Source of the DNA: Spirochaetae bacterium HGW-Spirochaetae-3
GTDB taxonomy: Bacteria > Spirochaetota > Spirochaetia > Treponematales > UBA12059
Length of the DNA stretch: 64,000 nucleotides
NCBI GenBank assembly: GCA_002839315.1
Contig: PGXV01000003.1
Location: forward strand, 62,001 to 126,000
Direction of reading: 5' to 3'
Shown: in pieces, positions 1 through 64,000 of the stretch
Layout: every line of letters begins with the position of its first letter
Position numbering within the stretch: position 1 is the stretch's first letter
Notes under the pieces: generated by a model
The model's database searches: none
What the model was told of the DNA's origin: nothing
The model's input: only the letters and a program-made list of their open reading frames with translations
Position numbers and translations under genes: made by a program

Positions 1-730
1 TCATGCCCGGCAGCACGCCGCACGATCCGCAGGTCGGCGCGGTGACGACGCGCCCGCCGGCGGCGTTCTCCTCGGCCACCGCCAACGCGAACGCGTACAG
101 CATCGATCGGCGCTTGAGAGAACCGCGGAAGCCCTGGGCGCGGACGAAATACGAGGACGCCTTGCGCGGTAGCTTGAGGCCGCCGGGCAGTACGCCCTCC
201 GCCTCTATGCCCCGCTCGACGGCGGCCTTCATCACGGCCCAGACATCCCCGAGGTACTCCCAGATGCCGGCGCCCTCGCATTCCTCGACGTATTCCCAGA
301 AGGTCTGCCCCGTCCGGTGTAGCCGGTCGAGTATGTCGCGCATCGTCGTCAGCCCGTAGACCGGAGCCGCCGCGTCCGCCGGGGCCCCTTCCTCCACGAC
401 CTTGCCGCCGCCGACGCTGTACACGGTCCGGGTAGCGGTCGCCGTCCCGTCCGAGGACAGGGCCTCGAGGGTCATCGCGTTGGTATGGAACGGCTTGACG
501 ACGTCGGGCCGCCACTCGACGACGAGCGGCCTGGGATCGAAGGCCGCCGCGAGCGCCACGTCTGTCAGGTGGCCGCGGCCCGTCGCGGCCAGGCTCCCGA
601 ACAGCGTCGCCCTGAACGACGAAGACGCCGGGTTGTCCTCCGAGAAGCGCTCCGCCGCCGCGCGCGGCCCCATCGTATGGCTGGACGAGGGGCCGAACCC
701 TATGCGGTATATATCCTTGATCGTCTCCAT
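1..730 (-). CDS. sdaA: L-serine dehydratase, single-chain type (C-terminus beyond window)
   Basis: Deaminates L-serine to pyruvate and ammonia using an oxygen-sensitive [4Fe-4S] cluster. The reverse strand reads from ATG at 730 as METIKDIYRIGFGPSSSHTM, the N-terminal hallmark of the family (GPSSSHT). The last visible part contains VVTAPTCGSCGVLPG, matching the start of the catalytic alpha domain with its cluster-type cysteines. Both the beta-type and alpha-type parts are in one frame, so this is the single-chain form; about 243 residues are visible and the rest lies left of base 1. It starts 19 bp after the regulator encoded upstream, so the two are probably co-transcribed and the regulator may respond to serine or a related amino acid (inference). 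Confidence 0.9.
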   Translation of the reverse strand, partial: METIKDIYRIGFGPSSSHTMGPRAAAERFSEDNPASSSFRATLFGSLAATGRGHLTDVALAAAFDPRPLVVEWRPDVVKPFHTNAMTLEALSSDGTATATRTVYSVGGGKVVEEGAPADAAAPVYGLTTMRDILDRLHRTGQTFWEYVEECEGAGIWEYLGDVWAVMKAAVERGIEAEGVLPGGLKLPRKASSYFVRAQGFRGSLKRRSMLYAFALAVAEENAAGGRVVTAPTCGSCGVLPGM

Positions 731-749
731 GCCTATCGCTCCGTTCCCG

Positions 750-1487
750 TCATATATCGGTCTGGTCCTCATGCGAATCCCAGTACTTCGTCACGTCCTC
801 GAGCAGGCATTCCATGTGCCGGAGCATACGGCGCTCCGCCTCGTCCGGGTCGTGCGCGCGTATCGCCTCGAATATCTGCCTGTGCGACACGCGGTACGGC
901 GACGAGATCCTGCTCCTCAGGTACTCGAACAGGCGCGTCTGCTGGCCCATGGTCGATATGATGGCGTACAGAGACTCGAGGACGCTATTCTTGGACGCGC
1001 GGGCGATACCCTTGTGGAATTCTATATCGATGTCCGCGATGCTCTCCCCGAGCGCGGCCCTGCGCTCCTGCTCGACGAGGATCCCCTCGATCCTGGCAAT
1101 ATCCGCCTCGGTGCAGTTCCCGGCAGCGAGCCGCGCGGTCGTCCGCTCTATGGCGGAGCGCGCCTCGAGCACCATGATATAATCCTCCAGGACCTTGCTG
1201 TTGATATACCGGTCGAGGCGTTCCTTATGGACTTCTATAGCCTGTATGGCCCTGGCCTTCGTCAGGGCCTCCTCGCCGGCGGGCAACAGTACGCGGCCCT
1301 TGTACTTTTCCTTCTCGACGAAGCCGAGGCGCTCGAGCCTGTACAGCACGCGACCTATCGACGCGCTCGATATGCTGATGCTACGAGCCTCCAGTAATTC
1401 GACGAGGGACCACGAGCCGATAGGCTCTTCCGAATCCTTTATGCACTCGAGCACCATGATCTCGCGCTCGTCGAGGGCTTCATCCAT
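750..1487 (-). CDS. FadR/GntR-like regulator with C-terminal FCD domain
   Basis: A DNA-binding regulator of 245 residues. The N-terminal ~75 residues look like a winged helix (EPIGSWSLVELLEARS...LERLGFV), and residues ~90-235 are an all-helical FCD ligand-binding domain with the usual spaced acidic and histidine residues (DIDIEFHKGI, HRQIFEAIRAHD). The start at 1487 is chosen because GGAGG lies 5 nt upstream of that ATG; an in-frame ATG at 1544 has no such site. It sits directly upstream of the serine dehydratase gene and is divergent from asd. The N-terminal helix is not a canonical GntR signature, so assignment rests mainly on the FCD part. Confidence 0.75.
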   Translation of the reverse strand: MDEALDEREIMVLECIKDSEEPIGSWSLVELLEARSISISSASIGRVLYRLERLGFVEKEKYKGRVLLPAGEEALTKARAIQAIEVHKERLDRYINSKVLEDYIMVLEARSAIERTTARLAAGNCTEADIARIEGILVEQERRAALGESIADIDIEFHKGIARASKNSVLESLYAIISTMGQQTRLFEYLRSRISSPYRVSHRQIFEAIRAHDPDEAERRMLRHMECLLEDVTKYWDSHEDQTDI

Positions 1488-1628
1488 CCAGTACCTCCAT
1501 CGGCGTACGGCAGAGTATAGCCTGAGCCGAGAGCGCATATCCACTTGCCCCGTGCGGAATATGGGTATATGATAATTTCGCTACTCACCACTTGATGAGT
1601 CAATGCATGATTACAATAGGAGGTTTCA

Positions 1629-2639
1629 ATGAAATCATACAAGGTAGCGGTCGTCGGCGCCATGGGAGCGGTCGGCCATGAGATGATCAAGACGCTCGAA
1701 CAGAGGAATTTCCCGGTCGCCGAGCTGATTCCGCTCGACGTCGCCGCCAACGTCGGCAAGACGGTCCGCTTCAAGAACGGCGACGTGACGGTCAAGGAAG
1801 CCGCGAAAGGCGCGTTCGTCGGCGTCGATATCGCGATCTTCTCGGCCGGAGGCGACGCATCGGCGATACTCGCCCCCATCGCCGTCGCCGAAGGCGCGAT
1901 CGTCGTCGATAATTCCAGCCAGTGGCGCATGGATCCCGCCGTACCCCTCGTCATACCGGAAGTAAATCCGCAGGCGCTGGATAGCCATAAGGGCATCATC
2001 GCGAACCCTAACTGTTCTACCATTCAGATGCTCGTCGCGCTCAAGCCTATCCACGACGCGTTCAAGATAAAGCGCGTCGTCGTATCTACCTACCAGGCCG
2101 TTTCCGGCACGGGAGGCAAGGCGATTAAGGAACTGAGCGACCAGGCCAAGGCGTTCGCCGCCGGCAAGCCCATCGAGGCCTCCGTCTACCCGCGTCAGAT
2201 CCTCTTCAACGCCCTGCCCCATATCGACGTGTTCCTCGACAACGGGTACACTAAAGAAGAGATGAAGATGGTCAACGAGACGAAGAAGATACTCGACCCG
2301 TCGATAGAGGTAAGCCCGACCGCCGTGCGCGTCGCCGTCTACAGGGGGCACTCGGAATCCATCAACGTGCAGACCGAGAAGCCCTTCACCATCGCCGCCG
2401 TTCGCGAGCTACTCGGCGCGTTCCCCGGCATCAAGCTGATGGACGATCCGTCCAAGCTCGTCTACCCGACCGCGCTGGACGCCGACGGAAGGGACGAGAC
2501 GTTCGTAGGGCGCCTGCGCGCCGATCCCACGGTGCCTAACGGCCTCAATATGTGGGTGGTCTCCGATAACCTGAGGAAGGGCGCCGCCTTGAACGCCGTC
2601 CAGATCGCGGAAACGCTGATAGAGCGAAAGCTGCTTTAA
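1629..2639 (+). CDS. asd: Aspartate-semialdehyde dehydrogenase
   Basis: Reduces aspartyl phosphate to aspartate semialdehyde with NADPH, feeding lysine, diaminopimelate, methionine and threonine synthesis. The 336-residue protein has the Rossmann start GAMGAVGHEM, the active-site cysteine segment NPNCSTIQM (about residue 132), the QAVSGTGGKAIKEL segment and the C-terminal RVAVYRGHSES substrate-binding stretch; length is normal. AGGAGG precedes the ATG. The aspartate kinase gene follows 13 bp downstream, so the two first steps of the aspartate pathway form one unit. Confidence 0.96.
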   Translation: MKSYKVAVVGAMGAVGHEMIKTLEQRNFPVAELIPLDVAANVGKTVRFKNGDVTVKEAAKGAFVGVDIAIFSAGGDASAILAPIAVAEGAIVVDNSSQWRMDPAVPLVIPEVNPQALDSHKGIIANPNCSTIQMLVALKPIHDAFKIKRVVVSTYQAVSGTGGKAIKELSDQAKAFAAGKPIEASVYPRQILFNALPHIDVFLDNGYTKEEMKMVNETKKILDPSIEVSPTAVRVAVYRGHSESINVQTEKPFTIAAVRELLGAFPGIKLMDDPSKLVYPTALDADGRDETFVGRLRADPTVPNGLNMWVVSDNLRKGAALNAVQIAETLIERKLL

Positions 2640-2652
2640 TAAGGAGAATCCC

Positions 2653-3648
2653 ATGGCCCTCATCGTACAGAAATTCGGCGGCACGTCCGTCGCCGATCCC
2701 GCGGCCCGCGAACGCATGCTCGAAAAGGTGACCGCGGCGCGGGCGCGAGGCGACCGCGTAATAGTCGTCGTGTCGGCCATGGGCCGGAAAGGCGCGCCGT
2801 ACGCTACGGACACGCTGCTCGGGCTCCTCGACGAGGCGGGCGCGGCGCAGGCCGACGGCCCCGGCCGGGACCTCCTCGCGACCTGCGGCGAGACGATCTC
2901 CGCGTGCCTCGTCGCGGCCCGGCTCACGGCCCGCGGCGTAAAGTCGGTTCCGATGACGGCGTATACGGCGGGTATCCGCGCGAGCGGCTCCTACGGAGAC
3001 GCCGAGATATCGGACGTCGACGCTGACAGGATCCTCGCGGTCGTCGACTCCGGATCGGTTCCGGTCATTACCGGGTTCCAGGCCGTCGCCCCCAACGGAT
3101 GCCTCGTCACGATAGGACGCGGCGGCTCCGATACCAGCGCGGTGGCCGTCGGCGCGTGGACCAAGGCGGATTTCGTCGATATCTATACGGACGTGCCGGG
3201 CGTCGCGACGGCGGACCCCAGGCTAGTACCGGAAGCGCCGTTCCTGGAACGGCTCGACTATCGCTCGATGTACCGGCTCGCCTCGAACGGCGCCAGGGTG
3301 CTGCACGACCGCTCGGCTCTATTGGGAGAGCGCTTCGGCGTCAGCATACGCGTCCGCTCTACCTTCGACGACGGCGACGGAACGCTTATAAGCGCCGAGC
3401 CGCTGCCTCCGGGATCTCCCGCGGTGCTCGGCATAGCGGCCGACAAGTCGGCGGCGACGGCTACGGTAGCGATCGTCTGCAAGGCGGGCGGAGCCTCGTC
3501 CATAGCCGCGACGGCGGCCGCGGCGGCCGCGACGGCGGGCGGCGCGCCCGTTCAGGGCTCCGACGCCGACGTAGTCGCGTTCTCGTGCGCCGCCAACGAC
3601 GTTCCGGGCCTGGTCAAGGCTCTATTCGAGGCCGTAGCCGTCCGCTAG
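2653..3648 (+). CDS. lysC: Aspartate kinase, short form with reduced ACT region
   Basis: Phosphorylates L-aspartate, the first committed step of the aspartate family pathway. Residues 1-240 form the amino-acid-kinase domain: [13 protein letters not shown] at the start, [32 protein letters not shown] and [13 protein letters not shown]. The protein is only 331 residues, against roughly 400-460 for most homologues. After the kinase domain there are ~85 residues, alanine-rich and lacking two recognisable ACT repeats, so allosteric control by lysine or threonine may be reduced or absent. AAGGAG lies upstream of ATG 2653. Its stop overlaps the stop of convergent metK by 4 bp. Confidence 0.9.
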
Positions 3649-4814
3649 CGGACGGCCGCGCGCAGCTCGGCGACCTTGTCCGTCGTCTCCCAGGGGAAGC
3701 CGTCGCGGCCGAAGTGGCCGTAGGCGGCCGTCCTCTGGTAGATGGGAGCCTTGAGCCCCAGCGTACGGACGATGCCGCCCGGCGACAGGTCGAAGGTCTT
3801 CCTCACCGCGGCTACGATGGCGTAGTCGTCCGCCTTCCCGGTGCCGAAAGTCTCCAGCATCACGGATACCGGGAACGGTACGCCGATAGCGTAGGCCAGC
3901 TGCACCTCGCAGCGCTCGGCGAGGCCCGCCGCTACGACGTTCTTGGCGACGTAGCGCGCCATGTACGCGGCGGACCGATCGACCTTCGACGGGTCCTTGC
4001 CGGAGAACGCGCCGCCGCCGTGGCGTCCCATGCCGCCGTACGTATCCACGATGATCTTGCGGCCGGTCAGGCCCGAGTCGCCCATAGGGCCGCCCACGAC
4101 GAAGCGCCCCGTAGGATTGACGTAGTACTTGGTGTTCGCGTCGAGGAGGCCGGTCGGTCCGAGCACCGGCTTGACGATGCGCTCGATCACGGCCTCCTTG
4201 ATGGTCTCGTACGGTACGTCTGGGTCGTGCTGGTGCGAGATGACGACGGCGTCGGCGCGAACGGGCCTGTGGCCGTCGTACTCGAGCGTTACCTGGCTCT
4301 TGGCGTCGGGCCGGAGCCACGCGATCTCCTTGGACTTGCGTAGCTCGGTCGCCTTCAGGAGGAGCTTATGCGCGTACATGATGGGCGCCGGCATGAGTTC
4401 GGGCGTCTCGTCGCACGCGAAACCGAACATCATGCCCTGATCGCCGGCTCCCTGCTGCCCCTCGTACTCGCGGAGGCCATGCCCGGCCACTCCCTGGTTG
4501 ATGTCCTGGGACTGCGAGTGGATCGTGTTGAGTATGGCCATAGATTCGTAGTCGATGCCGTAATCCGGATTGGTATAACCAATCTCCTTGACGACGTCGC
4601 GGACGAGGGTCTGGATGTCCACGTAGGTATCGGTCGTTATCTCGCCGCCGACGAGCACCATACCGGTCGTCGTGAAACACTCGCAGGCGACGTGGCTCTC
4701 CGGATCTTCCTTGAGGCACGCGTCGAGGACGGCGTCGGAGATCTGGTCGCACATCTTGTCCGGATGGCCTTCTCCGACGGATTCCGAGGTAAAGAGCTTG
4801 CGCTTGTCTGACAT
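3645..4814 (-). CDS. metK: S-adenosylmethionine synthetase
   Basis: Makes S-adenosylmethionine from methionine and ATP in the cytoplasm. The 389-residue protein shows the family signatures [13 protein letters not shown] (start), [12 protein letters not shown] (about residue 123) and [19 protein letters not shown] (about residue 270). Length is standard. GGGAGGA lies 8 nt before the ATG. The gene is convergent with the aspartokinase and divergent from glpK across a 211 bp spacer; I see no SAM riboswitch-like aptamer in that leader. Confidence 0.97.
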
Positions 4815-4965
4815 AGGGGTTCCTCCCTTTTAGCTGAGTATCTCGCCGGAAAATCGACGAGCCGCCCGCAATATGGAATAAATCGGCGGCACGAGCCGAC
4901 CGCGATCGGCCGCTCGTATCGCGTAAGTATTATGATTCGCGCGGGGTTCGGCAATACCCCCCCGT

Positions 4966-4994
4966 TTTACAAACGCTGTTTTACGCCCTATACT
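4966..4994 (+). promoter_or_regulatory. Sigma-70 promoter for glpK
   Basis: TTTACA at 4966-4971 and TATACT at 4989-4994 are separated by 17 nt, a near-consensus housekeeping promoter. The predicted start is about 25-30 nt upstream of glpK. Confidence 0.65.
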
Positions 4995-5025
4995 GGCGTA
5001 TCCAAAGCGACAACGGAGCGTCGTA

Positions 5026-6516
5026 ATGCAGCAGAACGACAAGTACATATTAGCGCTCGACCAAGGAACTACGTCGTCCAGGGCCATCGTCTTCAACCAG
5101 ACCGGCATGGTCATAGGCATGAAACAGATCGCCTTCAACCAGATATATCCCAAGCCGGGCTGGGTCGAGCACGACCCGTTCGAGCTTTGGCAGACCCAGT
5201 ACGACGCGGCCGTAGGCGCCATCGACGCGGCGCAGATCGTACCGTCGCAGATCGCGGCGATCGGCATCACGAACCAGCGCGAGACGACGCTCATATGGGA
5301 CAGGAAGACGGGCAAGCCCGTCCATAACGCGATCGTCTGGCAGTGCCGGCGCTCTTCGGCCATCTGCCAGGAGCTCAAGGCCCTCGGGTTCGAGAGCGAG
5401 ATACGGGAGCGTACCGGGCTCCTGCTCGACCCGTACTTCTCCGGCACCAAGCTCGTCTGGCTATTCAACGAGATACCAGGCCTGCGGGAACGCGCCGAGC
5501 GCGGCGACCTCGCGTTCGGCACCGTCGATTCGTGGCTCATCTATAACCTGACTGGCCGGCACGCGACCGACGCCACGAACGCCAGCCGCACGCTGCTGTT
5601 CAATATACGGGAAGGCCGATGGGACGAGGAGATCCTCAGGATGCTCAGGATACCCGCGGCGATACTCCCCGAGGTGCTACCGAGCTCGGCGGATTTCGGC
5701 TATACGCGCAAGGACCTCTTCGGTTGCGAGATACCGGTCACCGGCTGCGCGGGCGACCAGCAGGCGGCCCTCTTCGGTCACGCCTGCTTCCAGGTCGGCG
5801 CCAGCAAGAACACCTACGGGACCGGCTGCTTCGCGCTGATGAATACGGGCTCCGAGCCCGTCGTCTCCAAGCACAACCTGCTGACGACCATCGCGTGGGA
5901 CCTCGGCAAGGGCTATACGTACGCGCTCGAGGGCTCGGTCTTCATCGCCGGAGCGGTCATACAGTGGCTACGCGACGAGATGCGCGTGCTATCGTCCTCG
6001 GCCGAGAGCGAGCGCCTCGCCCGCCTGGTCAAGGATACCGGCGGCGTGGTCATGGTGCCGGCCTTCGTCGGCATGGGCGCTCCGTACTGGGATCCGGACG
6101 CGCGCGGGGCGACGCTCGGGGTGACGCGCGGTACGACCAGGGCGCACTTCGTTCGCGCGGCGATAGAGTCCATAGCGTATCAGTCGCGCGATCTCCTCGT
6201 CGCGATGGAGCGCGACTCGGGCGCGGCGATCCCGTTCATCAAGGCCGACGGCGGCGCGAGCGCAAACAGCTTCCTGATGCAGTTCCAGGCCGATATCCTG
6301 GACAAGCCGGTAATCCTGCCCGAGGTCGGCGAGGTGACGGCGCTCGGCGCGGCCTACCTGGCGGGCCTCAGGATAGGCTACTGGGAGAGCCTCGAGGAGG
6401 TGGAGCGCAACTGGCGACGCAAGCGGGACTTCATGCCCGAGATGTCGGCGGACGTCCGCGATCGCCTGCTCGAACGCTGGGAGAAGGCGGTAGAGGTCAC
6501 GCGACTCTTCAAGTAA
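5026..6516 (+). CDS. glpK: Glycerol kinase
   Basis: Phosphorylates glycerol to glycerol 3-phosphate. The 496-residue protein is a typical FGGY-family kinase: LDQGTTSSRAIVFN phosphate loop at the N-terminus, GITNQRETTLIWD, CAGDQQAALFGHA (about residue 243), the YGTGCFALMNTG adenosine/phosphate region and the C-terminal GGASANSFLMQFQAD segment. Length is exactly that of the family. GGAG lies 7 nt upstream of ATG 5026, and a good promoter sits just before. No glpF or glpD is adjacent; the next gene is a small adenosine-specific-kinase homologue. Confidence 0.97.
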   Translation: MQQNDKYILALDQGTTSSRAIVFNQTGMVIGMKQIAFNQIYPKPGWVEHDPFELWQTQYDAAVGAIDAAQIVPSQIAAIGITNQRETTLIWDRKTGKPVHNAIVWQCRRSSAICQELKALGFESEIRERTGLLLDPYFSGTKLVWLFNEIPGLRERAERGDLAFGTVDSWLIYNLTGRHATDATNASRTLLFNIREGRWDEEILRMLRIPAAILPEVLPSSADFGYTRKDLFGCEIPVTGCAGDQQAALFGHACFQVGASKNTYGTGCFALMNTGSEPVVSKHNLLTTIAWDLGKGYTYALEGSVFIAGAVIQWLRDEMRVLSSSAESERLARLVKDTGGVVMVPAFVGMGAPYWDPDARGATLGVTRGTTRAHFVRAAIESIAYQSRDLLVAMERDSGAAIPFIKADGGASANSFLMQFQADILDKPVILPEVGEVTALGAAYLAGLRIGYWESLEEVERNWRRKRDFMPEMSADVRDRLLERWEKAVEVTRLFK

Positions 6517-6574
6517 AGCCCCGATCTTGCGGCGGCCTCGATTCGCGTATAGACTGGCGGGTCGGAGGATCTAT

Positions 6575-7069
6575 ATGGAAACGAAGATAGAGGCCGTCCA
6601 GCTATCGTGGACGCCGGACGCGAACATCATCGTTGGCCAGTCGCACTTCATAAAGACGGTAGAGGATATCGCCGAGATCATGGCCAGCTCCATACCCGGC
6701 GCCAAGTACGGCCTCGCGTTCAACGAGGCGTCGGGCCCTTGCCTCGTCCGGACCGAGGGCAACGACCCGTCGCTGGTAGAAGACGCCAGGAAGTGCGCGC
6801 TCGCTACCGGCGCCGGCCATACCTTTTACCTGGTCCTCGGCCCGGGAGCCTTTCCCATAAACGTACTGGACAGGATAAAGGCATGCCAGGAGGTCTGCCG
6901 CGTCTTCTGCGCGACGGCCAATCCCCTTCAGGCCATAGTCGCCAGGACCGGCCAGGGAGCCGGCATCATCGGCGTCGTCGACGGATCTTCCCCGGCGGGA
7001 ACGGAAACGGCCGCCGACAAGGCGGATCGAATAAGCATGCTGCGGCGCTTCGGCTATAAATTCGCATAG
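6575..7069 (+). CDS. Adenosine-specific kinase family protein (PF04008-like)
   Basis: A 164-residue protein whose conserved core GQSHFIKTVEDIAEI, GAKYGLAFNEASGPCLVR and TANPLQAIVA matches the small family named adenosine-specific kinase after an archaeal structure. The physiological role in bacteria is not settled. ATG 6575 is chosen over the upstream in-frame ATG 6527 because GGAGGA lies 6-7 nt before it. It follows glpK by 58 bp on the same strand and precedes a hydroxyacid dehydrogenase, so co-transcription is possible but not evident. Confidence 0.75.
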   Translation: METKIEAVQLSWTPDANIIVGQSHFIKTVEDIAEIMASSIPGAKYGLAFNEASGPCLVRTEGNDPSLVEDARKCALATGAGHTFYLVLGPGAFPINVLDRIKACQEVCRVFCATANPLQAIVARTGQGAGIIGVVDGSSPAGTETAADKADRISMLRRFGYKFA

Positions 7070-7111
7070 CCGTCCCGCGGAAAATACAATGCATCATACT
7101 CGGAGGTTACT

Positions 7112-7996
7112 ATGCAGGTATCAGGTAGCGATATAGCGTTCATAGGCACAGGCGTCATGGGCGCCAGCATGGCTGGCCATCTTCTCAAGGCGGGCGCGCG
7201 GGTAACGGTATTCAACAGGACCAGGTCGAAGGCCGACGCCCTCGTGGCGGCCGGAGCGGCCTGGGCAGACTCGCCGGCCGCGGCCGTAGCGGGCGCCGAC
7301 GTCGTGTTCACGATGCTCGGCTACCCTTCCGACGTCGAGGCCGTCTACCTCGGCGCCGACGGCATCGTAGCGTCGGCGAAGCGCGGCGCCCTGTTCGTCG
7401 ACCTGACGACCAGCGACCCGTCGCTCGCCGCCCGTATCTCGGCCGCCGCGGCCGCCGCGGGCAAGACCGCCATCGACGCGCCGGTATCGGGCGGCGACTC
7501 GGGCGCCAGGAACGCGACGCTGTCGATCATGGTCGGCGGCGACGAATCGGCCTTCGCCGAGGCCAAGCCGTTCTTCGACGTGATGGGCAAGACGGCGATA
7601 CTCCAGGGCGGGCCGGGCGCCGGCCAGCATACCAAGATGTCCAACCAGATATCCGTCGCGGCGTCGCTCGTCGGCACCGTGGAGTCGATGCTCTACGCCC
7701 AGGCGGCCGGACTGGACCCGAGTCGCGTGCTGGACAGCATCGGAGGGGGCGCCGCCCAGAGCTGGCAGCTCGTCGGCATGGCGCCCAAGATGCTTGCCGG
7801 GGACTTCGAGCCGGGATTCTATTCCAAGCACTTCCTCAAGGACCTGCGCATCGCGCTCGACTCCGCGAAGGCCATGGGCCTCCGGCTGCCGTTGCTGGCG
7901 CTCGCTGAGAGCCTGTTCGCCCGCATGCAGGAGAAGGGCTTCGGGGACAAGGGTACCCAGGCGCTCTACCGCCTATACAGGGACGGTTCTCACTAA
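7112..7996 (+). CDS. 3-hydroxyisobutyrate dehydrogenase-family oxidoreductase
   Basis: A 294-residue beta-hydroxyacid dehydrogenase. It has the N-terminal dinucleotide-binding motif FIGTGVMGASMAGHLL, NRTRSKADAL after strand beta2 (suggesting NADPH preference), the substrate-binding DAPVSGGDSGARNATLS, and the catalytic lysine segment GAGQHTKMSNQ. The exact substrate (hydroxyisobutyrate, tartronate semialdehyde, succinic semialdehyde or similar) cannot be read from the sequence. CGGAGG precedes the ATG. The stop codon overlaps the start of the next gene (TAATG), indicating translational coupling. Confidence 0.88.
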   Translation: MQVSGSDIAFIGTGVMGASMAGHLLKAGARVTVFNRTRSKADALVAAGAAWADSPAAAVAGADVVFTMLGYPSDVEAVYLGADGIVASAKRGALFVDLTTSDPSLAARISAAAAAAGKTAIDAPVSGGDSGARNATLSIMVGGDESAFAEAKPFFDVMGKTAILQGGPGAGQHTKMSNQISVAASLVGTVESMLYAQAAGLDPSRVLDSIGGGAAQSWQLVGMAPKMLAGDFEPGFYSKHFLKDLRIALDSAKAMGLRLPLLALAESLFARMQEKGFGDKGTQALYRLYRDGSH

Positions 7997-9081
7997 TGGC
8001 CGGAGAATCGGGATCGGACGAGCGGCCGCTCTATTCGCGGCCCTTCTCCGATCCGCCTCCGAGCGTCGTCCGCGACGGCGAGTTCGTGCTGGGTTGCTTC
8101 AACGGCCCTCCCGAGCTCGCCAACATGCTCGACGTCCGGGCGCCGTACCATTACCCCGTTCCGCGATGGGTCAAGGACTTCCGGTGCAAGGAATGGAAGG
8201 CGTTCCAATTCGGGGACAAGCGCTGGTTCTTCTTCGCCGCCCTGTACGAGGGCAAGAGCTTCGGACTGCTCCAATTCTGCGCATGGGACCGGGAGCGGGC
8301 CAAGTCCTTCGAGATGAAGCGCATCATACCGTTCCGCTCGTTCGGTATCGGAGACCGCCTGGACGGGGAGACGACCGAGTACAAGGACAGGCGCTCGGCG
8401 CTCCGTTTCGGGTTCGACCTGTCCGGGGGATCGGTCACCGTAGACGCGAGCAAGGCCCGAGGCCCGTACGGCAAGGCGTTCGCCGGCTCGTTCACCTTCG
8501 CGTACAACGCCAGGCAGACGGCTCCCTCGGCCGTCTGCCTGCCGCTGGGGCTTAATCGGGCCATGTACTCGACCAAGGTGCTGATGCCCATGCAGGGCTG
8601 GTTCGAATCCGGCGGGGAGCGGTACGAGTTCGGATCGCCCGACGCCATGGGCGTCATGGACGACCACAAGGGCTATTACCCGTATAACATGCGGTACGAC
8701 TGGGTCACCGGCTTCGGACAGGACGGCAGGGGACGCCGGGTCGGGTTCAACCTCACCGACAACCAGGTTCGGGACCAGTCCGCCTACAACGAGAACGTAT
8801 TGTGGATAAACAGCCGGGCCTTCCCGTTGCCGCCGATTAAGGTGACGCGGCCCAACGGCGTCGAGAAACCCTGGCATATCCAGGACACAGAGGGCCTCGT
8901 CGACCTGATCTTCAAGCCCGAGCGCCAGAACGACCTCAAGATTAACCTGCTGTTCGCCGCCACCGACTATCACGGCCCGTTCGGGTCCTTCGAAGGCACG
9001 CTCCGCTCCCCCGACGGGGCGGAGAAGGTCGACGCGCAGGGTCTGTTCGGCATGGGCGAGCAGAAATACCTCCGGGCCTGA
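7996..9081 (+). CDS. DUF2804 family protein
   Basis: A 361-residue protein of the DUF2804 type, soluble, rich in Tyr, Trp and Phe, with no signal peptide or membrane segment. Conserved-looking parts include KEWKAFQFGDKRWFFFAALYE near the N-terminus, MDDHKGYYPYNMRYDWVTG (about residue 220) and GLFGMGEQKYLRA at the end. Its biochemical function is unknown; its beta-rich character resembles lipocalin-like or hydroxysqualene-type proteins, which I do not assert. It is translationally coupled to the dehydrogenase upstream and 13 bp from the MerR gene downstream. Confidence 0.75.
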   Translation: MAGESGSDERPLYSRPFSDPPPSVVRDGEFVLGCFNGPPELANMLDVRAPYHYPVPRWVKDFRCKEWKAFQFGDKRWFFFAALYEGKSFGLLQFCAWDRERAKSFEMKRIIPFRSFGIGDRLDGETTEYKDRRSALRFGFDLSGGSVTVDASKARGPYGKAFAGSFTFAYNARQTAPSAVCLPLGLNRAMYSTKVLMPMQGWFESGGERYEFGSPDAMGVMDDHKGYYPYNMRYDWVTGFGQDGRGRRVGFNLTDNQVRDQSAYNENVLWINSRAFPLPPIKVTRPNGVEKPWHIQDTEGLVDLIFKPERQNDLKINLLFAATDYHGPFGSFEGTLRSPDGAEKVDAQGLFGMGEQKYLRA

Positions 9082-9094
9082 CGAGGGGTAGCCG

Positions 9095-9856
9095 ATGGCG
9101 CCGGGGGGCTTCTTCAGGACCGTCGACGTAGCGCGCGCCGCCGGCGTACACGAGAATACGGTACGGCTCTACGTCGAGTGGGGCTTCCTCGCCGAGCCCG
9201 GACGGGCCCCCAACGGCTACAGGTTATGGACGGTGGACCATATCGACCAGATGCTCTTCGCCAGGCTCGCCATGCACGGTATGTGGCCGGGCCGCCGTAT
9301 CAGGGAATCGGCGCTCGCCCTCGTCCGACGCGCGGCAACGGGCGACCTGGCCGGGGCGGTCGCCGACGCGCGCGTCCATGCGACCCTCGTCGAACAGGAG
9401 ATAGCCAGGGCGGAGAGCGCCGCCGCCTTCCTCGAGCGCTGGGCCGCCGGGAATGCCGACGCCGCGGCTTGCGACGAGTTCTATGGCCCGAGAGAGGCCG
9501 CGGTAGCCGTCGGCGCCACGCCGGGGCAGATAAGGAACTGGGAGCGCAACCGCCTCGTCGCCGTTCCCAAGGACCCCGGGACCGGGTATCGCGTCTACGG
9601 CCCGGATCAGGTCGGACGCCTGCGCGTCGTCAGGTCGCTGCTGCTCGCGGGCTACAGCGTCATGGCCGTGCTACGCATGGCGACCGAGCTGGACCGCGGC
9701 AGAACGACCGGGCTCAAGGACGTCCTCAACACGCCGCGACCTGGCGAGGAGGCGCTGACCGCCTTCGACAGCTGGCTCGCCGCGCTCGCCGAGCAGAAGG
9801 CGCGGGCGGGGCGGCTCGTCGATATGCTCGGTTCGAGGATAGATACCCTCCACTAG
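9095..9856 (+). CDS. MerR-family regulator with two tandem MerR domains
   Basis: A 253-residue protein in which the MerR helix-turn-helix occurs twice: residues ~6-75 (RTVDVARAAGVHENTVRLY, then GYRLWTVDHIDQM) and ~125-200 (REAAVAVGATPGQIRNWERN, then GYRVYGPDQVGRLRVV). A normal MerR has one such domain followed by a dimerisation helix. It is followed 25 bp later by a UvrA-like ABC gene and then by a convergent ABC transporter, a setting in which MerR proteins sense drugs (inference). A perfect inverted repeat lies directly downstream at 9873-9891. Confidence 0.85.
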   Translation: MAPGGFFRTVDVARAAGVHENTVRLYVEWGFLAEPGRAPNGYRLWTVDHIDQMLFARLAMHGMWPGRRIRESALALVRRAATGDLAGAVADARVHATLVEQEIARAESAAAFLERWAAGNADAAACDEFYGPREAAVAVGATPGQIRNWERNRLVAVPKDPGTGYRVYGPDQVGRLRVVRSLLLAGYSVMAVLRMATELDRGRTTGLKDVLNTPRPGEEALTAFDSWLAALAEQKARAGRLVDMLGSRIDTLH

Positions 9857-9872
9857 CGCACCGAGGTTGTAC

Positions 9873-9891
9873 GATGGTTCCATGAACCATC
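9873..9891. promoter_or_regulatory. Perfect 8-bp inverted repeat spanning the UvrA-like start codon
   Basis: GATGGTTC-CAT-GAACCATC is a perfect inverted repeat with a 3-nt spacer, and the start codon ATG at 9882 lies in its centre. It can act as a protein operator or as an mRNA hairpin that hides the initiation codon. Confidence 0.5.
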
Positions 9892-12161
9892 AAGCTATAG
9901 AAGTGCGCGGAGCGCGCACGCACAACCTCAAGGACCTCTCGGTCGACATTCCTAAGGACAGTCTCGTCGTCTTCACGGGACCGAGCGGCTCCGGCAAGAG
10001 CTCCCTCGTGTTCGACACCGTCCACGCGGAAGCCCAACGGCAACTCGTCGAGACGTTCTCTCCCTTCGCGAGGCGCCGGCTTCCTAAGCTGACGCGCCCG
10101 CCGGTAGACGAGATCCGCAACCTGGGCGTTACGATAGTCGTCGACCAGAAGCCCTTGGGCCGGACGCTCAGGAGTACGGTAGGTACCGCGACGGAGATAA
10201 ACGATTACCTGCGGATGCTATACTCGCGTTTCGGGGATCCCTCGCTCGGGCCGTCATTCTACTTTTCTTTCAACAATCCCGCCGGCATGTGCCCCGAGTG
10301 CTCGGGGCTCGGCAAGCGCATCCGCGTCGTCCCGGAGAAATTCTACGATCCGGAACGTTCCATCCGCGACGGCGCGCTCCTGCATCCCGATTACAAGGTC
10401 GGTGGTTTCTTCTGGAGGGAATTCCTCGCGATAGGCCTCTTCGACGCGGACGCCCCGCTCAAGGATTGGGCTCCAGCCGACCTGGAACGCTTCCTGTACA
10501 CGGAGCCGATACCCGTAGAGAAAGCCCACGGGGCCGGCACCACGAGCAAGACCTTCGTCGGTGTCATCCGGCGTCTCGAGAAATACTACGCCAATCGGGC
10601 GGAGGACGAGAAGGACGATGGCGAGAAGGATGCTTACGACTCCTTCCTCGAGTACGGCACATGCCAGAGTTGCGGTGGAACGCGGCTCAACGAGCGAGCC
10701 CTGTCGGCTCGAGTCGGGGACAAGACCATAGCGGAGGCCTGTTCGCTCGAGCTCGACGAGTTTGACGCATTCCTCGATGGGCTCGACCTTCCCGGCGCCG
10801 CTGCCATCATAGGCAAGATGCGGCGTATAGTCTCCAGCCTTGTTGGCATGGGCGCCGGATACGTATCTCTCGACCGCGCCGTATCGACGCTGTCCGGGGG
10901 CGAGTCGCAACGGGTCAAGTTGGCCCGGCGCCTCGACTGCGACCTGTCGGGCCTCGTTTACGCCCTGGACGAGCCCAGCGCCGGACTGCACCCGGCCGAC
11001 GCCGCCCGTGTCATGCCGACGCTGCGCCGCCTGCGGGACTCGGGCAATACGGTGCTCGTCGTCGAGCACGACCTGGCCCTTATAGCCGAGGCCGACTGGG
11101 CCGTGGAGATAGGCCCGCGGGCCGGACGCGACGGCGGGAACCTCGTGTACGCCGGGCCCGCGAGCGGACTCTCCGCCTCCGACGGGCCTACGGCCGCGGC
11201 CATGGCGGCCCGGAGAACAACCGCGGCTTGCGACGCGAGTCGCCGCGCCCGCAGGACCTGGTCCTCGTCCTTTCGCATCGCCGACGCCCGGTCTAACAAC
11301 CTCAAGGGCGTATCGGTCGACATTCCGCTCGGAGTGCTCGTAGGGATATGCGGACCGGCTGGTTCGGGAAAGTCGAGCCTGATACACGGGACGTTCGTAC
11401 CCGCCCATCCCGGCGCCGTCGTAGTCACGCAGGCCGCCATAGGCAGGACGTCGCGGGGAACGCCGGCCAGCTATATCGGCGCGTTCGACTCGATGCGCAA
11501 GGAATTCGCCAAGGCTACCGGCTCGGAGGCCGCGCTCTTCAGCTTCAACTCCAAGGGCGCCTGCACCAAGTGCGACGGCGCTGGCTTCATAGCGATAGAC
11601 ATGAATTTCCTCGACGACGCGCGCTTGGTATGCGACGAGTGCGGCGGTCAGCGCTATCGGCCGGAGGCCCTGGAGAAACGGCTCCGGGGATCGAGCATCG
11701 CAGACGTACTCGCAATGACGGCCGGCGAGGCGGCCGGCCTCTTCAAGGGAAGGAATATACACGGGAAGCTGGCCCTGCTCGAAGATGTGGGTCTCGGCTA
11801 TCTGCCTCTTGGCCAGAGCCTGTCCAGCCTCTCGGGCGGCGAGGCGCAGCGACTGAAGCTAGCGACCGAGCTTGGAGAGGAAGGTAAGATATACGTCCTG
11901 GACGAGCCCACGAACGGGCTACACCCGACGGACGTGACGCGATTGCTCGGGATACTGGATAGGCTCGTGGACGGGGGAAACACGGTCGTGATGATAGAGC
12001 ACGACGTCGACGCCCTGGCGGCTTGCGATTACCTCATAGAGTTGGGGCCTGAGGGCGGAGCCGCGGGAGGCGAGGTGATAGCGAGCGGAAGGCCTGAGGA
12101 TATAGCCCGGGATACGCGGAGCGTAACCGGACCGTACCTCAGGCCCGTCCTCGGCCTTTAG
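9882..12161 (+). CDS. UvrA-like ABC protein (DrrC type)
   Basis: A 759-residue member of the UvrA superfamily, much shorter than the ~940 residues of repair UvrA. It has the UvrA start [18 protein letters not shown], two Walker A motifs (GPSGSGKSS, about residue 32; GPAGSGKSS, about 490), two signatures ([30 protein letters not shown]), two Walker B motifs ([22 protein letters not shown]) and zinc-type cysteine pairs CPEC, CQSC, CTKC and CDEC. Short UvrA paralogues next to MerR regulators and ABC exporters are known from drug self-resistance (DrrC); no uvrB or uvrC is nearby. A TTG at 9867 is an alternative start. Its stop overlaps that of the convergent permease gene. Confidence 0.85.
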
Positions 12162-12919
12162 TTAAGGACCTTCCTCACCGACATCGCCGCGAGCGCGGTC
12201 CCGCCGAGCCCGGCCGCGCCCGCTATCGCGAACGCGATCGGCACGGCTCCCGGATCGCCCAGGCCCGAGACCAGGACCCGCATGGCCTCCATCAGGTAGC
12301 TGAGCGGGTTCCACGCGGAGACGACCTGAAGCCAGCGTGCGCCCATCAGCTCGCGCGGGACGAAGGTAGGCGCCAGGAACAGCAGCATGAAGACCGCCGA
12401 CCCTATCGTGCCGGCCAGCTCGACCTTGCCCGTGCGCATCACCGCGGCCGCCGAAGCCGCCGATACGCCGCCGCCGAACAGCGTCGCGAGGGCGGCCGTT
12501 CCGAGCACGCCCCGTAGCCCTCCGGTCAGCGGCGCCCCGAGCAGCGCGCCGAGGCCGAGCACGGCTATCGAAGAAGCGAATATGCCCGCGGCGTCGGCCA
12601 GGATCGCCGCGATAACAAACGCCGACCTCGGGACGGGCGCCAGCGCTAGCCTCTGGAAGTACCCGGAGACTATATCGCGGCTCAACGCCTGGGCCGAGCC
12701 GGCCGAGGACGCGAACAGCAGCGATACCACGCCCATCGGTAAGAGGAACGCCATGTACCCCGCCCCGCCGAATTCCGGCAGGAAGCCGATGCCGCCTATC
12801 GCGGCGTCGTAGACGAACAGGAAAAAGGCGCTCATGCCCAGGCCGGACAGGAGCGGCGCCGGATTGGATACGAGCCGCTTGAGCGCGCGGCCTATGATCA
12901 ATAGCCCGGGATTACGCAT
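12158..12919 (-). CDS. ABC-2 type transporter permease (DrrB-like)
   Basis: A 253-residue integral membrane protein with about six predicted segments (GLGMSAFFLFVYDA, YMAFLLPMGVVSLLFA, AAGIFASSIAVLGLGALLG, IGSAVFMLLFLAPTF, AFAIAGAAGLGG) and the ABC-2 family loop after the first helices. The segment VSAWNPLSYLMEAMR is characteristic of DrrB-like permeases. ATG 12919 is used because it overlaps the ATPase stop by 8 bp, giving coupling; an in-frame ATG at 12964 lies inside the ATPase gene. With the ATPase it forms a drug or lipid exporter (inference). Confidence 0.85.
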   Translation of the reverse strand: MRNPGLLIIGRALKRLVSNPAPLLSGLGMSAFFLFVYDAAIGGIGFLPEFGGAGYMAFLLPMGVVSLLFASSAGSAQALSRDIVSGYFQRLALAPVPRSAFVIAAILADAAGIFASSIAVLGLGALLGAPLTGGLRGVLGTAALATLFGGGVSAASAAAVMRTGKVELAGTIGSAVFMLLFLAPTFVPRELMGARWLQVVSAWNPLSYLMEAMRVLVSGLGDPGAVPIAFAIAGAAGLGGTALAAMSVRKVLN

Positions 12920-13694
12920 CGACGGTCTCCTTGGCGGTTTCCGCGGCCGCGCGGCGGGATTCAACGAAATTGAGGTAGCCTGCTTCGAGGTCGCCGCCGG
13001 GCCCGGAATGAGCCTCGGCGAAGCCCGATACCGTGCCCCGGTACGCGACGAGGCCGGCGTCGAGCACGGCGAGCTCGTCTCCGTGCTTCTCCGCCTCTTC
13101 CAGGTACTGGGTCGTGAAGAATACGCACACGCCTTCCTCGGCGTTGAGCCTGCGCATCTCGGTCCAGAACGCCGCCCGGCTCTCGGGGTCCATCCCGACC
13201 GTCGGCTCGTCCAGGAAGAGCACGCGCGGACGATGGACGAGGGCCAGCGCCACGTGCAGGCGCCGCTTGTTGCCGCCTGACAGCTCCCCGGCCTTGCGGT
13301 CCGCGACCGGTCCCAGCCCGAACCGGCCGACGAGCTCCTCGACCCGTTCCGCCGATCGCGCCGCGTCGAGGCCGTACAGGCGGCCCTGGAACTCGAGCTG
13401 CCTGCGCACGCGCTCCGACGGGTCGATCTGCGTATCCTGCAGCGCCACGCCGATAAGGGCGCGGACGGCCTGCGAGCCGCCCGACAGCGGCCGGCCGGCT
13501 ATCGACGCGCTACCCGAGTCGGCCCTGGAAAGCGTACATAGGATGCGAACGAGCGTCGACTTGCCCGCGCCGTTGGCGCCGAGCAACGCGAAGCGGCACG
13601 CCTCGGGGACGTCGAGATCGACGCCCGCGAGCGCCCGGGGCCCCTTGCGGTAAGTCCGCGCAAGCCCCCGCGCCTCGATGATGTTTCCTGACAT
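12912..13694 (-). CDS. ABC transporter ATP-binding protein (DrrA-like)
   Basis: A 260-residue ATPase: Walker A LLGANGAGKSTLVRIL (about residue 33), signature LSGGNKRRLHVALAL, Walker B VLFLDEPTVGMDP, and a switch segment FFTTQYLEEAEKHGDELAVLD in which the usual switch histidine is a glutamine (TTQ rather than TTH), a feature seen in many DrrA-type proteins. AGGAGG lies 6 nt upstream of the ATG but inside a strong hairpin (13697-13726). It is the first gene of a two-gene operon convergent with the UvrA-like gene. Confidence 0.92.
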   Translation of the reverse strand: MSGNIIEARGLARTYRKGPRALAGVDLDVPEACRFALLGANGAGKSTLVRILCTLSRADSGSASIAGRPLSGGSQAVRALIGVALQDTQIDPSERVRRQLEFQGRLYGLDAARSAERVEELVGRFGLGPVADRKAGELSGGNKRRLHVALALVHRPRVLFLDEPTVGMDPESRAAFWTEMRRLNAEEGVCVFFTTQYLEEAEKHGDELAVLDAGLVAYRGTVSGFAEAHSGPGGDLEAGYLNFVESRRAAAETAKETVDA

Positions 13695-13696
13695 AA

Positions 13697-13726
13697 GTAT
13701 CCTCCTGGTATTCCAGGAGAGGATAC
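13697..13726 (-). promoter_or_regulatory. Hairpin masking the Shine-Dalgarno site of the ABC ATPase gene
   Basis: On the minus strand the arms GTATCCTCTCCTGG and CCAGGAGGATAC pair over 12 bp with a 2-nt bulge and a 4-nt loop. The 3' arm contains AGGAGG, the ribosome binding site of the gene starting at 13694. It could also be a dyad operator. Confidence 0.55.
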
Positions 13727-13749
13727 GGAATGCGCCGGGGGGCGGTGCA

Positions 13750-14601
13750 CTAGTGGAGGGTTCCTTTTTTCGCGGTCGCGTTGGCGAGCTTCTCCGATAG
13801 CCGCTCCAGGTCCCTGGCGCCGAGCCCGGCGTCGCCGCCTTCGAGCAGTGTCTTGACCGCCGCGGCCTCGTCCGACGACAAGCGCACGCCGCCGAGCGTA
13901 TTCCGCTCGAAGCTGGCGCACGCGAGGGGGCAGACCCTCTTCGCGATATCGAAGAGGACGGCCGCGTAGTCGCGTATCTCCCGCTGCGCGTGGGCGTCCA
14001 TCCGTAGCGCCAGGAAGCGGAACAGGTTGTGCAGGTCTATCTGCCAATACCATTCGGTGTACATCGACAGCGGCAGGTTGACCCGCGCCAGCTCCCTGGC
14101 CAGGCCGGAGTCGACGAGGGCCATGTACGACGCGTACGCCGCGCGCTGGCCGGCCTCGAGCAGCCCGATAGCCTCGGCGGCCTCGGCCGGAGGCAGGGGC
14201 TCGGACTCGCGACCCTGCTTGTTGTCGGCGCTCTGCCTGGCCAGCGCGTCGGGCGCCGGCAGCCAGAACTCGTCCTTCATGACCGAGTAGCGCCCCGATA
14301 TCTCGTTCACCCTCGCGGTGCGGTGGCGTATCCACTGACGCGCGACGAAGATGGGCATCTTGATATGGAAGGTCAGCACCACCTGCTCGAAGGGCGAGGT
14401 ATGCTCGTTACGTAGCAGGTAATCGATAAGGCCGGCGTCCTCGCGCACGGTCTTCGTGCCGTCGCCGTACGAGACCCGCGCGGCCTGCACTATCCTCGAG
14501 TCGCCCCCGAGATAATCGACGAGGCGTATGAAGCCCTTATCGTGAACCCTGAATTCCTCGTCTAGTACGGCCTCCGCGTCGGGAACGATACAATGCGCCA
14601 T
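13750..14601 (-). CDS. thyX: Flavin-dependent thymidylate synthase
   Basis: Methylates dUMP to dTMP using methylenetetrahydrofolate and FAD/NADPH. The 283-residue protein carries the ThyX signature RHRTARVNEISGRYS (about residue 91; consensus RHR followed by S seven residues on), preceded by HTSPFEQVVLTFHIKMPIFVARQW, and the C-terminal RMDAHAQREIRDYA with the dUMP-binding arginine. Length is within the family range. It is divergent from the UPF0158-GNAT gene with 111 bp between. The ATG is at 14601; no strong ribosome binding site is visible. Confidence 0.95.
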   Translation of the reverse strand: MAHCIVPDAEAVLDEEFRVHDKGFIRLVDYLGGDSRIVQAARVSYGDGTKTVREDAGLIDYLLRNEHTSPFEQVVLTFHIKMPIFVARQWIRHRTARVNEISGRYSVMKDEFWLPAPDALARQSADNKQGRESEPLPPAEAAEAIGLLEAGQRAAYASYMALVDSGLARELARVNLPLSMYTEWYWQIDLHNLFRFLALRMDAHAQREIRDYAAVLFDIAKRVCPLACASFERNTLGGVRLSSDEAAAVKTLLEGGDAGLGARDLERLSEKLANATAKKGTLH

Positions 14602-14712
14602 GTGCTATCCTTTCCGATACGGATATCGGCTCGCTGCGTGCTCTCTTCGGTGTATACTACTCCGCGACGGCGAGCCGGAGCAAGCCGCGCCCGTAAGCGG
14701 GAGGAGCGCGAG

Positions 14713-15627
14713 ATGTTCGAACTGGACGATGCGATCGTAGAGGAATTACTGTTCGCCATGGAGAACCAGGCGCTGGATTACATGATAGCCGCGGAAACAG
14801 GGGCTATCGCCATAATGGACGATGACGCCCTCGACAGCGAGTTCGACTCGCTGGAAAAGGGCGAGGACCTGCTCGCCCCCCCGACCTGGACGAGCGCGGA
14901 CGGGTTCTCGCTCATGGATTCGTTCGCCGCCGGCGTGGGCGATCCCGTCGCCAGGAACAGCCTCTCGGCGGCCCTTTCCAGGGGCCGAGGCGTATTCAAG
15001 GCCTTCAAGAAGGCGCTCGAGGAGTACGAGGACATAGAGCGCCGCTGGTTCGACTACAAGCATAACGCCATGGCCAAGCGCGTCGCCGACTGGTACGACC
15101 AGGCCCGCGTCGCTCGTGGCCTGGAACGCATGGGCCCCGAACCGGACGAGGCCGACGACCTCCTGTTAGACGACTTCTCGTTCCGCGTCGTCGGGCGCGA
15201 AGCCTGGCCGGAATGCCTGCCGCTATTCAGGCGCGGCCTCGACGAGGCCCTCTCCTCGTTCCCCGAACCGCTCGTCGAATACGAGTACACGGCGATAGAG
15301 CGGGAGATATCGGAAGGCGGCCGCGAGGGGCTGGTACTGTCGATAGCCGAAGCCGTCGGAGGCGCCATCGCGGGTATAGCCGCCGCGCGCAAGGTATTCG
15401 TCGCCGACAGCTCGTTCGGCAAGCTCGCGTACCTCTACGTCGCGCCGGAGCACCGGCGGATGGGACTCGGGCGCCGCTTGGCCGAGATGGCCCGAGAGCG
15501 GCTCGCCAAGGACGGCATCCCGCGCTTCGTCGTCGACATGCCCTTCGTCCCGATAGGATTCGGCACGTCGATGACTTCTTTCGGTTATGAACCCTTCGGA
15601 ACCCGGTACATCAAGACGAGCGACTAG
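14713..15627 (+). CDS. UPF0158 - GNAT acetyltransferase fusion protein
   Basis: A 304-residue protein with two parts. Residues 1-150 match the UPF0158 pattern: short acidic N-terminus, then PPTWTSADGFSLMDSFA, GRGVFKAFKKALEEYEDIE and WFDYKHNAMAKRVADWYD. Residues ~155-304 are a GNAT acetyltransferase with the acetyl-CoA loop LYVAPEHRRMGLGRRLAEMA and a C-terminal GYEPFGTRY. UPF0158 proteins usually stand alone, so the fusion suggests that the UPF0158 part presents or regulates a substrate (inference). Start at 14713 has GAGGAG 6-7 nt upstream; an in-frame ATG at 14593 would extend over the thyX leader. Confidence 0.8.
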   Translation: MFELDDAIVEELLFAMENQALDYMIAAETGAIAIMDDDALDSEFDSLEKGEDLLAPPTWTSADGFSLMDSFAAGVGDPVARNSLSAALSRGRGVFKAFKKALEEYEDIERRWFDYKHNAMAKRVADWYDQARVARGLERMGPEPDEADDLLLDDFSFRVVGREAWPECLPLFRRGLDEALSSFPEPLVEYEYTAIEREISEGGREGLVLSIAEAVGGAIAGIAAARKVFVADSSFGKLAYLYVAPEHRRMGLGRRLAEMARERLAKDGIPRFVVDMPFVPIGFGTSMTSFGYEPFGTRYIKTSD

Positions 15628-15945
15628 CTAGTCGCGCGGGGAGCCGTACCAGCCGAACTCGCCCAGGTCTACCCTCCCGCCCTCGTCGACCCGGACGCCT
15701 TCCGCCTCCAGCGCCGCGCGCTGTTCCTCGAGGCCGGCACCCGGGCTCAGCGCTATGCCGCCGTCCGCCCTCACTATCCGCCACCAAGGCAGGCCATCCG
15801 AAGCCGAGCTCGAGTGCAGGATGCGCGCCACCGTGCGGGCGCCGTTGGGTATCCCCGCTATCGTCGCCACTCCGCCGTAACTCGTTACCCTGCCGCGCGG
15901 AACTCGTAGCAACACGGCCTTGATCCGATCGCCTGTAGATTCCAT
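15628..15945 (-). CDS. Alkyltransferase-like (ATL) DNA-binding protein
   Basis: A 105-residue protein with the DNA-binding domain of O6-alkylguanine-DNA alkyltransferase: VPRGRVTSYGGVATIAG (recognition helix region) and ARTVARIL with the finger arginine. At the active site the PCHR motif is replaced by PWWRIV, so the alkyl-accepting cysteine is missing. ATL proteins bind alkylated guanine and hand the lesion to nucleotide excision repair. ATG 15945 gives the usual family length; an ATG at 15978 is possible and neither has a clear ribosome binding site. Its stop codon abuts that of the convergent GNAT gene within a 16-bp perfect palindrome. Confidence 0.88.
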   Translation of the reverse strand: MESTGDRIKAVLLRVPRGRVTSYGGVATIAGIPNGARTVARILHSSSASDGLPWWRIVRADGGIALSPGAGLEEQRAALEAEGVRVDEGGRVDLGEFGWYGSPRD

Positions 15946-16006
15946 ACTTAACGATAGCACGATAATCCGTACCGGCAAACCGGATCATCGGATGGAACAC
16001 CGACGC

Positions 16007-16036
16007 TTGACATTATGACGCAATATGTCGAATCAT
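16007..16036 (+). promoter_or_regulatory. Likely sigma-70 promoter for fabD
   Basis: TTGACA (16007-16012), 18-nt spacer, AATCAT (16031-16036). A perfect -35 with a weaker -10. Confidence 0.45.
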
Positions 16037-16099
16037 AGGACTTCACTTAATACCTGAACCCGGAACGCCTCTCGGCGCTCCGGAAGGAGCGTAGAAGCC

Positions 16100-17020
16100 A
16101 TGAAGACCTGCATACTTTTCCCCGGCCAGGGCGCCCAGAGCATCGGGATGGGAAAGGACCTGTACGATGCGGACCGCGACGTCCGAGGCCTGTTCGAAGA
16201 GGCCTCCGACATAAGCGGATCGGACCTCGCGGCGCTTATATTCTCCGGTAGCGAGGACGACCTCAAGCAGACGCGCAACGCCCAGCTGGCCATCGCGCTC
16301 ATCGACTCGGCGGCCTCGCTGGCGTTGCGGAAGCGCGGCGTCAGGGCTGACGGCGCGGCGGGCTTCAGCCTCGGGGAATGGGCCGCGCTCGCCGAGGCCC
16401 GCGTCGTGACCTTCGGCGAGATGATACGGCTCGTCGCAGAGCGGGGCAGGCTGATGGACGAGGCCGGCCGCCGCTCGGGGGGCTCGTCGATGAGCGCCGT
16501 ACTGGGCCTCCAACCGGCCGCGATAGAGGCTGCGCTGGAATCGGCCGGGATCGAGGACGCGTGGATAGCCAACTACAACGCTCCGGGCCAGTCGGTGCTC
16601 TCCGGCACGGAATCCGGGCTGGCCGCGGCGGAGGACGCGGTCAAGGCGGCGGGAGCCAAGCGCGCGATACGGCTCAAGGTCTCGGGCGCGTTCCATTCGC
16701 CTATCATGCGTTACGCTTACGACGGATTCAAGGAATTGCTGACCGACGTCGCGTTCGCGGATCCCGCGATAGCGTTCTACTCGAACGTAACCGGCGCCAG
16801 GGTCGCTACGGGCGCCGAGCTCCGCAGCCTGGCGGCGGAGCAGATTATCAGCCCCGTCCGCTGGATAGACGAGGAGAAAGCGATACTCGATGACGGCTAC
16901 GATCGCCTGCTCGAGGCGGGGCCGGGGACCGTATTGGCGGGTCTCTGGAAATCGGCGGGGCTGGAACCCGCCGTCGTACCGGCCGGCAAGGTCGAACAGA
17001 TAGAAGCCGTATCGGCATAA
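16100..17020 (+). CDS. fabD: Malonyl-CoA:ACP transacylase
   Basis: Transfers malonate from CoA to acyl carrier protein to start fatty acid elongation. The 306-residue protein has the start ILFPGQGAQSIGMGKDL, the nucleophilic serine in AGFSLGEWAAL (about residue 89), the arginine in AERGRLMDEAG and the histidine in GAFHSPIM (about residue 199). GGAAGGAG precedes the ATG. fabG follows after 12 bp. No acpP or fabF follows, so the fab genes are only partly clustered. Confidence 0.95.
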   Translation: MKTCILFPGQGAQSIGMGKDLYDADRDVRGLFEEASDISGSDLAALIFSGSEDDLKQTRNAQLAIALIDSAASLALRKRGVRADGAAGFSLGEWAALAEARVVTFGEMIRLVAERGRLMDEAGRRSGGSSMSAVLGLQPAAIEAALESAGIEDAWIANYNAPGQSVLSGTESGLAAAEDAVKAAGAKRAIRLKVSGAFHSPIMRYAYDGFKELLTDVAFADPAIAFYSNVTGARVATGAELRSLAAEQIISPVRWIDEEKAILDDGYDRLLEAGPGTVLAGLWKSAGLEPAVVPAGKVEQIEAVSA

Positions 17021-17032
17021 GGGAGCGCGACC

Positions 17033-17782
17033 ATGGGATCAGCATTACTGGACGGAAAGAACTGCGTCGTTACCGGCGGCTCCAAGGGTATTGGGCTCGC
17101 CATCGTGGAGGCCTTCGTCGCCGAAGGCGCGTCGGTAGAGTATTTCTCGCGCTCGAGGGCGGCCGAGCACGACGCGATCGCCGCGGCGGCCGCCGCGAAC
17201 GGCAGGGAACTGCTATGGACCGCGTGCGACGTATCGGACGCAGCCGCGCTCGAGGCGGCCGTCGAAGCCTCGATAGCGCGCGGCCCCATCGACGTCGCCG
17301 TCAATAACGCCGGCGTTACCCGCGACGGGCTCGTCTTCAGGATGTCCCTCGACGACTGGCGCGCCGTCGTCGACACCAACCTGACGAGCGCGTTCATCGT
17401 CTCCAGGGCCGTTGCCAGGACGATGATAAAGCGGCGCTCGGGCAGCGTCATAAACGTCGCCAGCGTCGTCGGCATCACCGGCAACGGGGGGCAGACCAAC
17501 TACGCGGCCAGCAAGGCCGGCCTCATAGGCTTCACGAAGAGCCTCGCCAAGGAAGTCGCCAGCCGCGGCGTCCGCGTCAACGCCATAGCGCCGGGATTCA
17601 TCGATACCGCGATGACCGAGGCTATCCCCGCCGAGGCGAAGGCCAGGCTGCTCGCCCAGATCCCGCTCGGCCGCGCCGGCTCGGCCGCCGAGGTCGCCTC
17701 GGTGGCGCTGTTCCTGGCGTCCGGCATGTCTTCCTACGTATCCGGCGAGGTGATCAAGATAGACGGCGGCATGGCTATGTGA
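17033..17782 (+). CDS. fabG: 3-oxoacyl-ACP reductase
   Basis: NADPH-dependent reduction of 3-ketoacyl-ACP. A classical short-chain dehydrogenase of 249 residues: VTGGSKGIGLAIVEAF cofactor loop, NNAGVTRDGL, catalytic Ser/Tyr/Lys in INVASVVGITGNGGQTNYAASKAG (read as separate motifs), and the C-terminal VSGEVIKIDGGMAM. The motif NNAGVTRDGL and the end IDGGMAM favour FabG over other SDRs, and it is paired with fabD. Its isoleucines use 9 ATC, 6 ATA and 1 ATT by direct count. Confidence 0.93.
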   Translation: MGSALLDGKNCVVTGGSKGIGLAIVEAFVAEGASVEYFSRSRAAEHDAIAAAAAANGRELLWTACDVSDAAALEAAVEASIARGPIDVAVNNAGVTRDGLVFRMSLDDWRAVVDTNLTSAFIVSRAVARTMIKRRSGSVINVASVVGITGNGGQTNYAASKAGLIGFTKSLAKEVASRGVRVNAIAPGFIDTAMTEAIPAEAKARLLAQIPLGRAGSAAEVASVALFLASGMSSYVSGEVIKIDGGMAM

Positions 17783-17871
17783 TCGCGCGTATCCTCGTCG
17801 ACGATATCGTGCCTTTTCACGAAGGAACGCTTATACTGTAGGCTCTGCATACGATATCGCCGGAGGTCCGC

Positions 17872-20034
17872 GTGCTCGAATCGAACCTCGTCGCCCATCC
17901 CGGGCATCCGCGGCCCTTCGGGGCCACGCCGCTCGTCGGCGGCGTCAACTTCTCCGTGTTCTCCCGTCATGCTACCAGCGTCAGGCTCTGCCTGTACGCG
18001 CGTCCCGAGGACGGGGAAGCCGTACTGGACCGCCGCCTCGATCCCGTCCAGAACCGCACCGGAGACATCTGGCACGTATTCATAGAGGGCATAGGCCCGG
18101 GCGCGCTGTACGCGTGGCGCGCGGACGGCCCCTTCATGCCGGAGCGCGGGTACCGGTTCAACCCCAACAAGATACTGATAGACCCCTACGCCAAGGCCCT
18201 GTCCGGTAATTTCAGCTGGAACCTGGAGGCGGCGCTCGGCTACGATCCCGGCGACCCGAAGGTCGACCTCTCCTTCTCCAGGGAAGACGACGCCGCGGCT
18301 ATCCCCAAGTGCGTCGTCGTAGACGACGACGCCTTCGATTGGGAGGGCGACAAGCCGCTCAACCTGCCGCTCCGCCACTGCGTCATCTACGAGGCCCACG
18401 TACGAGGCCTCTCGGCGCACGCCAGCGGTAGCTCGTCCCATCCCGGCACCTACAAGGGCGTCGTAGACGCCATCCCCTATCTCAGGAACCTCGGCGTAAC
18501 GAGCCTCGAGATACTGCCCGTGCAGGAATTCGACCATCACGAGAACCCCAGGCGGGATCCGCGCACGGGCAAGCGGCTCTACCAGTACTGGGGCTACAAC
18601 ACGCTGGCGTTCTTCGCGCCCAAGGGCCGCTACGCGTCATCGGGTTGCTCCGGGCAACAGGTCGCCGAGTTCAAGACCATGGTCAAGGAACTCCACAAGG
18701 CCGGCCTCGAGATAATCCTGGACGTCGTATTCAACCACTCGGGCGAAGGCAACGAGCTCGGGCCGACCCTGTCGTTCCGCGGTCTGGATAACCCCGTCTG
18801 GTACATGCTGGACGACGATCAGCGCCGCTACAAGAACTTCTCCGGCTGCGGCAACACGCTCAACTGCAACCACCCCGTCGTCAGGAGCTTCATAATCGAC
18901 TGCCTCCACTACTGGGTCGCCGATATGCACGTAGACGGGTTCCGCTTCGACCTCGGATCGATACTCGGGAGGGACCAGAAGGGCCGCCTCCTCGAGAACC
19001 CCCCCGTGATAGAGCAGATCGCCGAGGACCCGCTACTCAGGCAGACGAAGATCATCGCGGAAGCCTGGGACGCGGGCGGGGCCTACCAGGTCGGAGGGTT
19101 CCCCGGCGGCCGCTGGGCGGAATGGAACGACCGGTACCGCGACGACGTCAGGCGCTTCTGGCGAGGCGACGAGAATACCGTGTCCGCGATGGCCACGCGC
19201 CTGACGGGTTCCAGCGACCTCTACCTCCGCGACGGCCGCAAACCGTTCCATTCCATCAACTACCTGACGAGCCACGACGGGTTCACGCTCCGCGACCTCG
19301 TAAGCTACAACGGCAAGCACAACGAGCGTAACGGCGAGCGCGGGCTCGACGGCCACGACTCTAATTTCAGCTATAACCACGGACACGAGGGCCCGACCAA
19401 GGACCCGGAGATCGAGCGCCTACGGATCAGGCAACAGAAGAACTACCTCGCGACCCTCCTTTTATCTATCGGTACGCCCATGCTGCTCGGAGGCGACGAA
19501 TTCGGCCGTACGCAGCGCGGAAACAACAACGCGTACTGCCAGGACAACGAGACGAGCTGGTTCGACTGGGGCCTGGCCGTCAAGAACTCCGAGCTCGTAC
19601 GCTTCGTCAAGCTACTGATAGCCTTGCGCCTGTCGCATCCGGCGTTCCGACGCCCGGAGTTCTTCACCGGCAAGGACGCCAACTTCAACGCCCTGCCCGA
19701 TATCGCGTGGTTCGCGCCGGACGGGACGGCGCCGGATTGGGATGACGCCGGCCCCGCGATTGCCGCCAGGCTCGACGGCTCCAGGGCCGATATCGTGGCG
19801 GACCGAGACGACAACGACTTCTTCCTGATGCTCAACGCTTCAGGCGCGGCTCTGGATTTCACGATCTGCCCGCCGCAACCGGGCTGGTACTGGCACCGCG
19901 CGGTCGATACGGCCCTCGACTCGCCTGATGACGTCTCCACGCCGGGGCAGGAGCCGTTCGTCGACCACCGAAAAGCCTATCGCCTTCATCCCAAGAGTTT
20001 CGTCCTCTTGCTTTCACGTACCGCTATCGCTTGA
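17872..20034 (+). CDS. glgX: Glycogen debranching enzyme
   Basis: Hydrolyses alpha-1,6 branches of limit dextrin. The 720-residue GH13 enzyme has the N-terminal CBM48-like part ([20 protein letters not shown]), [20 protein letters not shown] typical of GlgX/isoamylase, YEAHVRGLS, the catalytic aspartate in [11 protein letters not shown], the catalytic glutamate in IAEAWDAGG, and [20 protein letters not shown]. The start is GTG at 17872 with GGAGG 6 nt upstream. It stands alone, with a short gene on the same strand downstream; no other glycogen gene is in view. Confidence 0.93.
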
Positions 20035-20065
20035 TCGTGACGCTATTTATTCGTATTTTCTTAGT

Positions 20066-20749
20066 ATGAGAGCGGCACGAACGGACGAGACCAATTTTGA
20101 ATACCGCAAGGGAAGGCGCGCCTTGGCCTCGCACGACGCGGCGACTGCCTTGCGGGCCCTCAGGTCAGCCGTCGCCGCATGCCCAGCGACCGATAGAGCC
20201 GAGCTGGCGCGCAGGCTGTATTGGCTCTCGATCGCGCTACGCAGGATCGGCAAGGACGGCTTGGCCGTCAAGGCGCTGTCCAACGCCCAGCGACTGGCCC
20301 CGAGAAGCAGGGCCCGCACCCTGTACGAACGGTTCGCCAACGGGTACGGAATGCCCAAGTCCTCCTGCGTAGAGCACGACGACTATCGCGCGTTCTGTTC
20401 GATACAAATCCGCAAGTACCTCGAGCGCGTTCCGGACGGACGCTTCGCCGACCAGGACGAGATAGATACCGTGCTGACGATGATAGCCGACGCGTGGCTG
20501 AAACTGTACGCGTCCACCGCTATCTCCAGTGTCGATTGCGATGAGAAGCTAAGGATATTCAGGGAGGCGGGCGTCGCCTTCCCCGCCTTGCGCGAGACGA
20601 GAGCCGCGCGCCCTGGACGCGTGATCGTCGCCGACTTCTATCGCGGCCGGACGCAACGAACGGCCGATCGCTGTCTATGCGGTTCCGGACTTCCATACAG
20701 GATGTGCTGCGGCAGGATTCGCCCGCTCTACGAATCCGACACTGTGTAA
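20066..20749 (+). CDS. TPR-like protein with C-terminal SEC-C zinc motif
   Basis: A 227-residue protein I do not recognise as a named gene. Residues ~10-100 look like two or three helical TPR-type repeats (FEYRKGRRALASHDAATALR, LARRLYWLSIALRRIGKDG, AVKALSNAQRLAPRS). The C-terminus has the SEC-C metal-binding motif CLCGSGLPYRMCCG, found in SecA and in many small chaperone-like proteins. It sits between glgX and the sigma factor gene on the same strand. ATG 20066 avoids a long overlap with glgX. Confidence 0.7.
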   Translation: MRAARTDETNFEYRKGRRALASHDAATALRALRSAVAACPATDRAELARRLYWLSIALRRIGKDGLAVKALSNAQRLAPRSRARTLYERFANGYGMPKSSCVEHDDYRAFCSIQIRKYLERVPDGRFADQDEIDTVLTMIADAWLKLYASTAISSVDCDEKLRIFREAGVAFPALRETRAARPGRVIVADFYRGRTQRTADRCLCGSGLPYRMCCGRIRPLYESDTV

Positions 20750-20941
20750 AAACGAAACACTATTTGGCCCTTATTGCTTCGTCCGTTTCATAAGGACACA
20801 AAGCTTCTTGCACGTATAGGTATCGAAAACAAGGCCCTGAAAATTCATCGGCTTTGATTGGAATTTATATCTCTATATATAATATGTAATTAACATCATT
20901 TATCTACTCGAAATTTCCTTATTCCATTTAGCACCCTCAGC
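20750..20941. other. AT-rich spacer upstream of the sigma-54 promoter
   Basis: No gene is visible here. The spacer is clearly AT-richer than its surroundings. An inverted repeat CCTTAT...ATAAGG with a 15-nt gap lies near 20779-20805 and could be an enhancer-binding-protein site, as sigma-54 promoters need one upstream (inference). Confidence 0.35.
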
Positions 20942-20957
20942 TGGCACGCTTATTGCA
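20942..20957 (+). promoter_or_regulatory. Sigma-54 (RpoN) -24/-12 promoter
   Basis: TGGCACG-CTTA-TTGCA matches the consensus TGGCACGNNNNTTGCW at every defined position. The -12 element ends 23 nt upstream of the sigma factor start codon, so transcription should begin at about 20968-20970 with a leader of roughly a dozen nucleotides that still contains the AGAGG ribosome binding site. Confidence 0.85.
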
Positions 20958-20980
20958 TTATATAAGGCAAGAGGCACTAC

Positions 20981-21847
20981 ATGAAGGCAAAGCGTACGAT
21001 TAATTCCGACTCTTCCCTGGAATCCAATGTCCTGTCGATATATCTGAAGGAAATAAACAAGGTTCCCCTTCTTACCCGAGACGAAGAGGATCGATACGCC
21101 CGAGCGGCGGCTACCGGAGACCAGGCGGCAAAGGACATGCTCGTAAAGGGTAACCTGCGTTTCGTCGTCAACGTGGCCAAGCGCTACCAGAATCAGGGCA
21201 TTCCCCTCTCCGACCTTATAAGCGAAGGCAATATCGGCCTGATCAACGCCATAGAGCGATACGACGTCGACAAGGGCTACCACTTCATCAGTTACGCCGT
21301 CTGGTGGATTCGCCAGGCGATACTCAAGGCCATCTGCGAGAAGAGCAGGATGATACGCCTGCCCCTGAACCGCGCTAACGAGCTCGTGCAGATAGAGAAG
21401 GCCAGGAAGTACGTAAGCGCCGGACTATCCGAGGATAACGAGATCGCCGAGATCGCCAAGATGCTCAACATGGACGCGTCGCACGTGGCCGACCTCGTCA
21501 ACGTGTCGCGCGACCTCGTATCGCTGGAGACGCCCGTCTTCGACGAGCGCGATTCCAGCGTACTCGGCGACTTCGTCGAGAACAGCAACTACAAGTCGCC
21601 CGACGATTACGTGATCGAGCAGGGACTCAGGGAAGATATCAACGGCGTCCTCGATACCTTGACCGAGAAGGAAAGCGAAGTCGTGCAGTACCGCTTCGGC
21701 TTGAACGGGCGCAAGGCGATGAGCCTCAAGGAAATCGGCGACCGCTTCCACCTGACCAAGGAGCGCATACGGCAGATAGAGAAGGCGGCGCTCAAGCGCC
21801 TTTCCGTCCCCGGCCGCGCCGAGGTGCTCGAAGGCTACGTAGCCTGA
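20981..21847 (+). CDS. RNA polymerase sigma factor, sigma-70 family (group 2, RpoS/RpoD-like)
   Basis: A 288-residue sigma factor lacking region 1.1 and the long non-conserved insertion of primary sigma factors. Region 1.2 is VLSIYLKEINKVPLLTRDEE; region 2 is DLISEGNIGLINAIERYD with the -10 recognition helix YAVWWIRQAI; region 4.2 is SLKEIGDRFHLTKERIRQIE. The size and absence of 1.1 point to an alternative (group 2) factor. Transcription from a perfect sigma-54 promoter 24 bp upstream makes it a relay from RpoN to a sigma-70-type regulon, as in Borrelia rpoS (established there, inferred here). AGAGG lies 7 nt before the ATG. Confidence 0.92.
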   Translation: MKAKRTINSDSSLESNVLSIYLKEINKVPLLTRDEEDRYARAAATGDQAAKDMLVKGNLRFVVNVAKRYQNQGIPLSDLISEGNIGLINAIERYDVDKGYHFISYAVWWIRQAILKAICEKSRMIRLPLNRANELVQIEKARKYVSAGLSEDNEIAEIAKMLNMDASHVADLVNVSRDLVSLETPVFDERDSSVLGDFVENSNYKSPDDYVIEQGLREDINGVLDTLTEKESEVVQYRFGLNGRKAMSLKEIGDRFHLTKERIRQIEKAALKRLSVPGRAEVLEGYVA

Positions 21848-21882
21848 GATACGCGCGCCCTCGGGCGCGTTATAGATATACG

Positions 21883-21920
21883 GGCCGCCCGGAGATGCCT
21901 CCCCGGGCGGCCTCCTTTAT
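21883..21920 (+). terminator. Rho-independent terminator after the sigma factor gene
   Basis: GGCCGCCCGG (21883-21892) pairs with CCGGGCGGCC (21903-21912), 10 bp with a 10-nt loop, followed by TCCTTTAT. A second smaller GC hairpin lies just upstream at 21852-21869. Confidence 0.7.
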
Positions 21921-21978
21921 CGAGTAGTCTCGACCGCGCTTCGACGATCATGCTAGACTCGGGGCGAGGAGCACCATC

Positions 21979-22683
21979 GTGGACAGTATCGCTACTTGGC
22001 TCGGCGGCCCCATCATAGACTTCCATTCCGCGCTCGCGCGGCTCCTTTTCAGCCTCTTCGCCTGCGGCCTCGTCGGCCTGGAGAGGGAGATGCGCAGGCA
22101 AACCGCAGGCTGGCGCACCCATATCATCATAGGCCTCGGAGCCACGCTCCTGATGCTCCTGTCGATCTGGCTACCGCAGTCGGTAGGCGGGGACAAGGGT
22201 GATCCCGGGCGAATCGCGGCCCAGGTCGTTTCAGGCATCGGTTTCCTCGGAGCCGGAGCCTTCATCAAGATCGGCAACAACGTAAAGGGCCTGACGACGG
22301 CGGCTACGATATGGTTCGTCGCGGGCCTCGGCCTGTCCATAGGCGCCGGCATGTGGCAGGCGGCCCTGATCACGCTGGTACTGGCCCTGCTCGTGCTGAC
22401 CTTCCTCGAGCCGCTCGAGAAGAAATGGTTCCCTACGGAGCGGCTTAAGCTGCTACAGATATGGTACGAAGGCAGCTCGGTGGACAGGAAAGCCGTCTTC
22501 GAGACGCTCAGGGCCTTTCGCATCCACGTGCAGTCCGTCGACGCGTCGCTGACGGTGCAGAAGAAGCAGACGAGGCTATCGGCGCTCGTGAAGGTACCGA
22601 TAGCCGTCGACCTCGACACGCTCTTCACCGATCTGCGAAAGACCGGCAAGGTAGCCAAGATCAGGCTGCACGAGAATTACTGA
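21979..22683 (+). CDS. MgtC/SapB family membrane protein
   Basis: A 234-residue inner-membrane protein with four or five hydrophobic segments in the first 135 residues and a soluble C-terminal domain. Family signatures are CGLVGLEREMRRQTAGWRTH, IAAQVVSGIGFLGAGAFIK and GLTTAATIWFVAGLGLSIGAG. MgtC proteins are linked to magnesium limitation and to control of the F-type ATPase; the precise role of this one is unknown. The start is GTG at 21979 with GAGGAG upstream. The last 7 bp overlap the convergent signalling gene. Confidence 0.88.
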   Translation: MDSIATWLGGPIIDFHSALARLLFSLFACGLVGLEREMRRQTAGWRTHIIIGLGATLLMLLSIWLPQSVGGDKGDPGRIAAQVVSGIGFLGAGAFIKIGNNVKGLTTAATIWFVAGLGLSIGAGMWQAALITLVLALLVLTFLEPLEKKWFPTERLKLLQIWYEGSSVDRKAVFETLRAFRIHVQSVDASLTVQKKQTRLSALVKVPIAVDLDTLFTDLRKTGKVAKIRLHENY

Positions 22684-24014
22684 GGGAGGGGCCCCGCGTT
22701 ACGCGCCGACAGCTCTCCCTTGAGCCTGAGGTATTCGGTGTTGAGCCTGGACGTACGGACGTTGAGCCTAGCGAGGCGCTGAGCGAGCAGCCGCGCCAGG
22801 AAGATACCGTAATGCGGACTGTCCTTTATCAGGTTGACGAAATCCTGCTTGGATATCTTTATCAGCACGCTCCTGCCCTTTGATACGACCGTCGCGGAAC
22901 GCCGGTTCGATAGCAGGAAACTCATCTCGCCCATGAAGATATCGTCCGGCGTCAGCGCCGATACGAGCTTCCCCTTCGAATACACGTAGAGCGTGCCGGA
23001 AACGATATAGTACAGGTAGTCAGACTCCTCTCCTTCCGAGCAGACGTATTGCCCGTCTTCGAAGGCGCGTTCCTGCGCCGCGTCGAAGATAGCGGGAATA
23101 GAATTGCTCTCGTTGTGCCGATGCACCACGTCGAAGGAGACCTCGTTGCCCTTCTCGTTATAGCACAGGTTCTCTACGTACAGAGCGGCCATCGTCATGC
23201 CCATGCCGTGAAGACCCGGCTCGTCCGGCTTCGAATCGAGCCGGGCCCGCCAGTCGAATCCGGCCCCTTCGTCCTTTATCGTAATACGGCTGGAATCCTG
23301 GCTGATCGTGTACGAGAAGTATACCTTCTTGGCCCGGATCGCGGGGTCCTCGTTCTTTTGCCGAATCAGCTCCATGATATCGCGGTTCGACTCGAGCCAG
23401 GCCGTCTTCTCGTCGAAGCTGATGGTGCAATTACCGTGCTCGATCGCGTTGATAAGCAACTCGAGCAGCGCTACGTGCAGCTTCTCCTTCGTTTCCTTGC
23501 TGATCAGGTTTGCGTTGAACAGGTAGTTGGTCACCAGATTGGAATACGTCGTAATATCGAGAGGGTCGTTGTCGATGATGAACGACCCCGCGATCTGCTT
23601 GATCAGGTGCTGCTGGATGCCGCGCTGGAACAGTATCTGCTTGTTCTGCTTCAGTATCTTCATCAGGCGAGCGAAACCGCGCTCAAGCTCGCTCCTCCGG
23701 AGCACCGCGATGACGTTCTGGTCGCACATCGCCTCGAGCAGCTCTTTTTCCTCGAGGTTGTCGTGTATCGCGATGACGCCGCCGTAATGCAGCCATGGAT
23801 CCTTGCCGATCTCCTCGAGGACGGCCTTCGCCTCTATCGTCGGATCCGAGAAATATATCATCTTGATCTCGGGAAGATCGTACTTCAGGTACGCTATCAC
23901 CTCTTCCTTGTTTTTAAAGAAGACGGGCGCGTACTCATTCCCCATGGCCGCGCATTGGCTTTTTATGAACGAATTAAGGCTTTCATCGCCGGAGATCACC
24001 GGTATTTTTATCAT
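22677..24014 (-). CDS. Signalling protein: receiver-like domain, HATPase_c domain, cyclic-nucleotide-binding domain
   Basis: A 445-residue soluble protein. Residues 1-120 resemble a degenerate receiver domain (IYFSDPTIEAKAV where the phosphoacceptor would be) without a clear Asp/Lys set. Residues ~150-300 are an anti-sigma-kinase-like ATPase with N box ELLINAIEHGNCTI and G boxes IKDEGAGFDWRAR and GLHGMGMTMA. Residues ~315-445 are a cNMP-binding fold (GEESDYLYYIVSGTLYVYS, GEMSFLLSNRRSATVV). No histidine phosphoacceptor domain is seen, which suits an RsbW-type partner-switching kinase. ATG 24014 has GGAAGGG upstream. It is the last gene before tRNA-Ile2, reading the other way. Confidence 0.8.
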   Translation of the reverse strand: MIKIPVISGDESLNSFIKSQCAAMGNEYAPVFFKNKEEVIAYLKYDLPEIKMIYFSDPTIEAKAVLEEIGKDPWLHYGGVIAIHDNLEEKELLEAMCDQNVIAVLRRSELERGFARLMKILKQNKQILFQRGIQQHLIKQIAGSFIIDNDPLDITTYSNLVTNYLFNANLISKETKEKLHVALLELLINAIEHGNCTISFDEKTAWLESNRDIMELIRQKNEDPAIRAKKVYFSYTISQDSSRITIKDEGAGFDWRARLDSKPDEPGLHGMGMTMAALYVENLCYNEKGNEVSFDVVHRHNESNSIPAIFDAAQERAFEDGQYVCSEGEESDYLYYIVSGTLYVYSKGKLVSALTPDDIFMGEMSFLLSNRRSATVVSKGRSVLIKISKQDFVNLIKDSPHYGIFLARLLAQRLARLNVRTSRLNTEYLRLKGELSARNAGPLPQ

Positions 24015-24137
24015 AGCGCATTCCCTTCCAGGAAAAGCGGCCCGAAACGGGCCACAGGGTCCTCTGCTATAGGGATCGGCACGATACCGGCCGCGATTGA
24101 CTTTTTTCCCCATTCGTGGATAATTGGCGACCTAGCA

Positions 24138-24189
<52 letters not shown>

Positions 24190-24211
<22 letters not shown>

Positions 24212-24276
24212 AAAAGACCCGTTCCGCCCTTCGGGCGGAACGGGTCTTTTTATTAGGGCCCAGCTGGACTTGAACC
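24190..24276. repeat. Giant palindrome: tRNA-Ile2 3' end plus terminator, inverted
   Basis: The 21 bases 24256-24276 are the exact reverse complement of the tRNA 3' end at 24190-24210. With the A5/T5 tracts and the terminator stem between them, the arms 24190-24229 and 24233-24276 pair over 40 bp, interrupted only by four extra bases (ATTA, 24252-24255) in the right arm. A read-through transcript could fold the T-arm and acceptor 3' strand of the tRNA into this helix instead of the cloverleaf. Confidence 0.9.
24216..24252 (+). terminator. Strong terminator directly after tRNA-Ile2
   Basis: GACCCGTTCCGCCC pairs perfectly with GGGCGGAACGGGTC (14 bp, 3-nt loop) followed by TTTTT. It begins 4 nt after the tRNA. 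The stem continues outwards into the tRNA sequence (see the palindrome entry). Confidence 0.93.
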
Positions 24277-24482
24277 TAAGCATGCGCCGAGCGATAGCGA
24301 GGAAAAGCGCCCATGGATGGGCGCGTAAGCATGCGAAGGCGGGCTGGAGAACCGAGACAGGATGTCGAGGTTCGGAAGCCAAGTCCAGGCCCCGCGCGGA
24401 GCGAGGGGCTCACGGAAAGGCCCGGCTCCGTGGTTGGGGCGGAACGGGTCTTTTTAATTAGGGCCCAGCGGGACTTGAACCT
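24233..24482. repeat. Direct repeat pair enclosing the tRNA-downstream element
   Basis: The right arm of the palindrome (24233-24277) recurs at 24437-24482 in the same orientation with one added base and one substitution (T to G in the inverted tRNA part). The 159 bp between the copies contain the conserved structured element (24280-24334) and a second hairpin near 24349-24374. The copies resemble duplicated target or attachment ends of a small inserted element (inference). Confidence 0.8.
24280..24334. repeat. Structured element, copy 1 (tRNA-Ile2 side)
   Basis: Outer stem GCATGC (24280-24285) with GCATGC (24329-24334). Then comes a 21-nt joining segment (24286-24306) beginning GCCGAGCGA and containing GCGAGGAA. 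The inner stem GCGCCCAT-GG-ATGGGCGC is at 24307-24324, followed by a 4-nt joiner GTAA. Copy 2 lies at 61613-61669 behind tRNA-Gly with identical segment lengths except one extra outer base pair. The differences between the copies in both stems are compensatory. Confidence 0.75.
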
Positions 24483-24515
24483 GAGTCGCGTCACGAGCTG
24501 GCGATCGACTACTAC

Positions 24516-25403
24516 CTAAGCGATCGAGGCCAGGTAGATGCTTTGTATCGATTCATCGAGGACCCTATCGAAATCCGCCTGGGTCTGACCTACGTTCAAA
24601 CCTTCAGACAAGGCCCTGGAGAAACTGGCTATCAACCTATGGTTTCTGGCTAGTTTCGCGTTGGCTTCTTCACGAGAATATCCCCCTGATAAAGCGACGA
24701 CCCTTAGAACGCCAGGTAACTCTAACAGCTCTTCATAGAAGTTATCTTCCTCGGGGATAGTCAGCTTCAGCATGACCAGGGTTTGGGAATCCAAGGATTT
24801 CAAGCGCTTCAGCAACTCAACCTTGAGAATCCTTTCTGCCCCCTGTTTATCGGGAGCGGAAATATCAACCTCCGGTTCGATGATGGGAACCAGGCCCGCG
24901 GCAGAAATGATCCTGCCAAACGCGAACTGTTGGTCTACGACGGCCTTAATCCCGGCTTCGTTCGCCTCCTTGATGACCGACCGCATCTTGGTACCGAAAA
25001 CATGCCGCTCTTTTGCCCGTTTAAGAAGATCTTCCAGGTCAGGAATGGGTTTCATTAGTTGGCACCCGTTTTCTTTATCCGCAAGCCCCTTGTCTATCTT
25101 CAGGAAGGTGACGATCCCTTTAGTTTCCCAGAGATAATCAGCGCTGAATAGACCTCGTACCTTCGAATCCATGGTCTTTTCAAAAAGAATCGCCGCCAAG
25201 ATCCTCTCTTTGGTAAATCCGGGACTTTCCATGATGCGAGACCGCATCGCATGTATCAACTCGTACATCTCTACGTCGTTCTTATAGGCGCTTTTCTTAA
25301 TACCGTAGGCTTCCAAGGCCTTGGGCGTACTGCCTCCGCTTTGATCCAGCGCGGCGATGAATCCTTTTCCGGTTTTCATTCGTTCCAGCTGCTTCATGTT
25401 CAT
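24516..25403 (-). CDS. fda: Fructose-bisphosphate aldolase class I
   Basis: Cleaves fructose 1,6-bisphosphate via a lysine Schiff base, without a metal. The 295-residue protein starts [20 protein letters not shown] and has [22 protein letters not shown] (lysine region), [10 protein letters not shown] and the C-terminal [17 protein letters not shown]. This is the bacterial class I type known from staphylococci and a minority of other bacteria. ATG 25403 is preferred because GGAGG sits 5 nt upstream and would lie inside the coding sequence if the upstream ATG 25415 were used. Base composition is visibly lower in GC than the neighbours, and the 3' end lies only 33 bp from the tRNA-associated repeat, which suggests acquisition at this tRNA site (inference). 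Confidence 0.93.
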
Positions 25404-25530
25404 AAAGACCTCCATAGGATCCTGATCCTTATTAAAGATACTGATTTATTGGAAGGACTTATTATCAGGGGCTCGCTTTATGATGGTATCATGCGCTTGG
25501 TTCTCTCGGCTATCTCGGGCGCAACTCGCC

Positions 25531-25911
25531 CTAAAGGTCCGTAGCGCCCTCGGCGGCCACGCGATCACGCATGCCGGGGCGCTCGACCCCGAAGAGATCG
25601 GCCGACCAGTCGGCGGACCAGGCGCCCAGGGGCACGATGAGGGCGCGAAGTTCCCGCCCGCGAGCGGTAAGCGCATAACCGACGCTTGATCGTTCCACGA
25701 TGTCAGCCTCCCGGAGATCCTTAAGGCGGGCGTTCAGGATGGAGGGAGAAACGCCTCCGCATAGCGCCTGGAGCCCGCGGAAGGTGCTGGGCGTATCCAG
25801 CTGCCACAGGATTCCCAGGGCCCAGCGGCGGCCCAGAAGGTCGAAGAGGGCGTTGATGGGGGACCCGCTCAGGGATCCCCGAACTTTTTCGCCCGGGCGG
25901 GGTATAGCCAT
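25531..25911 (-). CDS. HxlR-family transcriptional regulator
   Basis: A 126-residue winged-helix protein of the HxlR type: LFDLLGRRWALGILWQLDTP, TFRGLQALCGGVSPSILNAR (recognition helix), LREADIVERSSVGYALTARG. HxlR proteins typically sense aldehydes, quinones or redox stress. A short basic N-terminus precedes the domain. A TATACT hexamer lies only 6 nt upstream of the ATG, so a very short leader or a different start is possible. It is on the same strand as the tautomerase gene upstream (42 bp) and may be co-transcribed with it. Confidence 0.88.
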   Translation of the reverse strand: MAIPRPGEKVRGSLSGSPINALFDLLGRRWALGILWQLDTPSTFRGLQALCGGVSPSILNARLKDLREADIVERSSVGYALTARGRELRALIVPLGAWSADWSADLFGVERPGMRDRVAAEGATDL

Positions 25912-25953
25912 GGCCCGAGTATACCCGCCCGGGCCCGACTAGCGGAAGTCCGC

Positions 25954-26148
25954 TTAGCCGCCGGTCTTCAGCTCTTCCCGGGTCTTTCCGCCGCAGCCGA
26001 TGCAATCGTCCGCGTACTCGTCGACGAACACGGTAAAATAGCCTTCCGGTACGCGGATCGTCTCCGCGGCCACGACGCTTATCCTGTCGATCAGGTCCTT
26101 CCTGGTAGCCTTGTCGATCTCATGGGTCTGGATGGTGATGACTGGCAT
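25954..26148 (-). CDS. 4-oxalocrotonate tautomerase family protein
   Basis: A 64-residue tautomerase: after removal of the initiator Met, Pro1 of PVITIQTHEIDKATRKDLI is the catalytic base. EGYFTVFVDEYADDC corresponds to the conserved middle strand. The C-terminal CIGCGG is unusual for the family and puts three cysteines close together. AGGAGG lies 5 nt before the ATG and a near-consensus promoter lies upstream (26186-26214). Substrate unknown; the neighbouring HxlR regulator suggests a role with reactive carbonyl compounds (inference). Confidence 0.85.
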   Translation of the reverse strand: MPVITIQTHEIDKATRKDLIDRISVVAAETIRVPEGYFTVFVDEYADDCIGCGGKTREELKTGG

Positions 26149-26171
26149 TATGCCCTCCTGCTATGTAATCC

Positions 26172-26214
26172 GTAGCGCTACTAAAACAATAGCAATGGGG
26201 CATAGTCTTGTCAA
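26172..26214 (-). promoter_or_regulatory. Sigma-70 promoter with palindrome at the start site, tautomerase gene
   Basis: On the minus strand TTGACA (26214-26209), a 17-nt spacer and TATTGT (26191-26186) form a good promoter. The perfect palindrome GTAGCGCTAC (26172-26181) covers the expected transcription start, a natural repressor site, perhaps for the HxlR protein encoded next door (inference). Confidence 0.6.
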
Positions 26215-26307
26215 GCGGATACGGCGTCAAAGTCAACCTGGCCATCAGCTACGGGAAACGCCCCGAGACGGGGGGGCAGCCTCGCCGTCGAGCCGCCTGA
26301 GGCGCAT

Positions 26308-26337
26308 TTGCGTACCGCCGGCGTCCAGGCGTATACT
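26308..26337 (+). promoter_or_regulatory. Probable promoter for the membrane LuxR gene
   Basis: TTGCGT (26308-26313), 18-nt spacer, TATACT (26332-26337), 30 bp upstream of the gene. Confidence 0.45.
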
Positions 26338-26366
26338 ACGGGCACAGTTCAGTCATGGAGCCGTAG

Positions 26367-27308
26367 ATGCAACACTTCCTATTGGCCTTCTATATACTCT
26401 TCTTCGCGACGGGTTTCATGGGGGGCGCGGCCCTGTACGTACTCGGGCTCAGGATACGGAGCAGGATCATACGACCGCTACTCGCGTTTCAACTGCTCTT
26501 CCTGCTCGGCCTGGGCCTCCTCGTCGTCTACTACTACCTGGAGACCCTGCCCGGCGGGATTAACCCCGTCATACGGCTACCTTTGTACATAGTCATGACC
26601 ATCATCAACGCCTCGCTATACGTCATGGCGATTGTACTGGTACGGCGCATATGTCCGCCGGCTTGCAAGCGTACCGTCTTCCCCGCGATAGCCGAGCTCC
26701 TGTTCGCCCTCGTCATAGCCAAGAGCCTCGCCAACATGGGCATCCAGCTAGCGAATGCCTTCGTCGTCGGCGGGATGGACGCGCTGGCGCGCTCGGAGGC
26801 CTGGAACCTGACCGGCTTTATACTCTCGGGCCTGGCCATGGCGGCCTTCGGCATCGTCGCGCGCGGGCAGATAGACCCGCGCGAGCCTCCGGCCATACGG
26901 CCGCTCATGAGGGCCTACGGTCTATGCGCCATCGCCTTCGCGCCCATGGGCCTCATAGAGTTCGCCGTCGAGATAGCCGGATTACCCTGGCTTCCAAGCA
27001 TATCGGTCGACCACCTCTTCTATCTCGCGTGGAATATCGTGTCGATGAGCGCCGCCGTAAGGCTCTTGGCGCCTAGCGAAGGCGGCGTTCCCATACTCGA
27101 TTCCGTCCCCGAGGAGCGCATGCAATCGCTTGGCCTATCGGGGCGGGAAGCGGAAATGGCGGTGATGATAGCCCGCGGCCTGGCGAACAAGGAAATCGCC
27201 GCGGAGCTCGGCATTTCCCCCGCGACGGTTCGCACCCACATATACAACCTGTATCAGAAAGCCGGCGCGCGCAGCAGGGTGGAACTGCTCAACAGGCTCA
27301 GAAACTAG
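26367..27308 (+). CDS. Membrane-bound LuxR-family regulator (7TM plus HTH)
   Basis: A 313-residue protein with about seven hydrophobic segments in residues 1-235 (FLLAFYILFFATGFMGGAAL, LLAFQLLFLLGLGLLVVYYY, IVMTIINASLYVMAIVLV and others) and a C-terminal LuxR-type helix-turn-helix (residues ~248-310: LGLSGREAEMAVMIARGLAN, KEIAAELGISPATVRTHIYN, LYQKAGARSRVELL). It would sense a signal in or at the membrane and bind DNA from there. The target is not evident; the next gene is a secreted metalloprotease-like protein. Confidence 0.85.
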   Translation: MQHFLLAFYILFFATGFMGGAALYVLGLRIRSRIIRPLLAFQLLFLLGLGLLVVYYYLETLPGGINPVIRLPLYIVMTIINASLYVMAIVLVRRICPPACKRTVFPAIAELLFALVIAKSLANMGIQLANAFVVGGMDALARSEAWNLTGFILSGLAMAAFGIVARGQIDPREPPAIRPLMRAYGLCAIAFAPMGLIEFAVEIAGLPWLPSISVDHLFYLAWNIVSMSAAVRLLAPSEGGVPILDSVPEERMQSLGLSGREAEMAVMIARGLANKEIAAELGISPATVRTHIYNLYQKAGARSRVELLNRLRN

Positions 27309-27420
27309 CGCTTTACCGCGCGCCTAGGCGAATGGCCGCGCCTCAGTGCTTTATCGTAGGCGACCAGGAAACGACCGCTCGTACCTTTGTTGTATTGCAC
27401 TGCGCGTTTCTTCCTTATAG

Positions 27421-27437
27421 CCTCCTACCCATGGAGG
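27421..27437 (+). promoter_or_regulatory. Hairpin covering the ribosome binding site of the metalloprotease-like gene
   Basis: CCTCC (27421-27425) can pair with GGAGG (27433-27437) across a 7-nt loop; the latter is the ribosome binding site of the gene at 27445. Confidence 0.4.
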
Positions 27438-27444
27438 AGACACG

Positions 27445-28200
27445 ATGACACGACCGCTTGGAATAGCTCTTAGATCGCTCGCCGTCCTCGCGCTCGCGAC
27501 GCTGGTAAACTTCGCCCCGATGGCGACCCTGGGCATGCCCGGCATGAAGGAATATTCCTTCCACGGTATACGCGTATTGGCCAAGACCGCTGACCAGGAC
27601 GACGCGGAGCACCTGGCCGCTCGCGTAGAGAAGCAGGCGGGCGGCATAGCCGAGGCCCTTGGCACGGCGGATACTGGGGGCATCGGTATAATCGTATACC
27701 CGAGCCGCAAGGACCTGCACAGGAAAACGATAGGCTTCGCCGGCGCGTTCCTGCCCGACTGGTTCATAGGAGACAATACCCGAGAGTGGGTACTCATCAC
27801 CTCGCCCGCGAATCCGGGTCCCGCGCACGATCGGGAGAGCGTAGAGCGGGCGGCGGTGCACGAATACGTGCACGTGCTTACCGATCGCGTCAACAAGAGC
27901 CTGGGCTATTGGCTCAAGGAAGGCCTCGCGCTCTACCTGGCCGGCCAGGAGCCGACCGTCGACGCCGTTCGCTCGTATGCCGGCATACGCTGGGATGATT
28001 ATTCCAGGCCGAGCGCGCTGCAGTTCGCCGAAGTGGGAGGCTATACGCTGGCGTACACGCTCGTCGAGTACATCGCCGATCGCTACGGATGGGAAGCCGT
28101 CGTTCGCCTCGTACCCTCCGGCGCGAGCATGGAACGAGTCCTGGGCGTGGGCCCGCGCGGGCTCTTCGACGAATGGAAGGCCTGGCTCAGCGAGCTATAG
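27445..28200 (+). CDS. Peptidase MA-like zinc metalloprotease, secreted
   Basis: A 251-residue protein with an N-terminal signal sequence (SLAVLALATLVNFAPMATLG, cleavage probably near residue 30) and a gluzincin core: HEYVHVLTDR (HExxH, about residue 139) followed by WLKEGLALYLAGQ, which places the downstream glutamate as third zinc ligand. This is the arrangement of the peptidase MA-like family. Downstream YTLAYTLVEYIADRYGWEAV is typical of the C-terminal part. It probably acts in the periplasm or outside the cell. Substrate unknown. Confidence 0.82.
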   Translation: MTRPLGIALRSLAVLALATLVNFAPMATLGMPGMKEYSFHGIRVLAKTADQDDAEHLAARVEKQAGGIAEALGTADTGGIGIIVYPSRKDLHRKTIGFAGAFLPDWFIGDNTREWVLITSPANPGPAHDRESVERAAVHEYVHVLTDRVNKSLGYWLKEGLALYLAGQEPTVDAVRSYAGIRWDDYSRPSALQFAEVGGYTLAYTLVEYIADRYGWEAVVRLVPSGASMERVLGVGPRGLFDEWKAWLSEL

Positions 28201-28378
28201 CGAGGGAGGACCGCGGCTCTATGCCTTCTACAAGGAGCCGCCTTGGCGTATTATTCGCGCCGGGGAAGCGCTCGATAGCAGCGTCGCCCTTACCGCCCGG
28301 ATACGGGGCCGCGGACAACGCCAAATGCTTCGCGAGCGGCCTTACAGCCCATGCGCGGATCGGTTTCATCGGAGCAAC

Positions 28379-29209
28379 ATGAACATCGTAGACTACCTGC
28401 AGAGCGAGCGGTCCGTAGAATTCATAGTAAACAGAATCGCTGAGAATCTAGAGCTATATAGAGGCGTGGACACTGAGCAGAAAGTCTTTAGCTTCAGCGG
28501 CGTACTCTATAATTATTTCGTTAACGAATGCGTCATGAATAATCAATACCTGGCTTTCAGCAAGGATGATTATTCAAGGGTCAGAGGAATATATATCGCC
28601 TTGATAAACGACCTGAGGAATCTATCCTCAGGAGATATACCTATGAGCGATATCGGCACGATTGTACGGGACCATAGACGTAGACTTATCGGGTTGCTTT
28701 CGGCGAAGCAGAGCATGGTCGACGTGATCGTTCCGTGCGCGGAATATTCGCCGGGCTTTCAAAAGAAGATCCTGCGCGTCGACGGCGATTCGTTAATGCA
28801 GCCGGTGATGGATATCGGTTGCGGACAAAAAGCGTCCTTGGTAAAAGAACTCAGGAAAGACGGCGTGAAGGCGTTCGGCATAGACCAGTATATAAGCACC
28901 GATAAGCATATAACGTGCGAGAGCTGGATGGATTTCAAATTCAACGATAGCACGTGGGGGACGATACTCGCCCATATGTCGTTTTCGAATCACCTTAGAA
29001 GGTGCATAACGTTCAATGACGCTGATCTCCCGAGGTATAAGGAGAAATATTCTGAGATACTCGGCTCGTTGAGGCATAGAGGCTCGTTCATATATTGCCC
29101 GAGCCTTCCTGAAATAGAGGCGGGAATAGATCGACAGAAGTATAACGTCGCCTACTACGCAAACAATGACGATGAACTGCTGAATACCGTATACGTAACT
29201 TCGATCTGA
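28379..29209 (+). CDS. Putative SAM-dependent methyltransferase-like protein, AT-rich
   Basis: A 276-residue protein I cannot name. Residues 1-130 are helical and unassigned (MNIVDYLQSERSVEFIVNRI...). Around residue 140 comes VMDIGCGQKASLVKELR, then GVKAFGIDQYIST, matching motifs I and II of class I methyltransferases, and GTILAHMSFSNHL in the motif IV position. Later motifs are vague. Base composition is much more AT-rich than the neighbours (many AAT, ATA, TAT and AGG codons), which points to recent transfer. GGAG lies 5 nt before ATG 28379; the frame is open far upstream, but that part has the host's composition and no ribosome binding site. Confidence 0.6.
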   Translation: MNIVDYLQSERSVEFIVNRIAENLELYRGVDTEQKVFSFSGVLYNYFVNECVMNNQYLAFSKDDYSRVRGIYIALINDLRNLSSGDIPMSDIGTIVRDHRRRLIGLLSAKQSMVDVIVPCAEYSPGFQKKILRVDGDSLMQPVMDIGCGQKASLVKELRKDGVKAFGIDQYISTDKHITCESWMDFKFNDSTWGTILAHMSFSNHLRRCITFNDADLPRYKEKYSEILGSLRHRGSFIYCPSLPEIEAGIDRQKYNVAYYANNDDELLNTVYVTSI

Positions 29210-29318
29210 GCCCGAGGCCTCGATTCGGTCGCCGCGACCACGGCGCATCGGATTGAGCACGCAGCCCGATTCCCGAGTCAGTGACTCCGTCGGCCCTATC
29301 CGACTGAAATGAGAAACG

Positions 29319-29345
29319 GCCCTGGCCGTCTAAACCAGCCAGGGC
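29319..29345. terminator. Hairpin between convergent genes
   Basis: GCCCTGGC (29319-29326) pairs with GCCAGGGC (29338-29345), loop 11 nt. It lies between the methyltransferase-like gene and the convergent outer-membrane-type gene. There is no long T-tract. Confidence 0.4.
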
Positions 29346-29370
29346 TCTCCGGTATAAAGGGCGGGGCGCC

Positions 29371-29976
29371 TTAACGAATGGTCGTAAACCAATCGGCCCG
29401 AATCGACAGGCCCAGGTCGAAACCGGACAGCGGCTCTCCCTCTAAATCGATAGCGCTATCCGTAAGGCGATACGCGCCCCAGAGCCTCGCCGACCAACGC
29501 TCGCTTATGGGCCGCTCCAACCCTAGCGTAAGCACGCAGGAAAATTTCTTATCCGCGTTTATCCCGCTGAAACCGCCCGTCTCGTCCGCTTCCGCCGTAT
29601 ACACGCCGCCCAGGCCGATACGACCGAAGGGCCGTATCGTATCGTCGCCGGTATCGAGGGTGAGTCCTACGTTGCCGCCGTATGCCACGGCCATGGCCTG
29701 GATAAGGTCGGGGCTACCGAACGCCAAGGGAAGCATGTGTATATAGCTACCTACTTCTACGGCGCCGAGGAATACGCCCGTCTCGATCGTAGCCAGAGGA
29801 CGCGGCGCGCCTTCGCTAATGCTCATGCCCCCGCCTACTTCTACATAGGAACGCCAGCTGAATCCTTCCTGCGCAGCTACCGGCGCGGTCATAATCACGA
29901 CCGTCGCGAACAGCGCCGCAAGATGGATTAGCCCGCTAGCCCGGGCCCGATCACGTAACTTCGATTGCTTAACCAT
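29371..29976 (-). CDS. Outer-membrane beta-barrel-type protein
   Basis: A ~201-residue protein with signal peptide (SGLIHLAALFATVVIMTAPVA, cut before QEG) and then alternating amphipathic strands with many Gly and aromatic residues: WRSYVEVGGGMSI, TGVFLGAVEVGSYIHML, PFGRIGLGGVYTAEA, FSCVLTLGLERPI, WSARLWGAYRLTDSA, ending in FDLGLSIRADWFTTIR. This suits a small barrel of about eight strands. The start at 29976 has GGGGA about 8 nt upstream; longer in-frame starts (29991, 30048) are less well supported. No named homologue recognised. Confidence 0.6.
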   Translation of the reverse strand: MVKQSKLRDRARASGLIHLAALFATVVIMTAPVAAQEGFSWRSYVEVGGGMSISEGAPRPLATIETGVFLGAVEVGSYIHMLPLAFGSPDLIQAMAVAYGGNVGLTLDTGDDTIRPFGRIGLGGVYTAEADETGGFSGINADKKFSCVLTLGLERPISERWSARLWGAYRLTDSAIDLEGEPLSGFDLGLSIRADWFTTIR

Positions 29977-30335
29977 CCTGTCGATCCCCATTAAAAAAAA
30001 TCGCGGAAGCGGCGGAAGCCCCTCATCCCGCGGTCCCGTATATGCCATGCTAAGACGGCGTCGGCGACCGGGTAGAGCATAGGCCGTTCAGGCGCCGCCA
30101 GAAATCCGACAAAAGTATGAAAGCCGAGCATATTTGCCTACGTGTTTTGTATTAAGCTCCTCGATCCTTACGTCTTAACCGCACTCGCGATAGCTTTACG
30201 GCTCGTCGTCGAATCCTGGGCTCATAGGCGCCGGACGCCGTTTCGGCGTATCCTGTTCACGATACAAGCGCGGCCTTAGGAACAGCGAAGAAGCCGCCGG
30301 TCAAGCCCGCGCCTACGCCGGTAGAAGGAGTCGCC
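29977..30335. other. Intergenic region without identified gene
   Basis: 359 bp between divergent genes. I find no coding region or RNA gene. A short GC hairpin (ACGCCG-ttt-CGGCGT) lies near 30236-30250. The promoters of both flanking genes should be here, but no convincing hexamer pair stands out. Confidence 0.4.
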
Positions 30336-31448
30336 ATGAACGGAACAGTCGTTCTTCACGCCGTTTCCAGGATACTCGCATACTTCGCGCTGGGGGTCGC
30401 CGTCCTCCTGGCCTTAACGCTCGGGACCATACTCGCCCGTAGCCCCGGAAAGCCGAGGCCCTACCTGGACGGCTCGGGCCGGCCGATCGCCGACAGCATC
30501 TCGGAAAAAGGCTCGGTCAGCATACGAGGCGCCGAGCTCGGCTTCTTCATCAAGGGCCGCGACCGGGACAACCCCATCCTCCTCTACCTGCACGGAGGCA
30601 TGCCGGACTACTTCCTTACCGAGCGTTACCCTACCGGGCTCGACAAGCTGTTCACCGTCGCCTGGCTCGACCAGCGCGGCGCCGGCATGTCGTTCGACCC
30701 GCGGCGCTCCGGCGAGCGCATCGGCGTGGACGACCTGAGCGCGGACATCGTGGCGTTCACGGATTACCTGCGTGAACGTTTTTCCCGGGACAAGATTTAT
30801 CTTATGGGTCATTCCGGCGGCAGCTACCTGGGCATAAAGGTCATAGAAAGATACCCCGAGGCATATTCCGCTTATATCGGCGTATCGCAGATAAGCAACC
30901 AGAAGCTCTCGGAGAAGAGAGCCTACGATTTCATCGTCGCGCGCTACGAGGACGATCCACGGCGACAGAAGGTCTACGCGGAGCTTACCGAACGACCCTT
31001 CGAGCTAAGCGGGCCTATCCCGCCCGCGTACAATCGATACCGCGACATGGCTATGCACGAGCTCGGCGTAGGGACGACGCGGGATATGCGGAACGTCATG
31101 ACGGGCATCTTCCTTCCTTCCCTGCTCTTCACCGAATACACGTTCGCGGAAAAAATACGGCTCTGGCGGGGCAAGGCAAACTCGGGGATCAGCACCGTCT
31201 GGACCGAGATCGTCGAACACGACCTGTCGCGGGAAAGCCTCTCGTTCAAGGTACCCGTGTATCTCCTGCATGGCGTACACGACATGACCTGCTCGTACGA
31301 GCTTGCGAAGGACTATTTCGACAGGATCGAGGCACCAGACAAGGGCTTCCATAGCTTCAGCGGCTCGGCCCATAGTCCTATCTTCGAGGAACCGGACGCT
31401 TGCCTACGGATCATCGAGTCAGAGATTCTCGCGCGGACGGAGCCCTAG
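30336..31448 (+). CDS. Alpha/beta hydrolase, membrane-anchored, prolyl-aminopeptidase-like
   Basis: A 370-residue hydrolase with an N-terminal hydrophobic anchor (FALGVAVLLALTLGTILA). The fold shows the oxyanion region LLYLHGGMPDYFL, DQRGAGMS typical of the proline iminopeptidase group, the nucleophile elbow MGHSGGSYLG (Ser about residue 168), the acid in LLHGVHDMTCSYE and the histidine in FSGSAHSPIFEEP. HGG and DQRG together are characteristic of S33 peptidase-like hydrolases, but the natural substrate is unknown. GAAGGAG lies upstream of the ATG. Confidence 0.82.
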   Translation: MNGTVVLHAVSRILAYFALGVAVLLALTLGTILARSPGKPRPYLDGSGRPIADSISEKGSVSIRGAELGFFIKGRDRDNPILLYLHGGMPDYFLTERYPTGLDKLFTVAWLDQRGAGMSFDPRRSGERIGVDDLSADIVAFTDYLRERFSRDKIYLMGHSGGSYLGIKVIERYPEAYSAYIGVSQISNQKLSEKRAYDFIVARYEDDPRRQKVYAELTERPFELSGPIPPAYNRYRDMAMHELGVGTTRDMRNVMTGIFLPSLLFTEYTFAEKIRLWRGKANSGISTVWTEIVEHDLSRESLSFKVPVYLLHGVHDMTCSYELAKDYFDRIEAPDKGFHSFSGSAHSPIFEEPDACLRIIESEILARTEP

Positions 31449-31587
31449 CAAGCGGGGCTCAGCCGGCGCGAGGGAAAATCGGATCGCTCGGGCACCCCGT
31501 TTCCCGCGTCGAAACTGAAACAGGCTGGCTACCATGGCCGTACTCATCCCGACGGTTGAAAAATACCAACCCGCATAGCTACGGGTT

Positions 31588-32154
31588 CTCTCCCTGTACG
31601 CGATGGATGCACCGACTATACGCAATGATTCTCCTCCTCGACTATCGACTGCCGCGATAGGATCGGCGATCCTGGCCTTCGACTCGGGAGTCGGGGTCGA
31701 CGCCGACTCGTTCCGCCTCGCCGCCATCCTGAACGACGCGCTCGCGGCCATCGTATATACCTCGGGAACCACGGGGTTCTCGAAGGGCGTCATGCTGACG
31801 CGCAACAGCTTCATATCGAACCTCGTGTATTCGCAGAAGAACGTATTCCTCTTCCCCGGCGAGAGGTTCTTCTCCTTCCTCCCGCTGGCGCATATGTTCT
31901 GGCGCGCCTTCGAGTTCATCCTTCCGTTCTCCCGTGGGTGTCACATCACGTTCCTCGGCAAGATCCCCGCGACGAGCGTGCTTTTCGAGGCCTTCGCTAC
32001 CATACGACCGTCCCTGGTCCTCACCGTCCCACTCGTCATAGAGAAGATTTACTACAGGCAGATCCGCCCGATGATCGGCGAGGGGGTGCCCCTCGCCGTT
32101 ACCACGAAAGCCAGTCGATCCCGCCAGGCGCAACTTGACGAGCTTTCACTTTAG
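31588..32154 (+). pseudogene. Remnant of a long-chain acyl-CoA synthetase (AMP-forming)
   Basis: Only the middle of an ANL-family ligase remains: IVYTSGTTGFSKGVMLTRNS (the AMP-binding P-loop), FLPLAHMFWRAFEFILPFSRG and LTVPLVIEKIYYRQIRPM. About 170 residues survive of an enzyme that normally has ~550-640. The N-terminal third is missing (stop codons just upstream), and after IGEGVPLAV the sequence leaves the family and ends. The adenylation site could still fold, but the acyl-CoA chemistry cannot. A TetR gene starts at its end, so the deletion may have joined it to the efflux operon region. Confidence 0.8.
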
Positions 32155-32182
32155 GTATACGTTATATACAAAGGTCGTATAC
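32155..32182. promoter_or_regulatory. Candidate TetR operator/promoter
   Basis: Three half-site-like copies: GTATAC (32155-32160), ATATAC (32164-32169) and GTATAC (32177-32182), including the inverted repeat GTATA-cgtta-TATAC. They lie immediately upstream of the TetR start codon. TTGACG at 32135-32140 may serve as the -35 element. This is a likely autoregulatory site for the efflux operon. Confidence 0.5.
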
Positions 32183-32185
32183 ATC

Positions 32186-32833
32186 GTGAACATAGAACAG
32201 ACCACCGAACAGAAGATCCTTACCCGGATAGCGCGATACATCTTCAGGTACGGATTCTCGGCGCTGACGATGGAAGGCGCGGCTGAATACGCGCAGGTCA
32301 GCAAGCGAACGTTGTACAAGCGGTATCCCAACAAAGACGCGATGCTCATCGCCGTCGTCGAGTTCCAGGTCTCCCGTTTCGAGGCGATCCTCTCGTCGAT
32401 CATTAACGACGAAACGAGCGCTTGCCTGAGCAAGCTCCAGACGATCATACCCCTCTTGGCGGATTTCGCCCGACGCTTCCCGCCGGCGCTCCTGCGCGAC
32501 CTCCAACGGGACGGCGGGGGCGTATGGGATACGATACAGCGCCTCAGGAGGGAACGAATCTATCCGCTCCTCCAGGAACTGCTGCTTCAGGCGCGGGAGG
32601 AAGGCTTCCTCCGCACGGAAATCGGACCGGCGCTCCTCACGGAGCTGCTCTTCACCACGATAGAAGGCATCGCGAACCCGTCCGTGCTTTCCCGTCTACC
32701 GTTCGAACCTCGAGAAATATTCTCGGGACTGTTCGACGTGTTTTTCAACGGGATACTCAGAGATCGAGGGCAGCCGTTACTAAGCCTATCCGACGACTCC
32801 CCCTATAAAGAAACGCTGGAGGCGTTATTTTGA
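32186..32833 (+). CDS. TetR-family regulator of the efflux operon
   Basis: A 215-residue TetR protein. The N-terminal DNA-binding domain is ILTRIARYIFRYGFSALTME, GAAEYAQVSKRTLYKRYPNK and DAMLIAVVEFQ. The rest is a helical ligand-binding domain with the TetR_C region LLLQAREEGFLRTEI. The start is probably GTG 32186 (VNIEQTTEQK); a TTG at 32135 would add 17 residues that run over the operator. Its stop overlaps the TTG start of the HlyD gene, so it is the first gene of the operon and probably represses it. Confidence 0.88.
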   Translation: MNIEQTTEQKILTRIARYIFRYGFSALTMEGAAEYAQVSKRTLYKRYPNKDAMLIAVVEFQVSRFEAILSSIINDETSACLSKLQTIIPLLADFARRFPPALLRDLQRDGGGVWDTIQRLRRERIYPLLQELLLQAREEGFLRTEIGPALLTELLFTTIEGIANPSVLSRLPFEPREIFSGLFDVFFNGILRDRGQPLLSLSDDSPYKETLEALF

Positions 32834-33813
32834 TACGCACACGCTCCATCAAAACGGCGTCGAGCCTGACGCTCGCACTTTTCCTCGCCCTCTCGTCGGG
32901 CTCGTGCGCCCGGCCGGATCCGGGCATCGACGCGTCGGGTACTATCGAGGCGACCGAGATACGGGTTTCCTCCCGCTCGCAGGGCGAGATCGTCGCCGTC
33001 TACGCGGCGGAGGGCGATACGGTACGCAAGGACGACGTCCTCGTCGATATCGATCACCTGGCCCTCGATATTCAATACGCCCAGGCCAAGGCCGGCGTCG
33101 ACTACGCCGACGCACAGGTGCGGCTACTCCTCAAGGGCGCCCGGGAAGAGGATATAGCGCAGGCGAGCGAGGCGCTCTCGCAGGCGGACGAGAGCCGCAA
33201 GCTCGCACTCTCGGACCGGGACCGGACGCGCGGACTCTACGAGTCCGGGAGCGCCACCAGGAAGCAGCGTGACGACGCGGACGCCCGGTACGCGGTGGCG
33301 GAGGCCCAGTACGCCCAGGCGGAGCAGGGTCTCAAGAAGCTAACCAATCTCGCGCGGCCGGAGGAGATAGCCGCGGCGCGGGCGAAGCTGCGACAGGCGA
33401 AGTATTCGGTACAGTTACTGGAGAAGGCCATTTCCGATTGCGCCGTCCGCTCTCCCCGGGACGGGACCGCGCTCAGGCGCCTTTCCGAACCGGGAGAGTT
33501 GGCGGGGATCGGCACGGGCCTCTATATCGTTTCGGACCTCTCGGTCGTATACCTGACGATATACATACCGGAAACGGAGCTCGGCAACGTGTCGGTCGGG
33601 CAAGCAGCGGAAGTCCGCGTCGACAGCGACCCGGATCGTACCTTCTCCGGCAGGGTGTCCTATATTTCGCAGGAAGCGGAATTCACGCCGAAGAACGTAC
33701 AGACGAAGGACGAGCGGGTAAAGCTGGTGTTCGGCGTAAGAATAGAGATCCCCAATCCGGACGGAACGCTCAAGCCGGGTATGCCGGCGGACGCGAGGAT
33801 CGCGTTACCATGA
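32830..33813 (+). CDS. HlyD-family periplasmic adaptor (YbhG-like), lipoprotein
   Basis: A 327-residue membrane fusion protein linking the inner-membrane ABC pump to TolC. The signal sequence ends LSSGSC, a lipobox with Cys at residue 26. Then come the biotinyl-lipoyl half (EIRVSSRSQGEIVAVYAAEG), a long coiled-coil hairpin (residues ~80-190, EDIAQASEALSQADESRKLA and the like), the second lipoyl half (CAVRSPRDGTALRRLSEPGE) and a beta-barrel domain. The order and length match YbhG. The start is TTG with GGAGG 7 nt upstream, overlapping the TetR stop by 4 bp. Confidence 0.9.
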   Translation: MIRTRSIKTASSLTLALFLALSSGSCARPDPGIDASGTIEATEIRVSSRSQGEIVAVYAAEGDTVRKDDVLVDIDHLALDIQYAQAKAGVDYADAQVRLLLKGAREEDIAQASEALSQADESRKLALSDRDRTRGLYESGSATRKQRDDADARYAVAEAQYAQAEQGLKKLTNLARPEEIAAARAKLRQAKYSVQLLEKAISDCAVRSPRDGTALRRLSEPGELAGIGTGLYIVSDLSVVYLTIYIPETELGNVSVGQAAEVRVDSDPDRTFSGRVSYISQEAEFTPKNVQTKDERVKLVFGVRIEIPNPDGTLKPGMPADARIALP

Positions 33814-34730
33814 GCGGCGCGGCCATAGAGATCGTCGATCTGCGCAAGCGCTTCGGAAACGTTACGGCGATAGACGGCCTCTCGCTCGTCGTCGAGCGCG
33901 GCCGTATGTTCGCCTTCGTCGGTCCGGACGGCGCCGGCAAGTCGACGGCCATGCGGGCCCTGTGCGGCATAGTCAGGCCGGACTCCGGCCGGATATCGGT
34001 ACTCGGCCTGGACGCCCGCAAGGACGGCAAGGAGATAAAGCGACGGATAGGCTATCTATCACAGCGGTTCAGCCTGTACGGCGACCTGACCGTCGACGAG
34101 AACGTGGAGTTCTTCGCCGAGATAAACGGCGTCCGCGACTTCGGCGAGCGCCGCGACGAGCTCCTGGAATTCACCAGGCTCGCGCCGTTCCGGAAACGCC
34201 TCGCCGCGCGGCTCTCCGGAGGGATGAAGCAGAAGCTCGCGCTCGCCTGCACCCTTATCCATAGGCCGGAGATCCTGTTCCTCGACGAACCGACGACGGG
34301 CGTGGACCCGGTATCCCGCCGGGAATTCTGGTCCATCCTGTCCGGCCTGCTCGCCGACGGCATGACCATCGTGATGGCGACCCCGTACATGGACGAGGCG
34401 GAACGCTGCGCCTCCGTCGGCCTTATACATCATGGTCGGTTCCTGATCGCCGGTACGCCGAGCGCGGTAAAAGCAGCGTTACCCGCGGACATACTCGAGC
34501 TGGATTGCGACGATCCCCGCGCCGCGAGGGGATTGCTCCGCGAGGCGCCGGGCATCTCGGACATCCAGGTCTTCGGCGATCATCTGGATCTGCTGGTAGA
34601 GGACAAGACGGCGGCGGAAACGCTTATCAGGACCAGGCTCGGCGCGGCCGGCATGGACGTAGCCGGATTGAGGTCCAAGAGCCCGAGCCTCGAGAACGTC
34701 TTCATCTCATTGATAGGAGGAGCGGCATGA
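33810..34730 (+). CDS. ABC transporter ATPase, first (YbhF N-half-like)
   Basis: A 306-residue ATPase: Walker A FVGPDGAGKSTAMRALCG, Q-loop YLSQRFSLYGDLTV, signature LSGGMKQKLALACTL, Walker B ILFLDEPTTGVDP. The switch reads VMATPYMDEAERC, where the usual switch histidine (TTH) is replaced by TPY. The Walker A has PDG rather than the usual PNG. E. coli YbhF carries two such domains in one chain; here they are separate genes with tolC between them. The start overlaps the HlyD stop by 4 bp (ATGA). Confidence 0.9.
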   Translation: MSGAAIEIVDLRKRFGNVTAIDGLSLVVERGRMFAFVGPDGAGKSTAMRALCGIVRPDSGRISVLGLDARKDGKEIKRRIGYLSQRFSLYGDLTVDENVEFFAEINGVRDFGERRDELLEFTRLAPFRKRLAARLSGGMKQKLALACTLIHRPEILFLDEPTTGVDPVSRREFWSILSGLLADGMTIVMATPYMDEAERCASVGLIHHGRFLIAGTPSAVKAALPADILELDCDDPRAARGLLREAPGISDIQVFGDHLDLLVEDKTAAETLIRTRLGAAGMDVAGLRSKSPSLENVFISLIGGAA

Positions 34731-36091
34731 GGCTCCGATCGAACATCGCGGCGCTCATTCTCGTCGCGGCGACGACGGGATTATGGGCGCAGACCACGGT
34801 CCTTTCATTGGAAGAATGCCTGAGCATGGGAAACGCGTCGAGCGCCAGGCTCCGTTCCGGCGAAGCCTCCGTAGCGGAAAGCGAGGGTCGCCTCGCGGAG
34901 GCTCGATTCCGGGCTATACCTTCCATATCGCTTTCCGCGTCCTACGCGAGGCTGAGCGACATCGAGGCGGGGACGATCACGGCGACGAATCCCGTTACCG
35001 GGGATCCCGTGGCCACGGTCTCGCTCGGCGAGCCTATCCTGAACAGCGCGGCGCTACGGCTATCGATCCAGCAACCGGTGTTTACCGGTTTCCGTATCAG
35101 GAGCGCTACCGAACAGGCGCAGGCCCTGCTCTATGCATCGCTCGACGATCGCGATCGCGTCGAACAATCGGTAGCCGCCGCCATCGAGGACGCGTACTGG
35201 TCCGCGACGGGCGCCAGGGAGGCGTCCGCCGCGTTCGCCGAGTACGTCGAACAGGCCCGGCGGCACCTGAAGGACGCGGAGAACATGCTCGAGCAGGGCC
35301 TCGGCACGCGCAACGACGTGCTAAAAGCGAAGATGCGGCTCTCGGGGGCCGAGACGCGGAGCATGGAGGCCGAGACGGCCCTCGTCGCCGCAAGGATGCG
35401 GCTCAACCTCCTGATCGGGCTCGCGTGGGACGCCGCGACCGATACGCGGGCGATATCCGGCTCGGGAGCTCCGGGGGAACCGGCGTCCGACGACAGAGGC
35501 GTAGACGGGCTGCTCCTGGACGGACTGTCCCGCCGCCCGGAGCTCGCGGCCGCGCGTTCGCGGTTAAGCGCCGGCGAGGCGGCGATTCGCGCGGCCCGCG
35601 CCGCGCTCTACCCGAGCGTATTCCTTACCGGCGACGTCTCGCTCGCCGACCCCAACCAGCGATTCTTCCCGCAAGTAGCCGAGTTCAACGCTACCTGGTC
35701 CGTCGGCGTACTCGTAGCGATGGACGTCGGTGGGATTCCAGCCGCGACGGCGCAGGCCGAGCAGTATTCGGCACGGCTACGCAGGGAACAGGCGGCGCTC
35801 GCCTCGGCCGCCGATACGGTCACGCAGGAAATAGTCTCCGCGTACCTGTCGCGCGAAAGGGCTCGGCAGCAGTCGCTCGACGCGGAATCCTATCTGGCTT
35901 TGGCCGAAGACGGCATGCGCACGACCCGGGAGCTATACGAAGCGGGCGTCGCGCTCGACTCGGACGCGGCGGACGCCGAGGCGACGCTCCTCGCCGCCCG
36001 GCTCCAGCTGGTAAACGCACGTATCGCCGAAAGAAAGGCCTCGGCCGCCCTGCGCTACGCCGTCGGCGACCGGTCGCCAGGCGCCGAATGA
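34727..36091 (+). CDS. TolC-family outer membrane efflux protein
   Basis: A 454-residue outer-membrane channel subunit with signal peptide (SNIAALILVAATTGLWA, cleaved before QTT). It has the duplicated TolC layout: LSLEECLSMGNASSARLRSG at the start of repeat 1, and the second repeat from LLLDGLSRRPELAAARSRLS to the end. Long coiled-coil helices lie at ~150-215 and ~360-440. It traverses the periplasm and outer membrane, proving a diderm envelope. AGGAGG precedes the ATG, which overlaps the stop of the ATPase gene. Confidence 0.9.
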   Translation: MRLRSNIAALILVAATTGLWAQTTVLSLEECLSMGNASSARLRSGEASVAESEGRLAEARFRAIPSISLSASYARLSDIEAGTITATNPVTGDPVATVSLGEPILNSAALRLSIQQPVFTGFRIRSATEQAQALLYASLDDRDRVEQSVAAAIEDAYWSATGAREASAAFAEYVEQARRHLKDAENMLEQGLGTRNDVLKAKMRLSGAETRSMEAETALVAARMRLNLLIGLAWDAATDTRAISGSGAPGEPASDDRGVDGLLLDGLSRRPELAAARSRLSAGEAAIRAARAALYPSVFLTGDVSLADPNQRFFPQVAEFNATWSVGVLVAMDVGGIPAATAQAEQYSARLRREQAALASAADTVTQEIVSAYLSRERARQQSLDAESYLALAEDGMRTTRELYEAGVALDSDAADAEATLLAARLQLVNARIAERKASAALRYAVGDRSPGAE

Positions 36092-37014
36092 CGCAGCCCC
36101 CGGCCATACGCGTAGATAGCGTAGAGAAACGGTTCGGCGAGTTCCGCGCCGTCGACGACGTCTCGTTTTCCGTAGAGAAAGGGAGCGTCTTCGGTCTGCT
36201 CGGCGCCAACGGAGCCGGAAAGTCGACGCTTATCCGCATCCTCTGCGGAATACTCGCTCCCACGAACGGTAGCGCCCGGGTCGACGGCTTCGACGTGGCG
36301 ACGGAGACGGAGGAAGTGAAGCGCCGGATAGGCTACATGTCGCAACGCTTCTCCCTCTACGAGGACATCTCGGTCATAGAGAACATCCGCTTCTTCGGCG
36401 GCTTGTACGGGCTATCGGGCGCGAGCCTCAGGACGGCGGAAGAGCGAACCGTCTCGCTGGCGGGATTGGCGGGCGAAGAGAGCCGGATAACCGGACAGCT
36501 TTCGGGAGGATGGAAACAGCGGCTGGCGCTGGGATGCGCTATCCTGCACGAGCCTTCGGTCGTATTCCTCGACGAGCCCACCGGCGGCGTCGATCCGGTG
36601 GCGAGGCGCCTTTTCTGGGAGATCATCGACGGACTCGCCGCGGCCGGCTCCACGATCCTGGTCACCACCCACTATATGGACGAAGCCGAATTCTGCAATT
36701 CCATAGTGCTCATGCACGCGGGAAAGATAGTCGCCAGCGGAAGCCCCCAGGAACTGAAGCGCGAATACATACGGGGCCGCGTATTCGAGATCGAGTGCGA
36801 CGACGTATCGCTCGCGCCCGCGCTTCTGGCCAAGGACGGGCGGATTGCCGACGCGTCGCCGTTCGGGGCCTTCCTGCACGTCACGCTGCGGGAAGGCGTC
36901 GACGCGGGCCTCGTACCGTCCCTACTAACGGGAGCCGGCGTCCGATTCGGCAGGATAGAGCCGATACGCCCGTCGCTGGAGGACGTCTTCCTCCACGTCA
37001 TAGAGAAAAGATAG
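36088..37014 (+). CDS. ABC transporter ATPase, second (YbhF C-half-like)
   Basis: A 308-residue ATPase with complete motifs: Walker A LLGANGAGKSTLIRIL, Q-loop YMSQRFSLYEDISV, signature LSGGWKQRLALGCAI, Walker B VVFLDEPTGGVDP and switch VTTHYMDEAEFC with an intact histidine. Compared with the first ATPase, this one looks catalytically canonical, so the pair may be an asymmetric heterodimer (inference). Coupled to tolC by a 4-bp overlap; the permeases follow 9 bp later. Confidence 0.92.
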   Translation: MTQPPAIRVDSVEKRFGEFRAVDDVSFSVEKGSVFGLLGANGAGKSTLIRILCGILAPTNGSARVDGFDVATETEEVKRRIGYMSQRFSLYEDISVIENIRFFGGLYGLSGASLRTAEERTVSLAGLAGEESRITGQLSGGWKQRLALGCAILHEPSVVFLDEPTGGVDPVARRLFWEIIDGLAAAGSTILVTTHYMDEAEFCNSIVLMHAGKIVASGSPQELKREYIRGRVFEIECDDVSLAPALLAKDGRIADASPFGAFLHVTLREGVDAGLVPSLLTGAGVRFGRIEPIRPSLEDVFLHVIEKR

Positions 37015-37023
37015 GAAGGCGCC

Positions 37024-38136
37024 ATGCAGAGCCTCCGACGAATCCGAGCGATCATCAAGAAGGAATTCCGCCAGATCTTCAGGGATATCGGCACGCTGGG
37101 AACGCTCGTCATCCTGCCCCTGATACTCCTCGTCCTCTTCGGCTACGCGATCAGCCTCGACGTGAAGGAAATCAAGATAGCCGTATGGGACCTCGACAAG
37201 ACCGATATAAGCCGGGAGTATCAGCGCAGCTTCTTCAATACCCCGTATTTTACGTTTCGTTCGGCGATATCGAATTCCGAGGATCGCGACAGGGTCCTGG
37301 CCAAGGGAGAAGTCCTCGCGGTCATGACCATACCCCCGGGATTCGCGCGAACCATCGATAGAGGGGAAACCGCGCCGGTACAGTTCCTGATAGACGCGAG
37401 CAACAGCACGACGGCGTCCACGGCGATAGGGTACATAACGAGCGCCGATCGGGCGTTCTCCCAGAAGAGGGCCGCGACGCGCGCCGGTATAGAGCTACGG
37501 CCGCGGGTCGTATTCAACCAGGAATTGAAGAGCGTCAACTCGATGATTCCCGGCCTCATCGTGCTTATCCTGACCCTGGCCTCCGTGGTATCCACCGCGC
37601 TTACCCTGGTACGAGAGAAGGAACACGGAACCGAGGAGCAGCTGAGCGTCTCGCCGATAACCCCGGTCGAATTGATTATCGGCAAGACGCTCCCCTACCT
37701 CGGCGTGGCGCTCGTCTCGACCACGCTGATCCTCGTATCGAGCAGGCTCTTCTTCGGCGTCGCCGTCAAGGGTAGCCTGGCGCTCCTGTACGGTACGACG
37801 ATACTGTTCCTGCTCGCGTCCCTGGGCATCGGGATACTGATCTCGTCCGTAGTCGCTACCCAGCAGGCCGCCTTCATGATAAGCACGATGCTTACGGTCC
37901 TTCCTACGTTCATACTGACGGGATTCGTTTTCCCTATCCGTAATATGCCCGGGATAATACGGGCGGTATCCGCGGCGCTCCCGGCCCGGTACTACCTCTC
38001 CGCCGTACGCGCGATAATGCTCAAGGGCGCCGGGGCGTCGTCGATCCGTAACGAACTCCTCATACTCTCGGCCTCCGCCGCGCTCCTGCTCGGATTAGGC
38101 GCCGCCCGGGTCTCGTTATCGAGGGGACGGTCATGA
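37024..38136 (+). CDS. ABC-2 permease, first (YbhS-like)
   Basis: A 370-residue membrane subunit: one N-terminal helix (LGTLVILPLILLVLFGYAIS), a ~150-residue periplasmic domain (VWDLDKTDISREYQRSFFNT onward), and five C-terminal helices with the ABC-2 signature LTLVREKEHGTEEQLSVSPI and FILTGFVFPIRNMPG. This is the YbhS/YhhJ type of exporter permease. GAAGG precedes the ATG; the stop overlaps the next start by 4 bp. Confidence 0.92.
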   Translation: MQSLRRIRAIIKKEFRQIFRDIGTLGTLVILPLILLVLFGYAISLDVKEIKIAVWDLDKTDISREYQRSFFNTPYFTFRSAISNSEDRDRVLAKGEVLAVMTIPPGFARTIDRGETAPVQFLIDASNSTTASTAIGYITSADRAFSQKRAATRAGIELRPRVVFNQELKSVNSMIPGLIVLILTLASVVSTALTLVREKEHGTEEQLSVSPITPVELIIGKTLPYLGVALVSTTLILVSSRLFFGVAVKGSLALLYGTTILFLLASLGIGILISSVVATQQAAFMISTMLTVLPTFILTGFVFPIRNMPGIIRAVSAALPARYYLSAVRAIMLKGAGASSIRNELLILSASAALLLGLGAARVSLSRGRS

Positions 38137-39239
38137 AAGGCCGTATCGTTACGCTTATAAAGAAGGAATTCCAGCAGATACTCAGGGACAAGAAGATGAG
38201 GATGATGATCCTGGTCGCCCCCGTGCTCCAGATCGTCCTGCTGGGCTATGCGGCCAACATGGACGTGACGAGCGTGCCGCTCGGAGTATACGACCTGGAC
38301 CACGGCGTCCGTAGCCGCGAGCTCGTCGATCGATTCCTTAATTCCGGGTACTTCGTCCTCGCCGCCCGGGCCGACTCGTTCGAGGATCTCGACGGCTTCT
38401 TCATGGACGGGAAGACCGAAGTGAACCTGGTCATCCCCGACGGGTTCTCCCGCGATATCGACGCCGGCAGGGGCGCCGCGCTGCAATTGACCGCGGACGG
38501 CGCCGTGTCGAACAGCGCTACGATAGCCCTTTCCTACGCGACCGGTATCGTCTCCCGCTACGCGAACGCCGGCTCCGTCGCCGGATTCGCCGCCGCGACC
38601 GCGCCGGAAATACGCGCCTGGTATAACCCCGAGCTAAGAACCCGGCTCTTCATGGTACCCGGCGTACTGGCCCTGCTCCTGATGATGTTTACCCTGATAT
38701 TCACGTCCCTCTCCGTAGTCAAGGAGAAGGAGCTCGGTACGATAGAGCAACTCATCGTAACCCCGCTCAAATCCACGGAACTGATTATCGGCAAGCTGGC
38801 TCCGTTCGTCATCGTCAGCCTCGTCATGAGCGTCCTCGTCATCCTGGCCGCCACGTTCGTGTTCAGGATCTATCCGCGGGGGAGCGTCCTCCTGCTCCTG
38901 GCGCTATGCCTGGTATTCGCGCTCAGCACGCTGGGCCTGGGACTGTTCGTATCGACCATCGCGGCCAATCAGCAGCAGGCGATGTTCTTCTCCATCTTCT
39001 TCTTCATGTTCCCGATGACGATCCTGTCGGGCTTCGTCTTCCCGGTCGAGAATATGCCCGCGTGGATCCAGCCGATCACGTACGTCCTTCCGCTGCGCTA
39101 TTTCTTCGTCATCGTCCGCGGCATCTACCTGAAGGGCGACGGCGTCAGGGAGCTCTGGCCCCAGGCGCTGGCGCTCCTGGCGATAGGCGCGACGGTCATC
39201 ACGGTCAGCATGCTCCGGTTCAAGAAGCGGCTGGACTAG
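38133..39239 (+). CDS. ABC-2 permease, second (YbhR-like)
   Basis: A 368-residue paralogue of the preceding permease with the same plan: helix 1 MMILVAPVLQIVLLGYAANM, periplasmic domain, then LSVVKEKELGTIEQLIVTPL and TILSGFVFPVENMPAWIQ in the five-helix C-terminal part. The two permeases would form the heterodimeric channel served by the two ATPases. It is the last gene of the seven-gene operon; the convergent J-domain gene begins 14 bp later. Confidence 0.92.
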   Translation: MKGRIVTLIKKEFQQILRDKKMRMMILVAPVLQIVLLGYAANMDVTSVPLGVYDLDHGVRSRELVDRFLNSGYFVLAARADSFEDLDGFFMDGKTEVNLVIPDGFSRDIDAGRGAALQLTADGAVSNSATIALSYATGIVSRYANAGSVAGFAAATAPEIRAWYNPELRTRLFMVPGVLALLLMMFTLIFTSLSVVKEKELGTIEQLIVTPLKSTELIIGKLAPFVIVSLVMSVLVILAATFVFRIYPRGSVLLLLALCLVFALSTLGLGLFVSTIAANQQQAMFFSIFFFMFPMTILSGFVFPVENMPAWIQPITYVLPLRYFFVIVRGIYLKGDGVRELWPQALALLAIGATVITVSMLRFKKRLD

Positions 39240-39253
39240 GCGGGCCGACGGGC

Positions 39254-39889
39254 CTACCCCAGCGCCGGCCCCCCGTCCATATCGCCGACGAGCGTCCCCA
39301 GGAAGCCGATGACGGCGGCCTCGGTCCGGGTCGCGCGAAGCGCCGCGAACTCTATCTCGATGGACGCGCGGAGCGGCACGACGCCGCACTCGGCGTACTC
39401 GATCATCTCCTCCACGAGAGCGAGGATCGGCTCGACGCGCGACGGATCGGGGGAGGCCTTCATCGCCAGGAGCGAGCGCTCGAACGCGTCGAAGGCGGCG
39501 ACCCGCCCGCCCGCCTCGCGGCGGTCCCACGCGGACAGCGAGGAGCGGACGTTGAGCCGCAGGCGCGCGTACTTCCGGCGCTCCTGATCGTGCCTGGCCA
39601 GCTTCGGGAAGCCCGCCTTCAGCAGCCCCTCGAGGTCGGCGTAGAACAGGTCGCGGTCGAACCGGCCTCGCGTCCCGCCGCCCCCGGCGCTCGCCGTACC
39701 GGGCTTCGGGGCTAGGTAGCGCACGGCCGCCTCGTATTCGGCGCGGGCCTTGATGAACGACTCCCCTCGGGAGTCGGCGTCGCCGAGATCCGGATGCGTC
39801 GCGATCGCGAGCGCGCGGAAGGCGGACTTCAGCTCGCCTTCCGTCGATATCTCTCCGTCCTCTATGCGGCTTATGAAGCGATTGGCCAT
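39254..39889 (-). CDS. J-domain protein
   Basis: A 211-residue protein whose first ~60 residues form a J domain: GELKSAFRALAIATHPDLGD contains the HPD tripeptide (about residues 33-35) that stimulates Hsp70 ATPase, followed by the helix FIKARAEYEAAVRYLAP. There is no Gly/Phe or zinc-finger region; the remaining ~140 residues are helical and unassigned. It is therefore a type III J-protein with an unknown client. It has its own AT-rich leader (39890-40016). Confidence 0.7.
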   Translation of the reverse strand: MANRFISRIEDGEISTEGELKSAFRALAIATHPDLGDADSRGESFIKARAEYEAAVRYLAPKPGTASAGGGGTRGRFDRDLFYADLEGLLKAGFPKLARHDQERRKYARLRLNVRSSLSAWDRREAGGRVAAFDAFERSLLAMKASPDPSRVEPILALVEEMIEYAECGVVPLRASIEIEFAALRATRTEAAVIGFLGTLVGDMDGGPALG

Positions 39890-40016
39890 AAGGACAGCCT
39901 AGCATGTACGATGGGCCTTGCGCGATCTTCCGTTCTCGAGTAATAGCGATTCGACGGATGATTCGTAAAGCGTATCATAAAAAACCATGTTGTTATTATT
40001 TTATTACTTTGTTGTT

Positions 40017-40931
40017 TTACACGGTCTCTTGTCGCTTTTTCTTGCCTGTCATTGCCGAGACCAATCCTCCGGCCAGTATCAACGCGCCGCCGGCCAGGTG
40101 CGCAGGGCCGAGGGTCTCGCCCAGGAAGAGGAATCCGAACAGCGCTCCGTACAGGGGCAGGGTATTATAGAACACCATGGCGCCGCCGGCGCCCAGACGC
40201 TTCACGCCGGCGTTCCAGCAAAGAAAGCCCAGGGCCGCAGGCACGACGCCTAGGTATAGGATGATACCGATAAGAGCCGGGCTCCACGCGGCAGGAGATG
40301 ACGCCGTCTCGACGAGCGCGGCTATCACCAGGAAGGGTAGCCCCATGAACATGGACAGGGCGGTAGCCGACAGCGGGGAACGGTGCCCGACTATCTTCCT
40401 GACGGCCACCGAATACAGGGACCAGGCCGTGGCGGCGAAGAGAATGAGGAGATCCCCGGGGTTAGGCGATAGCGCCCCGCCTGAAGGCAACCTCCCGCCC
40501 GTCAGGAGCACGGCTACGCCGCCCAGCGCCGCCAGGGCGCCGGCGACCTGTCCGGCTGAAAACGGCTCACGTATGAGCCAGGCGGCGAACACGGCGGTAA
40601 GCAGCGGGCTGACGCTGTTAATAAGCGTACCGTTTATGGCGGTCGTGAAGCGCAAGCCGAAGTACAGCGCGGGAGCGAAGAGCACGATCCCCGTCAGGGC
40701 CATCAAGGTCAGGATCCGCAGGTCCGTTCCGACGCGGCGATCGGCTACGGGCTTACCACGCAGGAGCAGGGCGAACACCACCGAAGCCACGCCGTAACGC
40801 GCGGCCGTCAGGGTAAGCGGACCGATCTGGCCGCGAAGGTACCGTCCAAGTATTATATTCGTGGCCCACGCGCACGTGGCTATATTGACGAGGACAATAC
40901 CTCGTATCGTATCGCGTCTTGATGACGGCAT
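40017..40931 (-). CDS. EamA/DMT-family transporter
   Basis: A 304-residue inner-membrane protein made of two EamA repeats of five helices each (first repeat from GIVLVNIATCAWATNIILGR, second from DLLILFAATAWSLYSVAVRK). Typical sequence details are LTAARYGVASVVFALLLRG and FLFLGETLGPAHLAGGALIL. It is probably an exporter of amino acids, nucleobases or other metabolites; the substrate cannot be read. It lies 18 bp downstream of the DUF434 gene on the same strand and may share its transcript. Confidence 0.9.
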   Translation of the reverse strand: MPSSRRDTIRGIVLVNIATCAWATNIILGRYLRGQIGPLTLTAARYGVASVVFALLLRGKPVADRRVGTDLRILTLMALTGIVLFAPALYFGLRFTTAINGTLINSVSPLLTAVFAAWLIREPFSAGQVAGALAALGGVAVLLTGGRLPSGGALSPNPGDLLILFAATAWSLYSVAVRKIVGHRSPLSATALSMFMGLPFLVIAALVETASSPAAWSPALIGIILYLGVVPAALGFLCWNAGVKRLGAGGAMVFYNTLPLYGALFGFLFLGETLGPAHLAGGALILAGGLVSAMTGKKKRQETV

Positions 40932-40949
40932 CGCTAATCCTCCCCTGGC

Positions 40950-41609
40950 CTATGCTCTTCCCAGGTCGGGGAAGGCTGCGCCGAAAGCGCCTTCCAGTAT
41001 ATACCTGGCAAGATCGAAAATAGGCGCTACTGACGCAAGCGCTATCGCGGAATCCGACGAGGCGACCGCGTCGCCCGGGAATTCCTTGATGACCGGATCC
41101 GCGGACGGCACGACGACTACTTCCGCCCGCAATCCGTAGGCGCGGCACGACTCGCGTATCGCGCCTGCATGCTCGAAACTGCCGGAGACGGGCGCGTCCA
41201 GCACGATCGTAACGCGCTCGGGGTCGAGATCCCGGATCCCGGCGACCATGGAAGCGACGGCGGCGTCGAACGCGATGGCCGGCGAGAAGCGTCCGTGCGA
41301 GCCCCCGGCGTCGCGCAATAGGCCGTCAGTCCCTATGAACAACGGAACCCCCCGCAGGTAGTTATGGACGGTAAAGAGGATGTTGTATCCGTCGATGGCT
41401 AGAGAGGATCGCACCGGTAGACGCGGCAACAACCTGCCGGCGATGCGAATCGCGTCGCCGGCCCGTAGTATTCCTCGGAACAGGATCGTCCGCTCGGCCT
41501 TGCCGAGACGATACCGGTCGCCGACGAGGGACAGGCTACCCGATACCGGATACCCGGAATCGAGTAGGTACCGATAATCGATGATCGCTCGGCTCAGCGC
41601 TTCGCCCAT
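40950..41609 (-). CDS. DUF434 domain protein
   Basis: A 219-residue soluble protein. Residues 1-60 match DUF434 (DYRYLLDSGYPVSGSLSLVGDR, YRLGKAERTILFRGI), a short conserved domain of unknown function. Residues ~65-200 have a PIN- or Toprim-like look with acidic residues after strands (SLAIDGYNILFTVHNYLRG, RVTIVLDAPVSGSFEHA, EVVVVPSADPVIKEF), which would suit a nuclease; this is inference. The promoter must lie by the parS site at 41624, since only about 70 bp separate it from the gyrA terminator. Confidence 0.75.
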   Translation of the reverse strand: MGEALSRAIIDYRYLLDSGYPVSGSLSLVGDRYRLGKAERTILFRGILRAGDAIRIAGRLLPRLPVRSSLAIDGYNILFTVHNYLRGVPLFIGTDGLLRDAGGSHGRFSPAIAFDAAVASMVAGIRDLDPERVTIVLDAPVSGSFEHAGAIRESCRAYGLRAEVVVVPSADPVIKEFPGDAVASSDSAIALASVAPIFDLARYILEGAFGAAFPDLGRA

Positions 41610-41623
41610 AGGCTCCAGTGTAC

Positions 41624-41639
41624 TGTTTCACGTGAAACA
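41624..41639. promoter_or_regulatory. parS site 1
   Basis: TGTTTCACGTGAAACA, a perfect copy of the bacterial chromosomal parS palindrome bound by ParB (Spo0J). It lies about 5 kb from the dnaA/gyrB region, as expected for an origin-proximal centromere. No parA or parB gene is in the window. Confidence 0.97.
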
Positions 41640-41661
41640 ATGCATGCTTTTCTTCGTCGTT

Positions 41662-41677
41662 TGTTTCACGTGAAACA
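41662..41677. promoter_or_regulatory. parS site 2
   Basis: A second perfect TGTTTCACGTGAAACA, 22 bp from the first. It directly abuts the T-tract of the gyrA terminator, so ParB bound here sits at the end of gyrA transcription. Confidence 0.97.
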
Positions 41678-41715
41678 AAAAGGCCGCGACGCCGGTTTAA
41701 ACCGGAATCGCGGCC
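41678..41715 (-). terminator. Terminator of gyrB-gyrA
   Basis: On the minus strand GGCCGCGA (41715-41708) pairs with TCGCGGCC (41689-41682), enclosing the palindrome CCGGTTTAAACCGG, and is followed by TTTTTGTTT, which runs into parS site 2. Confidence 0.9.
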
Positions 41716-41737
41716 GAATTAACCCTTGTAGAGCCTT

Positions 41738-44275
41738 CTATTCCTTGTCGTCGCCATCCTCGGATGCGATCGCGGGCGTACCGTCCGCCTCGTCATCCGG
41801 CTCGGCAAGGGCCGCTACCGCTTGTACCGTAGAAGTGCCGACTTCCTCGTCCTCGTTGATAATCCTGTCCATGCCGACGACGAAGTCGGGGCTGTCTATG
41901 TTGACGATATGCACGCCCCTGGCCGTCTTCCCGCAGAGGCGGACGTCGGCGGCCTTGGTCTTGAGCGTCTTCCCCTGGCTCGTCATGACGACGACGTCGT
42001 CTTCTTCCCGTACGGTGATGGCGCAGACGATCTCGCCGGACCTGTCGTCGGGCTCGTAGATGCGCTGTCCGCGCGTCGCGCGGCCGTGCGGGTTGAAGTT
42101 GTCGTAGTCAATGCGCTTGCCGTATCCGGTCTCGCTTATCAGCAGCATCTGCTCGCCCGGGTTTACGCGAAGCATCGCGTTCAGCTCGTCGGTGTCGGAC
42201 AGCCTGATGCCGCAGACGCCGTGGCTGCTTCGGCCCATCACGCGCACGTCGGTCTCGGATATCCTGAGCGCCTGCCCCTGCCGGGTTATGAGCACGACTT
42301 CGTTCGAACCGTGCGTCCTGCACGCGGAAACCAGGCGATCACCGTCGTCGAGGTTGATGGCGATGATGCCGCGGGTCTTGGCGTTGGCGAACTGGCTCGT
42401 CGCCACGCGCTTGACCACGCCGCGCAGCGTTCCGAAGAACAGGTACGTATCGTCGGTGAAGCCCTTGAGGTCGACGACCGTCGTTATCTCCTCGTTGGCG
42501 CCGATCGCCAGCAGGCTCTTCAGGTGCCCTCCGCGCGCGGCCCTGGAGGCCTCGGGGATCTCGTGGACCTTCTGCCAGTACGCCTTGCCGGCGCTGGATA
42601 TGTACATGATGTAATCGTGCGTATTGGCGACGAATATCTGTTCGACGAAGTCGTCGTCGAGCAGGGACGCGGAATTGGATCCTTTGCCTCCCCTACCCTG
42701 GCTACGGTACGCGCTTACGGGAACGCGCTTTACGAAGCCCTTGTTGGAGAACAGTATCACCATTTCTTCCTTGGTGATCAGATCCTCGATATTGATGGCC
42801 TCTACCTCGTCGTAGACAATTTCCGTACGCCTATCGTCGCCGAACTTGTCGGAAATGATCTTGGTCTCGTCCTTGATCACGCCCAGGACCTTCTCGGGAT
42901 GGGCCAACAGGTCCTTATAATAGGCTATCTTGGCGCGGATTTCGGCCAATTCGGCCTGGAGCTTCTCGATCTCGAGGCTGGTCAGCCGTCCGAGCCGCAT
43001 GTCGACGATAGCCTGGGTCTGCGCCTCGGAAAGCGAGAAGCGCTCCATGAGCGCGGCCTTGGCCGCGTCGACGTTGCGCGAGGCCTTGATGATGCGTACG
43101 ACCTCGTCGATATTCTCTATCGCGACGACGAGGCCTTCCAGGATATGGGCGCGTTCCTCCGCCTTGCGTAGCTCGTACTTGGTACGCTTGGTTACCACGT
43201 CCACCCGGTGGTCGACGAAGCACTTTATCAGGTCCTTGAGAGCCAGGGTCTTGGGAACGCCGCCGACCAAGGCCAGGTTATTGACGCCGAACGTCGTCTG
43301 GAGCTGCGTATGGGCGAAAAGCCTATTGAGGATGAGCTTGGCGACGGCGCCCTTCTTCAGCTCTATGACGACGCGCATGCCTTCCCGGTCCGACTCGTCC
43401 CGGATATCGCTGACGCCCTCGACGACCTTGTCGCGTATCAGCTCGGCTATCTTGGCGACGAGCGTGGCCTTGTTGACGACGTACGGGATCTCGTCGAAGA
43501 CGATCTGTTCCTTGCCGCTCTTCAGGGTCTCGATCGTGAACTTGCCGCGAACGGTCAGCTTGCCGCGCCCGGTGAGATAGGCCTCGCGGATGCCGCGCTT
43601 TCCGAAGATGATGCCGCCCGTCGGGAAGTCGGGTCCCAGGACGTGCTTCATCAGGCCGTCTACGGTTATTTCCGGATCGTCGATATACGCGGCGATGGCG
43701 GCTGAAACCTCGCGGAGGTTATGCGGAGGCATATTAGTCGCCATGCCCACGGCGATACCGGACGAGCCGTTGATGAGCAGGTTGGGTACCGCGGCGGGCA
43801 GGACCGACGGCTCCCGAAGGCTCTCGTCGTAGTTGGGAACGAAGTCGACGGTCTCTTTTTCAAGATCGGACAGGAGCTCGTCGCCGACCTTGGAGAGCTT
43901 GGCCTCGGTATATCGGCTCGCGGCCGCGGGGTCGCCGTCCACAGAGCCGAAGTTACCCTGACCGTGCACCAGCGGATATCGCAGGCTGAAGCCCTGCGCC
44001 ATGCGAACCAACGCGTCGTATAGCGACAGGTCGCCGTGCGGATGGTACTTTCCCATCGCGTCGCCCGTTATACGGGCGCACTTCTTGGTAGCCGCCGTCG
44101 GCTTGAGGCCGAGCTCGTCCATCGCGAACAGGATGCGCCGATGCACCGGCTTGAGGCCGTCCCGCGCGTCCGGGAGAGCGCGGCTGACTATGACGCTCAT
44201 AGCGTAATTGAGGTAGGCGGTCTTGACCTCCTCCTCTATCGCTATAGGAATGATCTTACCGTTTAGTTCTGCCAT
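41738..44275 (-). CDS. gyrA: DNA gyrase subunit A
   Basis: Breaks and reseals DNA in negative supercoiling. The 845-residue protein has the winged-helix/quinolone region with active-site tyrosine in ASRYTEAK (Tyr122, same number as E. coli), and a C-terminal beta-pinwheel domain with the gyrase-specific GyrA box QGRGGKG (about residue 535), which separates it from ParC. The C-terminus is acidic. At position 83 the protein has leucine ([10 protein letters not shown]), the residue found in quinolone-resistant mutants of E. coli (S83L). It lies 1 bp after gyrB, reading away from the origin. Confidence 0.98.
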
Positions 44276-44276
44276 A

Positions 44277-46634
<2,358 letters not shown>

Positions 46635-48020
46635 ATGGATAGCTGGGATTATCAGGTCTTCTGGAACGAGGCGATGAGCCAGTTCTCCGAGGAACTGAGC
46701 GAACAAGAATATTCGATGTGGTTCAATATAGAATACGACTCGTCTACCCAGGACACGATTCTGGTAAGGGTACCGTCCGCGTTCTATCGCGACCAATTGG
46801 CGAAAACCTACCAGAAGGCGATAGAGGCCAGGCTCTTCGAGCTGTCCGGGAAGAAGATCGGTACCGAGTTCGTCGTCGTCAAGCCGAATCCGACGGGAAC
46901 GCAGGGCAAGCCCGCGGCGTCTCGCCCCGATGACAGGAAGCCAGGCAAGCCCGCCGAGGAGGCGCCGCGGCCCAGGGAGAAGCATCCGCAACTCAACATC
47001 GCCTATAACTTCGAGAACTACATAATCGGCGAGAACAACTCCTTCGCCACCAACGCCGCGATGGCGATAGCCGCCAACCCGGGTACCGCCTATAACCCGT
47101 TCCTGATCTACGGCGACGTCGGCCTCGGGAAGACGCACCTGATGCAGGCGATAGGCAACCGCGCCTGGATACTCAATCCCAAGCTCAAGATCATCTGCGT
47201 CTCTGCGGAGGCCTTCACGAACGACTTCATCCACTCGATACACGAGAAGGCGATGTCGTCGTTCAAGAACCGCTACCGCTCGGTGGACATACTGCTGATA
47301 GACGATATCCACTTCTTCGAGAACAAGGAAGGATCCCAGGAAGAACTGTTCCATACCTTCAACGCCCTGTACGACGGCAACAAGCAGATGGTGTTCACCT
47401 GCGACCGCCCGGCCTCCGAGCTGAAGAACCTTTCCGACAGGCTACGCAGCCGATTCGAGAGGGGACTCAACGTAGACCTGCAGCCGCCTAACTACGAGAC
47501 GCGCTACGCGATACTCAAGAAGAAGGTGGAGACCAATAACCTGAGCATCCCGCCCGAGGTGTTCGACGTCATAGCGCGTAACATCTCTACGAACGTACGA
47601 GACCTCGAGGCGGCGCTCGTGAAGCTGAGCGCCTACGCTAACCTGGTCGGCATGAACATCACGCTCGAGGTGGCCCAGCAGCAGCTGAAGGACGTCTTCA
47701 GCCAGACCAGGCACGGGAACGTCACCATAGACCATATCATCCGCTCGGTCTCCGAGACGTACAAAGTCACCGCCAACGATCTAAAGGGAAAGAAGAGGAC
47801 GCGCAGCATCGTCGTCCCGAGGCAGATAGCCATGTATATCGCCCGGGAGATAACCGAGTACTCGACAACGGAGCTCGGCCTGGAATTCGGCGGGCGAGAC
47901 CATACGACGGTCATGCACTCGTGCCAGAAGATAGACGAGCAGCTCAAGCTCGATCCTACCCTGGACTCGAAGATTCAGAAGCTCATACAGTCGATACGCC
48001 AGATGAGCATCAAGGGTTAA
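46635..48020 (+). CDS. dnaA: Chromosomal replication initiator protein
   Basis: Binds DnaA boxes and opens the origin. The 461-residue protein has an N-terminal domain I, a short proline-rich linker (RPDDRKPGKPAEEAPRPREK), the AAA+ core from PQLNIAYNFENYIIGENN with Walker A GDVGLGKTHLMQAI and Walker B ILLIDDIHFF, and domain IV with the DnaA signature GGRDHTTVMHSC. ATG 46635 has AAGGAG about 9 nt upstream; a GTG at 46593 would sit inside the DnaA box. It is followed by dnaN, recF and dciA on the same strand. Confidence 0.98.
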   Translation: MDSWDYQVFWNEAMSQFSEELSEQEYSMWFNIEYDSSTQDTILVRVPSAFYRDQLAKTYQKAIEARLFELSGKKIGTEFVVVKPNPTGTQGKPAASRPDDRKPGKPAEEAPRPREKHPQLNIAYNFENYIIGENNSFATNAAMAIAANPGTAYNPFLIYGDVGLGKTHLMQAIGNRAWILNPKLKIICVSAEAFTNDFIHSIHEKAMSSFKNRYRSVDILLIDDIHFFENKEGSQEELFHTFNALYDGNKQMVFTCDRPASELKNLSDRLRSRFERGLNVDLQPPNYETRYAILKKKVETNNLSIPPEVFDVIARNISTNVRDLEAALVKLSAYANLVGMNITLEVAQQQLKDVFSQTRHGNVTIDHIIRSVSETYKVTANDLKGKKRTRSIVVPRQIAMYIAREITEYSTTELGLEFGGRDHTTVMHSCQKIDEQLKLDPTLDSKIQKLIQSIRQMSIKG

Positions 48021-48322
48021 CGGGTACATATCCGGGGGTCTTCCTGTATATAAAGAGGGAGCTCCCGGACCGCGGTCATGTAACGGCCGCTCTTGTGCAT
48101 AACCCCGTCGAAGACGGCGCTCAGTTATGCACCGTCTAAGTTCATACCCTACAAGGCGTACGGGTAGCTTTCCACTTATACAGAGCTCTTACTATAATTA
48201 CTACGAATTTATATATACTCAAACACAATAAGCCGGTGATCCAAAACACTCTTCCATCCTTTTATTGCGCGTATCAAGGCATTCATGCTATCCTTGACGA
48301 GAGAATCAGAACGAGGTTAGCT
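48021..48322. other. dnaA-dnaN spacer with DnaA-box-like sites and a promoter
   Basis: No gene in this 302-bp stretch. It has two DnaA-box-like sequences in opposite orientation, TGTGCATAA (48094-48102) and TTATGCACC (48125-48133), 22 bp apart, and an AT-rich part at 48171-48230. A perfect -10 hexamer TATAAT (48193-48198) about 125 bp upstream of dnaN marks its probable promoter; the -35 is weak. The region may contribute to the origin. Confidence 0.5.
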
Positions 48323-49426
48323 ATGAAATTCGTCTGCGAAAAAAACGCCCTGCAACGTGAAATCGCCTTCGCTCAGGAGATCATCTCCTCAAAGAGCGCA
48401 ATGTCGGTCGTCTCCAACGTGTATCTTGAGGCTCAGGACGGATCGCTCCTTATTCGCGCCACCGATATCAAGATAGGCTTCGAGACGAGGATGCCCGTCG
48501 ATATCCAGGAACCCGGCAGCCTTACCGTATTCTGCGACAAGCTTACCGGCATACTGGCGAGCATTCCCGAGGGAACGATAGAAGTCGACCAGAAGGATAA
48601 CAAGGTCGTCATCAAGCCGAGCTTCAAGAAGGCGCAGTTCAGCCTCAAGACCATAGCGAGCGAGCAGTTCCCCCAGCTTCCCGATATAGACGACGACAAG
48701 TACTTCTCCGTTCCCCTCGCAGATTTCAGGGACATGATAGGCCAGACGGTCTTCGCCGTCTCCGACGACGAGACCAGGTACTTCATGAACGGCGTATACC
48801 TCGAGCGCGCGCAGGACGGGCTCGTCATGGTCGCTACCGACGGCAGGAGGCTGGCGTACATCAAGCGCGGCATCGTCGAGGGCATACCCGAGTTCAAGGG
48901 CGTCATCATCCCGCCAAAGCTCCTGTCGGTCGTCCTGCACAGGGCCTCTGACGAGGGGCAGATACAGCTGGCCGTAAACGACAAGAACCTGTTCATAAAA
49001 TTCGGCCAGTACCGGCTGAGCACCGTCCTCATAGAGGGACAGTTCCCGAACTACCAGAAGGTCGTCCCTGAATCCCAGAAGTACGTCGTAAACCTGAAGA
49101 GGCAGGACGTCATAGACGCCCTCAAGCGCGTATCGATATTCGTCGAGCAAAAATCCAGGCGTACGTTCTTCGCGCTGTCGTCCGATAAGCTGGTCATCTC
49201 TTCCGAGGAGACCGATATAGGCACGGCCCGCGAGGAGATAGCCTGCTCGTACGACGGCCCCGAGGCCGTAATAGCGATGAACTACAAGTATATCGAAGAG
49301 CCGCTCCGCGCTATCGATACCGAAGGCATCATCCTGAAGTTCACCGAGACGTCGAGGGCCGTCACCGTATCCCCGGAGCCAGAGTCCGACTACTTCCATA
49401 TCCTCATGCCGATGCAGGTCGATTGA
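48323..49426 (+). CDS. dnaN: DNA polymerase III beta sliding clamp
   Basis: Ring-shaped processivity factor. The 367-residue protein has the three-repeat clamp layout: MKFVCEKNALQREIAFAQ at the start, FQFSLKT-like strand KAQFSLKTIASEQFP at the end of domain I, MVATDGRRLAYIK in domain II and the conserved C-terminal end SDYFHILMPMQVD, in which HILMPM lines the partner-binding pocket. GAGG lies 8 nt before ATG 48323; the frame is open upstream to 48236 but without conserved sequence. Confidence 0.97.
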   Translation: MKFVCEKNALQREIAFAQEIISSKSAMSVVSNVYLEAQDGSLLIRATDIKIGFETRMPVDIQEPGSLTVFCDKLTGILASIPEGTIEVDQKDNKVVIKPSFKKAQFSLKTIASEQFPQLPDIDDDKYFSVPLADFRDMIGQTVFAVSDDETRYFMNGVYLERAQDGLVMVATDGRRLAYIKRGIVEGIPEFKGVIIPPKLLSVVLHRASDEGQIQLAVNDKNLFIKFGQYRLSTVLIEGQFPNYQKVVPESQKYVVNLKRQDVIDALKRVSIFVEQKSRRTFFALSSDKLVISSEETDIGTAREEIACSYDGPEAVIAMNYKYIEEPLRAIDTEGIILKFTETSRAVTVSPEPESDYFHILMPMQVD

Positions 49427-49445
49427 GGCGTAGAACCGACGGCCC

Positions 49446-50516
49446 ATGTCATTCTCGAGCGTAGAAACCCTATCGTTCCGCAACCTGGCGGACGGGGCCG
49501 TCCGAACGGACGCCCCGTCCGTTTTCGTCGTCGGGGACAACGGGCAAGGCAAGACCAACTTCCTGGACGCCGTCTATACGCTCTGCTACGGATCGTCGTT
49601 CCGGGGCGGCCAGGACGCCGAGGTCGCCAGAACGGGTACTCGCTCGTGGTCGACGCGCGGCGTCAATCCCGACGGCTCGTGGTGCCGCGTCTCGTGGGAC
49701 TCTGGATCCAAATCCATACGCGAGGACGACAAGCCGGTACAGGACAGGAAGCGGCTCGTAGAGCGGAACCCGGCCATCGTTTTCTGCCACGAGGACATGG
49801 AATTCGCCCGCGGCGAGCCGGAGCGTAGGCGCTTCTTCTTCGATCAGACCGCGAGTCTCGTCTCGGTGGGCTATATCGACTCGCTACGCGCGTATCGCAG
49901 GGCGCTCAAGGCCCGCAACGTAGCGCTCAAGGACCGGAGCCTCGACGTGCTGGACGTGCTGGATATACAGATAGCGACCTACGGCCTCTCCCTCCGTGAC
50001 GATCGAGCCAGGCTGTCGGTCGAATTCGACGAGCGCTTCGCGCCGCGCTACGAGCGGGTATCCAGGCTGGGAAAGCGCGTCGGCGTCGCGTACCGACCTT
50101 CCTGGCGGCTGGACGATACCGTCGATGACGTCGTTAGCAGGCTCGCCGCGGCGCGGGACCGGGAGCTCGCCTTCGGAACGAGCCTGTCGGGCCCCCACCG
50201 GGACCGCTTCGTCTTCGTTGACGAGCGCGGCGACTTCTCCGACAGGGCCTCAACCGGTCAGCTCCGGCTGCTCAGCCTGACGTTGCGCATAGCCCAGGCC
50301 GAGCACTACGCCGCTGTAAGCGGCCGGGCCCCGATACTGCTTCTCGACGACGTCCTCCTCGAGCTGGATCCCGAGAAACGCCGCAGGTTCATGGAAAACC
50401 TCCCCGAATCCGACCAGTCGTTCTTCACGTTCCTGCCCGGAGAGCCGTACCGGGATTACGCAAACGACTCCACGCTCGTATACTGGACCGATGATGGACG
50501 ATTCTCGAGTACGTAA
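49446..50516 (+). CDS. recF: DNA replication and repair protein RecF
   Basis: SMC-like ATPase that loads RecA at gaps with RecO and RecR. The 356-residue protein has Walker A VVGDNGQGKTNFLDAVY, the RecF signature STGQLRLLSLTLRIAQ and Walker B PILLLDDVLLELDPEKR. Length is normal. It follows dnaN by 19 bp. Its 3' end overlaps the dciA gene by 26 bp, so translation is coupled. Confidence 0.95.
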   Translation: MSFSSVETLSFRNLADGAVRTDAPSVFVVGDNGQGKTNFLDAVYTLCYGSSFRGGQDAEVARTGTRSWSTRGVNPDGSWCRVSWDSGSKSIREDDKPVQDRKRLVERNPAIVFCHEDMEFARGEPERRRFFFDQTASLVSVGYIDSLRAYRRALKARNVALKDRSLDVLDVLDIQIATYGLSLRDDRARLSVEFDERFAPRYERVSRLGKRVGVAYRPSWRLDDTVDDVVSRLAAARDRELAFGTSLSGPHRDRFVFVDERGDFSDRASTGQLRLLSLTLRIAQAEHYAAVSGRAPILLLDDVLLELDPEKRRRFMENLPESDQSFFTFLPGEPYRDYANDSTLVYWTDDGRFSST

Positions 50517-51048
50517 GGCCTCCGATCTGCTGGGCTCCCTCCTCTCCCCCGAGGCCTCGGCCAAGGCCGATACCTGGTCCAGTTTCTTCGGCTTCTGGAA
50601 CCGGGCAGCGGGTGAGAACCTGGCGGCGCACTCCCGTCCCGTAGACGTGCGCAACGGCATCGTCTTCGTAGAGGCTACGCACCCCGGCTGGATCCAGCTG
50701 CTGCAGATGGACCAGAACCGCATACTCGCGACGATACGTCGAACCTTTCCCGAGCTCGGCGTGTCCGGTATAGCGTTCAAGCTGGCCAAGGACGCGTCCA
50801 TGCCCGGTACGGCCAGGATAACCCGCCCTACTACGTTCGAAGCGGCTGCGGAAGGGGCGCAGGGCGCGAGCGACAGCGCCGACGGCGACCGGGCCCGATG
50901 CGGCGTACGCGTAGAGGCGGCGCCTACCGTAGAGCAGACGATACGGTCCGTCGAGGACGAATCGTTCCGCGGGATACTGTCATCGTTAGTCGAAACCCTG
51001 GAGGAAGCCGACAAGGAAACGCGCGGTCGGAAGGGTAAGCCAGAGTAA
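50491..51048 (+). CDS. dciA: DUF721/DciA-type helicase-associated protein
   Basis: A 185-residue protein of the DUF721 (DciA) family, the widespread operator of the replicative helicase in bacteria without DnaC or DnaI. The core SFFGFWNRAAGENLAAHSRPVD and VFVEATHPGWIQLLQMDQN is typical, and its position right after recF is that of spirochaetes and actinobacteria. The last ~80 residues are low-complexity and then acidic/basic, as in other DciA proteins with disordered tails. Start either 50491 or the adjacent ATG 50494. Confidence 0.88.
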   Translation: MMDDSRVRKASDLLGSLLSPEASAKADTWSSFFGFWNRAAGENLAAHSRPVDVRNGIVFVEATHPGWIQLLQMDQNRILATIRRTFPELGVSGIAFKLAKDASMPGTARITRPTTFEAAAEGAQGASDSADGDRARCGVRVEAAPTVEQTIRSVEDESFRGILSSLVETLEEADKETRGRKGKPE

Positions 51049-51108
51049 TGCGGAATTCCGCTTGATTTTTATGGCGCTTACCCGTATCGTGACGCACTTA
51101 TTAAGCCT

Positions 51109-51447
51109 ATGAACCAACTAATCGACATAGACGTATACGGCAAGGCCGAAGACCTGATCTGCGCGGGGTGCGAGCATTCATGCGGCGAATGCGCTCCTGG
51201 GGCGAAGCGGCGGACGATCGAGATGGTAGAAGAGTTCCGCTCTTTGCTCGCCGCGTCGGAGCTCGGAAGCCGGTACTCGGTTACCTTCTACGAAGCGACC
51301 CCGGAAAACATCGCGAGGAATCCAGACGTCAATAATCTCCTGTCTATGGCCAGCCTCGAGCCCGTCATATGCATAGGCGGCGCCGTCTCGTACCTCGGCG
51401 GATTCAGCCCCGAGGGTCTCCTGTCTGAATTACGCAAGAAAAGCTAA
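51109..51447 (+). CDS. Small cysteine-rich thioredoxin-fold-like protein
   Basis: A 112-residue protein I do not recognise as a named gene. After a short strand (LIDIDVYGKAEDL) there is a dense cysteine cluster CAGCEHSCGEC (residues ~18-28), a helix (EMVEEFRSLLAASEL), a strand (YSVTFYEATPEN) and a C-terminal VICIGGAVSYLGGFSPEGLLSELR. The topology and the GG-containing final strand suggest a thioredoxin-like fold of the kind called disulfide oxidoreductase in small-protein families. The cysteines could bind zinc or an Fe-S cluster instead. It lies between dciA and tex, 10 bp before tex, so probably co-transcribed with it. Confidence 0.55.
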   Translation: MNQLIDIDVYGKAEDLICAGCEHSCGECAPGAKRRTIEMVEEFRSLLAASELGSRYSVTFYEATPENIARNPDVNNLLSMASLEPVICIGGAVSYLGGFSPEGLLSELRKKS

Positions 51448-51457
51448 GGGTGGAACC

Positions 51458-53821
51458 ATGGAATTGAACGACGAATTCATCGCCGGGCTCGCGGTGGTCA
51501 AGACCGATCTCTTGAACCGTATAGCCGCTCAACTTACGATCCGCGCGAGCCAGGCCTCAGCGGTCGTCGAATTGACCGCCGAGGGCTGTACCGTGCCGTT
51601 CATCAGCCGATATCGCAAGGAGCGTACCGGCGAGCTGGACGAGGTCCAGGTCCGCGACGTCGTACACCTCCACCAGAGCCTGACGAACCTCGAGACCCGG
51701 CGCATCGAGGTCATCCAGGCCATATACGCGCAGGGAAAGCTGACCGCCGAGCTGTACGGCAACATCAACAAGTGCGCCACGATGACCGAGATAGAGGATA
51801 TATACGCTCCGTACAAGCGCAAGAAGAAGACGCGCGGCATGGTGGCTATCGAGAAGGGCCTCGAGCCGCTGGCGGAGACGATGCTGAAGGCGGACGCCGC
51901 GGCGGTCCGGGCCGCGGCTCCCGGGTACGTCAAGGAGGACGCCGAGAATCCGGAGCTTTCCGTGGCGAGCGCCGAGGACGCCATCAAGGGAGCCATCGAT
52001 ATCGTCGCGGAGCGCGTCTCCCAGGACCCGGAGAACCGGGCCGCCGTCAAGAAGCTGTACCTGCGCGACGGCGCGATGACCGTGAAGGGCGTCGGCGACG
52101 AGAAGAAGAAGGAATCCAGCACGTACCAGATGTACTGGGACTATCGCGAGCCCCTGTTCTCGCTGAAGCCGCACCGCGTGCTGGCCATCAACCGGGGCGA
52201 GCGGGAGGGCGAGCTGGAGGTGGGGCTGGAAGTCGACGAGGACGCCGCGGTGAAGCGGCTCCAGGATCGATACGAGCTGGCTAACGAATACCACGCGGAG
52301 GCCATCGACTCCGCGCTGCGCCGCCTCGTGTCTCCCGCGGTACTCAGGGAGATACGATCCGAGGCCCTGGACCAGGCGGACGGCCACGGCATATCGGTGT
52401 TCAGCGAGAACCTCAAGAACCTGCTGCTGTCGGCTCCCATCAAGGGTACGCGCGTGCTCGGCGTAGACCCGGGTATCCGCACCGGCACCAAGTGCGCGGC
52501 GATAGACGAGACGGGAAAATTCCTCGGGTACTTCGTCGTCTACCAGGAGCAAAAGCCGGACGAGGCGCGCAGGGCCATAGTCAAGGCCATCAAGGACTAC
52601 GCCGTTCAGCTGGTAGCGGTCGGCAACGGCACCGGGAGCCACGACGTGCAGCGTATCGTCTCGGAAGCGCTCGCGGAGCTGGGCGGCGATTCCAAGTACG
52701 CCGTAGTCGACGAGGACGGCGCGTCCGTCTATTCAGCGAGCGACATCGCGCGCGAGGAATTCCCGGAGCTGGACCTGACGATACGCGGCGCCATATCGAT
52801 AGGCCGCCGTATCCAGGATCCGCTCGCCGAGCTCGTCAAGATCGATCCCAAGAGCATTGGCGTAGGCCTCTACCAGCACGACGTCAACCAGAAACGACTG
52901 TCGGAGACGCTCGACGAGGTGGTCGAGTCGGTCGTAAACCGCGTCGGCGTCAACATCAATACCGCCAGCCACATGCTCCTCAAGTACGTGTCCGGCATCA
53001 ACTCGTCGCTCGCCAAGAAGATCGTCAAGTACCGGGACGACAACGGCAAGATAACGAGCCGGGACCAGCTCAAGGGCGTCTCCGGCATGGGCGAGAAGAG
53101 CTACGAGCAGTGCGCGGGCTTCCTGAAGATACCCGAGAGCCCCAATCCGCTAGATAACACCTGGGTGCATCCAGAGCACTACGCGCTCGCGAGCGAGATC
53201 CTCGACGGCGTCCGCGCAGGCAAGGATCCGACCAGGGAGCAGCGCGCGTCGCTCAAGGAGAAGTACGCGGTCGGCGATACGACGATCGACGACATCGTCG
53301 CCGAGCTCAAGAAGCCCAACCGAGACCCGCGCGACGACTATCCCAAGCCGATGCTGCAACAGGGCGTGCTCGTCTTCGAGGACCTGAAAGAAGGCATGAA
53401 GGTAACCGGCAAGGTCAAGAACGTCGTGGACTTCGGCGCATTCGTCGATCTGGGGATAAAGGAGAGCGCGCTTATACACGTTTCCGAGATGTCGGACCAG
53501 TTCGTGAAGGATCCGATGGACGTGCTGAAAGTCGGAGACGTCAAGGAATTCCGCATAATATCGCTCGATCTGGCGAGGAAGCGCATAGGCCTGTCCCTGA
53601 AGAGCGAACGCAGGCCCGACGCGATCGGCTCAGGCAGGTCCGAAGGGCCATCCTCTGGCGCCAAGCGCGTCGTCGTCGCGAGGAAGCCCGACGGGGGACA
53701 GAGCTCGGGTTATCAGGGCGGCTCTAGGCCCGGCTCGAGGCCGGGTAGGCCCGCCGCAGAAAAAGAAGACGACGGCACGACGTATAATCCGTTCGCGGAT
53801 CTCCTTAAAAGCCGTAAATAG
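51458..53821 (+). CDS. tex: Tex-family RNA-binding transcription accessory protein
   Basis: A 787-residue Tex protein. Order of domains: N-terminal helical region (SAVVELTAEGCTVPFISRYR with RKERTGELDE), a YqgF/RNase H-like domain (GTRVLGVDPGIRTGTKCAAI), helix-hairpin-helix repeats (VGVNINTASHMLLKYVSGIN, LKGVSGMGEKSYEQCAGFL) and a C-terminal S1 domain (VTGKVKNVVDFGAFVDLGI, residues ~645-720), then a basic/glycine-rich tail. Tex affects transcription and stress tolerance; its molecular role is not settled. Length is standard. Confidence 0.96.
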   Translation: MELNDEFIAGLAVVKTDLLNRIAAQLTIRASQASAVVELTAEGCTVPFISRYRKERTGELDEVQVRDVVHLHQSLTNLETRRIEVIQAIYAQGKLTAELYGNINKCATMTEIEDIYAPYKRKKKTRGMVAIEKGLEPLAETMLKADAAAVRAAAPGYVKEDAENPELSVASAEDAIKGAIDIVAERVSQDPENRAAVKKLYLRDGAMTVKGVGDEKKKESSTYQMYWDYREPLFSLKPHRVLAINRGEREGELEVGLEVDEDAAVKRLQDRYELANEYHAEAIDSALRRLVSPAVLREIRSEALDQADGHGISVFSENLKNLLLSAPIKGTRVLGVDPGIRTGTKCAAIDETGKFLGYFVVYQEQKPDEARRAIVKAIKDYAVQLVAVGNGTGSHDVQRIVSEALAELGGDSKYAVVDEDGASVYSASDIAREEFPELDLTIRGAISIGRRIQDPLAELVKIDPKSIGVGLYQHDVNQKRLSETLDEVVESVVNRVGVNINTASHMLLKYVSGINSSLAKKIVKYRDDNGKITSRDQLKGVSGMGEKSYEQCAGFLKIPESPNPLDNTWVHPEHYALASEILDGVRAGKDPTREQRASLKEKYAVGDTTIDDIVAELKKPNRDPRDDYPKPMLQQGVLVFEDLKEGMKVTGKVKNVVDFGAFVDLGIKESALIHVSEMSDQFVKDPMDVLKVGDVKEFRIISLDLARKRIGLSLKSERRPDAIGSGRSEGPSSGAKRVVVARKPDGGQSSGYQGGSRPGSRPGRPAAEKEDDGTTYNPFADLLKSRK

Positions 53822-53841
53822 CCGAGGCGACGGACGGTACG

Positions 53842-53865
53842 GGGCCGCGCGCGCGGCCCTTTTTT
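53842..53865 (+). terminator. Terminator after tex
   Basis: GGGCCGC-gcgc-GCGGCCC followed directly by TTTTTT. Confidence 0.9.
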
Positions 53866-53901
53866 CTGGTATATAGGCGGTATCAGGATTATAGTACAGG
53901 C

Positions 53902-54267
53902 ATGGAAACTGAACGGCGGGTCGAACAGAGATTCCGACTGTCACGAATGGTCGCGTACGATATGGAACGCGAACAGTACATCCAGGCGCACGGTTGCGAT
54001 ATTTCCCGCGGGGGCATGGCGTTTGAGTCGGAAGAATACGTCGACCCGCTCCTGTCGGTCTGGCTATCGTTTTCCATCCCCGAACCCGATGGTACCTGGC
54101 GCCGGCTCGAAGCCGAAGGAGCGGTCGTAAACGTGAGCGACCTTTCAGGGGGGTGCCGTTTCGGCGTCGCGTATACGCGCATGACGCCGGAGGATCGCGT
54201 CGCCCTCGAAGCCTTCATCGATCGTCTCGAGGCAGAAGCGTTGGAGGTAGAAGGGCGCGCGCCCTGA
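53902..54267 (+). CDS. PilZ-domain protein (c-di-GMP receptor type)
   Basis: A 121-residue single-domain PilZ protein. The N-terminal RRVEQRFRLSR supplies the RxxxR motif and DISRGGMAF the D/NxSxxG motif, the two elements that hold cyclic di-GMP; VNVSDLSGGCRFGVAYTRMTP is the following strand pair. It has no effector domain, so it would act by binding a partner protein. It stands after the tex terminator and 7 bp before corA; co-transcription with corA is likely. Confidence 0.85.
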   Translation: METERRVEQRFRLSRMVAYDMEREQYIQAHGCDISRGGMAFESEEYVDPLLSVWLSFSIPEPDGTWRRLEAEGAVVNVSDLSGGCRFGVAYTRMTPEDRVALEAFIDRLEAEALEVEGRAP

Positions 54268-54274
54268 TTCTAGC

Positions 54275-55378
54275 ATGAGCGAACCGAAACGATCCAAGCC
54301 CCGGCGTCACATAGAACCGATATTCAAGAGCGTTTCCCCGGGCGGCGTCGGATCCATTCCCGGTACTCCGCTCTATATCGGCGACAAGGCCCCGACCGAG
54401 GCCGCCTTCTCGCTTATACAGTACGACCACGACGAGATTTCGTTCGTAACGCCCGAATCCATCGAGGAAGTACTCGCTATGCTCGAGGACGGGATGGTCA
54501 ACTGGGTAAACGTCAACGGCCTGGCCGACCAGGACGCGCTCAAGCGGCTAGGTGGGTTCTTCAGGCTGGATTCCCTTACCATCGAAGACGTCCTCAATAC
54601 GGAACACCGGCCGAAGATAGAGGATTTCGGACGCTATCTGCTCGTCATTACCAAGATGCTGACGAAGCGGCCGGACGATACGATCGAGTACGAGCAGGTA
54701 TCCATTATCATTACCTCCAATTCCGTGCTGACGATACAGGAGAGCCCGGGCGACTGTTTCGATCCCGTTCGGGAACGGCTTCGAAGCGGCACGGGGAGGC
54801 TTCGTCGTTTCGGGCCGAGCTTCCTCGCCTATGCGCTTCTCGACGTCATCGTGGACCATTATTTCTCACTGCTCGAGTGGCTGGGCAACCGGCTCGAGGA
54901 TTTCGAGGCGACGAGCGCGTCAGCCCGCGACGCGGCCGGGTTCATGACCGGGCTCCAGGACGTGAAGGCCGACCTGAACCGGTTCCGCCGCACGGTCTGG
55001 CCGGTCCGCGATACCGTCGTCGCTCTCGCGCACTCAGACTCGGACCTGCTCGAGGAGGCTCTGACGCCGTTCCTGCGGGATCTCCAGGACAATGCAGTTC
55101 AGGTCATCGAGGCCATAGAGAGCTATCGGGAGACGGCCTCCGGTATACACGAGGTATTCCTGTCGTCGGTTTCAAACCGCATGAACGAGGTGATGAAGGT
55201 CCTGACGATCATCTCGACTATATTCATACCGCTGACGTTCATAGCCGGAGTGTACGGCATGAACTTCAAGTACATGCCGGAGCTCGACAAGCCCTGGGCG
55301 TACCCCGTCGCCTGGGGGCTGATGATATCCATAGCCCTCGGGATGATCGTCTTCTTCAAGCGAAAGAAATGGTTCTAA
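54275..55378 (+). CDS. corA: CorA-family magnesium/cobalt transporter
   Basis: A 367-residue divalent-cation channel. A large cytoplasmic N-terminal domain (EVLAMLEDGMVNWVNVNGLA, LDSLTIEDVLNTEHRPKIED) is followed by the long stalk helix and two C-terminal membrane helices. The first membrane helix ends in the family-defining YGMN selectivity motif (GVYGMNFKYMPEL) and the chain ends with basic residues KRKKWF. It forms a pentamer in the inner membrane. It immediately follows the PilZ gene. Confidence 0.95.
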   Translation: MSEPKRSKPRRHIEPIFKSVSPGGVGSIPGTPLYIGDKAPTEAAFSLIQYDHDEISFVTPESIEEVLAMLEDGMVNWVNVNGLADQDALKRLGGFFRLDSLTIEDVLNTEHRPKIEDFGRYLLVITKMLTKRPDDTIEYEQVSIIITSNSVLTIQESPGDCFDPVRERLRSGTGRLRRFGPSFLAYALLDVIVDHYFSLLEWLGNRLEDFEATSASARDAAGFMTGLQDVKADLNRFRRTVWPVRDTVVALAHSDSDLLEEALTPFLRDLQDNAVQVIEAIESYRETASGIHEVFLSSVSNRMNEVMKVLTIISTIFIPLTFIAGVYGMNFKYMPELDKPWAYPVAWGLMISIALGMIVFFKRKKWF

Positions 55379-55419
55379 TCGCCCAAAGAATATCGATTCC
55401 TTCATATATTACGATGTGC

Positions 55420-55448
55420 TTGACGGTTTTTTAGGAGCGCGTTACGAT
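55420..55448 (+). promoter_or_regulatory. Promoter for the rnf operon
   Basis: TTGACG (55420-55425), a 17-nt spacer and TACGAT (55443-55448). The leader to rnfC would be about 160 nt and contains no ORF that I can support; I see no known riboswitch in it. Confidence 0.55.
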
Positions 55449-55613
55449 ACTTCGTCTTTTATCTATCCGCGGCAGGCTTTGTGTAACGTAGCTTGGTCGA
55501 TGCTCTCGTCCGCGGGTTTTACGAGCTTTATCACCGTAACCGTTCATAGACCTCAGGAACAGCCTACGGGATTTCTCTGCGGCAGTAACGCAAATAAGGA
55601 GTATATCCTCGCC

Positions 55614-56960
55614 ATGTCGACAAAAACATTCAAGGGCGGCGCGCATCCGCCCGAGCGAAAGGACCGTAGTGCGTCCAGTCCTATAGAGGTCCTGCGCAAC
55701 GTGACGCAAGTCGTTATCCCCGTGAACCAGCACTTCGGGGCGCCGATCCAGCCTCTCGTGAAGGTCGGGGACCAGGTCAAGCGCGGCCAGAAGATCGCCG
55801 ACGCCGACGGAAGGATGACCGTGCCCTTGCACGCGTCCGTATACGGAACCGTCAAGAAGATAGAGCCGCGCATGCAGGCCAATAACCTGGAGGGGCTGGC
55901 GATCGTCATCGAGCCGCTACCGGGCGACGAGGCGGTGTTCATGCCTACCCTCGACCCGTTCTCCTGCTCCAGGGAGGAGGCGCTCGCGCGCGTCCGCGAG
56001 GCGGGCATCATCGGCGTCGGCGGCGCCGGCTTCCCCGCGCACGTCAAGTTCGCGCCCCCGCCCAACAAGCCCATCGAATACGTCATCGCCAACGCCGCCG
56101 AGTGCGAACCGTTCCTGACCATCGACGAGCGCGTGATGGAGGAGAGCCCCGAGGACTTCATAGACGGCATCGCCATCGTCATGAGGATAACCGGCGCCAC
56201 GAAGGGCGTCGTCGGACTCGAGGACAATAAGATCCACCTCGTCCCGATTCTAGAGAAGGCGATAGGGCAGAAGGCGAGCGGCCTGGATATCGTCGTTCAG
56301 CTCCTTCGGACGAAGTACCCGCAGGGCGGCGAGAAGATGCTTATCACCGCGGTTACCGGCCGCGAGGTCCCGTCCGGCGGCCTGCCTATGGACGTCGCCT
56401 GCGTCGTCAGCAACGTGGGGACCCTGAAGGCGGTATCCGAGGCCTTCCGCAAGGGCAAGCCGGTGATCGACACCGGCCTGACCGTGACGGGGGGAGCCTG
56501 CGAGACGCCCAAGAACCTGTTCGTGCCCGTAGGCATGCTGGTACAGGACCTGTTCCCCGACGTAGTCCGCTATGACGAGAAGAAGCTACGCCGCCTCGTG
56601 ATGGGCGGGCCGATGATGGGCCCCGCCGTACCGTCGATGCAGGTGCCGATACAGAAGAACACCTCCGGCGTGCTCCTGATGGACGCCGCGGAGGCGAAGG
56701 TATACGAGGAAGGCCCGTGCATACGCTGCGGCCGTTGCATGCGGGCCTGCTCGTGCAGGTTGTCGCCCGCGTTGCTCAACGTCGCGCTGAAGGCCGGCGA
56801 CCTCGACGAGGCGGAGAGGATAGGAGCGCTCGACTGCATCGAATGCGGAACCTGCAGCTTCGTCTGCCCGTCGCATATCCAGCTCGTCCAGCGTTTCCGC
56901 ATAGGAAAGCAGCTCGTCCGGGCCAAGAAGCAGAAGGAGGCCCAGCGTGCCGGCAAATAA
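55614..56960 (+). CDS. rnfC: Rnf complex subunit C
   Basis: Peripheral cytoplasmic subunit of the Rnf ferredoxin:NAD+ oxidoreductase, which couples electron flow to Na+ or H+ export. The 448-residue protein has the N-terminal RnfC barrel (HFGAPIQPLVKVGDQVKRGQ), the NADH/FMN-binding GVGGAGFPAHVKFA, and two [4Fe-4S] motifs CIRCGRCMRACSCRLSP (about residue 368) and CIECGTCSFVCPSHIQL (about 408). ATG 55614 begins the conserved sequence; AGGAG lies a little far upstream (12 nt). It opens the operon rnfCDGEAB. Confidence 0.95.
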   Translation: MSTKTFKGGAHPPERKDRSASSPIEVLRNVTQVVIPVNQHFGAPIQPLVKVGDQVKRGQKIADADGRMTVPLHASVYGTVKKIEPRMQANNLEGLAIVIEPLPGDEAVFMPTLDPFSCSREEALARVREAGIIGVGGAGFPAHVKFAPPPNKPIEYVIANAAECEPFLTIDERVMEESPEDFIDGIAIVMRITGATKGVVGLEDNKIHLVPILEKAIGQKASGLDIVVQLLRTKYPQGGEKMLITAVTGREVPSGGLPMDVACVVSNVGTLKAVSEAFRKGKPVIDTGLTVTGGACETPKNLFVPVGMLVQDLFPDVVRYDEKKLRRLVMGGPMMGPAVPSMQVPIQKNTSGVLLMDAAEAKVYEEGPCIRCGRCMRACSCRLSPALLNVALKAGDLDEAERIGALDCIECGTCSFVCPSHIQLVQRFRIGKQLVRAKKQKEAQRAGK

Positions 56961-57963
56961 CTTGCTACTCTCGTCGAGCCCGCACGTCTATACCGGCGTA
57001 ACGCCGCAGAAGCTGATGCTCTCGGTGATCATCGCGCTTACGCCGGTCTCGGTGTACGGCGTCGTGCTTTACGGCTTGCCCGCGCTACTGGCGATCGTCG
57101 TCTCGATAGCGACCGCCGTGGCCTCGGAGGCAGCGTTCCGCGCCGTTACCAAGCAGGACGTACGGATCGGGGACCTCTCCGCGGTCGTTACCGGACTCCT
57201 CGTCGCGCTGATATCGCCGCCGTCCATTCCGTTATGGATGGTCGCGATGGGTTCGTTCGCGGCTATCGTTCTGGCCAAGGAGTTCTTCGGCGGCCTCGGC
57301 GCTAATCCCTTCAACCCCGCGTTGATCGGCCGCGCCATACTGCTGATGAGCTTTCCCGCCGCGATGACCACCTGGCACGTACCGTTCCAGGGCATATCCG
57401 ACGCCACGACGGGCGCTACGCCCCTTAATATCGTCAAGATGGGCGGAACGATCGCCGACGTCGGGCAGGGCTTCGTAGCGAACGGCCTGGCCACCGCTTC
57501 CGATTACGGATCAACGCTCTGGACGCTGTTCGTCGGCAATCGCGGCGGATGCATCGGCGAGAGCTCGATACTCCTCATACTCGTCGGCTTCGTCTTCCTG
57601 CTGGCTATCCGGGCTATCTCGTTCATAACGCCCGTAGCCATGGTCGGCACGGCATTCGTCGCGTCGTGGGCGCTCGGCATGGATCCGGTCTACGGCGCCC
57701 TGTCCGGCGGCATCCTGTTCGGCGCCGTGTTCATGGCTACCGACTATTCGTCCAGCCCGGTTACGCCGCTAGGCAAGGCCATATTCGGCGCGGGCGCCGG
57801 ACTCGTCACGGTCATCATACGCCGTTTCGGCGGCTATCCCGAGGGCGTGACCTACGGCATCCTGATGATGAACGCCGTCGCTCCGTTCATGGATAAGCTC
57901 CGCGTCAAGAAGTACGGCTTCGTAGCCCCCGCCAAGCCCGCGGCCAAGGAGGCGGCGAAGTGA
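56947..57963 (+). CDS. rnfD: Rnf complex subunit D
   Basis: A 338-residue integral membrane subunit carrying covalent FMN. The flavinylation threonine lies in TTGATPLNIVK (about residue 157), and GGLGANPFNPALIGRAILL and the membrane segments are typical of the RnfD/NqrB family. The start is GTG 56947 with AGGAGG 6 nt upstream, overlapping the rnfC end by 14 bp. Its stop overlaps the rnfG start by 4 bp. Confidence 0.95.
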   Translation: MPANNLLLSSSPHVYTGVTPQKLMLSVIIALTPVSVYGVVLYGLPALLAIVVSIATAVASEAAFRAVTKQDVRIGDLSAVVTGLLVALISPPSIPLWMVAMGSFAAIVLAKEFFGGLGANPFNPALIGRAILLMSFPAAMTTWHVPFQGISDATTGATPLNIVKMGGTIADVGQGFVANGLATASDYGSTLWTLFVGNRGGCIGESSILLILVGFVFLLAIRAISFITPVAMVGTAFVASWALGMDPVYGALSGGILFGAVFMATDYSSSPVTPLGKAIFGAGAGLVTVIIRRFGGYPEGVTYGILMMNAVAPFMDKLRVKKYGFVAPAKPAAKEAAK

Positions 57964-58565
57964 AGAAGGATATACTAAGGCTGGGCATAGCCCTGGCCCT
58001 GTTCGCCGCCGGAGCCTGCGCGGCCCTGGCCGTCGTCTATACCGTCACGGAGCCGACCATCGCCGGCCTCGAGAGGGAGCAGCTCAAGGCGTCGCTCCAG
58101 GACCTGTTCCCCGACGCCGACTCGTTCGACGCCATCGAAGGAGGCCTGGAATCGAGCGTACCCGGCGTAACCGTCACCGGCGCGTGGAAGGCCGGCCGCG
58201 GAGACGCGACGCTCGGCGTCGCTATCAAGGCTTCCGCCTCCAGCTACGGCGGAGACGCCGTAATGCTCGTAGGCGTCTCTACCGACCGGCGCATCGCAGG
58301 CGCCCGCGTAATGACGCTCTCCGATACCCCCGGCCTCGGCGCCAACGCCGTCAACCCGGCGTATTTCGTCGACAAGACCGCTAAGAAGACTTTCCCGGGC
58401 CAGTTCGCCGGGAAGCTCATAAACGACGCGTTCGAGGTCAAGAACGACGTCGTCGCCATCAGCGCGAGCACGATCACCAGCAAGGCCCTGACGAGCATCG
58501 TCAAGGAAGCCGGCTTGGTCGGCTCGGCGTGGCTCGAGGGCAACGCCAGCGGAGGAACCCGATGA
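57960..58565 (+). CDS. rnfG: Rnf complex subunit G
   Basis: A 201-residue subunit with one N-terminal membrane helix (LGIALALFAAGACAALAVVY) and a periplasmic FMN-binding domain. The C-terminal motif VAISASTITSKALTSIV contains the flavinylation threonine in the place where most homologues read SGAT; here it is SAST. TPGLGANAV is the conserved loop before it. The start is GTG, overlapping the rnfD stop. Confidence 0.93.
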   Translation: MKKDILRLGIALALFAAGACAALAVVYTVTEPTIAGLEREQLKASLQDLFPDADSFDAIEGGLESSVPGVTVTGAWKAGRGDATLGVAIKASASSYGGDAVMLVGVSTDRRIAGARVMTLSDTPGLGANAVNPAYFVDKTAKKTFPGQFAGKLINDAFEVKNDVVAISASTITSKALTSIVKEAGLVGSAWLEGNASGGTR

Positions 58566-59188
58566 ATCGCATGTGGAAGATATTCGTTAAGGGGCTCGTC
58601 GCCGAGAATCCCCTGCTGATGCTGATGATCGGCCTCTGCTCTTCGGTAGCCGTCACCTCGAGCGTCTCGAACGGCATAGGCATGGGCCTGGCGATGACCT
58701 TCGTCATCGTGTTCGCCGAGTTCGTTATATCGCTGTTCAGGAAGCTCATACCGAGCGACGCGCGCATCCCGATATTCATCATCGTCATCGCGGCCTTCAC
58801 CACGATGGTCGACCTCTCGATGCAGGCGTATTTCCCGGCCTTGTCCAAGTCGATGGGCGTGTTCATACCGCTGATCGTCGTCAACTGCATCATCATGGGC
58901 CGCGTCGAGGCCTTCGCCAGCAAGGAGAAGCCGCTGGACGCCGTCGTCGACGCGCTCGGCATGGGCCTCGGGTATACCTGGGTGCTCATCGGCATCGCTA
59001 CGCTACGCGAGCTGCTCGGCAACGGGTCGCTCATGGGAGCCAGGATAATGCCCGAATCGTTCCAACCCATACTGTTCTTTACGCTGCCGCCCGGCGGCTT
59101 CATGGTGTTCGCGCTTTTCATCTCGTTGAATCTCTGGCTTAAGAGGAAGATGGCCGCCAACGCCGTCGTCGCCAAGGAGGCCGCATGA
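58562..59188 (+). CDS. rnfE: Rnf complex subunit E
   Basis: A 208-residue membrane protein with six helices, homologous to RnfA/NqrD. Recognisable pieces are GLVAENPLLMLMIGLCSSVAV, LIVVNCIIMGRVEAFASKEK and GYTWVLIGIATLRELLGNGS. RnfA and RnfE form the central membrane pair that holds an Fe-S cluster. Start ATG 58562 overlaps the rnfG stop. Confidence 0.95.
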   Translation: MNRMWKIFVKGLVAENPLLMLMIGLCSSVAVTSSVSNGIGMGLAMTFVIVFAEFVISLFRKLIPSDARIPIFIIVIAAFTTMVDLSMQAYFPALSKSMGVFIPLIVVNCIIMGRVEAFASKEKPLDAVVDALGMGLGYTWVLIGIATLRELLGNGSLMGARIMPESFQPILFFTLPPGGFMVFALFISLNLWLKRKMAANAVVAKEAA

Positions 59189-59760
59189 ACCTCGCCAAGA
59201 TCTTTATATCGGCCCTCCTGATCGATAATATCGTGCTGATGCGCTTCCTCGCGCTCTGCCCGTTCATCGGCATGTCGATAGACGTCTCCAAGAGCGTCGG
59301 CATGGGCCTAGCCGTGACCTTCGTGACGGTTATCGCGACGGTCGTCACCTGGCCGCTGTACACGTTCGTGCTGCTGCCGCTTAACCTGACGTTCCTCAAG
59401 ATACTCGTGTTCATCCTGGTGATCGCGTCGCTCGTGCAGCTCGTCGAGTTCTACCTTAAGAAGAACGTCCCGGGGCTATACGCGTCGATGGGTATCTACC
59501 TGCCGCTGATCACGACCAATTGCGCTATCCTCGCGGTCACCTTCGATAACATCTCCAAGGGGTTCAACCTCATCGAGTCGGTCGTCTACGCCGTCGGCGT
59601 AGCGCTAGGATTCATGCTGTCGCTCGTGCTGCTCGCCGGAGTCCGCGACCGGCTCAAGACCGCGCCGATACCGAAATTCCTGCAAGGGACGCCTATCCTG
59701 TTCGCCTCCACGAGCCTCCTGGCCGTGGCGTTCATGGGCTTCTCCGGCCTGATCAAGTAA
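59185..59760 (+). CDS. rnfA: Rnf complex subunit A
   Basis: A 191-residue six-helix membrane protein: DNIVLMRFLALCPFIGMS (with the conserved Cys of the intramembrane cluster), LITTNCAILAVTFDN (second conserved Cys) and GLIK at the end. It pairs with RnfE in opposite topology. It overlaps the rnfE stop by 4 bp and is followed by rnfB. Confidence 0.96.
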   Translation: MNLAKIFISALLIDNIVLMRFLALCPFIGMSIDVSKSVGMGLAVTFVTVIATVVTWPLYTFVLLPLNLTFLKILVFILVIASLVQLVEFYLKKNVPGLYASMGIYLPLITTNCAILAVTFDNISKGFNLIESVVYAVGVALGFMLSLVLLAGVRDRLKTAPIPKFLQGTPILFASTSLLAVAFMGFSGLIK

Positions 59761-59773
59761 GGAGCGCCCGGAA

Positions 59774-60616
59774 ATGAATGTCATACTGATAACGCTCGGC
59801 TTCTCCGCCGCGCTCGCGTTCATCCTCGGAGCCGCGCTCGGTTTCTTCAAGGAAAAGTTCAAGGTCGAGCGCGATCCCAAGATCGACCAGGTCCGGGACG
59901 CGCTGCCCGGCGTCAATTGCGGCGGCTGCGGCTATCCCGGCTGCGACGGGTACGCCGAGGCGGTCGCCAAGGGCGACGCGCCCGTTACGAAGTGCGCGCC
60001 CGGCGGCAAGGCGGTCGCGGACGCGCTCGGCGGCCTGATGGGCGTCAACGCGTCCTCCGAGGATACGGTCGCCGTTCTCCTCTGCCACGGAACCAAAGAC
60101 GTCGCGCCCGTAAAGGGCGAGTACGTCGGCGTGAAGACGTGCCGCGCCGCCAAGCTCTCCTCCGGCGGGACCAAGCTCTGTCCCTACGGTTGCCTGGGCT
60201 ACGGCGACTGCGTGAGCGTCTGCCAGTTCGACGCGCTGAATATGGGGGAAGACGGCCTGCCGCACGTGGATTACGAGAAATGCACCGGGTGCGGCATGTG
60301 CATAAAGGAATGCCCGCAGCAGATACTGAGCTCCGTCCCCCGGGCGCGAAAAGGCTCGGTCGTCCTGTGTTCCAACCGAGCCGTCGTCAAGGCTACGGTA
60401 ATGAAGAGCTGTAAGGTCGGTTGCATCAAGTGCGAGGCCTGCGTCCGAGCCTGCCCCGAGCAGTGTATAACGATGGTCAACGGGGTGCCCGTTACCGACT
60501 ACTCGAAGTGCACCTCGTGCGGGATTTGCGTACAGAAGTGCCCGACGAAATGCTACAAGCTCGTCCAGGCCGACGTCTTCGGCGATGAAATCGTATCTGG
60601 AGATACTACAGACTAG
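59774..60616 (+). CDS. rnfB: Rnf complex subunit B
   Basis: The ferredoxin-docking subunit, 280 residues. An N-terminal membrane helix is followed by the RnfB-specific cluster motif VNCGGCGYPGCDGYAEAV, then CPYGCLGYGDCVSVC and two ferredoxin-type pairs (CTGCGMCIKECP, CEACVRACPEQC, CTSCGICVQKCPTKC), giving several [4Fe-4S] clusters for electron transfer to RnfC. It is the last gene of the operon and ends before a large terminator hairpin. Confidence 0.95.
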   Translation: MNVILITLGFSAALAFILGAALGFFKEKFKVERDPKIDQVRDALPGVNCGGCGYPGCDGYAEAVAKGDAPVTKCAPGGKAVADALGGLMGVNASSEDTVAVLLCHGTKDVAPVKGEYVGVKTCRAAKLSSGGTKLCPYGCLGYGDCVSVCQFDALNMGEDGLPHVDYEKCTGCGMCIKECPQQILSSVPRARKGSVVLCSNRAVVKATVMKSCKVGCIKCEACVRACPEQCITMVNGVPVTDYSKCTSCGICVQKCPTKCYKLVQADVFGDEIVSGDTTD

Positions 60617-60639
60617 GATCTCGAATATACAATTTATTT

Positions 60640-60687
60640 AGGGACAGAGCTTTTGGTTCATATACCTTGGAAGCTCTGTCCCTTTTT
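60640..60687 (+). terminator. rnf operon terminator / palindrome upstream of the Y1 transposase
   Basis: AGGGACAGAGCTT (60640-60652) pairs perfectly with AAGCTCTGTCCCT (60671-60683) around an 18-nt loop, followed by TTTTT. Palindromes ending in GGGACAG are frequently seen beside Y1 transposase genes, so it may also be a recognition end for the gene at 60736 (inference). Confidence 0.8.
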
Positions 60688-60735
60688 AGTTTAAAAAGGC
60701 GAAAGCGCTATAGCGCATCATAGCGTATTGATTAC

Positions 60736-61266
60736 ATGAGGAAGAGACGACATCTTGTACGAGGAGCCTGCTATCATGTTACGATGAGGGCGAACCGGAA
60801 GGAGATGATTCTGGATGCTCCAGGTATTAAGGCTCTATATATCCAGGTTGTCCGAGAAGCACGACTTCGGTATCGGTTCAGAATAGATAATTTCACGATA
60901 ATGGGAAATCATGTACATCTGCTTATCAAGCCGGAAGAGAATGAGTGCTTATCTAGGATTATGCAATGGATAAATAGCGTCTTCGCTATACGGTATAACA
61001 AATTATTCGGATTATGCGGGCATGTCTGGGGAGAGCGGTTTTATTCTCTAATTCTAGCTCGACTACAGGATTATATTCGTGTTTTCAAGTACATAGACGA
61101 GAATCCGGTAGCTGCGCATTTAGTACTATTCGCAGATAAATGGGTATTTGGAGGCTTATTCCATTCCAGAAAAGGGATTTGGACTGTTCTTTCGCCTCCG
61201 ACACTGCTTCTTTGCTTGCTATTCCCAAGACATCTGCCGAATTCGCTCATGACGAAGAAACGGTAG
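60736..61266 (+). mobile_element. REP-associated (Y1/HUH) transposase, RAYT type
   Basis: A 176-residue single-strand DNA transposase of the Y1_Tnp group. The N-terminus RKRRHLVRGACYHVTMRANR is typical of the REP-associated branch; FTIMGNHVHLLIKPEEN contains the HUH metal motif (His-Val-His), and RVFKYIDENPVAAHLV is the conserved C-terminal segment with a tyrosine. Unlike IS200, RAYTs are usually single domesticated copies that mobilise short palindromic repeats. The gene is much more AT-rich than its surroundings, so it is probably imported. It lies between the rnf terminator palindrome and the tRNA-Gly locus with its palindromic element. Confidence 0.88.
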
Positions 61267-61276
61267 TGATGCTTAG

Positions 61277-61305
61277 TTGACACGCGCAGCTGAAATTTGT
61301 ATACT
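61277..61305 (+). promoter_or_regulatory. Very strong sigma-70 promoter
   Basis: TTGACA (61277-61282), 17-nt spacer, TATACT (61300-61305): the best match to the housekeeping consensus in the window after the rpmH promoter. Expected transcription start about 61312. Confidence 0.8.
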
Positions 61306-61311
61306 AATAAC

Positions 61312-61473
61312 AAGTGATCCTAATAGATCACTTTTCCGGCATGTTATCATGCCGCCCTATTTCAGTCCTTCGCTTAGAACGCATTCATGCTGTTCTTTGC
61401 GTTGGGCCAAGCGCAAGTTGTCCGGTCCTGCGCTTCTTTGATAGTTACCGTCGCTTCGGCGACGTTTTTTTTT
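61312..61473 (+). ncRNA. Candidate small RNA or tRNA leader between transposase and tRNA-Gly
   Basis: A ~160-nt unit bounded by the strong promoter at 61277-61305 and a perfect terminator (CGTCGC-TTCG-GCGACG plus nine T, 61449-61473). It has no convincing ORF. Internal hairpins: AAGTGATC/GATCACTT (61312-61333), CGGCATG/CATGCCG (61337-61354) and AGCGCA/TGCGCT near 61408-61434. I do not recognise it as 4.5S, 6S or tmRNA. As tRNA-Gly begins only 4 nt after the T-run, the terminator may instead be an attenuator in the tRNA transcript. Confidence 0.45.
61449..61473 (+). terminator. Terminator immediately upstream of tRNA-Gly
   Basis: CGTCGC pairs with GCGACG over a TTCG tetraloop, followed by nine T residues. 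The tRNA starts at 61478. Confidence 0.88.
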
Positions 61474-61477
61474 CCTT

Positions 61478-61548
61478 GCGATCGTCGTATAACGGTATTA
61501 CCCGAGCTTCCCAAGCTCGTGACGCGGGTTCGACTCCCGTCGATCGCT
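61478..61548 (+). tRNA. tRNA-Gly (anticodon CCC)
   Basis: A 71-nt cloverleaf: acceptor GCGATCG/CGATCGC, anticodon arm CGAGC-TTCCCAA-GCTCG with anticodon CCC, T-arm GCGGG-TTCGACT-CCCGT. Discriminator base T; CCA is not encoded. The D-arm (GTATAACGGTATTAC) is short, as in other glycine tRNAs. Confidence 0.93.
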
Positions 61549-61610
61549 AGACGATAAAACCCCGGTAACCCGGGGTTTTGTCGTCTATAAGCGCCGACGG
61601 GAGTCGAGCC
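61527..61610. repeat. Palindrome: tRNA-Gly 3' end plus terminator, inverted
   Basis: 61595-61610 is the reverse complement of the tRNA T-arm region 61527-61542 (15 of 16 bases), and the terminator stem lies between. As at tRNA-Ile2, the right arm contains a small AT insertion (61587-61590, ATAA) at the junction of terminator and inverted tRNA sequence. Confidence 0.8.
61549..61586 (+). terminator. Terminator hairpin directly after tRNA-Gly
   Basis: AAAACCCCGG pairs with CCGGGGTTTT, and the stem extends outwards through AGACGA/TCGTCT (17 pairs including one G:T). It starts at the first base after the tRNA. Confidence 0.85.
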
Positions 61611-61731
61611 GAGGAGCGCGCCGAGCGAATGCGAGGAAGAGCGGCCATGGATGGCCGCGAAAGCGCTCCGAGGCGGCGCGAAGCGGCCAGGAGGGCGGCG
61701 AGCATAGCGGATTCCCGTCTATAAGCGCCGA
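61582..61731. repeat. Direct repeat pair enclosing the second structured element
   Basis: CGTCTATAAGCGCCGA occurs at 61582-61597 and again at 61716-61731. The following inverted tRNA part is recognisable but degenerate in the second copy. The 118 bp between contain the structured element 61613-61669. The layout is the same as at tRNA-Ile2. Confidence 0.75.
61613..61669. repeat. Structured element, copy 2 (tRNA-Gly side)
   Basis: Outer stem GGAGCGC (61613-61619) with GCGCTCC (61663-61669); 21-nt joining segment (61620-61640) identical to copy 1 at 18 positions; inner stem GCGGCCAT-GG-ATGGCCGC (61641-61658); 4-nt joiner GAAA. The inner stem differs from copy 1 by a C-to-G change on one arm and the matching G-to-C on the other. 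The outer stems differ in sequence but both pair. Confidence 0.75.
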
Positions 61732-61771
61732 TTGAAATCGAGGGGGAGAGAGCGCTGTGCGAATGCAGGGT

Positions 61772-62065
61772 TTATTCGACGGTAAACGTTACGTAGGCGC
61801 CCTTCGGGGAGCGTTCGGATATGTCGAGAGATTCGACACGGGCGCCCGGAGGTCCGTGGTTCAGCCAGGAAACGTAGCGGTTGATCGCCGATTCGGAACC
61901 TTCGGCGTATGTTTCTACGCCTCCGTCGGGGAGATTGCTGATCCAGCCGCTGATACGAAGCGAACGGGCGATTGAGCGCGCTTCGTATCTGAACCCGACG
62001 CCTTGAACGCGGCCCCGAACCAGGGCGAGTATCGCTTTTCCGCGTTCTTCGTCACGTTCCTGCAT
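61772..62065 (-). CDS. acyP: Acylphosphatase
   Basis: Hydrolyses carboxyl-phosphate bonds of acyl phosphates. The 97-residue protein has ILALVRGRVQGVGFRYEARS (phosphate-binding loop with catalytic arginine) and GWISNLPDGGVETYAEG (catalytic asparagine), and ends VTFTVE. It overlaps the upstream response-regulator gene by 14 bp, so it is the third gene of a small operon with two receiver-domain proteins. Acyl phosphates can phosphorylate receiver domains, so the pairing may be functional (inference). Confidence 0.93.
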   Translation of the reverse strand: MQERDEERGKAILALVRGRVQGVGFRYEARSIARSLRISGWISNLPDGGVETYAEGSESAINRYVSWLNHGPPGARVESLDISERSPKGAYVTFTVE

Positions 62066-62432
62066 TTTCCGGCTTTTTTCGGAGGATGGCGCGAACCCGC
62101 TGCTCCAGTTCGGAGTAGTCGAAGGGCTTGTAGATGACCTCGTACGGAATGTCGAACTCTGGGCGGAGGAAGCCGGACGTGATGATAACGTCCATTTCCG
62201 GGCAATATTTCTTAAGGAATTTGATCCAATAGTCGCCGCCGAGGATATCCATGCGGTAATCGGTAAGGATGATATCCACGTTGTAATCGAGTAGTAGCTT
62301 GATGGCGCCGACGCCATCGGAGGCGACGAATACATCGTAGCCCTTCTTGCGAAGATAATCCCGTAGCGTGAGGCGAATCGCGTCCTCGTCCTCGACTATC
62401 AGGATTATTCCATCGGTTTTTTTAATTTCCAT
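62052..62432 (-). CDS. Single-domain response regulator
   Basis: A 126-residue stand-alone receiver domain. Acidic pair in ILIVEDEDAIRLTLRDYL, phosphoacceptor Asp in IILTDYRMDILGG (about residue 57), threonine/serine in VIITSGFLRP and the lysine in VIYKPFDYSELE. No output domain. It is 3 bp downstream of the HTH-receiver gene and overlaps acyP. No histidine kinase is nearby. Confidence 0.92.
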   Translation of the reverse strand: MEIKKTDGIILIVEDEDAIRLTLRDYLRKKGYDVFVASDGVGAIKLLLDYNVDIILTDYRMDILGGDYWIKFLKKYCPEMDVIITSGFLRPEFDIPYEVIYKPFDYSELEQRVRAILRKKPENAGT

Positions 62433-62435
62433 TGT

Positions 62436-63044
62436 TTAGCGAACCTTTCCGGCGAAATCCGCCAATATCGAGCCGAGCAGGTCGAAATCGAGCGGCTTCG
62501 GCAGGAACGCGTCGGATCCCGCCTCGAGAGCGCGGTCCTTTATCTCGTCAGTATCCAGTCCCGTGATAGTTATTACGAACGGTTTTCCGAAAGCGGGTTC
62601 GTTTTTTATCTTGTGACAGATCTGGTTGCCGTCCAGTCCGGGAAGGTCTATATCCAGGATGACGAATCCGGGCCGCTTATCGGTAAGGAGCGCGCCCGCT
62701 TCGAAGCCGTCGAACGCCTGCAGTATCGTAAAGGCCAGAGGACCTTTTTCTATGAATTTTTTGACTATATCGTTAAGCTCGGCATCGTCGTCGATTATTA
62801 CGAGGCGAGACCAATCGACGTCGGAATGAGTCGCAGTCACGAGCTCGGCTGGAACGCGCATTTTCCTTTGTTCTAGGAAAGCGACGAGATCCTCCAGGTA
62901 GATCCGGTACTGGCCGCCAGGCGTCATGAAGGCCTTGAGATAGCCGTTCCTGATCCAGTTTATAGCGGTTTGGTTTACGACGCCGCAGAGGTTCGCTACT
63001 TCGAGCGCCGAGAAAATTCTAATTTTTCGTGGTGCCTTGGCCAT
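62436..63044 (-). CDS. Helix-turn-helix plus receiver domain protein (inverted response regulator)
   Basis: A 202-residue protein with the DNA-binding domain first. Residues 1-65 are an excisionase/MerR-type winged helix (FSALEVANLCGVVNQTAINW, IRNGYLKAFMTPGGQYRIYL, EDLVAFLEQRKMRVP). Residues ~78-200 are a receiver domain with LVIIDDDAELNDIV, phosphoacceptor in FVILDIDLPGLDG, VITITGLD and FLPKPLDF. Most response regulators have the receiver first. Together with the following lone receiver it suggests a phospho-switch without a linked kinase. AGGTGA precedes the ATG. Confidence 0.9.
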   Translation of the reverse strand: MAKAPRKIRIFSALEVANLCGVVNQTAINWIRNGYLKAFMTPGGQYRIYLEDLVAFLEQRKMRVPAELVTATHSDVDWSRLVIIDDDAELNDIVKKFIEKGPLAFTILQAFDGFEAGALLTDKRPGFVILDIDLPGLDGNQICHKIKNEPAFGKPFVITITGLDTDEIKDRALEAGSDAFLPKPLDFDLLGSILADFAGKVR

Positions 63045-63186
63045 CGCTTCACCTTTTCGCTAAAAAATTCGGGCATGCAGGGTATTATTGATTCTACTAT
63101 AGCCAGAGTGTAGTTAAAATATCCAGAATGTCAATAAAATATTAGGAATAGAAGCGGTCCTTCCTATACCTGTACTTTCTGACGCG

Positions 63187-63215
63187 TTGACCAAACGAGG
63201 CATACCGTCTATAAT
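63187..63215 (+). promoter_or_regulatory. Strong sigma-70 promoter for rpmH-rnpA
   Basis: TTGACC (63187-63192), 17-nt spacer, TATAAT (63210-63215), leader of about 70 nt to rpmH. It lies in the 248-bp spacer between the divergent HTH-receiver gene and rpmH. Confidence 0.8.
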
Positions 63216-63292
63216 CCGGCGGCTATGGTAATGAGAAACGCTCTCGGACGGTGTTTACCGTTCGTGGGGATATATTCCGAGGAGACATCGTC

Positions 63293-63448
63293 ATGAAGCG
63301 AACGTATCAGCCCAGCAGGACCCGCCGCGTCAGGAAATTCGGATTCAGGGCTCGCATGAAGACCAATGGCGGCAAGGCCATCCTGAAGAGGCGCCGCGCC
63401 AAGGGCCGCATCAAGCTCAGCACTTCCGACGAGAAGAAGAAGTACTGA
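63293..63448 (+). CDS. rpmH: 50S ribosomal protein L34
   Basis: A 51-residue basic protein starting [20 protein letters not shown] with [14 protein letters not shown], the invariant L34 sequence; a few extra charged residues (SDEKKKY) extend the C-terminus. CGAGGAG lies upstream of ATG 63293. rnpA follows after 5 bp, the conserved order at bacterial origins. Confidence 0.97.
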
Positions 63449-63453
63449 TCACC

Positions 63454-63819
63454 GTGTCCGACGACGAACGGGTCGCTCGAGGTTTCCGCTTCAGGAAGTC
63501 AGAGCGTATCCGTACGCGGCGCGACATTTCGAGGGTATTCGACGAGGGGGTGCGGTGGTCCGGCAAGGGGCTGCGCCTCAACGTCAGGCCAAACGGCGGC
63601 GCGGAAACCCGCGCCGTTTTCGTTACGGTGCGCAAGTACGGTAACGCCGTCGCGAGGAATCGCGCTCGAAGGGTCCTGTCCGAATGCTGGCGCCTCGCGA
63701 AACCCGGGATCGTTCCCGGTATGGACGTCGTCGTCGTCATTTTCCCGGGAGAAGACCGCTTCGATCTTCGCGCCGGACAGCTCGACGCGGTTCTGCGTAG
63801 ATCGTCCCTGGCGGTCTAG
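63454..63819 (+). CDS. rnpA: Ribonuclease P protein component
   Basis: Protein cofactor of RNase P, which matures tRNA 5' ends. The 121-residue protein has [17 protein letters not shown] and the RNR motif region [18 protein letters not shown]. The start is GTG 63454, 5 bp after rpmH. yidD follows 4 bp downstream. Confidence 0.94.
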
Positions 63820-63823
63820 GCCG

Positions 63824-64000
63824 ATGAACCGCGTCTTTTCGTTTATCCTTAACGCGATCATCCGATTCTATCGCGTAGCTCTGTCCCCGTTGAAGCCGCG
63901 GTCATGCAGGTATTATCCGACTTGTTCGGCCTATGCCCTCGACGCGATAGGCCGATACGGGGCCGGCCGCGGCTCTCTGATGGCGTTGAAAAGAATTTTG
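63824..64000 (+). CDS. yidD: YidD membrane protein insertion efficiency factor (cut by window end)
   Basis: The visible 59 residues start [20 protein letters not shown] and contain [20 protein letters not shown], the hallmark of YidD, a small amphipathic protein at the inner membrane encoded between rnpA and yidC. It runs past base 64000. Confidence 0.95.

Follow-up and report, generated by a model that had tools for sequence, protein, structure and literature searches.

Miniature structured repeats behind tRNA genes of Spirochaetota, with arms that match the host tRNA

Integrases directed to the T-loop use tRNA and tmRNA genes as targets and leave direct repeats that begin in the T-loop and extend to the 3' end of the tRNA. 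The element described here, found behind a tRNA gene of Spirochaetae bacterium HGW-Spirochaetae-3, shares with the tyrosine-integrase islands and prophages of this kind the target genes, the crossover region and the T-loop-to-3'-end direct repeat, but it is about 110-190 bp long, has no genes, carries an inverted copy of the host T-arm and occupies dozens of tRNAs within one family. Such islands keep to one target tRNA per family; the hosts of the element comprise about 30 different anticodons and tmRNA, and similar cores occur at different tRNAs of one genome.

Insertion of the IS200 type produces no target duplication. REP, BIME and REPIN sequences with their RAYT resemble the element as short folded non-coding repeats spread within one genome, and it differs from them in its position behind tRNAs, its host-matching arms, its direct repeats and the frequent lack of Y1_Tnp in its carriers. 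The palindromes of REP/RAYT systems are tagged with GTAG or CGTC, according to PMC3733652, and inspection by eye of our alignment of genus copies (A5) revealed no conserved tag of this kind beside the palindrome. Integron attC sites and cassette arrays likewise show conservation of structure over sequence, a strand-specific fold, tandem units and a last arm supplied by the neighbour; the arms of the element, in contrast, match a tRNA, gene cassettes and an integron integrase (IntI) were not seen, and of the attC boxes RYYYAAC/GTTRRRY, inspected by eye only, GTTRRRY is absent. The T-shaped terminal hairpins of parvovirus type (rolling hairpin) also place a branched hairpin in a common stem, and fold-back copying there writes inverted copies of the neighbour, but this is an analogy of shape, the element having neither a known Rep protein nor a terminal position. 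MITEs are miniature and non-coding and have inverted terminal repeats that belong to the element, and an autonomous parent. The inverted repeats of the present element are host tRNA sequence, its arms match the host tRNA and not each other, its direct repeats vary in length and no parent was found.

We know of no element that rewrites its own ends to suit a host gene. The Rfam search gave no match to the element, with only tRNA and SRP RNA above the gathering score. The open-access full-text literature yielded no description, and an earlier one is possible in the subscription journals that lay mostly outside this search. The family is apparently undescribed so far. It is set apart from the known kinds by the tests that failed for these families and by the proposed rewriting of its arms; should an integrase prove to mobilise it, the element would be placed more fairly among tRNA-integrating mini-islands.

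The locus behind tRNA-Ile2 and its fold

The window, that is the whole stretch of DNA analysed, comprises 64,000 nucleotides (positions 62,001 to 126,000 of contig PGXV01000003.1). The host gene has the anticodon CAU and is labelled Met by ARAGORN; its sequence suggests that it is tRNA-Ile2. The features of the locus are as follows.

24138-24211, + strand: tRNA(CAU), the host gene (ARAGORN, RF00005)
24190-24211, + strand: T-loop to 3' end of the tRNA, source of the inverted and direct copies
24211-24251, + strand: spacer between tRNA and element, a terminator hairpin (19-bp perfect inverted repeat)
24253-24276, + strand: left arm and 5' strand of P1, in which the T-arm and acceptor end of the tRNA are copied in inverted orientation (96% over 24 nt)
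24262-24390, + strand: complete structured element, covariance-model match (134 bits, E 1.8e-24; model R1 derives in part from this copy itself, and blastn independently ties the copy to others)
24280-24285, + strand: 5' strand of P2, GCATGC, with the 3' strand at 24329-24334 (fold and covariation)
24287-24302, + strand: P3 hairpin with tandem G.A mismatch (fold and covariation)
24307-24324, + strand: P4 hairpin, GCGCCC-ATGGAT-GGGCGC (fold and covariation)
24342-24382, + strand: hairpin P5, containing a tandem G.A mismatch and overlapping at its base with the start of the T-arm copy (fold and covariation)
24380-24388, + strand: 3' strand of P1, a direct tRNA T-arm copy CAAGTCCAG, decayed past 24388 (sequence; direct-repeat statistics)
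24437-24482, + strand: second copy of the terminator right arm and inverted T-arm, with no core (sequence, repeat search)

A sequence-only reading of this DNA had described 24190-24210 as the exact reverse complement of 24256-24276 around the terminator, and we confirmed this. In the repeat search the two arms comprised 24190-24213 and 24253-24276 (24 nt, 96% complementary) and flanked the terminator hairpin, the left arm terminating in a conserved GAACC. The third T-arm copy, CAAGTCCAG, had been overlooked; it pairs with the inverted copy and thereby closes the enclosed segment into a single folded unit. The recurrence of the right arm in direct orientation at 24437-24482, also described before, was found again (91% across 34 nt, with an A inserted), and this stretch is either a remnant of a second unit or a duplicated target.

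An aldolase gene (24516-25415) adjoins the Ile2 element. In the congener G001 it adjoins an array of elements behind tRNA-Pro (L258, G001:C135) in the opposite orientation. Travel of the gene between tRNA sites, from Ile2 in the source genome to tRNA-Pro in G001, was rejected on account of this orientation, and for the same reason the Ile2 comparison yields no orthologous empty site.

In the core, stem P2 encloses hairpins P3 and P4, hairpin P5 comes next and P1 closes all of them; P3 and P5 contain tandem G.A mismatches and the loops of P4 are A(N)GGAT-like. Alignment A5 holds 45 genus copies and was fitted to the model, which biases it toward the structure; in it the covariation score was 0.517 against 0.140 when shuffled, 35 of 45 pairs had changed on both sides, and the covariation collapsed when the pairing partner was slid by one column. 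A GCC/GGC pseudoknot adjoining P2 was dropped, since P2' and P3 compete for the same bases.

Pair statistics were taken from 126 copies with P1 excluded, with the stems of 192 tRNAs at these loci as the reference. G.T made up 1.5% of standard pairs in the element compared with 6.6% in tRNA stems, the G.T:C.A counts were 56:27 compared with 114:7, and GC<->CG swaps accounted for 52% of pair differences compared with 25%. There were 506 G.A mismatches against 13 of T.C, which marks the tRNA-sense strand as the folding strand. Taken together, the rare wobble pairs and the G.A mismatches on that strand argue that the fold probably forms at the level of DNA. These statistics favour, rather than prove, a single-stranded-DNA fold or arms that were copied from one another, and the low G.T could come partly from high G+C or concerted arm copying.

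The same data bear on the idea of a functional structured RNA at each tRNA, spread by duplication and serving as a regulator, an antisense to the tRNA 3' end or a 3'-end processing element. The strong conserved fold, the strand-specific G.A pairs on the tRNA-sense strand and the orthologous copies kept between some species suit such an RNA, whereas the rarity of wobble pairs relative to tRNA, the frequent position past the terminator, the patchy occurrence at any given tRNA, the lack of an Rfam match and the copies at ordinary intergenic sites in the genome G368 do not, and we regard it as improbable. The suggestion, made in the sequence-only reading, that a read-through RNA unfolds the tRNA was not borne out, given an element often behind the terminator and a G.T:C.A ratio of 2:1 against 16:1 in tRNA stems, besides the G.T fraction of 1.5%.

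A family with host-matched arms

The 159-bp segment enclosed at Ile2 proved to be one member of a repeat family with a non-coding core of ~110 nt. The order within a unit is tRNA, spacer or terminator, inverted T-arm copy, core, and direct tRNA copy from T-loop nt 57 to the 3' end. A blastn search with the segment against the whole 3.88-Mb genome gave matches behind tRNA-Asn, tRNA-Gly, tRNA-Leu and tRNA-Val. Inspection of 42 tRNA flanks in this genome located inverted T-arms at a similar distance behind the tRNAs for Asn, Cys, Glu(CTC), Gly(TCC), Gly(CCC), Leu(CAG), Ile2, Pro(CGG), Val(TAC) and Ala(GGC), and degenerate forms behind the tRNAs for initiator Met and Gly(GCC). At the last two (L045 and L035) the inverted T-arm lies past the terminator with no intact core, and these may be excision scars.

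One further copy lies in the window, at a place (61527-61731) that had been pointed out as a related site and that indeed holds the same element.

61478-61548, + strand: tRNA-Gly(CCC), behind which the second copy lies (tRNA search)
61595-61610, + strand: inverted copy of the tRNA-Gly T-arm (repeat search)
61596-61719, + strand: second element copy, its 3' arm decayed (72.6 bits at E 1.7e-11; 92.5 bits when scored with model R2)

All 10 significant matches (E<1e-3 in 3.88 Mb) of model R1, built from three copies, lay directly behind tRNA genes of the source genome and on the tRNA strand, one of them behind a tRNA-Ala 3' half; this is far beyond chance. The earlier concern that other tRNA genes might lack the structure is answered: of this genome's 43 tRNA genes, about a dozen have an element or a remnant. 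The others have none, and occurrence behind only some of the tRNA genes fits an insertion element.

Three matches, L076, L117 and L145, were considered as exceptions to the tRNA placement and dismissed: L117 and L145 follow tRNA remnants, and L076 (G000:C8:156235) follows the 3' half of tRNA-Ala(CGC) in the source genome. On another contig (L025, G000:C15:21111) tRNA-Ala(CGC) is followed by a phage-type integrase gene, consistent with a tRNA apparently split by a prophage that spans the two contigs.

All eight genus genomes were carriers, with 4-17 copies per genome in the eight congeners; one genus copy lies behind tmRNA (L088) and the rest behind tRNAs. The order sample contained 71 carriers among 116 genomes (33 of 52 genera) with up to 20 copies per genome. 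The phylum sample contained 47 among 296, chiefly of the same order with a few in other orders and classes, counts that are lower bounds since fewer candidates per genome were scored than in the order sample. The sequence-only reading had proposed a small element, mobile or structural, that makes use of the tRNA 3' end. The wide range of host genes supports this, and the search that it had recommended, for many tRNA loci with inverted copies of their own tRNA, found them. The same reading had also considered a fold-back assembly artefact. This is excluded by the same clean anatomy in several independent genomes, including the single-contig G023 (4,059,867 bp) and G019 (3,239,340 bp).

The arms follow the host. 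Over 82 first units, the 10-nt arm matched its own tRNA at 8.93 of 10 positions and the tRNAs of other amino acids at 5.55 of 10, and in 68 of the 82 no other tRNA matched better than the own one. Within one genome, cores at tRNAs that carry different amino acids shared 75-87% identity, whereas their arms shared only 20-70%, and most arms in these pairs matched their own tRNA 10/10; among the pairs listed for G023, the Met, Arg, Gln, Glu and Trp arms each did so. The cleanest copies form a tandem pair of nearly identical 139-bp units behind Arg(TCG) of G023, reading GGTTC/GAGTCCTGCCGGACGCA-TTAG-GGCAGGACTC-GAA-core-GGAGGGC/GAGTCCTGCCGGACGCA. These comparisons establish the anatomy of the unit, its status as a family and the matching of its arms to the host. 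The nearest neighbour of a core was in the same genome in 30 cases, at the same tRNA in 16 and neither in 32, and we therefore do not claim a pure within-genome spread.

Gain, loss and the mobilising activity

In 51 of the 82 first units the direct repeat starts at nt 57 and reaches the tRNA 3' end or beyond, mostly stopping 0-21 nt past it. In the operon Ser(TGA)-Ser(GCT)-Arg(GCG)-Ser(CGA)-Ser(GGA), empty intergenic gaps measured about 12-110 nt and filled ones 170-470 nt; which of the tRNAs are filled varies among genomes, and Arg(GCG) was without an adjoining element in every intact operon examined. Compared with the empty operon of the source genome, G007 had direct repeats of 26 and 39 bp, of which 8 and about 20 nt are native flank; few sites allow a filled/empty comparison with clear native flank. 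Elements are present or absent between related genomes, and tandem arrays occur. No fresh insertion was caught within any species, so mobility is deduced by comparing one species with another. Vertical stability is seen in some copies, that at Ala(GGC) being 98% identical between species, which would equally fit a function kept by the host.

Variable-length direct repeats with one end fixed are what a retro-inserted RNA, a bacterial counterpart of SINEs placed by target-primed reverse transcription at the T-loop, would leave. Against it, the pair statistics are DNA-like, none of the eight congeners has an RVT_1 gene though each carries 4-17 copies, and 57 of the 71 order carriers are without one. 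Retrotransposition by an RVT_1 enzyme was rejected for the genus, and the reading as a whole is scarcely credible.

An IS200-like Y1 transposase gene (60736-61266; RAYT-like, PF01797), the sole Y1_Tnp gene in the source genome and with its domain confirmed, immediately precedes tRNA-Gly(CCC) and the second copy. A REP/BIME-like repeat moved by a RAYT such as this would agree with the short, palindromic, non-coding form and with a fold specific to one single strand. Y1_Tnp is missing, however, from 32 of the 71 carriers, including a single-contig genome, with no association (Fisher p 0.13); none of the other Y1_Tnp loci retrieved carries an element copy, and the direct repeats are at odds with IS200-type insertion. 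We rejected RAYT as the mobiliser and consider this reading very improbable. Both RVT_1 and Y1_Tnp are missing from 28 carriers, among them the single-contig G019 and G079.

Tyrosine recombinases were too common for an association based on presence. In a mini-island moved by a phage-type tyrosine integrase, the core would hold the integrase binding sites, crossover would fall in the T-loop and the direct repeat would be attL/attR. The extent of the direct repeat and the tRNA and tmRNA targets agree with T-loop-directed integrases, and a prophage integrase is found behind tRNA-Ala(CGC) in the source genome. There is also one case of inversion between inverted T-arms: in L104 (G002:C126:7718-7845) the core is inverted relative to tRNA-Leu(CAG) between two T-arm copies. 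A three-unit array behind tRNA-Met in G023 (L139:861-2700) has its third core broken by an insert of about 1.7 kb, followed by another T-arm copy, and the insert contains an integrase-like ORF, truncated, besides other small ORFs. No integrase was seen inside intact copies. The truncated ORF lies outside any otherwise complete element, and the broken-core island that bears it was the nearest thing to an autonomous version among 105 tRNA flanks, where none was found. Moreover, an island would supply the tRNA end itself, whereas each of about 30 anticodons has retained its own tail and arm, and the direct repeat can take in native flank. An integrase-driven mini-island is thus unlikely, though the best of the alternatives considered. 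Phage and plasmid searches gave no element copies, nor did IMG/VR with four patterns, and carriage by phage or plasmid was rejected.

The placement behind tRNAs across the genome and the order, own-arm matching, covariation, filled and empty sites, direct repeats, tandem units, DNA-like pairs, the one copy inverted between its arms and dispersed deltaproteobacterial copies all support the reading that we favour with modest confidence, a miniature, non-coding, apparently non-autonomous mobile DNA repeat that targets T-loops and has ends copied from the host tRNA. From these data we infer movement as DNA with templated rewriting of the arms. The tRNA-sense strand would fold while single-stranded, and the core would insert into the T-loop behind GTTC; pairing there could join the conserved TTC of the loop to a conserved GAA that borders the core. 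The host tRNA would survive through duplication of nt 57 to the 3' end, and the inverted arm would be copied from it by hairpin templating, either as fold-back synthesis or as correction of a quasipalindrome. The activity that mobilises the element probably acts from elsewhere, in trans. A bolder form of this reading, a candidate that falls short of probable, is a self-retargeting DNA element: with a folded single-stranded core that enters the universal T-loop and ends that are rewritten from the host by hairpin-templated synthesis, one family could occupy any tRNA or tmRNA without killing the gene. If the favoured reading is correct, it would describe a widespread class of miniature bacterial element that takes its ends from the gene upstream of its landing site, and a new way for a selfish element to use essential, highly conserved targets harmlessly. 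Its occurrence in complete single-contig genomes and MAGs makes mobility and mechanism testable.

A pattern scan of 84,980 species genomes found the element almost solely in Treponema and other Spirochaetota MAGs, with two deltaproteobacterial MAGs and one betaproteobacterial MAG in addition, the last a possible contamination. The deltaproteobacterial MAGs had 39 and 15 matches. Some were behind tRNA-Ser, -Glu, -Asn, -Pro and -SeC; the remaining copies, mostly from G368, occupied ordinary intergenic sites, each with an arm-spacer-arm pair of its own, and the non-tRNA copies L225, L239 and L253 carry direct repeats. Confinement to sites downstream of tRNAs therefore fails outside Spirochaetota. 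The element copies at Ser-tRNAs in L100 (G006:C122) have an extra palindromic insert of ~65 nt in the P4 loop. In Spirochaetota the element may account for assembly breaks at tRNA genes, and in G368 identical copies stand at contig ends (L234, L235, L237), probably reflecting a recent burst that also caused the assembly to break.

Follow-up and report, generated by a model that had tools for sequence, protein, structure and literature searches.

Tyrosine recombinases classically act at the 3' ends of genes for tRNA and tmRNA, and these genes are the best-known docking points for mobile DNA in bacteria. The guests known from them carry an integrase, and the islands and phages that integrate there, at either type of gene, are bounded by attL and attR, a direct repeat of the gene's 3' end that starts in the T-loop. 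In other systems the attachment site is a folded strand. The attC site of integrons is an imperfect one-strand hairpin of very variable sequence that works through its structure; its outer stem provides the att duplex, and units are joined into arrays at one exact point. The site of the CTX phage, which is served by XerCD, consists of inverted att sequences about 100 nt apart that fold to a forked hairpin mimicking the chromosomal target duplex. At the E. coli tyrT locus, RtT repeats (RF00391) lie behind a tRNA gene and each contain the tRNA 3' end; to our knowledge they are restricted to this one locus and have no inverted tail copy. Tandem direct repeats of the rtT type are known near tRNA genes. 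Palindromic REP and BIME repeats, linked to RAYT transposases, occur many times per genome, and the RNAs CsrB, RsmY, RsmZ and TwoAYGGAY carry hairpins with ANGGAN loops.

Here we describe an element, termed E, in Spirochaetae bacterium HGW-Spirochaetae-3 and its relatives. The analysed window is a stretch of 64,000 nt (contig PGXV01000003.1, positions 62,001 to 126,000). It contains only two tRNA genes, each of which hosts one copy of E on its own (+) strand, and behind each of them the order is terminator, T' (the local tRNA tail, inverted), E and T2 (a direct copy of the tail). The host of copy 1 is a gene with anticodon CAT at 24138-24211, called as Met by ARAGORN and matched by Rfam RF00005, whose body appears to be like that of tRNA-Ile2. 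Its own 3' tail, T1 (GGTTCAAGTCCAGCTGGGCCCA, 24190-24211, repeat I22), is followed at 24212-24250 by the hairpin of an intrinsic terminator (AAAAGACCCGTTCCGCCC-TTCG-GGGCGGAACGGGTCTTTTT), which is missing from the output of the consensus scan. The 24-nt T' at 24253-24276, evident from repeat I22 and the tail comparison, is 96% complementary to 24190-24213, and its last bases double as element sequence, the 5' strand of helix P0 being 24266-24272. Copy 1 itself spans 24266-24386 and comprises helices P0, P1, P5, P2, P4 and P3. By alignment and fold, P1 (24280-24334) pairs GCATGC at 24280-24285 with GCATGC at 24329-24334 around hairpins P5 (24287-24302) and P2 (24307-24324, loop AUGGAU); between its strands lie a 21-nt joiner, GCCGAGCGATAGCGAGGAAAA, then GCGCCCAT-GG-ATGGGCGC (24307-24324) and GTAA. 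The alignment places P4 (24343-24379; 24343-24345 with 24377-24379) around the P3 hairpin at 24349-24373, which has tandem G.A pairs and the loop AGGAU. T2 (24380-24388; CAAGTCCAG, truncated) copies the tail from C56 exactly, as seen in the sequence and the tail comparison, and holds the 3' strand of P0 (24380-24386). A second inverted tail copy at 24461-24485 (blast match 24457-24485, G000:C14:86457-86485) leads into a decayed second element, and the two together are the remnant of a tandem array.

Copy 2 follows tRNA-Gly(CCC) at 61478-61548, identified by Rfam and ARAGORN. Directly upstream of this gene is an IS200-like gene (Y1_Tnp, RAYT-type, 176 aa; 60736-61266, +), the only one detected in the genome. 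The inverted tail of tRNA-Gly, T' (AGCGCCGACGGGAGTCGAGCC), occupies 61590-61611, and the element 61600-61715 (G000:C14:123600-123715). Its P1, with P5 and P2, spans 61613-61669 and pairs GGAGCGC (61613-61619) with GCGCTCC (61663-61669); between these strands are the joiner GCCGAGCGAATGCGAGGAAGA, 18/21 identical to that of copy 1, then GCGGCCAT-GG-ATGGCCGC and GAAA. T2 is found at 61710-61719 (GATTCCCGTC, where the tRNA reads GACTCCCGTC), and a degenerate repeat of the preceding tail and element start (repeat D19, 78% to 61582-61632) occupies 61716-61766. The covariance model matches the copies over these spans with E = 4.7e-31 and E = 5.3e-18, both being among the 29 sequences from which it was built. 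A preliminary description had reported the two-stem parts at 24280-24334 and 61613-61669, with equal part lengths, closely similar joiners and stems that differ between the copies and are paired in each, and the sequence agrees in every one of these respects. These parts are present but form only the middle of an element of about 120 nt, and the 21-nt joining segment exists yet is not unpaired: it folds as P5, with the pattern CC-GA-GC-nnn-GC-GA-GG. That description also lacked the main features of E, namely its link to tRNA and the tail copies in both orientations.

In the 29-copy alignment, P0 is formed by T' with T2, P1 encloses P5 and P2, and P4 encloses P3. Changes on both sides affect 29 of the 39 pairs, and double changes occur in all six helices, as counted on the same 29 sequences from which the structure was derived. 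Double-change cells number 196; shuffling leaves 56 of them, and sliding the partner strand 22-46. Selection on structure, proposed earlier from two copies, is thus upheld by stems that covary. Fold z is -4.9 for DNA and -6.3 for RNA, and model scores, covariation and folds together put the element well beyond what chance would give. P1, P5 and P3 each contain a tandem G.A pair, with Watson-Crick substitutes in some copies. Predicted folds contain an extra short helix of CC after T' with GG before P4, which, with the alignment read by eye, becomes GG/CC or GC/GC in several copies.

A DNA search found matches in 34 of 59 related genomes, nearly all directly behind tRNA genes of many isotypes, and the covariance model, R1, found them in 41 of the 59. 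Across a sample of the phylum R1 matched 56 of 296 genomes, every one in the class of the window. In the window genome, R1 gives 12 matches at E <= 1, 11 of them at E <= 0.001, for a set of 43 tRNA genes; the complete genome of relative G034 has 50 tRNA genes and 23 matches, and relative G031 has 48 and 7. Further copies do exist, therefore: the covariance model collected 126 distinct ones in 98 loci of Spirochaetota, and their stems are mostly unbroken without compensation. A tRNA gene on the same strand lies 7-681 nt, mostly 40-70 nt, upstream of 104 of these copies. For the other 22, the upstream neighbour is a tmRNA gene, a tRNA tail missed by ARAGORN or a further copy, or else the locus is truncated at a contig end or assembly gap. 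All copies with enough flank are on the same strand as, and downstream of, a tRNA gene (31 anticodons), a tmRNA gene or an array mate; tRNA 3' flanks make up a tiny share of the 3.9 Mb of the window genome. Phage and plasmid records gave no E match, Rfam matched only the two window tRNAs at the gathering score and, weak sub-threshold matches aside, gave no other family at E <= 5, and the open-access literature contained no description of such elements that we could find. Judged against that literature, the anatomy of E appears to be new, and the folded attachment site is a known principle.

This distribution bears on the earlier suggestion that the hairpins are recognized by a transposase and are kin to REP-like families, by which E would be a hairpin of the REP/BIME kind that owes its spread to a RAYT transposase of the IS200 type. 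E and REP/BIME are alike in being palindromic repeats with many copies per genome, and a folded DNA strand with tandem mismatches would suit such an enzyme, as would the position of the genome's sole Y1_Tnp gene about 0.35 kb upstream of copy 2. However, among the listed Y1_Tnp genes and E copies only this pair lies within 1 kb, and Y1_Tnp is present in 26 of the 41 carrier genomes and absent from 15, so that no transposase is consistent. The tetranucleotide GTAG, which marks the foot of REP hairpins, appears in the first 24 nt of just 5 among about 119 copies, and E is confined to the 3' flanks of tRNA and tmRNA genes rather than dispersed, with no intragenomic family structure. The kinship is therefore not sustained, and we regard this origin as quite improbable. 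The neighbouring transposase was also rejected as a general cause of E, the link being weak.

The tail copies follow the local gene. In the 93 copies close to their tRNA, to which the comparison was limited, the local tail ranked first, alone or tied, among 71 distinct tails as the match to T' in 80 and to T2 in 72. As in tRNA-integrating elements, the gene's 3' end is directly repeated with one exact start, T2 beginning precisely at C56 (junction U55|C56, in the T-loop) in 65 of 73 copies whose core is exact. The right end of T2 is variable and lies anywhere from within the acceptor strand to over 200 nt past the gene. In G034, both tail copies are missing at 15 of 20 sampled tRNA genes that lack E. 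Four of the other five have an insert, a different bracketed one at L258 and diverged E-like ones missed by R1 at L259, L260 and L263, and at the fifth, L256, T' and T2 surround an unclassified insert. Tail copies thus accompany inserts and are not general features of tRNA flanks. E shares with integrated islands and phages the direct repeat and the use of both gene types, but it is shorter than 200 bp, free of genes and endowed with an extra inverted tail copy and a conserved folded core. Like RtT repeats it is located behind a tRNA gene and contains the 3' end; it differs from them in the inverted tail copy and the many loci, and RF00391 was absent among cmscan matches to E at E <= 5.

On this evidence we consider the chances about even that E is a small mobile unit without coding sequence whose integration sites are the 3' ends of genes for tRNA and tmRNA. 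Folding of the strand co-linear with the tRNA gives a forked hairpin, at the base of which T' and T2 make up a double-stranded version of the tail. Mobility by way of a folded DNA intermediate is what we infer. The unit may move as, or be recognized as, a folded single strand, the base of which would present a duplex identical to the target tRNA tail. A candidate recombinase acting on T-loop sites could swap this base with the gene at U55|C56; the unit would provide a replacement tail and a terminator, completing the tRNA gene, and the displaced original 3' end would become T2. Such a working mode would liken E to the integron attC or the folded CTX site, aimed at tRNA genes, with the enzyme and the capture of the tail as its putative parts. 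Somewhat more tentatively, E may belong to a class of minimal mobile elements, spread over several phyla, that consist of a non-coding folded attachment site and nothing else, with a duplex tail copy, insertion at U55|C56, restoration of the gene and arrays.

E resembles attC as an imperfect one-strand hairpin of very variable sequence that may work through its structure, in its arrays, whose units meet at one exact point, and in an outer stem that would correspond to the att duplex. Unlike attC, it has no RYYYAAC/GTTRRRY boxes (R'' in 0/119 and R' in 1/119 copies), sits at tRNA or tmRNA genes and not beside intI, and has a non-coding unit that the integrase does not track. The forked hairpin from inverted att sequences is common to E and CTX, but the target of E is the tRNA T-loop instead of dif, there are no phage genes, and the targets are many. 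Integron integrase TIGR02249 exceeded the cut-off in 15 of 41 carriers and 8 of 18 non-carriers, with no association with E. Neither integron integrase nor IS200/RAYT genes track E, and no recombinase was found for it, which counts against mobility. So does the need for a mobile unit, unlike an ordinary cassette, to carry or acquire a matching tail for each tRNA.

A structure-selected RNA would be expected to tolerate G.U pairs and a folded DNA strand would not. In the supported stems of E, 1.6% of all G.U and Watson-Crick pairs are G.U; the stems of the neighbouring tRNAs have 7.4%, and the terminator hairpins that separate tRNA and E have 6.7%. This depletion leans to a folded DNA strand. 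The structured RNA put forward in the preliminary description is accordingly right about structure and less well placed as to RNA. Low G.U could come in part from palindrome correction or from strong helix selection. Correction would remove G.A as well as G.U, and the 485 G.A cells retained in the stems of E count against it. On the other hand, a pure DNA role leaves the loops of the spirochaete copies unexplained: GGA is retained in that of P2 (110/119) and, in many copies, in that of P3 (82/119).

These loops favour the main rival to a mobile folded strand, a CsrA-binding RNA, which we judge unlikely though well short of negligible. E would then be a structured RNA that titrates CsrA, like CsrB or RsmY, and that is transcribed either past the tRNA terminator or from a promoter of its own; P2 and P3 would display ANGGAN/CAGGANG loops, and the tail copies would serve as a closing stem, perhaps with a tRNA-like 3' end. 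The loops often match CAGGAUG, CAGGAAG or CAGGACG, which equal the CsrB repeat, there are weak sub-threshold Rfam matches to RsmY/rsmX, and E is always on the tRNA strand. CsrA was found in 36 of 41 carrier genomes and 10 of 18 non-carriers, and in one family four carriers have CsrA and eight E-free genomes lack it, but this correlation is confounded by phylogeny, and five carriers, one of them 94% complete, have no detected CsrA. Moreover, 28 of 119 P3 loops are CGA, the loops of the Omnitrophota copies are not GGA, most copies sit behind a terminator, G.U is strongly depleted and turnover is rapid. An RNA that binds CsrA also leaves the match of T' and T2 to each local tRNA and the start at C56 unexplained. 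A precedent for such an RNA comes from E. coli, where CsrA-binding sRNAs lie between the dual terminators of rRNA operons, according to PMC8144298. TwoAYGGAY is named in a table of PMC2864571, where the text available to us draws no link to tRNA. E differs from this RNA and from CsrB, RsmY and RsmZ in lacking an above-threshold Rfam match, in a loop that is not conserved beyond spirochaetes and in its bracket of tRNA tails.

Outside Spirochaetota, a pattern scan of named genomes followed by R1 revealed relatives of E in Omnitrophota (at tRNA-Ser and tRNA-Gly), WOR-1 (tRNA-Asn) and a lake-sediment bacterium (tRNA-Gln). A search of these genomes gave eight matches, each behind a tRNA or tmRNA gene and with the same layout, and one weak R1 match on Omnitrophota contig L094 lies behind a protein gene. 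The start of T2 in the Omnitrophota copies, with the printed sequences read by eye, is the same as in spirochaetes. The inner architecture and the core GCCGAGCGnAGCGAGGA are common to several phyla and cannot have formed locally each time. They largely refute the notion that E is an immobile and functionless product formed in situ, through duplication and inversion of tails by template switching at tRNA hairpins and perfection by palindrome correction. Quasi-palindrome correction does yield double changes and no G.U, and rtT-type tandem direct repeats offer a precedent near tRNA genes, but the persistent tandem G.A mismatches would have been removed, and we deem such an origin highly improbable.

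Copies of E also form tandem arrays of the form E - T2 - spacer or terminator - T', whose members may be nearly identical or quite different. Successive units in the arrays follow each other at about 110-220 bp, which leaves no room for an integrase gene inside E. On a tree of 92 copies, which has few columns and many open forks, the isotype labels require 51 changes compared with 66 when shuffled (0/200; the same with shuffling within families). Copies at tRNA-Ser from seven genera, except L235, form one well-supported clade that includes one Pro copy. Similarity is 0.546 between copies at different isotypes in the same genome, 0.547 between unrelated copies and 0.599 between copies at the same isotype in different genomes. 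Recent spread within one genome is unsupported, as intragenomic copies are no more alike than unrelated ones, and so is strict vertical inheritance, as similarity between copies that share a tRNA in a single genus runs from 0.47 to 0.92. Isotype grouping and low orthology together suggest turnover and tail-specific exchange, not strict descent or free intragenomic transposition. Arrays at the CAT-anticodon tRNA in G000, G006, G010 and G016 look common to several genera, which would fit vertical inheritance and a host function and speaks against a mobile unit.

Several other repeats and genes were encountered during the searches. A second insert type occurs in arrays behind tRNA genes (L017, L010, L020, L038, L060, L232, L233, L258), with an unpaired stretch like ACAACAACATTCC(A/T)CTCGG beside GC-rich hairpins with GCGAAGC-like tips; at L258 the tRNA-Gly tail copies T' and T2 stand on either side of the insert, and at L038 the insert splits a T'. 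Rumen Rickettsiales (L077, L082, L086-L089, L107, L108, L113-L115, L143 and others) have repeats of about 95 nt, GTTGCGC...GCCGAGCGnAGCGAGGAGGAGCG...GCGCAAC, which are numerous in each genome, mostly not at tRNA genes, and have the P5 core in common with E. Related intergenic hairpins with the core GTGTCCGAGCGnAGCGAGGACGAGCG, or close to it, are found away from tRNA genes in Omnitrophota L078, L083, L084 and L098. In L002 (1600-1800), the unit GGGGTGAGA-hairpin-TCGAGGGGGTATCCCCCTTT occurs twice behind the tRNA-Asn element. The Omnitrophota tmRNA of G327 (L245) has an unusually long tag peptide by ARAGORN, probably from a mis-called tag frame. Strong integron integrase genes, over the TIGR02249 cut-off, are located at G000:C4:1340-2281 and in 22 relatives, several of them near contig ends.

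E places a gene-free, strongly covarying hairpin at the best-known docking points, with up to 23 copies per genome, both orientations of the tail and a range of at least three phyla. Should movement as a folded strand prove true, E would bring the principle of attC and CTX to tRNA genes and provide a ready system for the copying of a target by its site. If it is an RNA, it would constitute a large new class linked to tRNA transcription, and perhaps to CsrA. Under either reading, E now comes with a covariance model, with U55|C56 as a rule for its site and with many loci open to testing.
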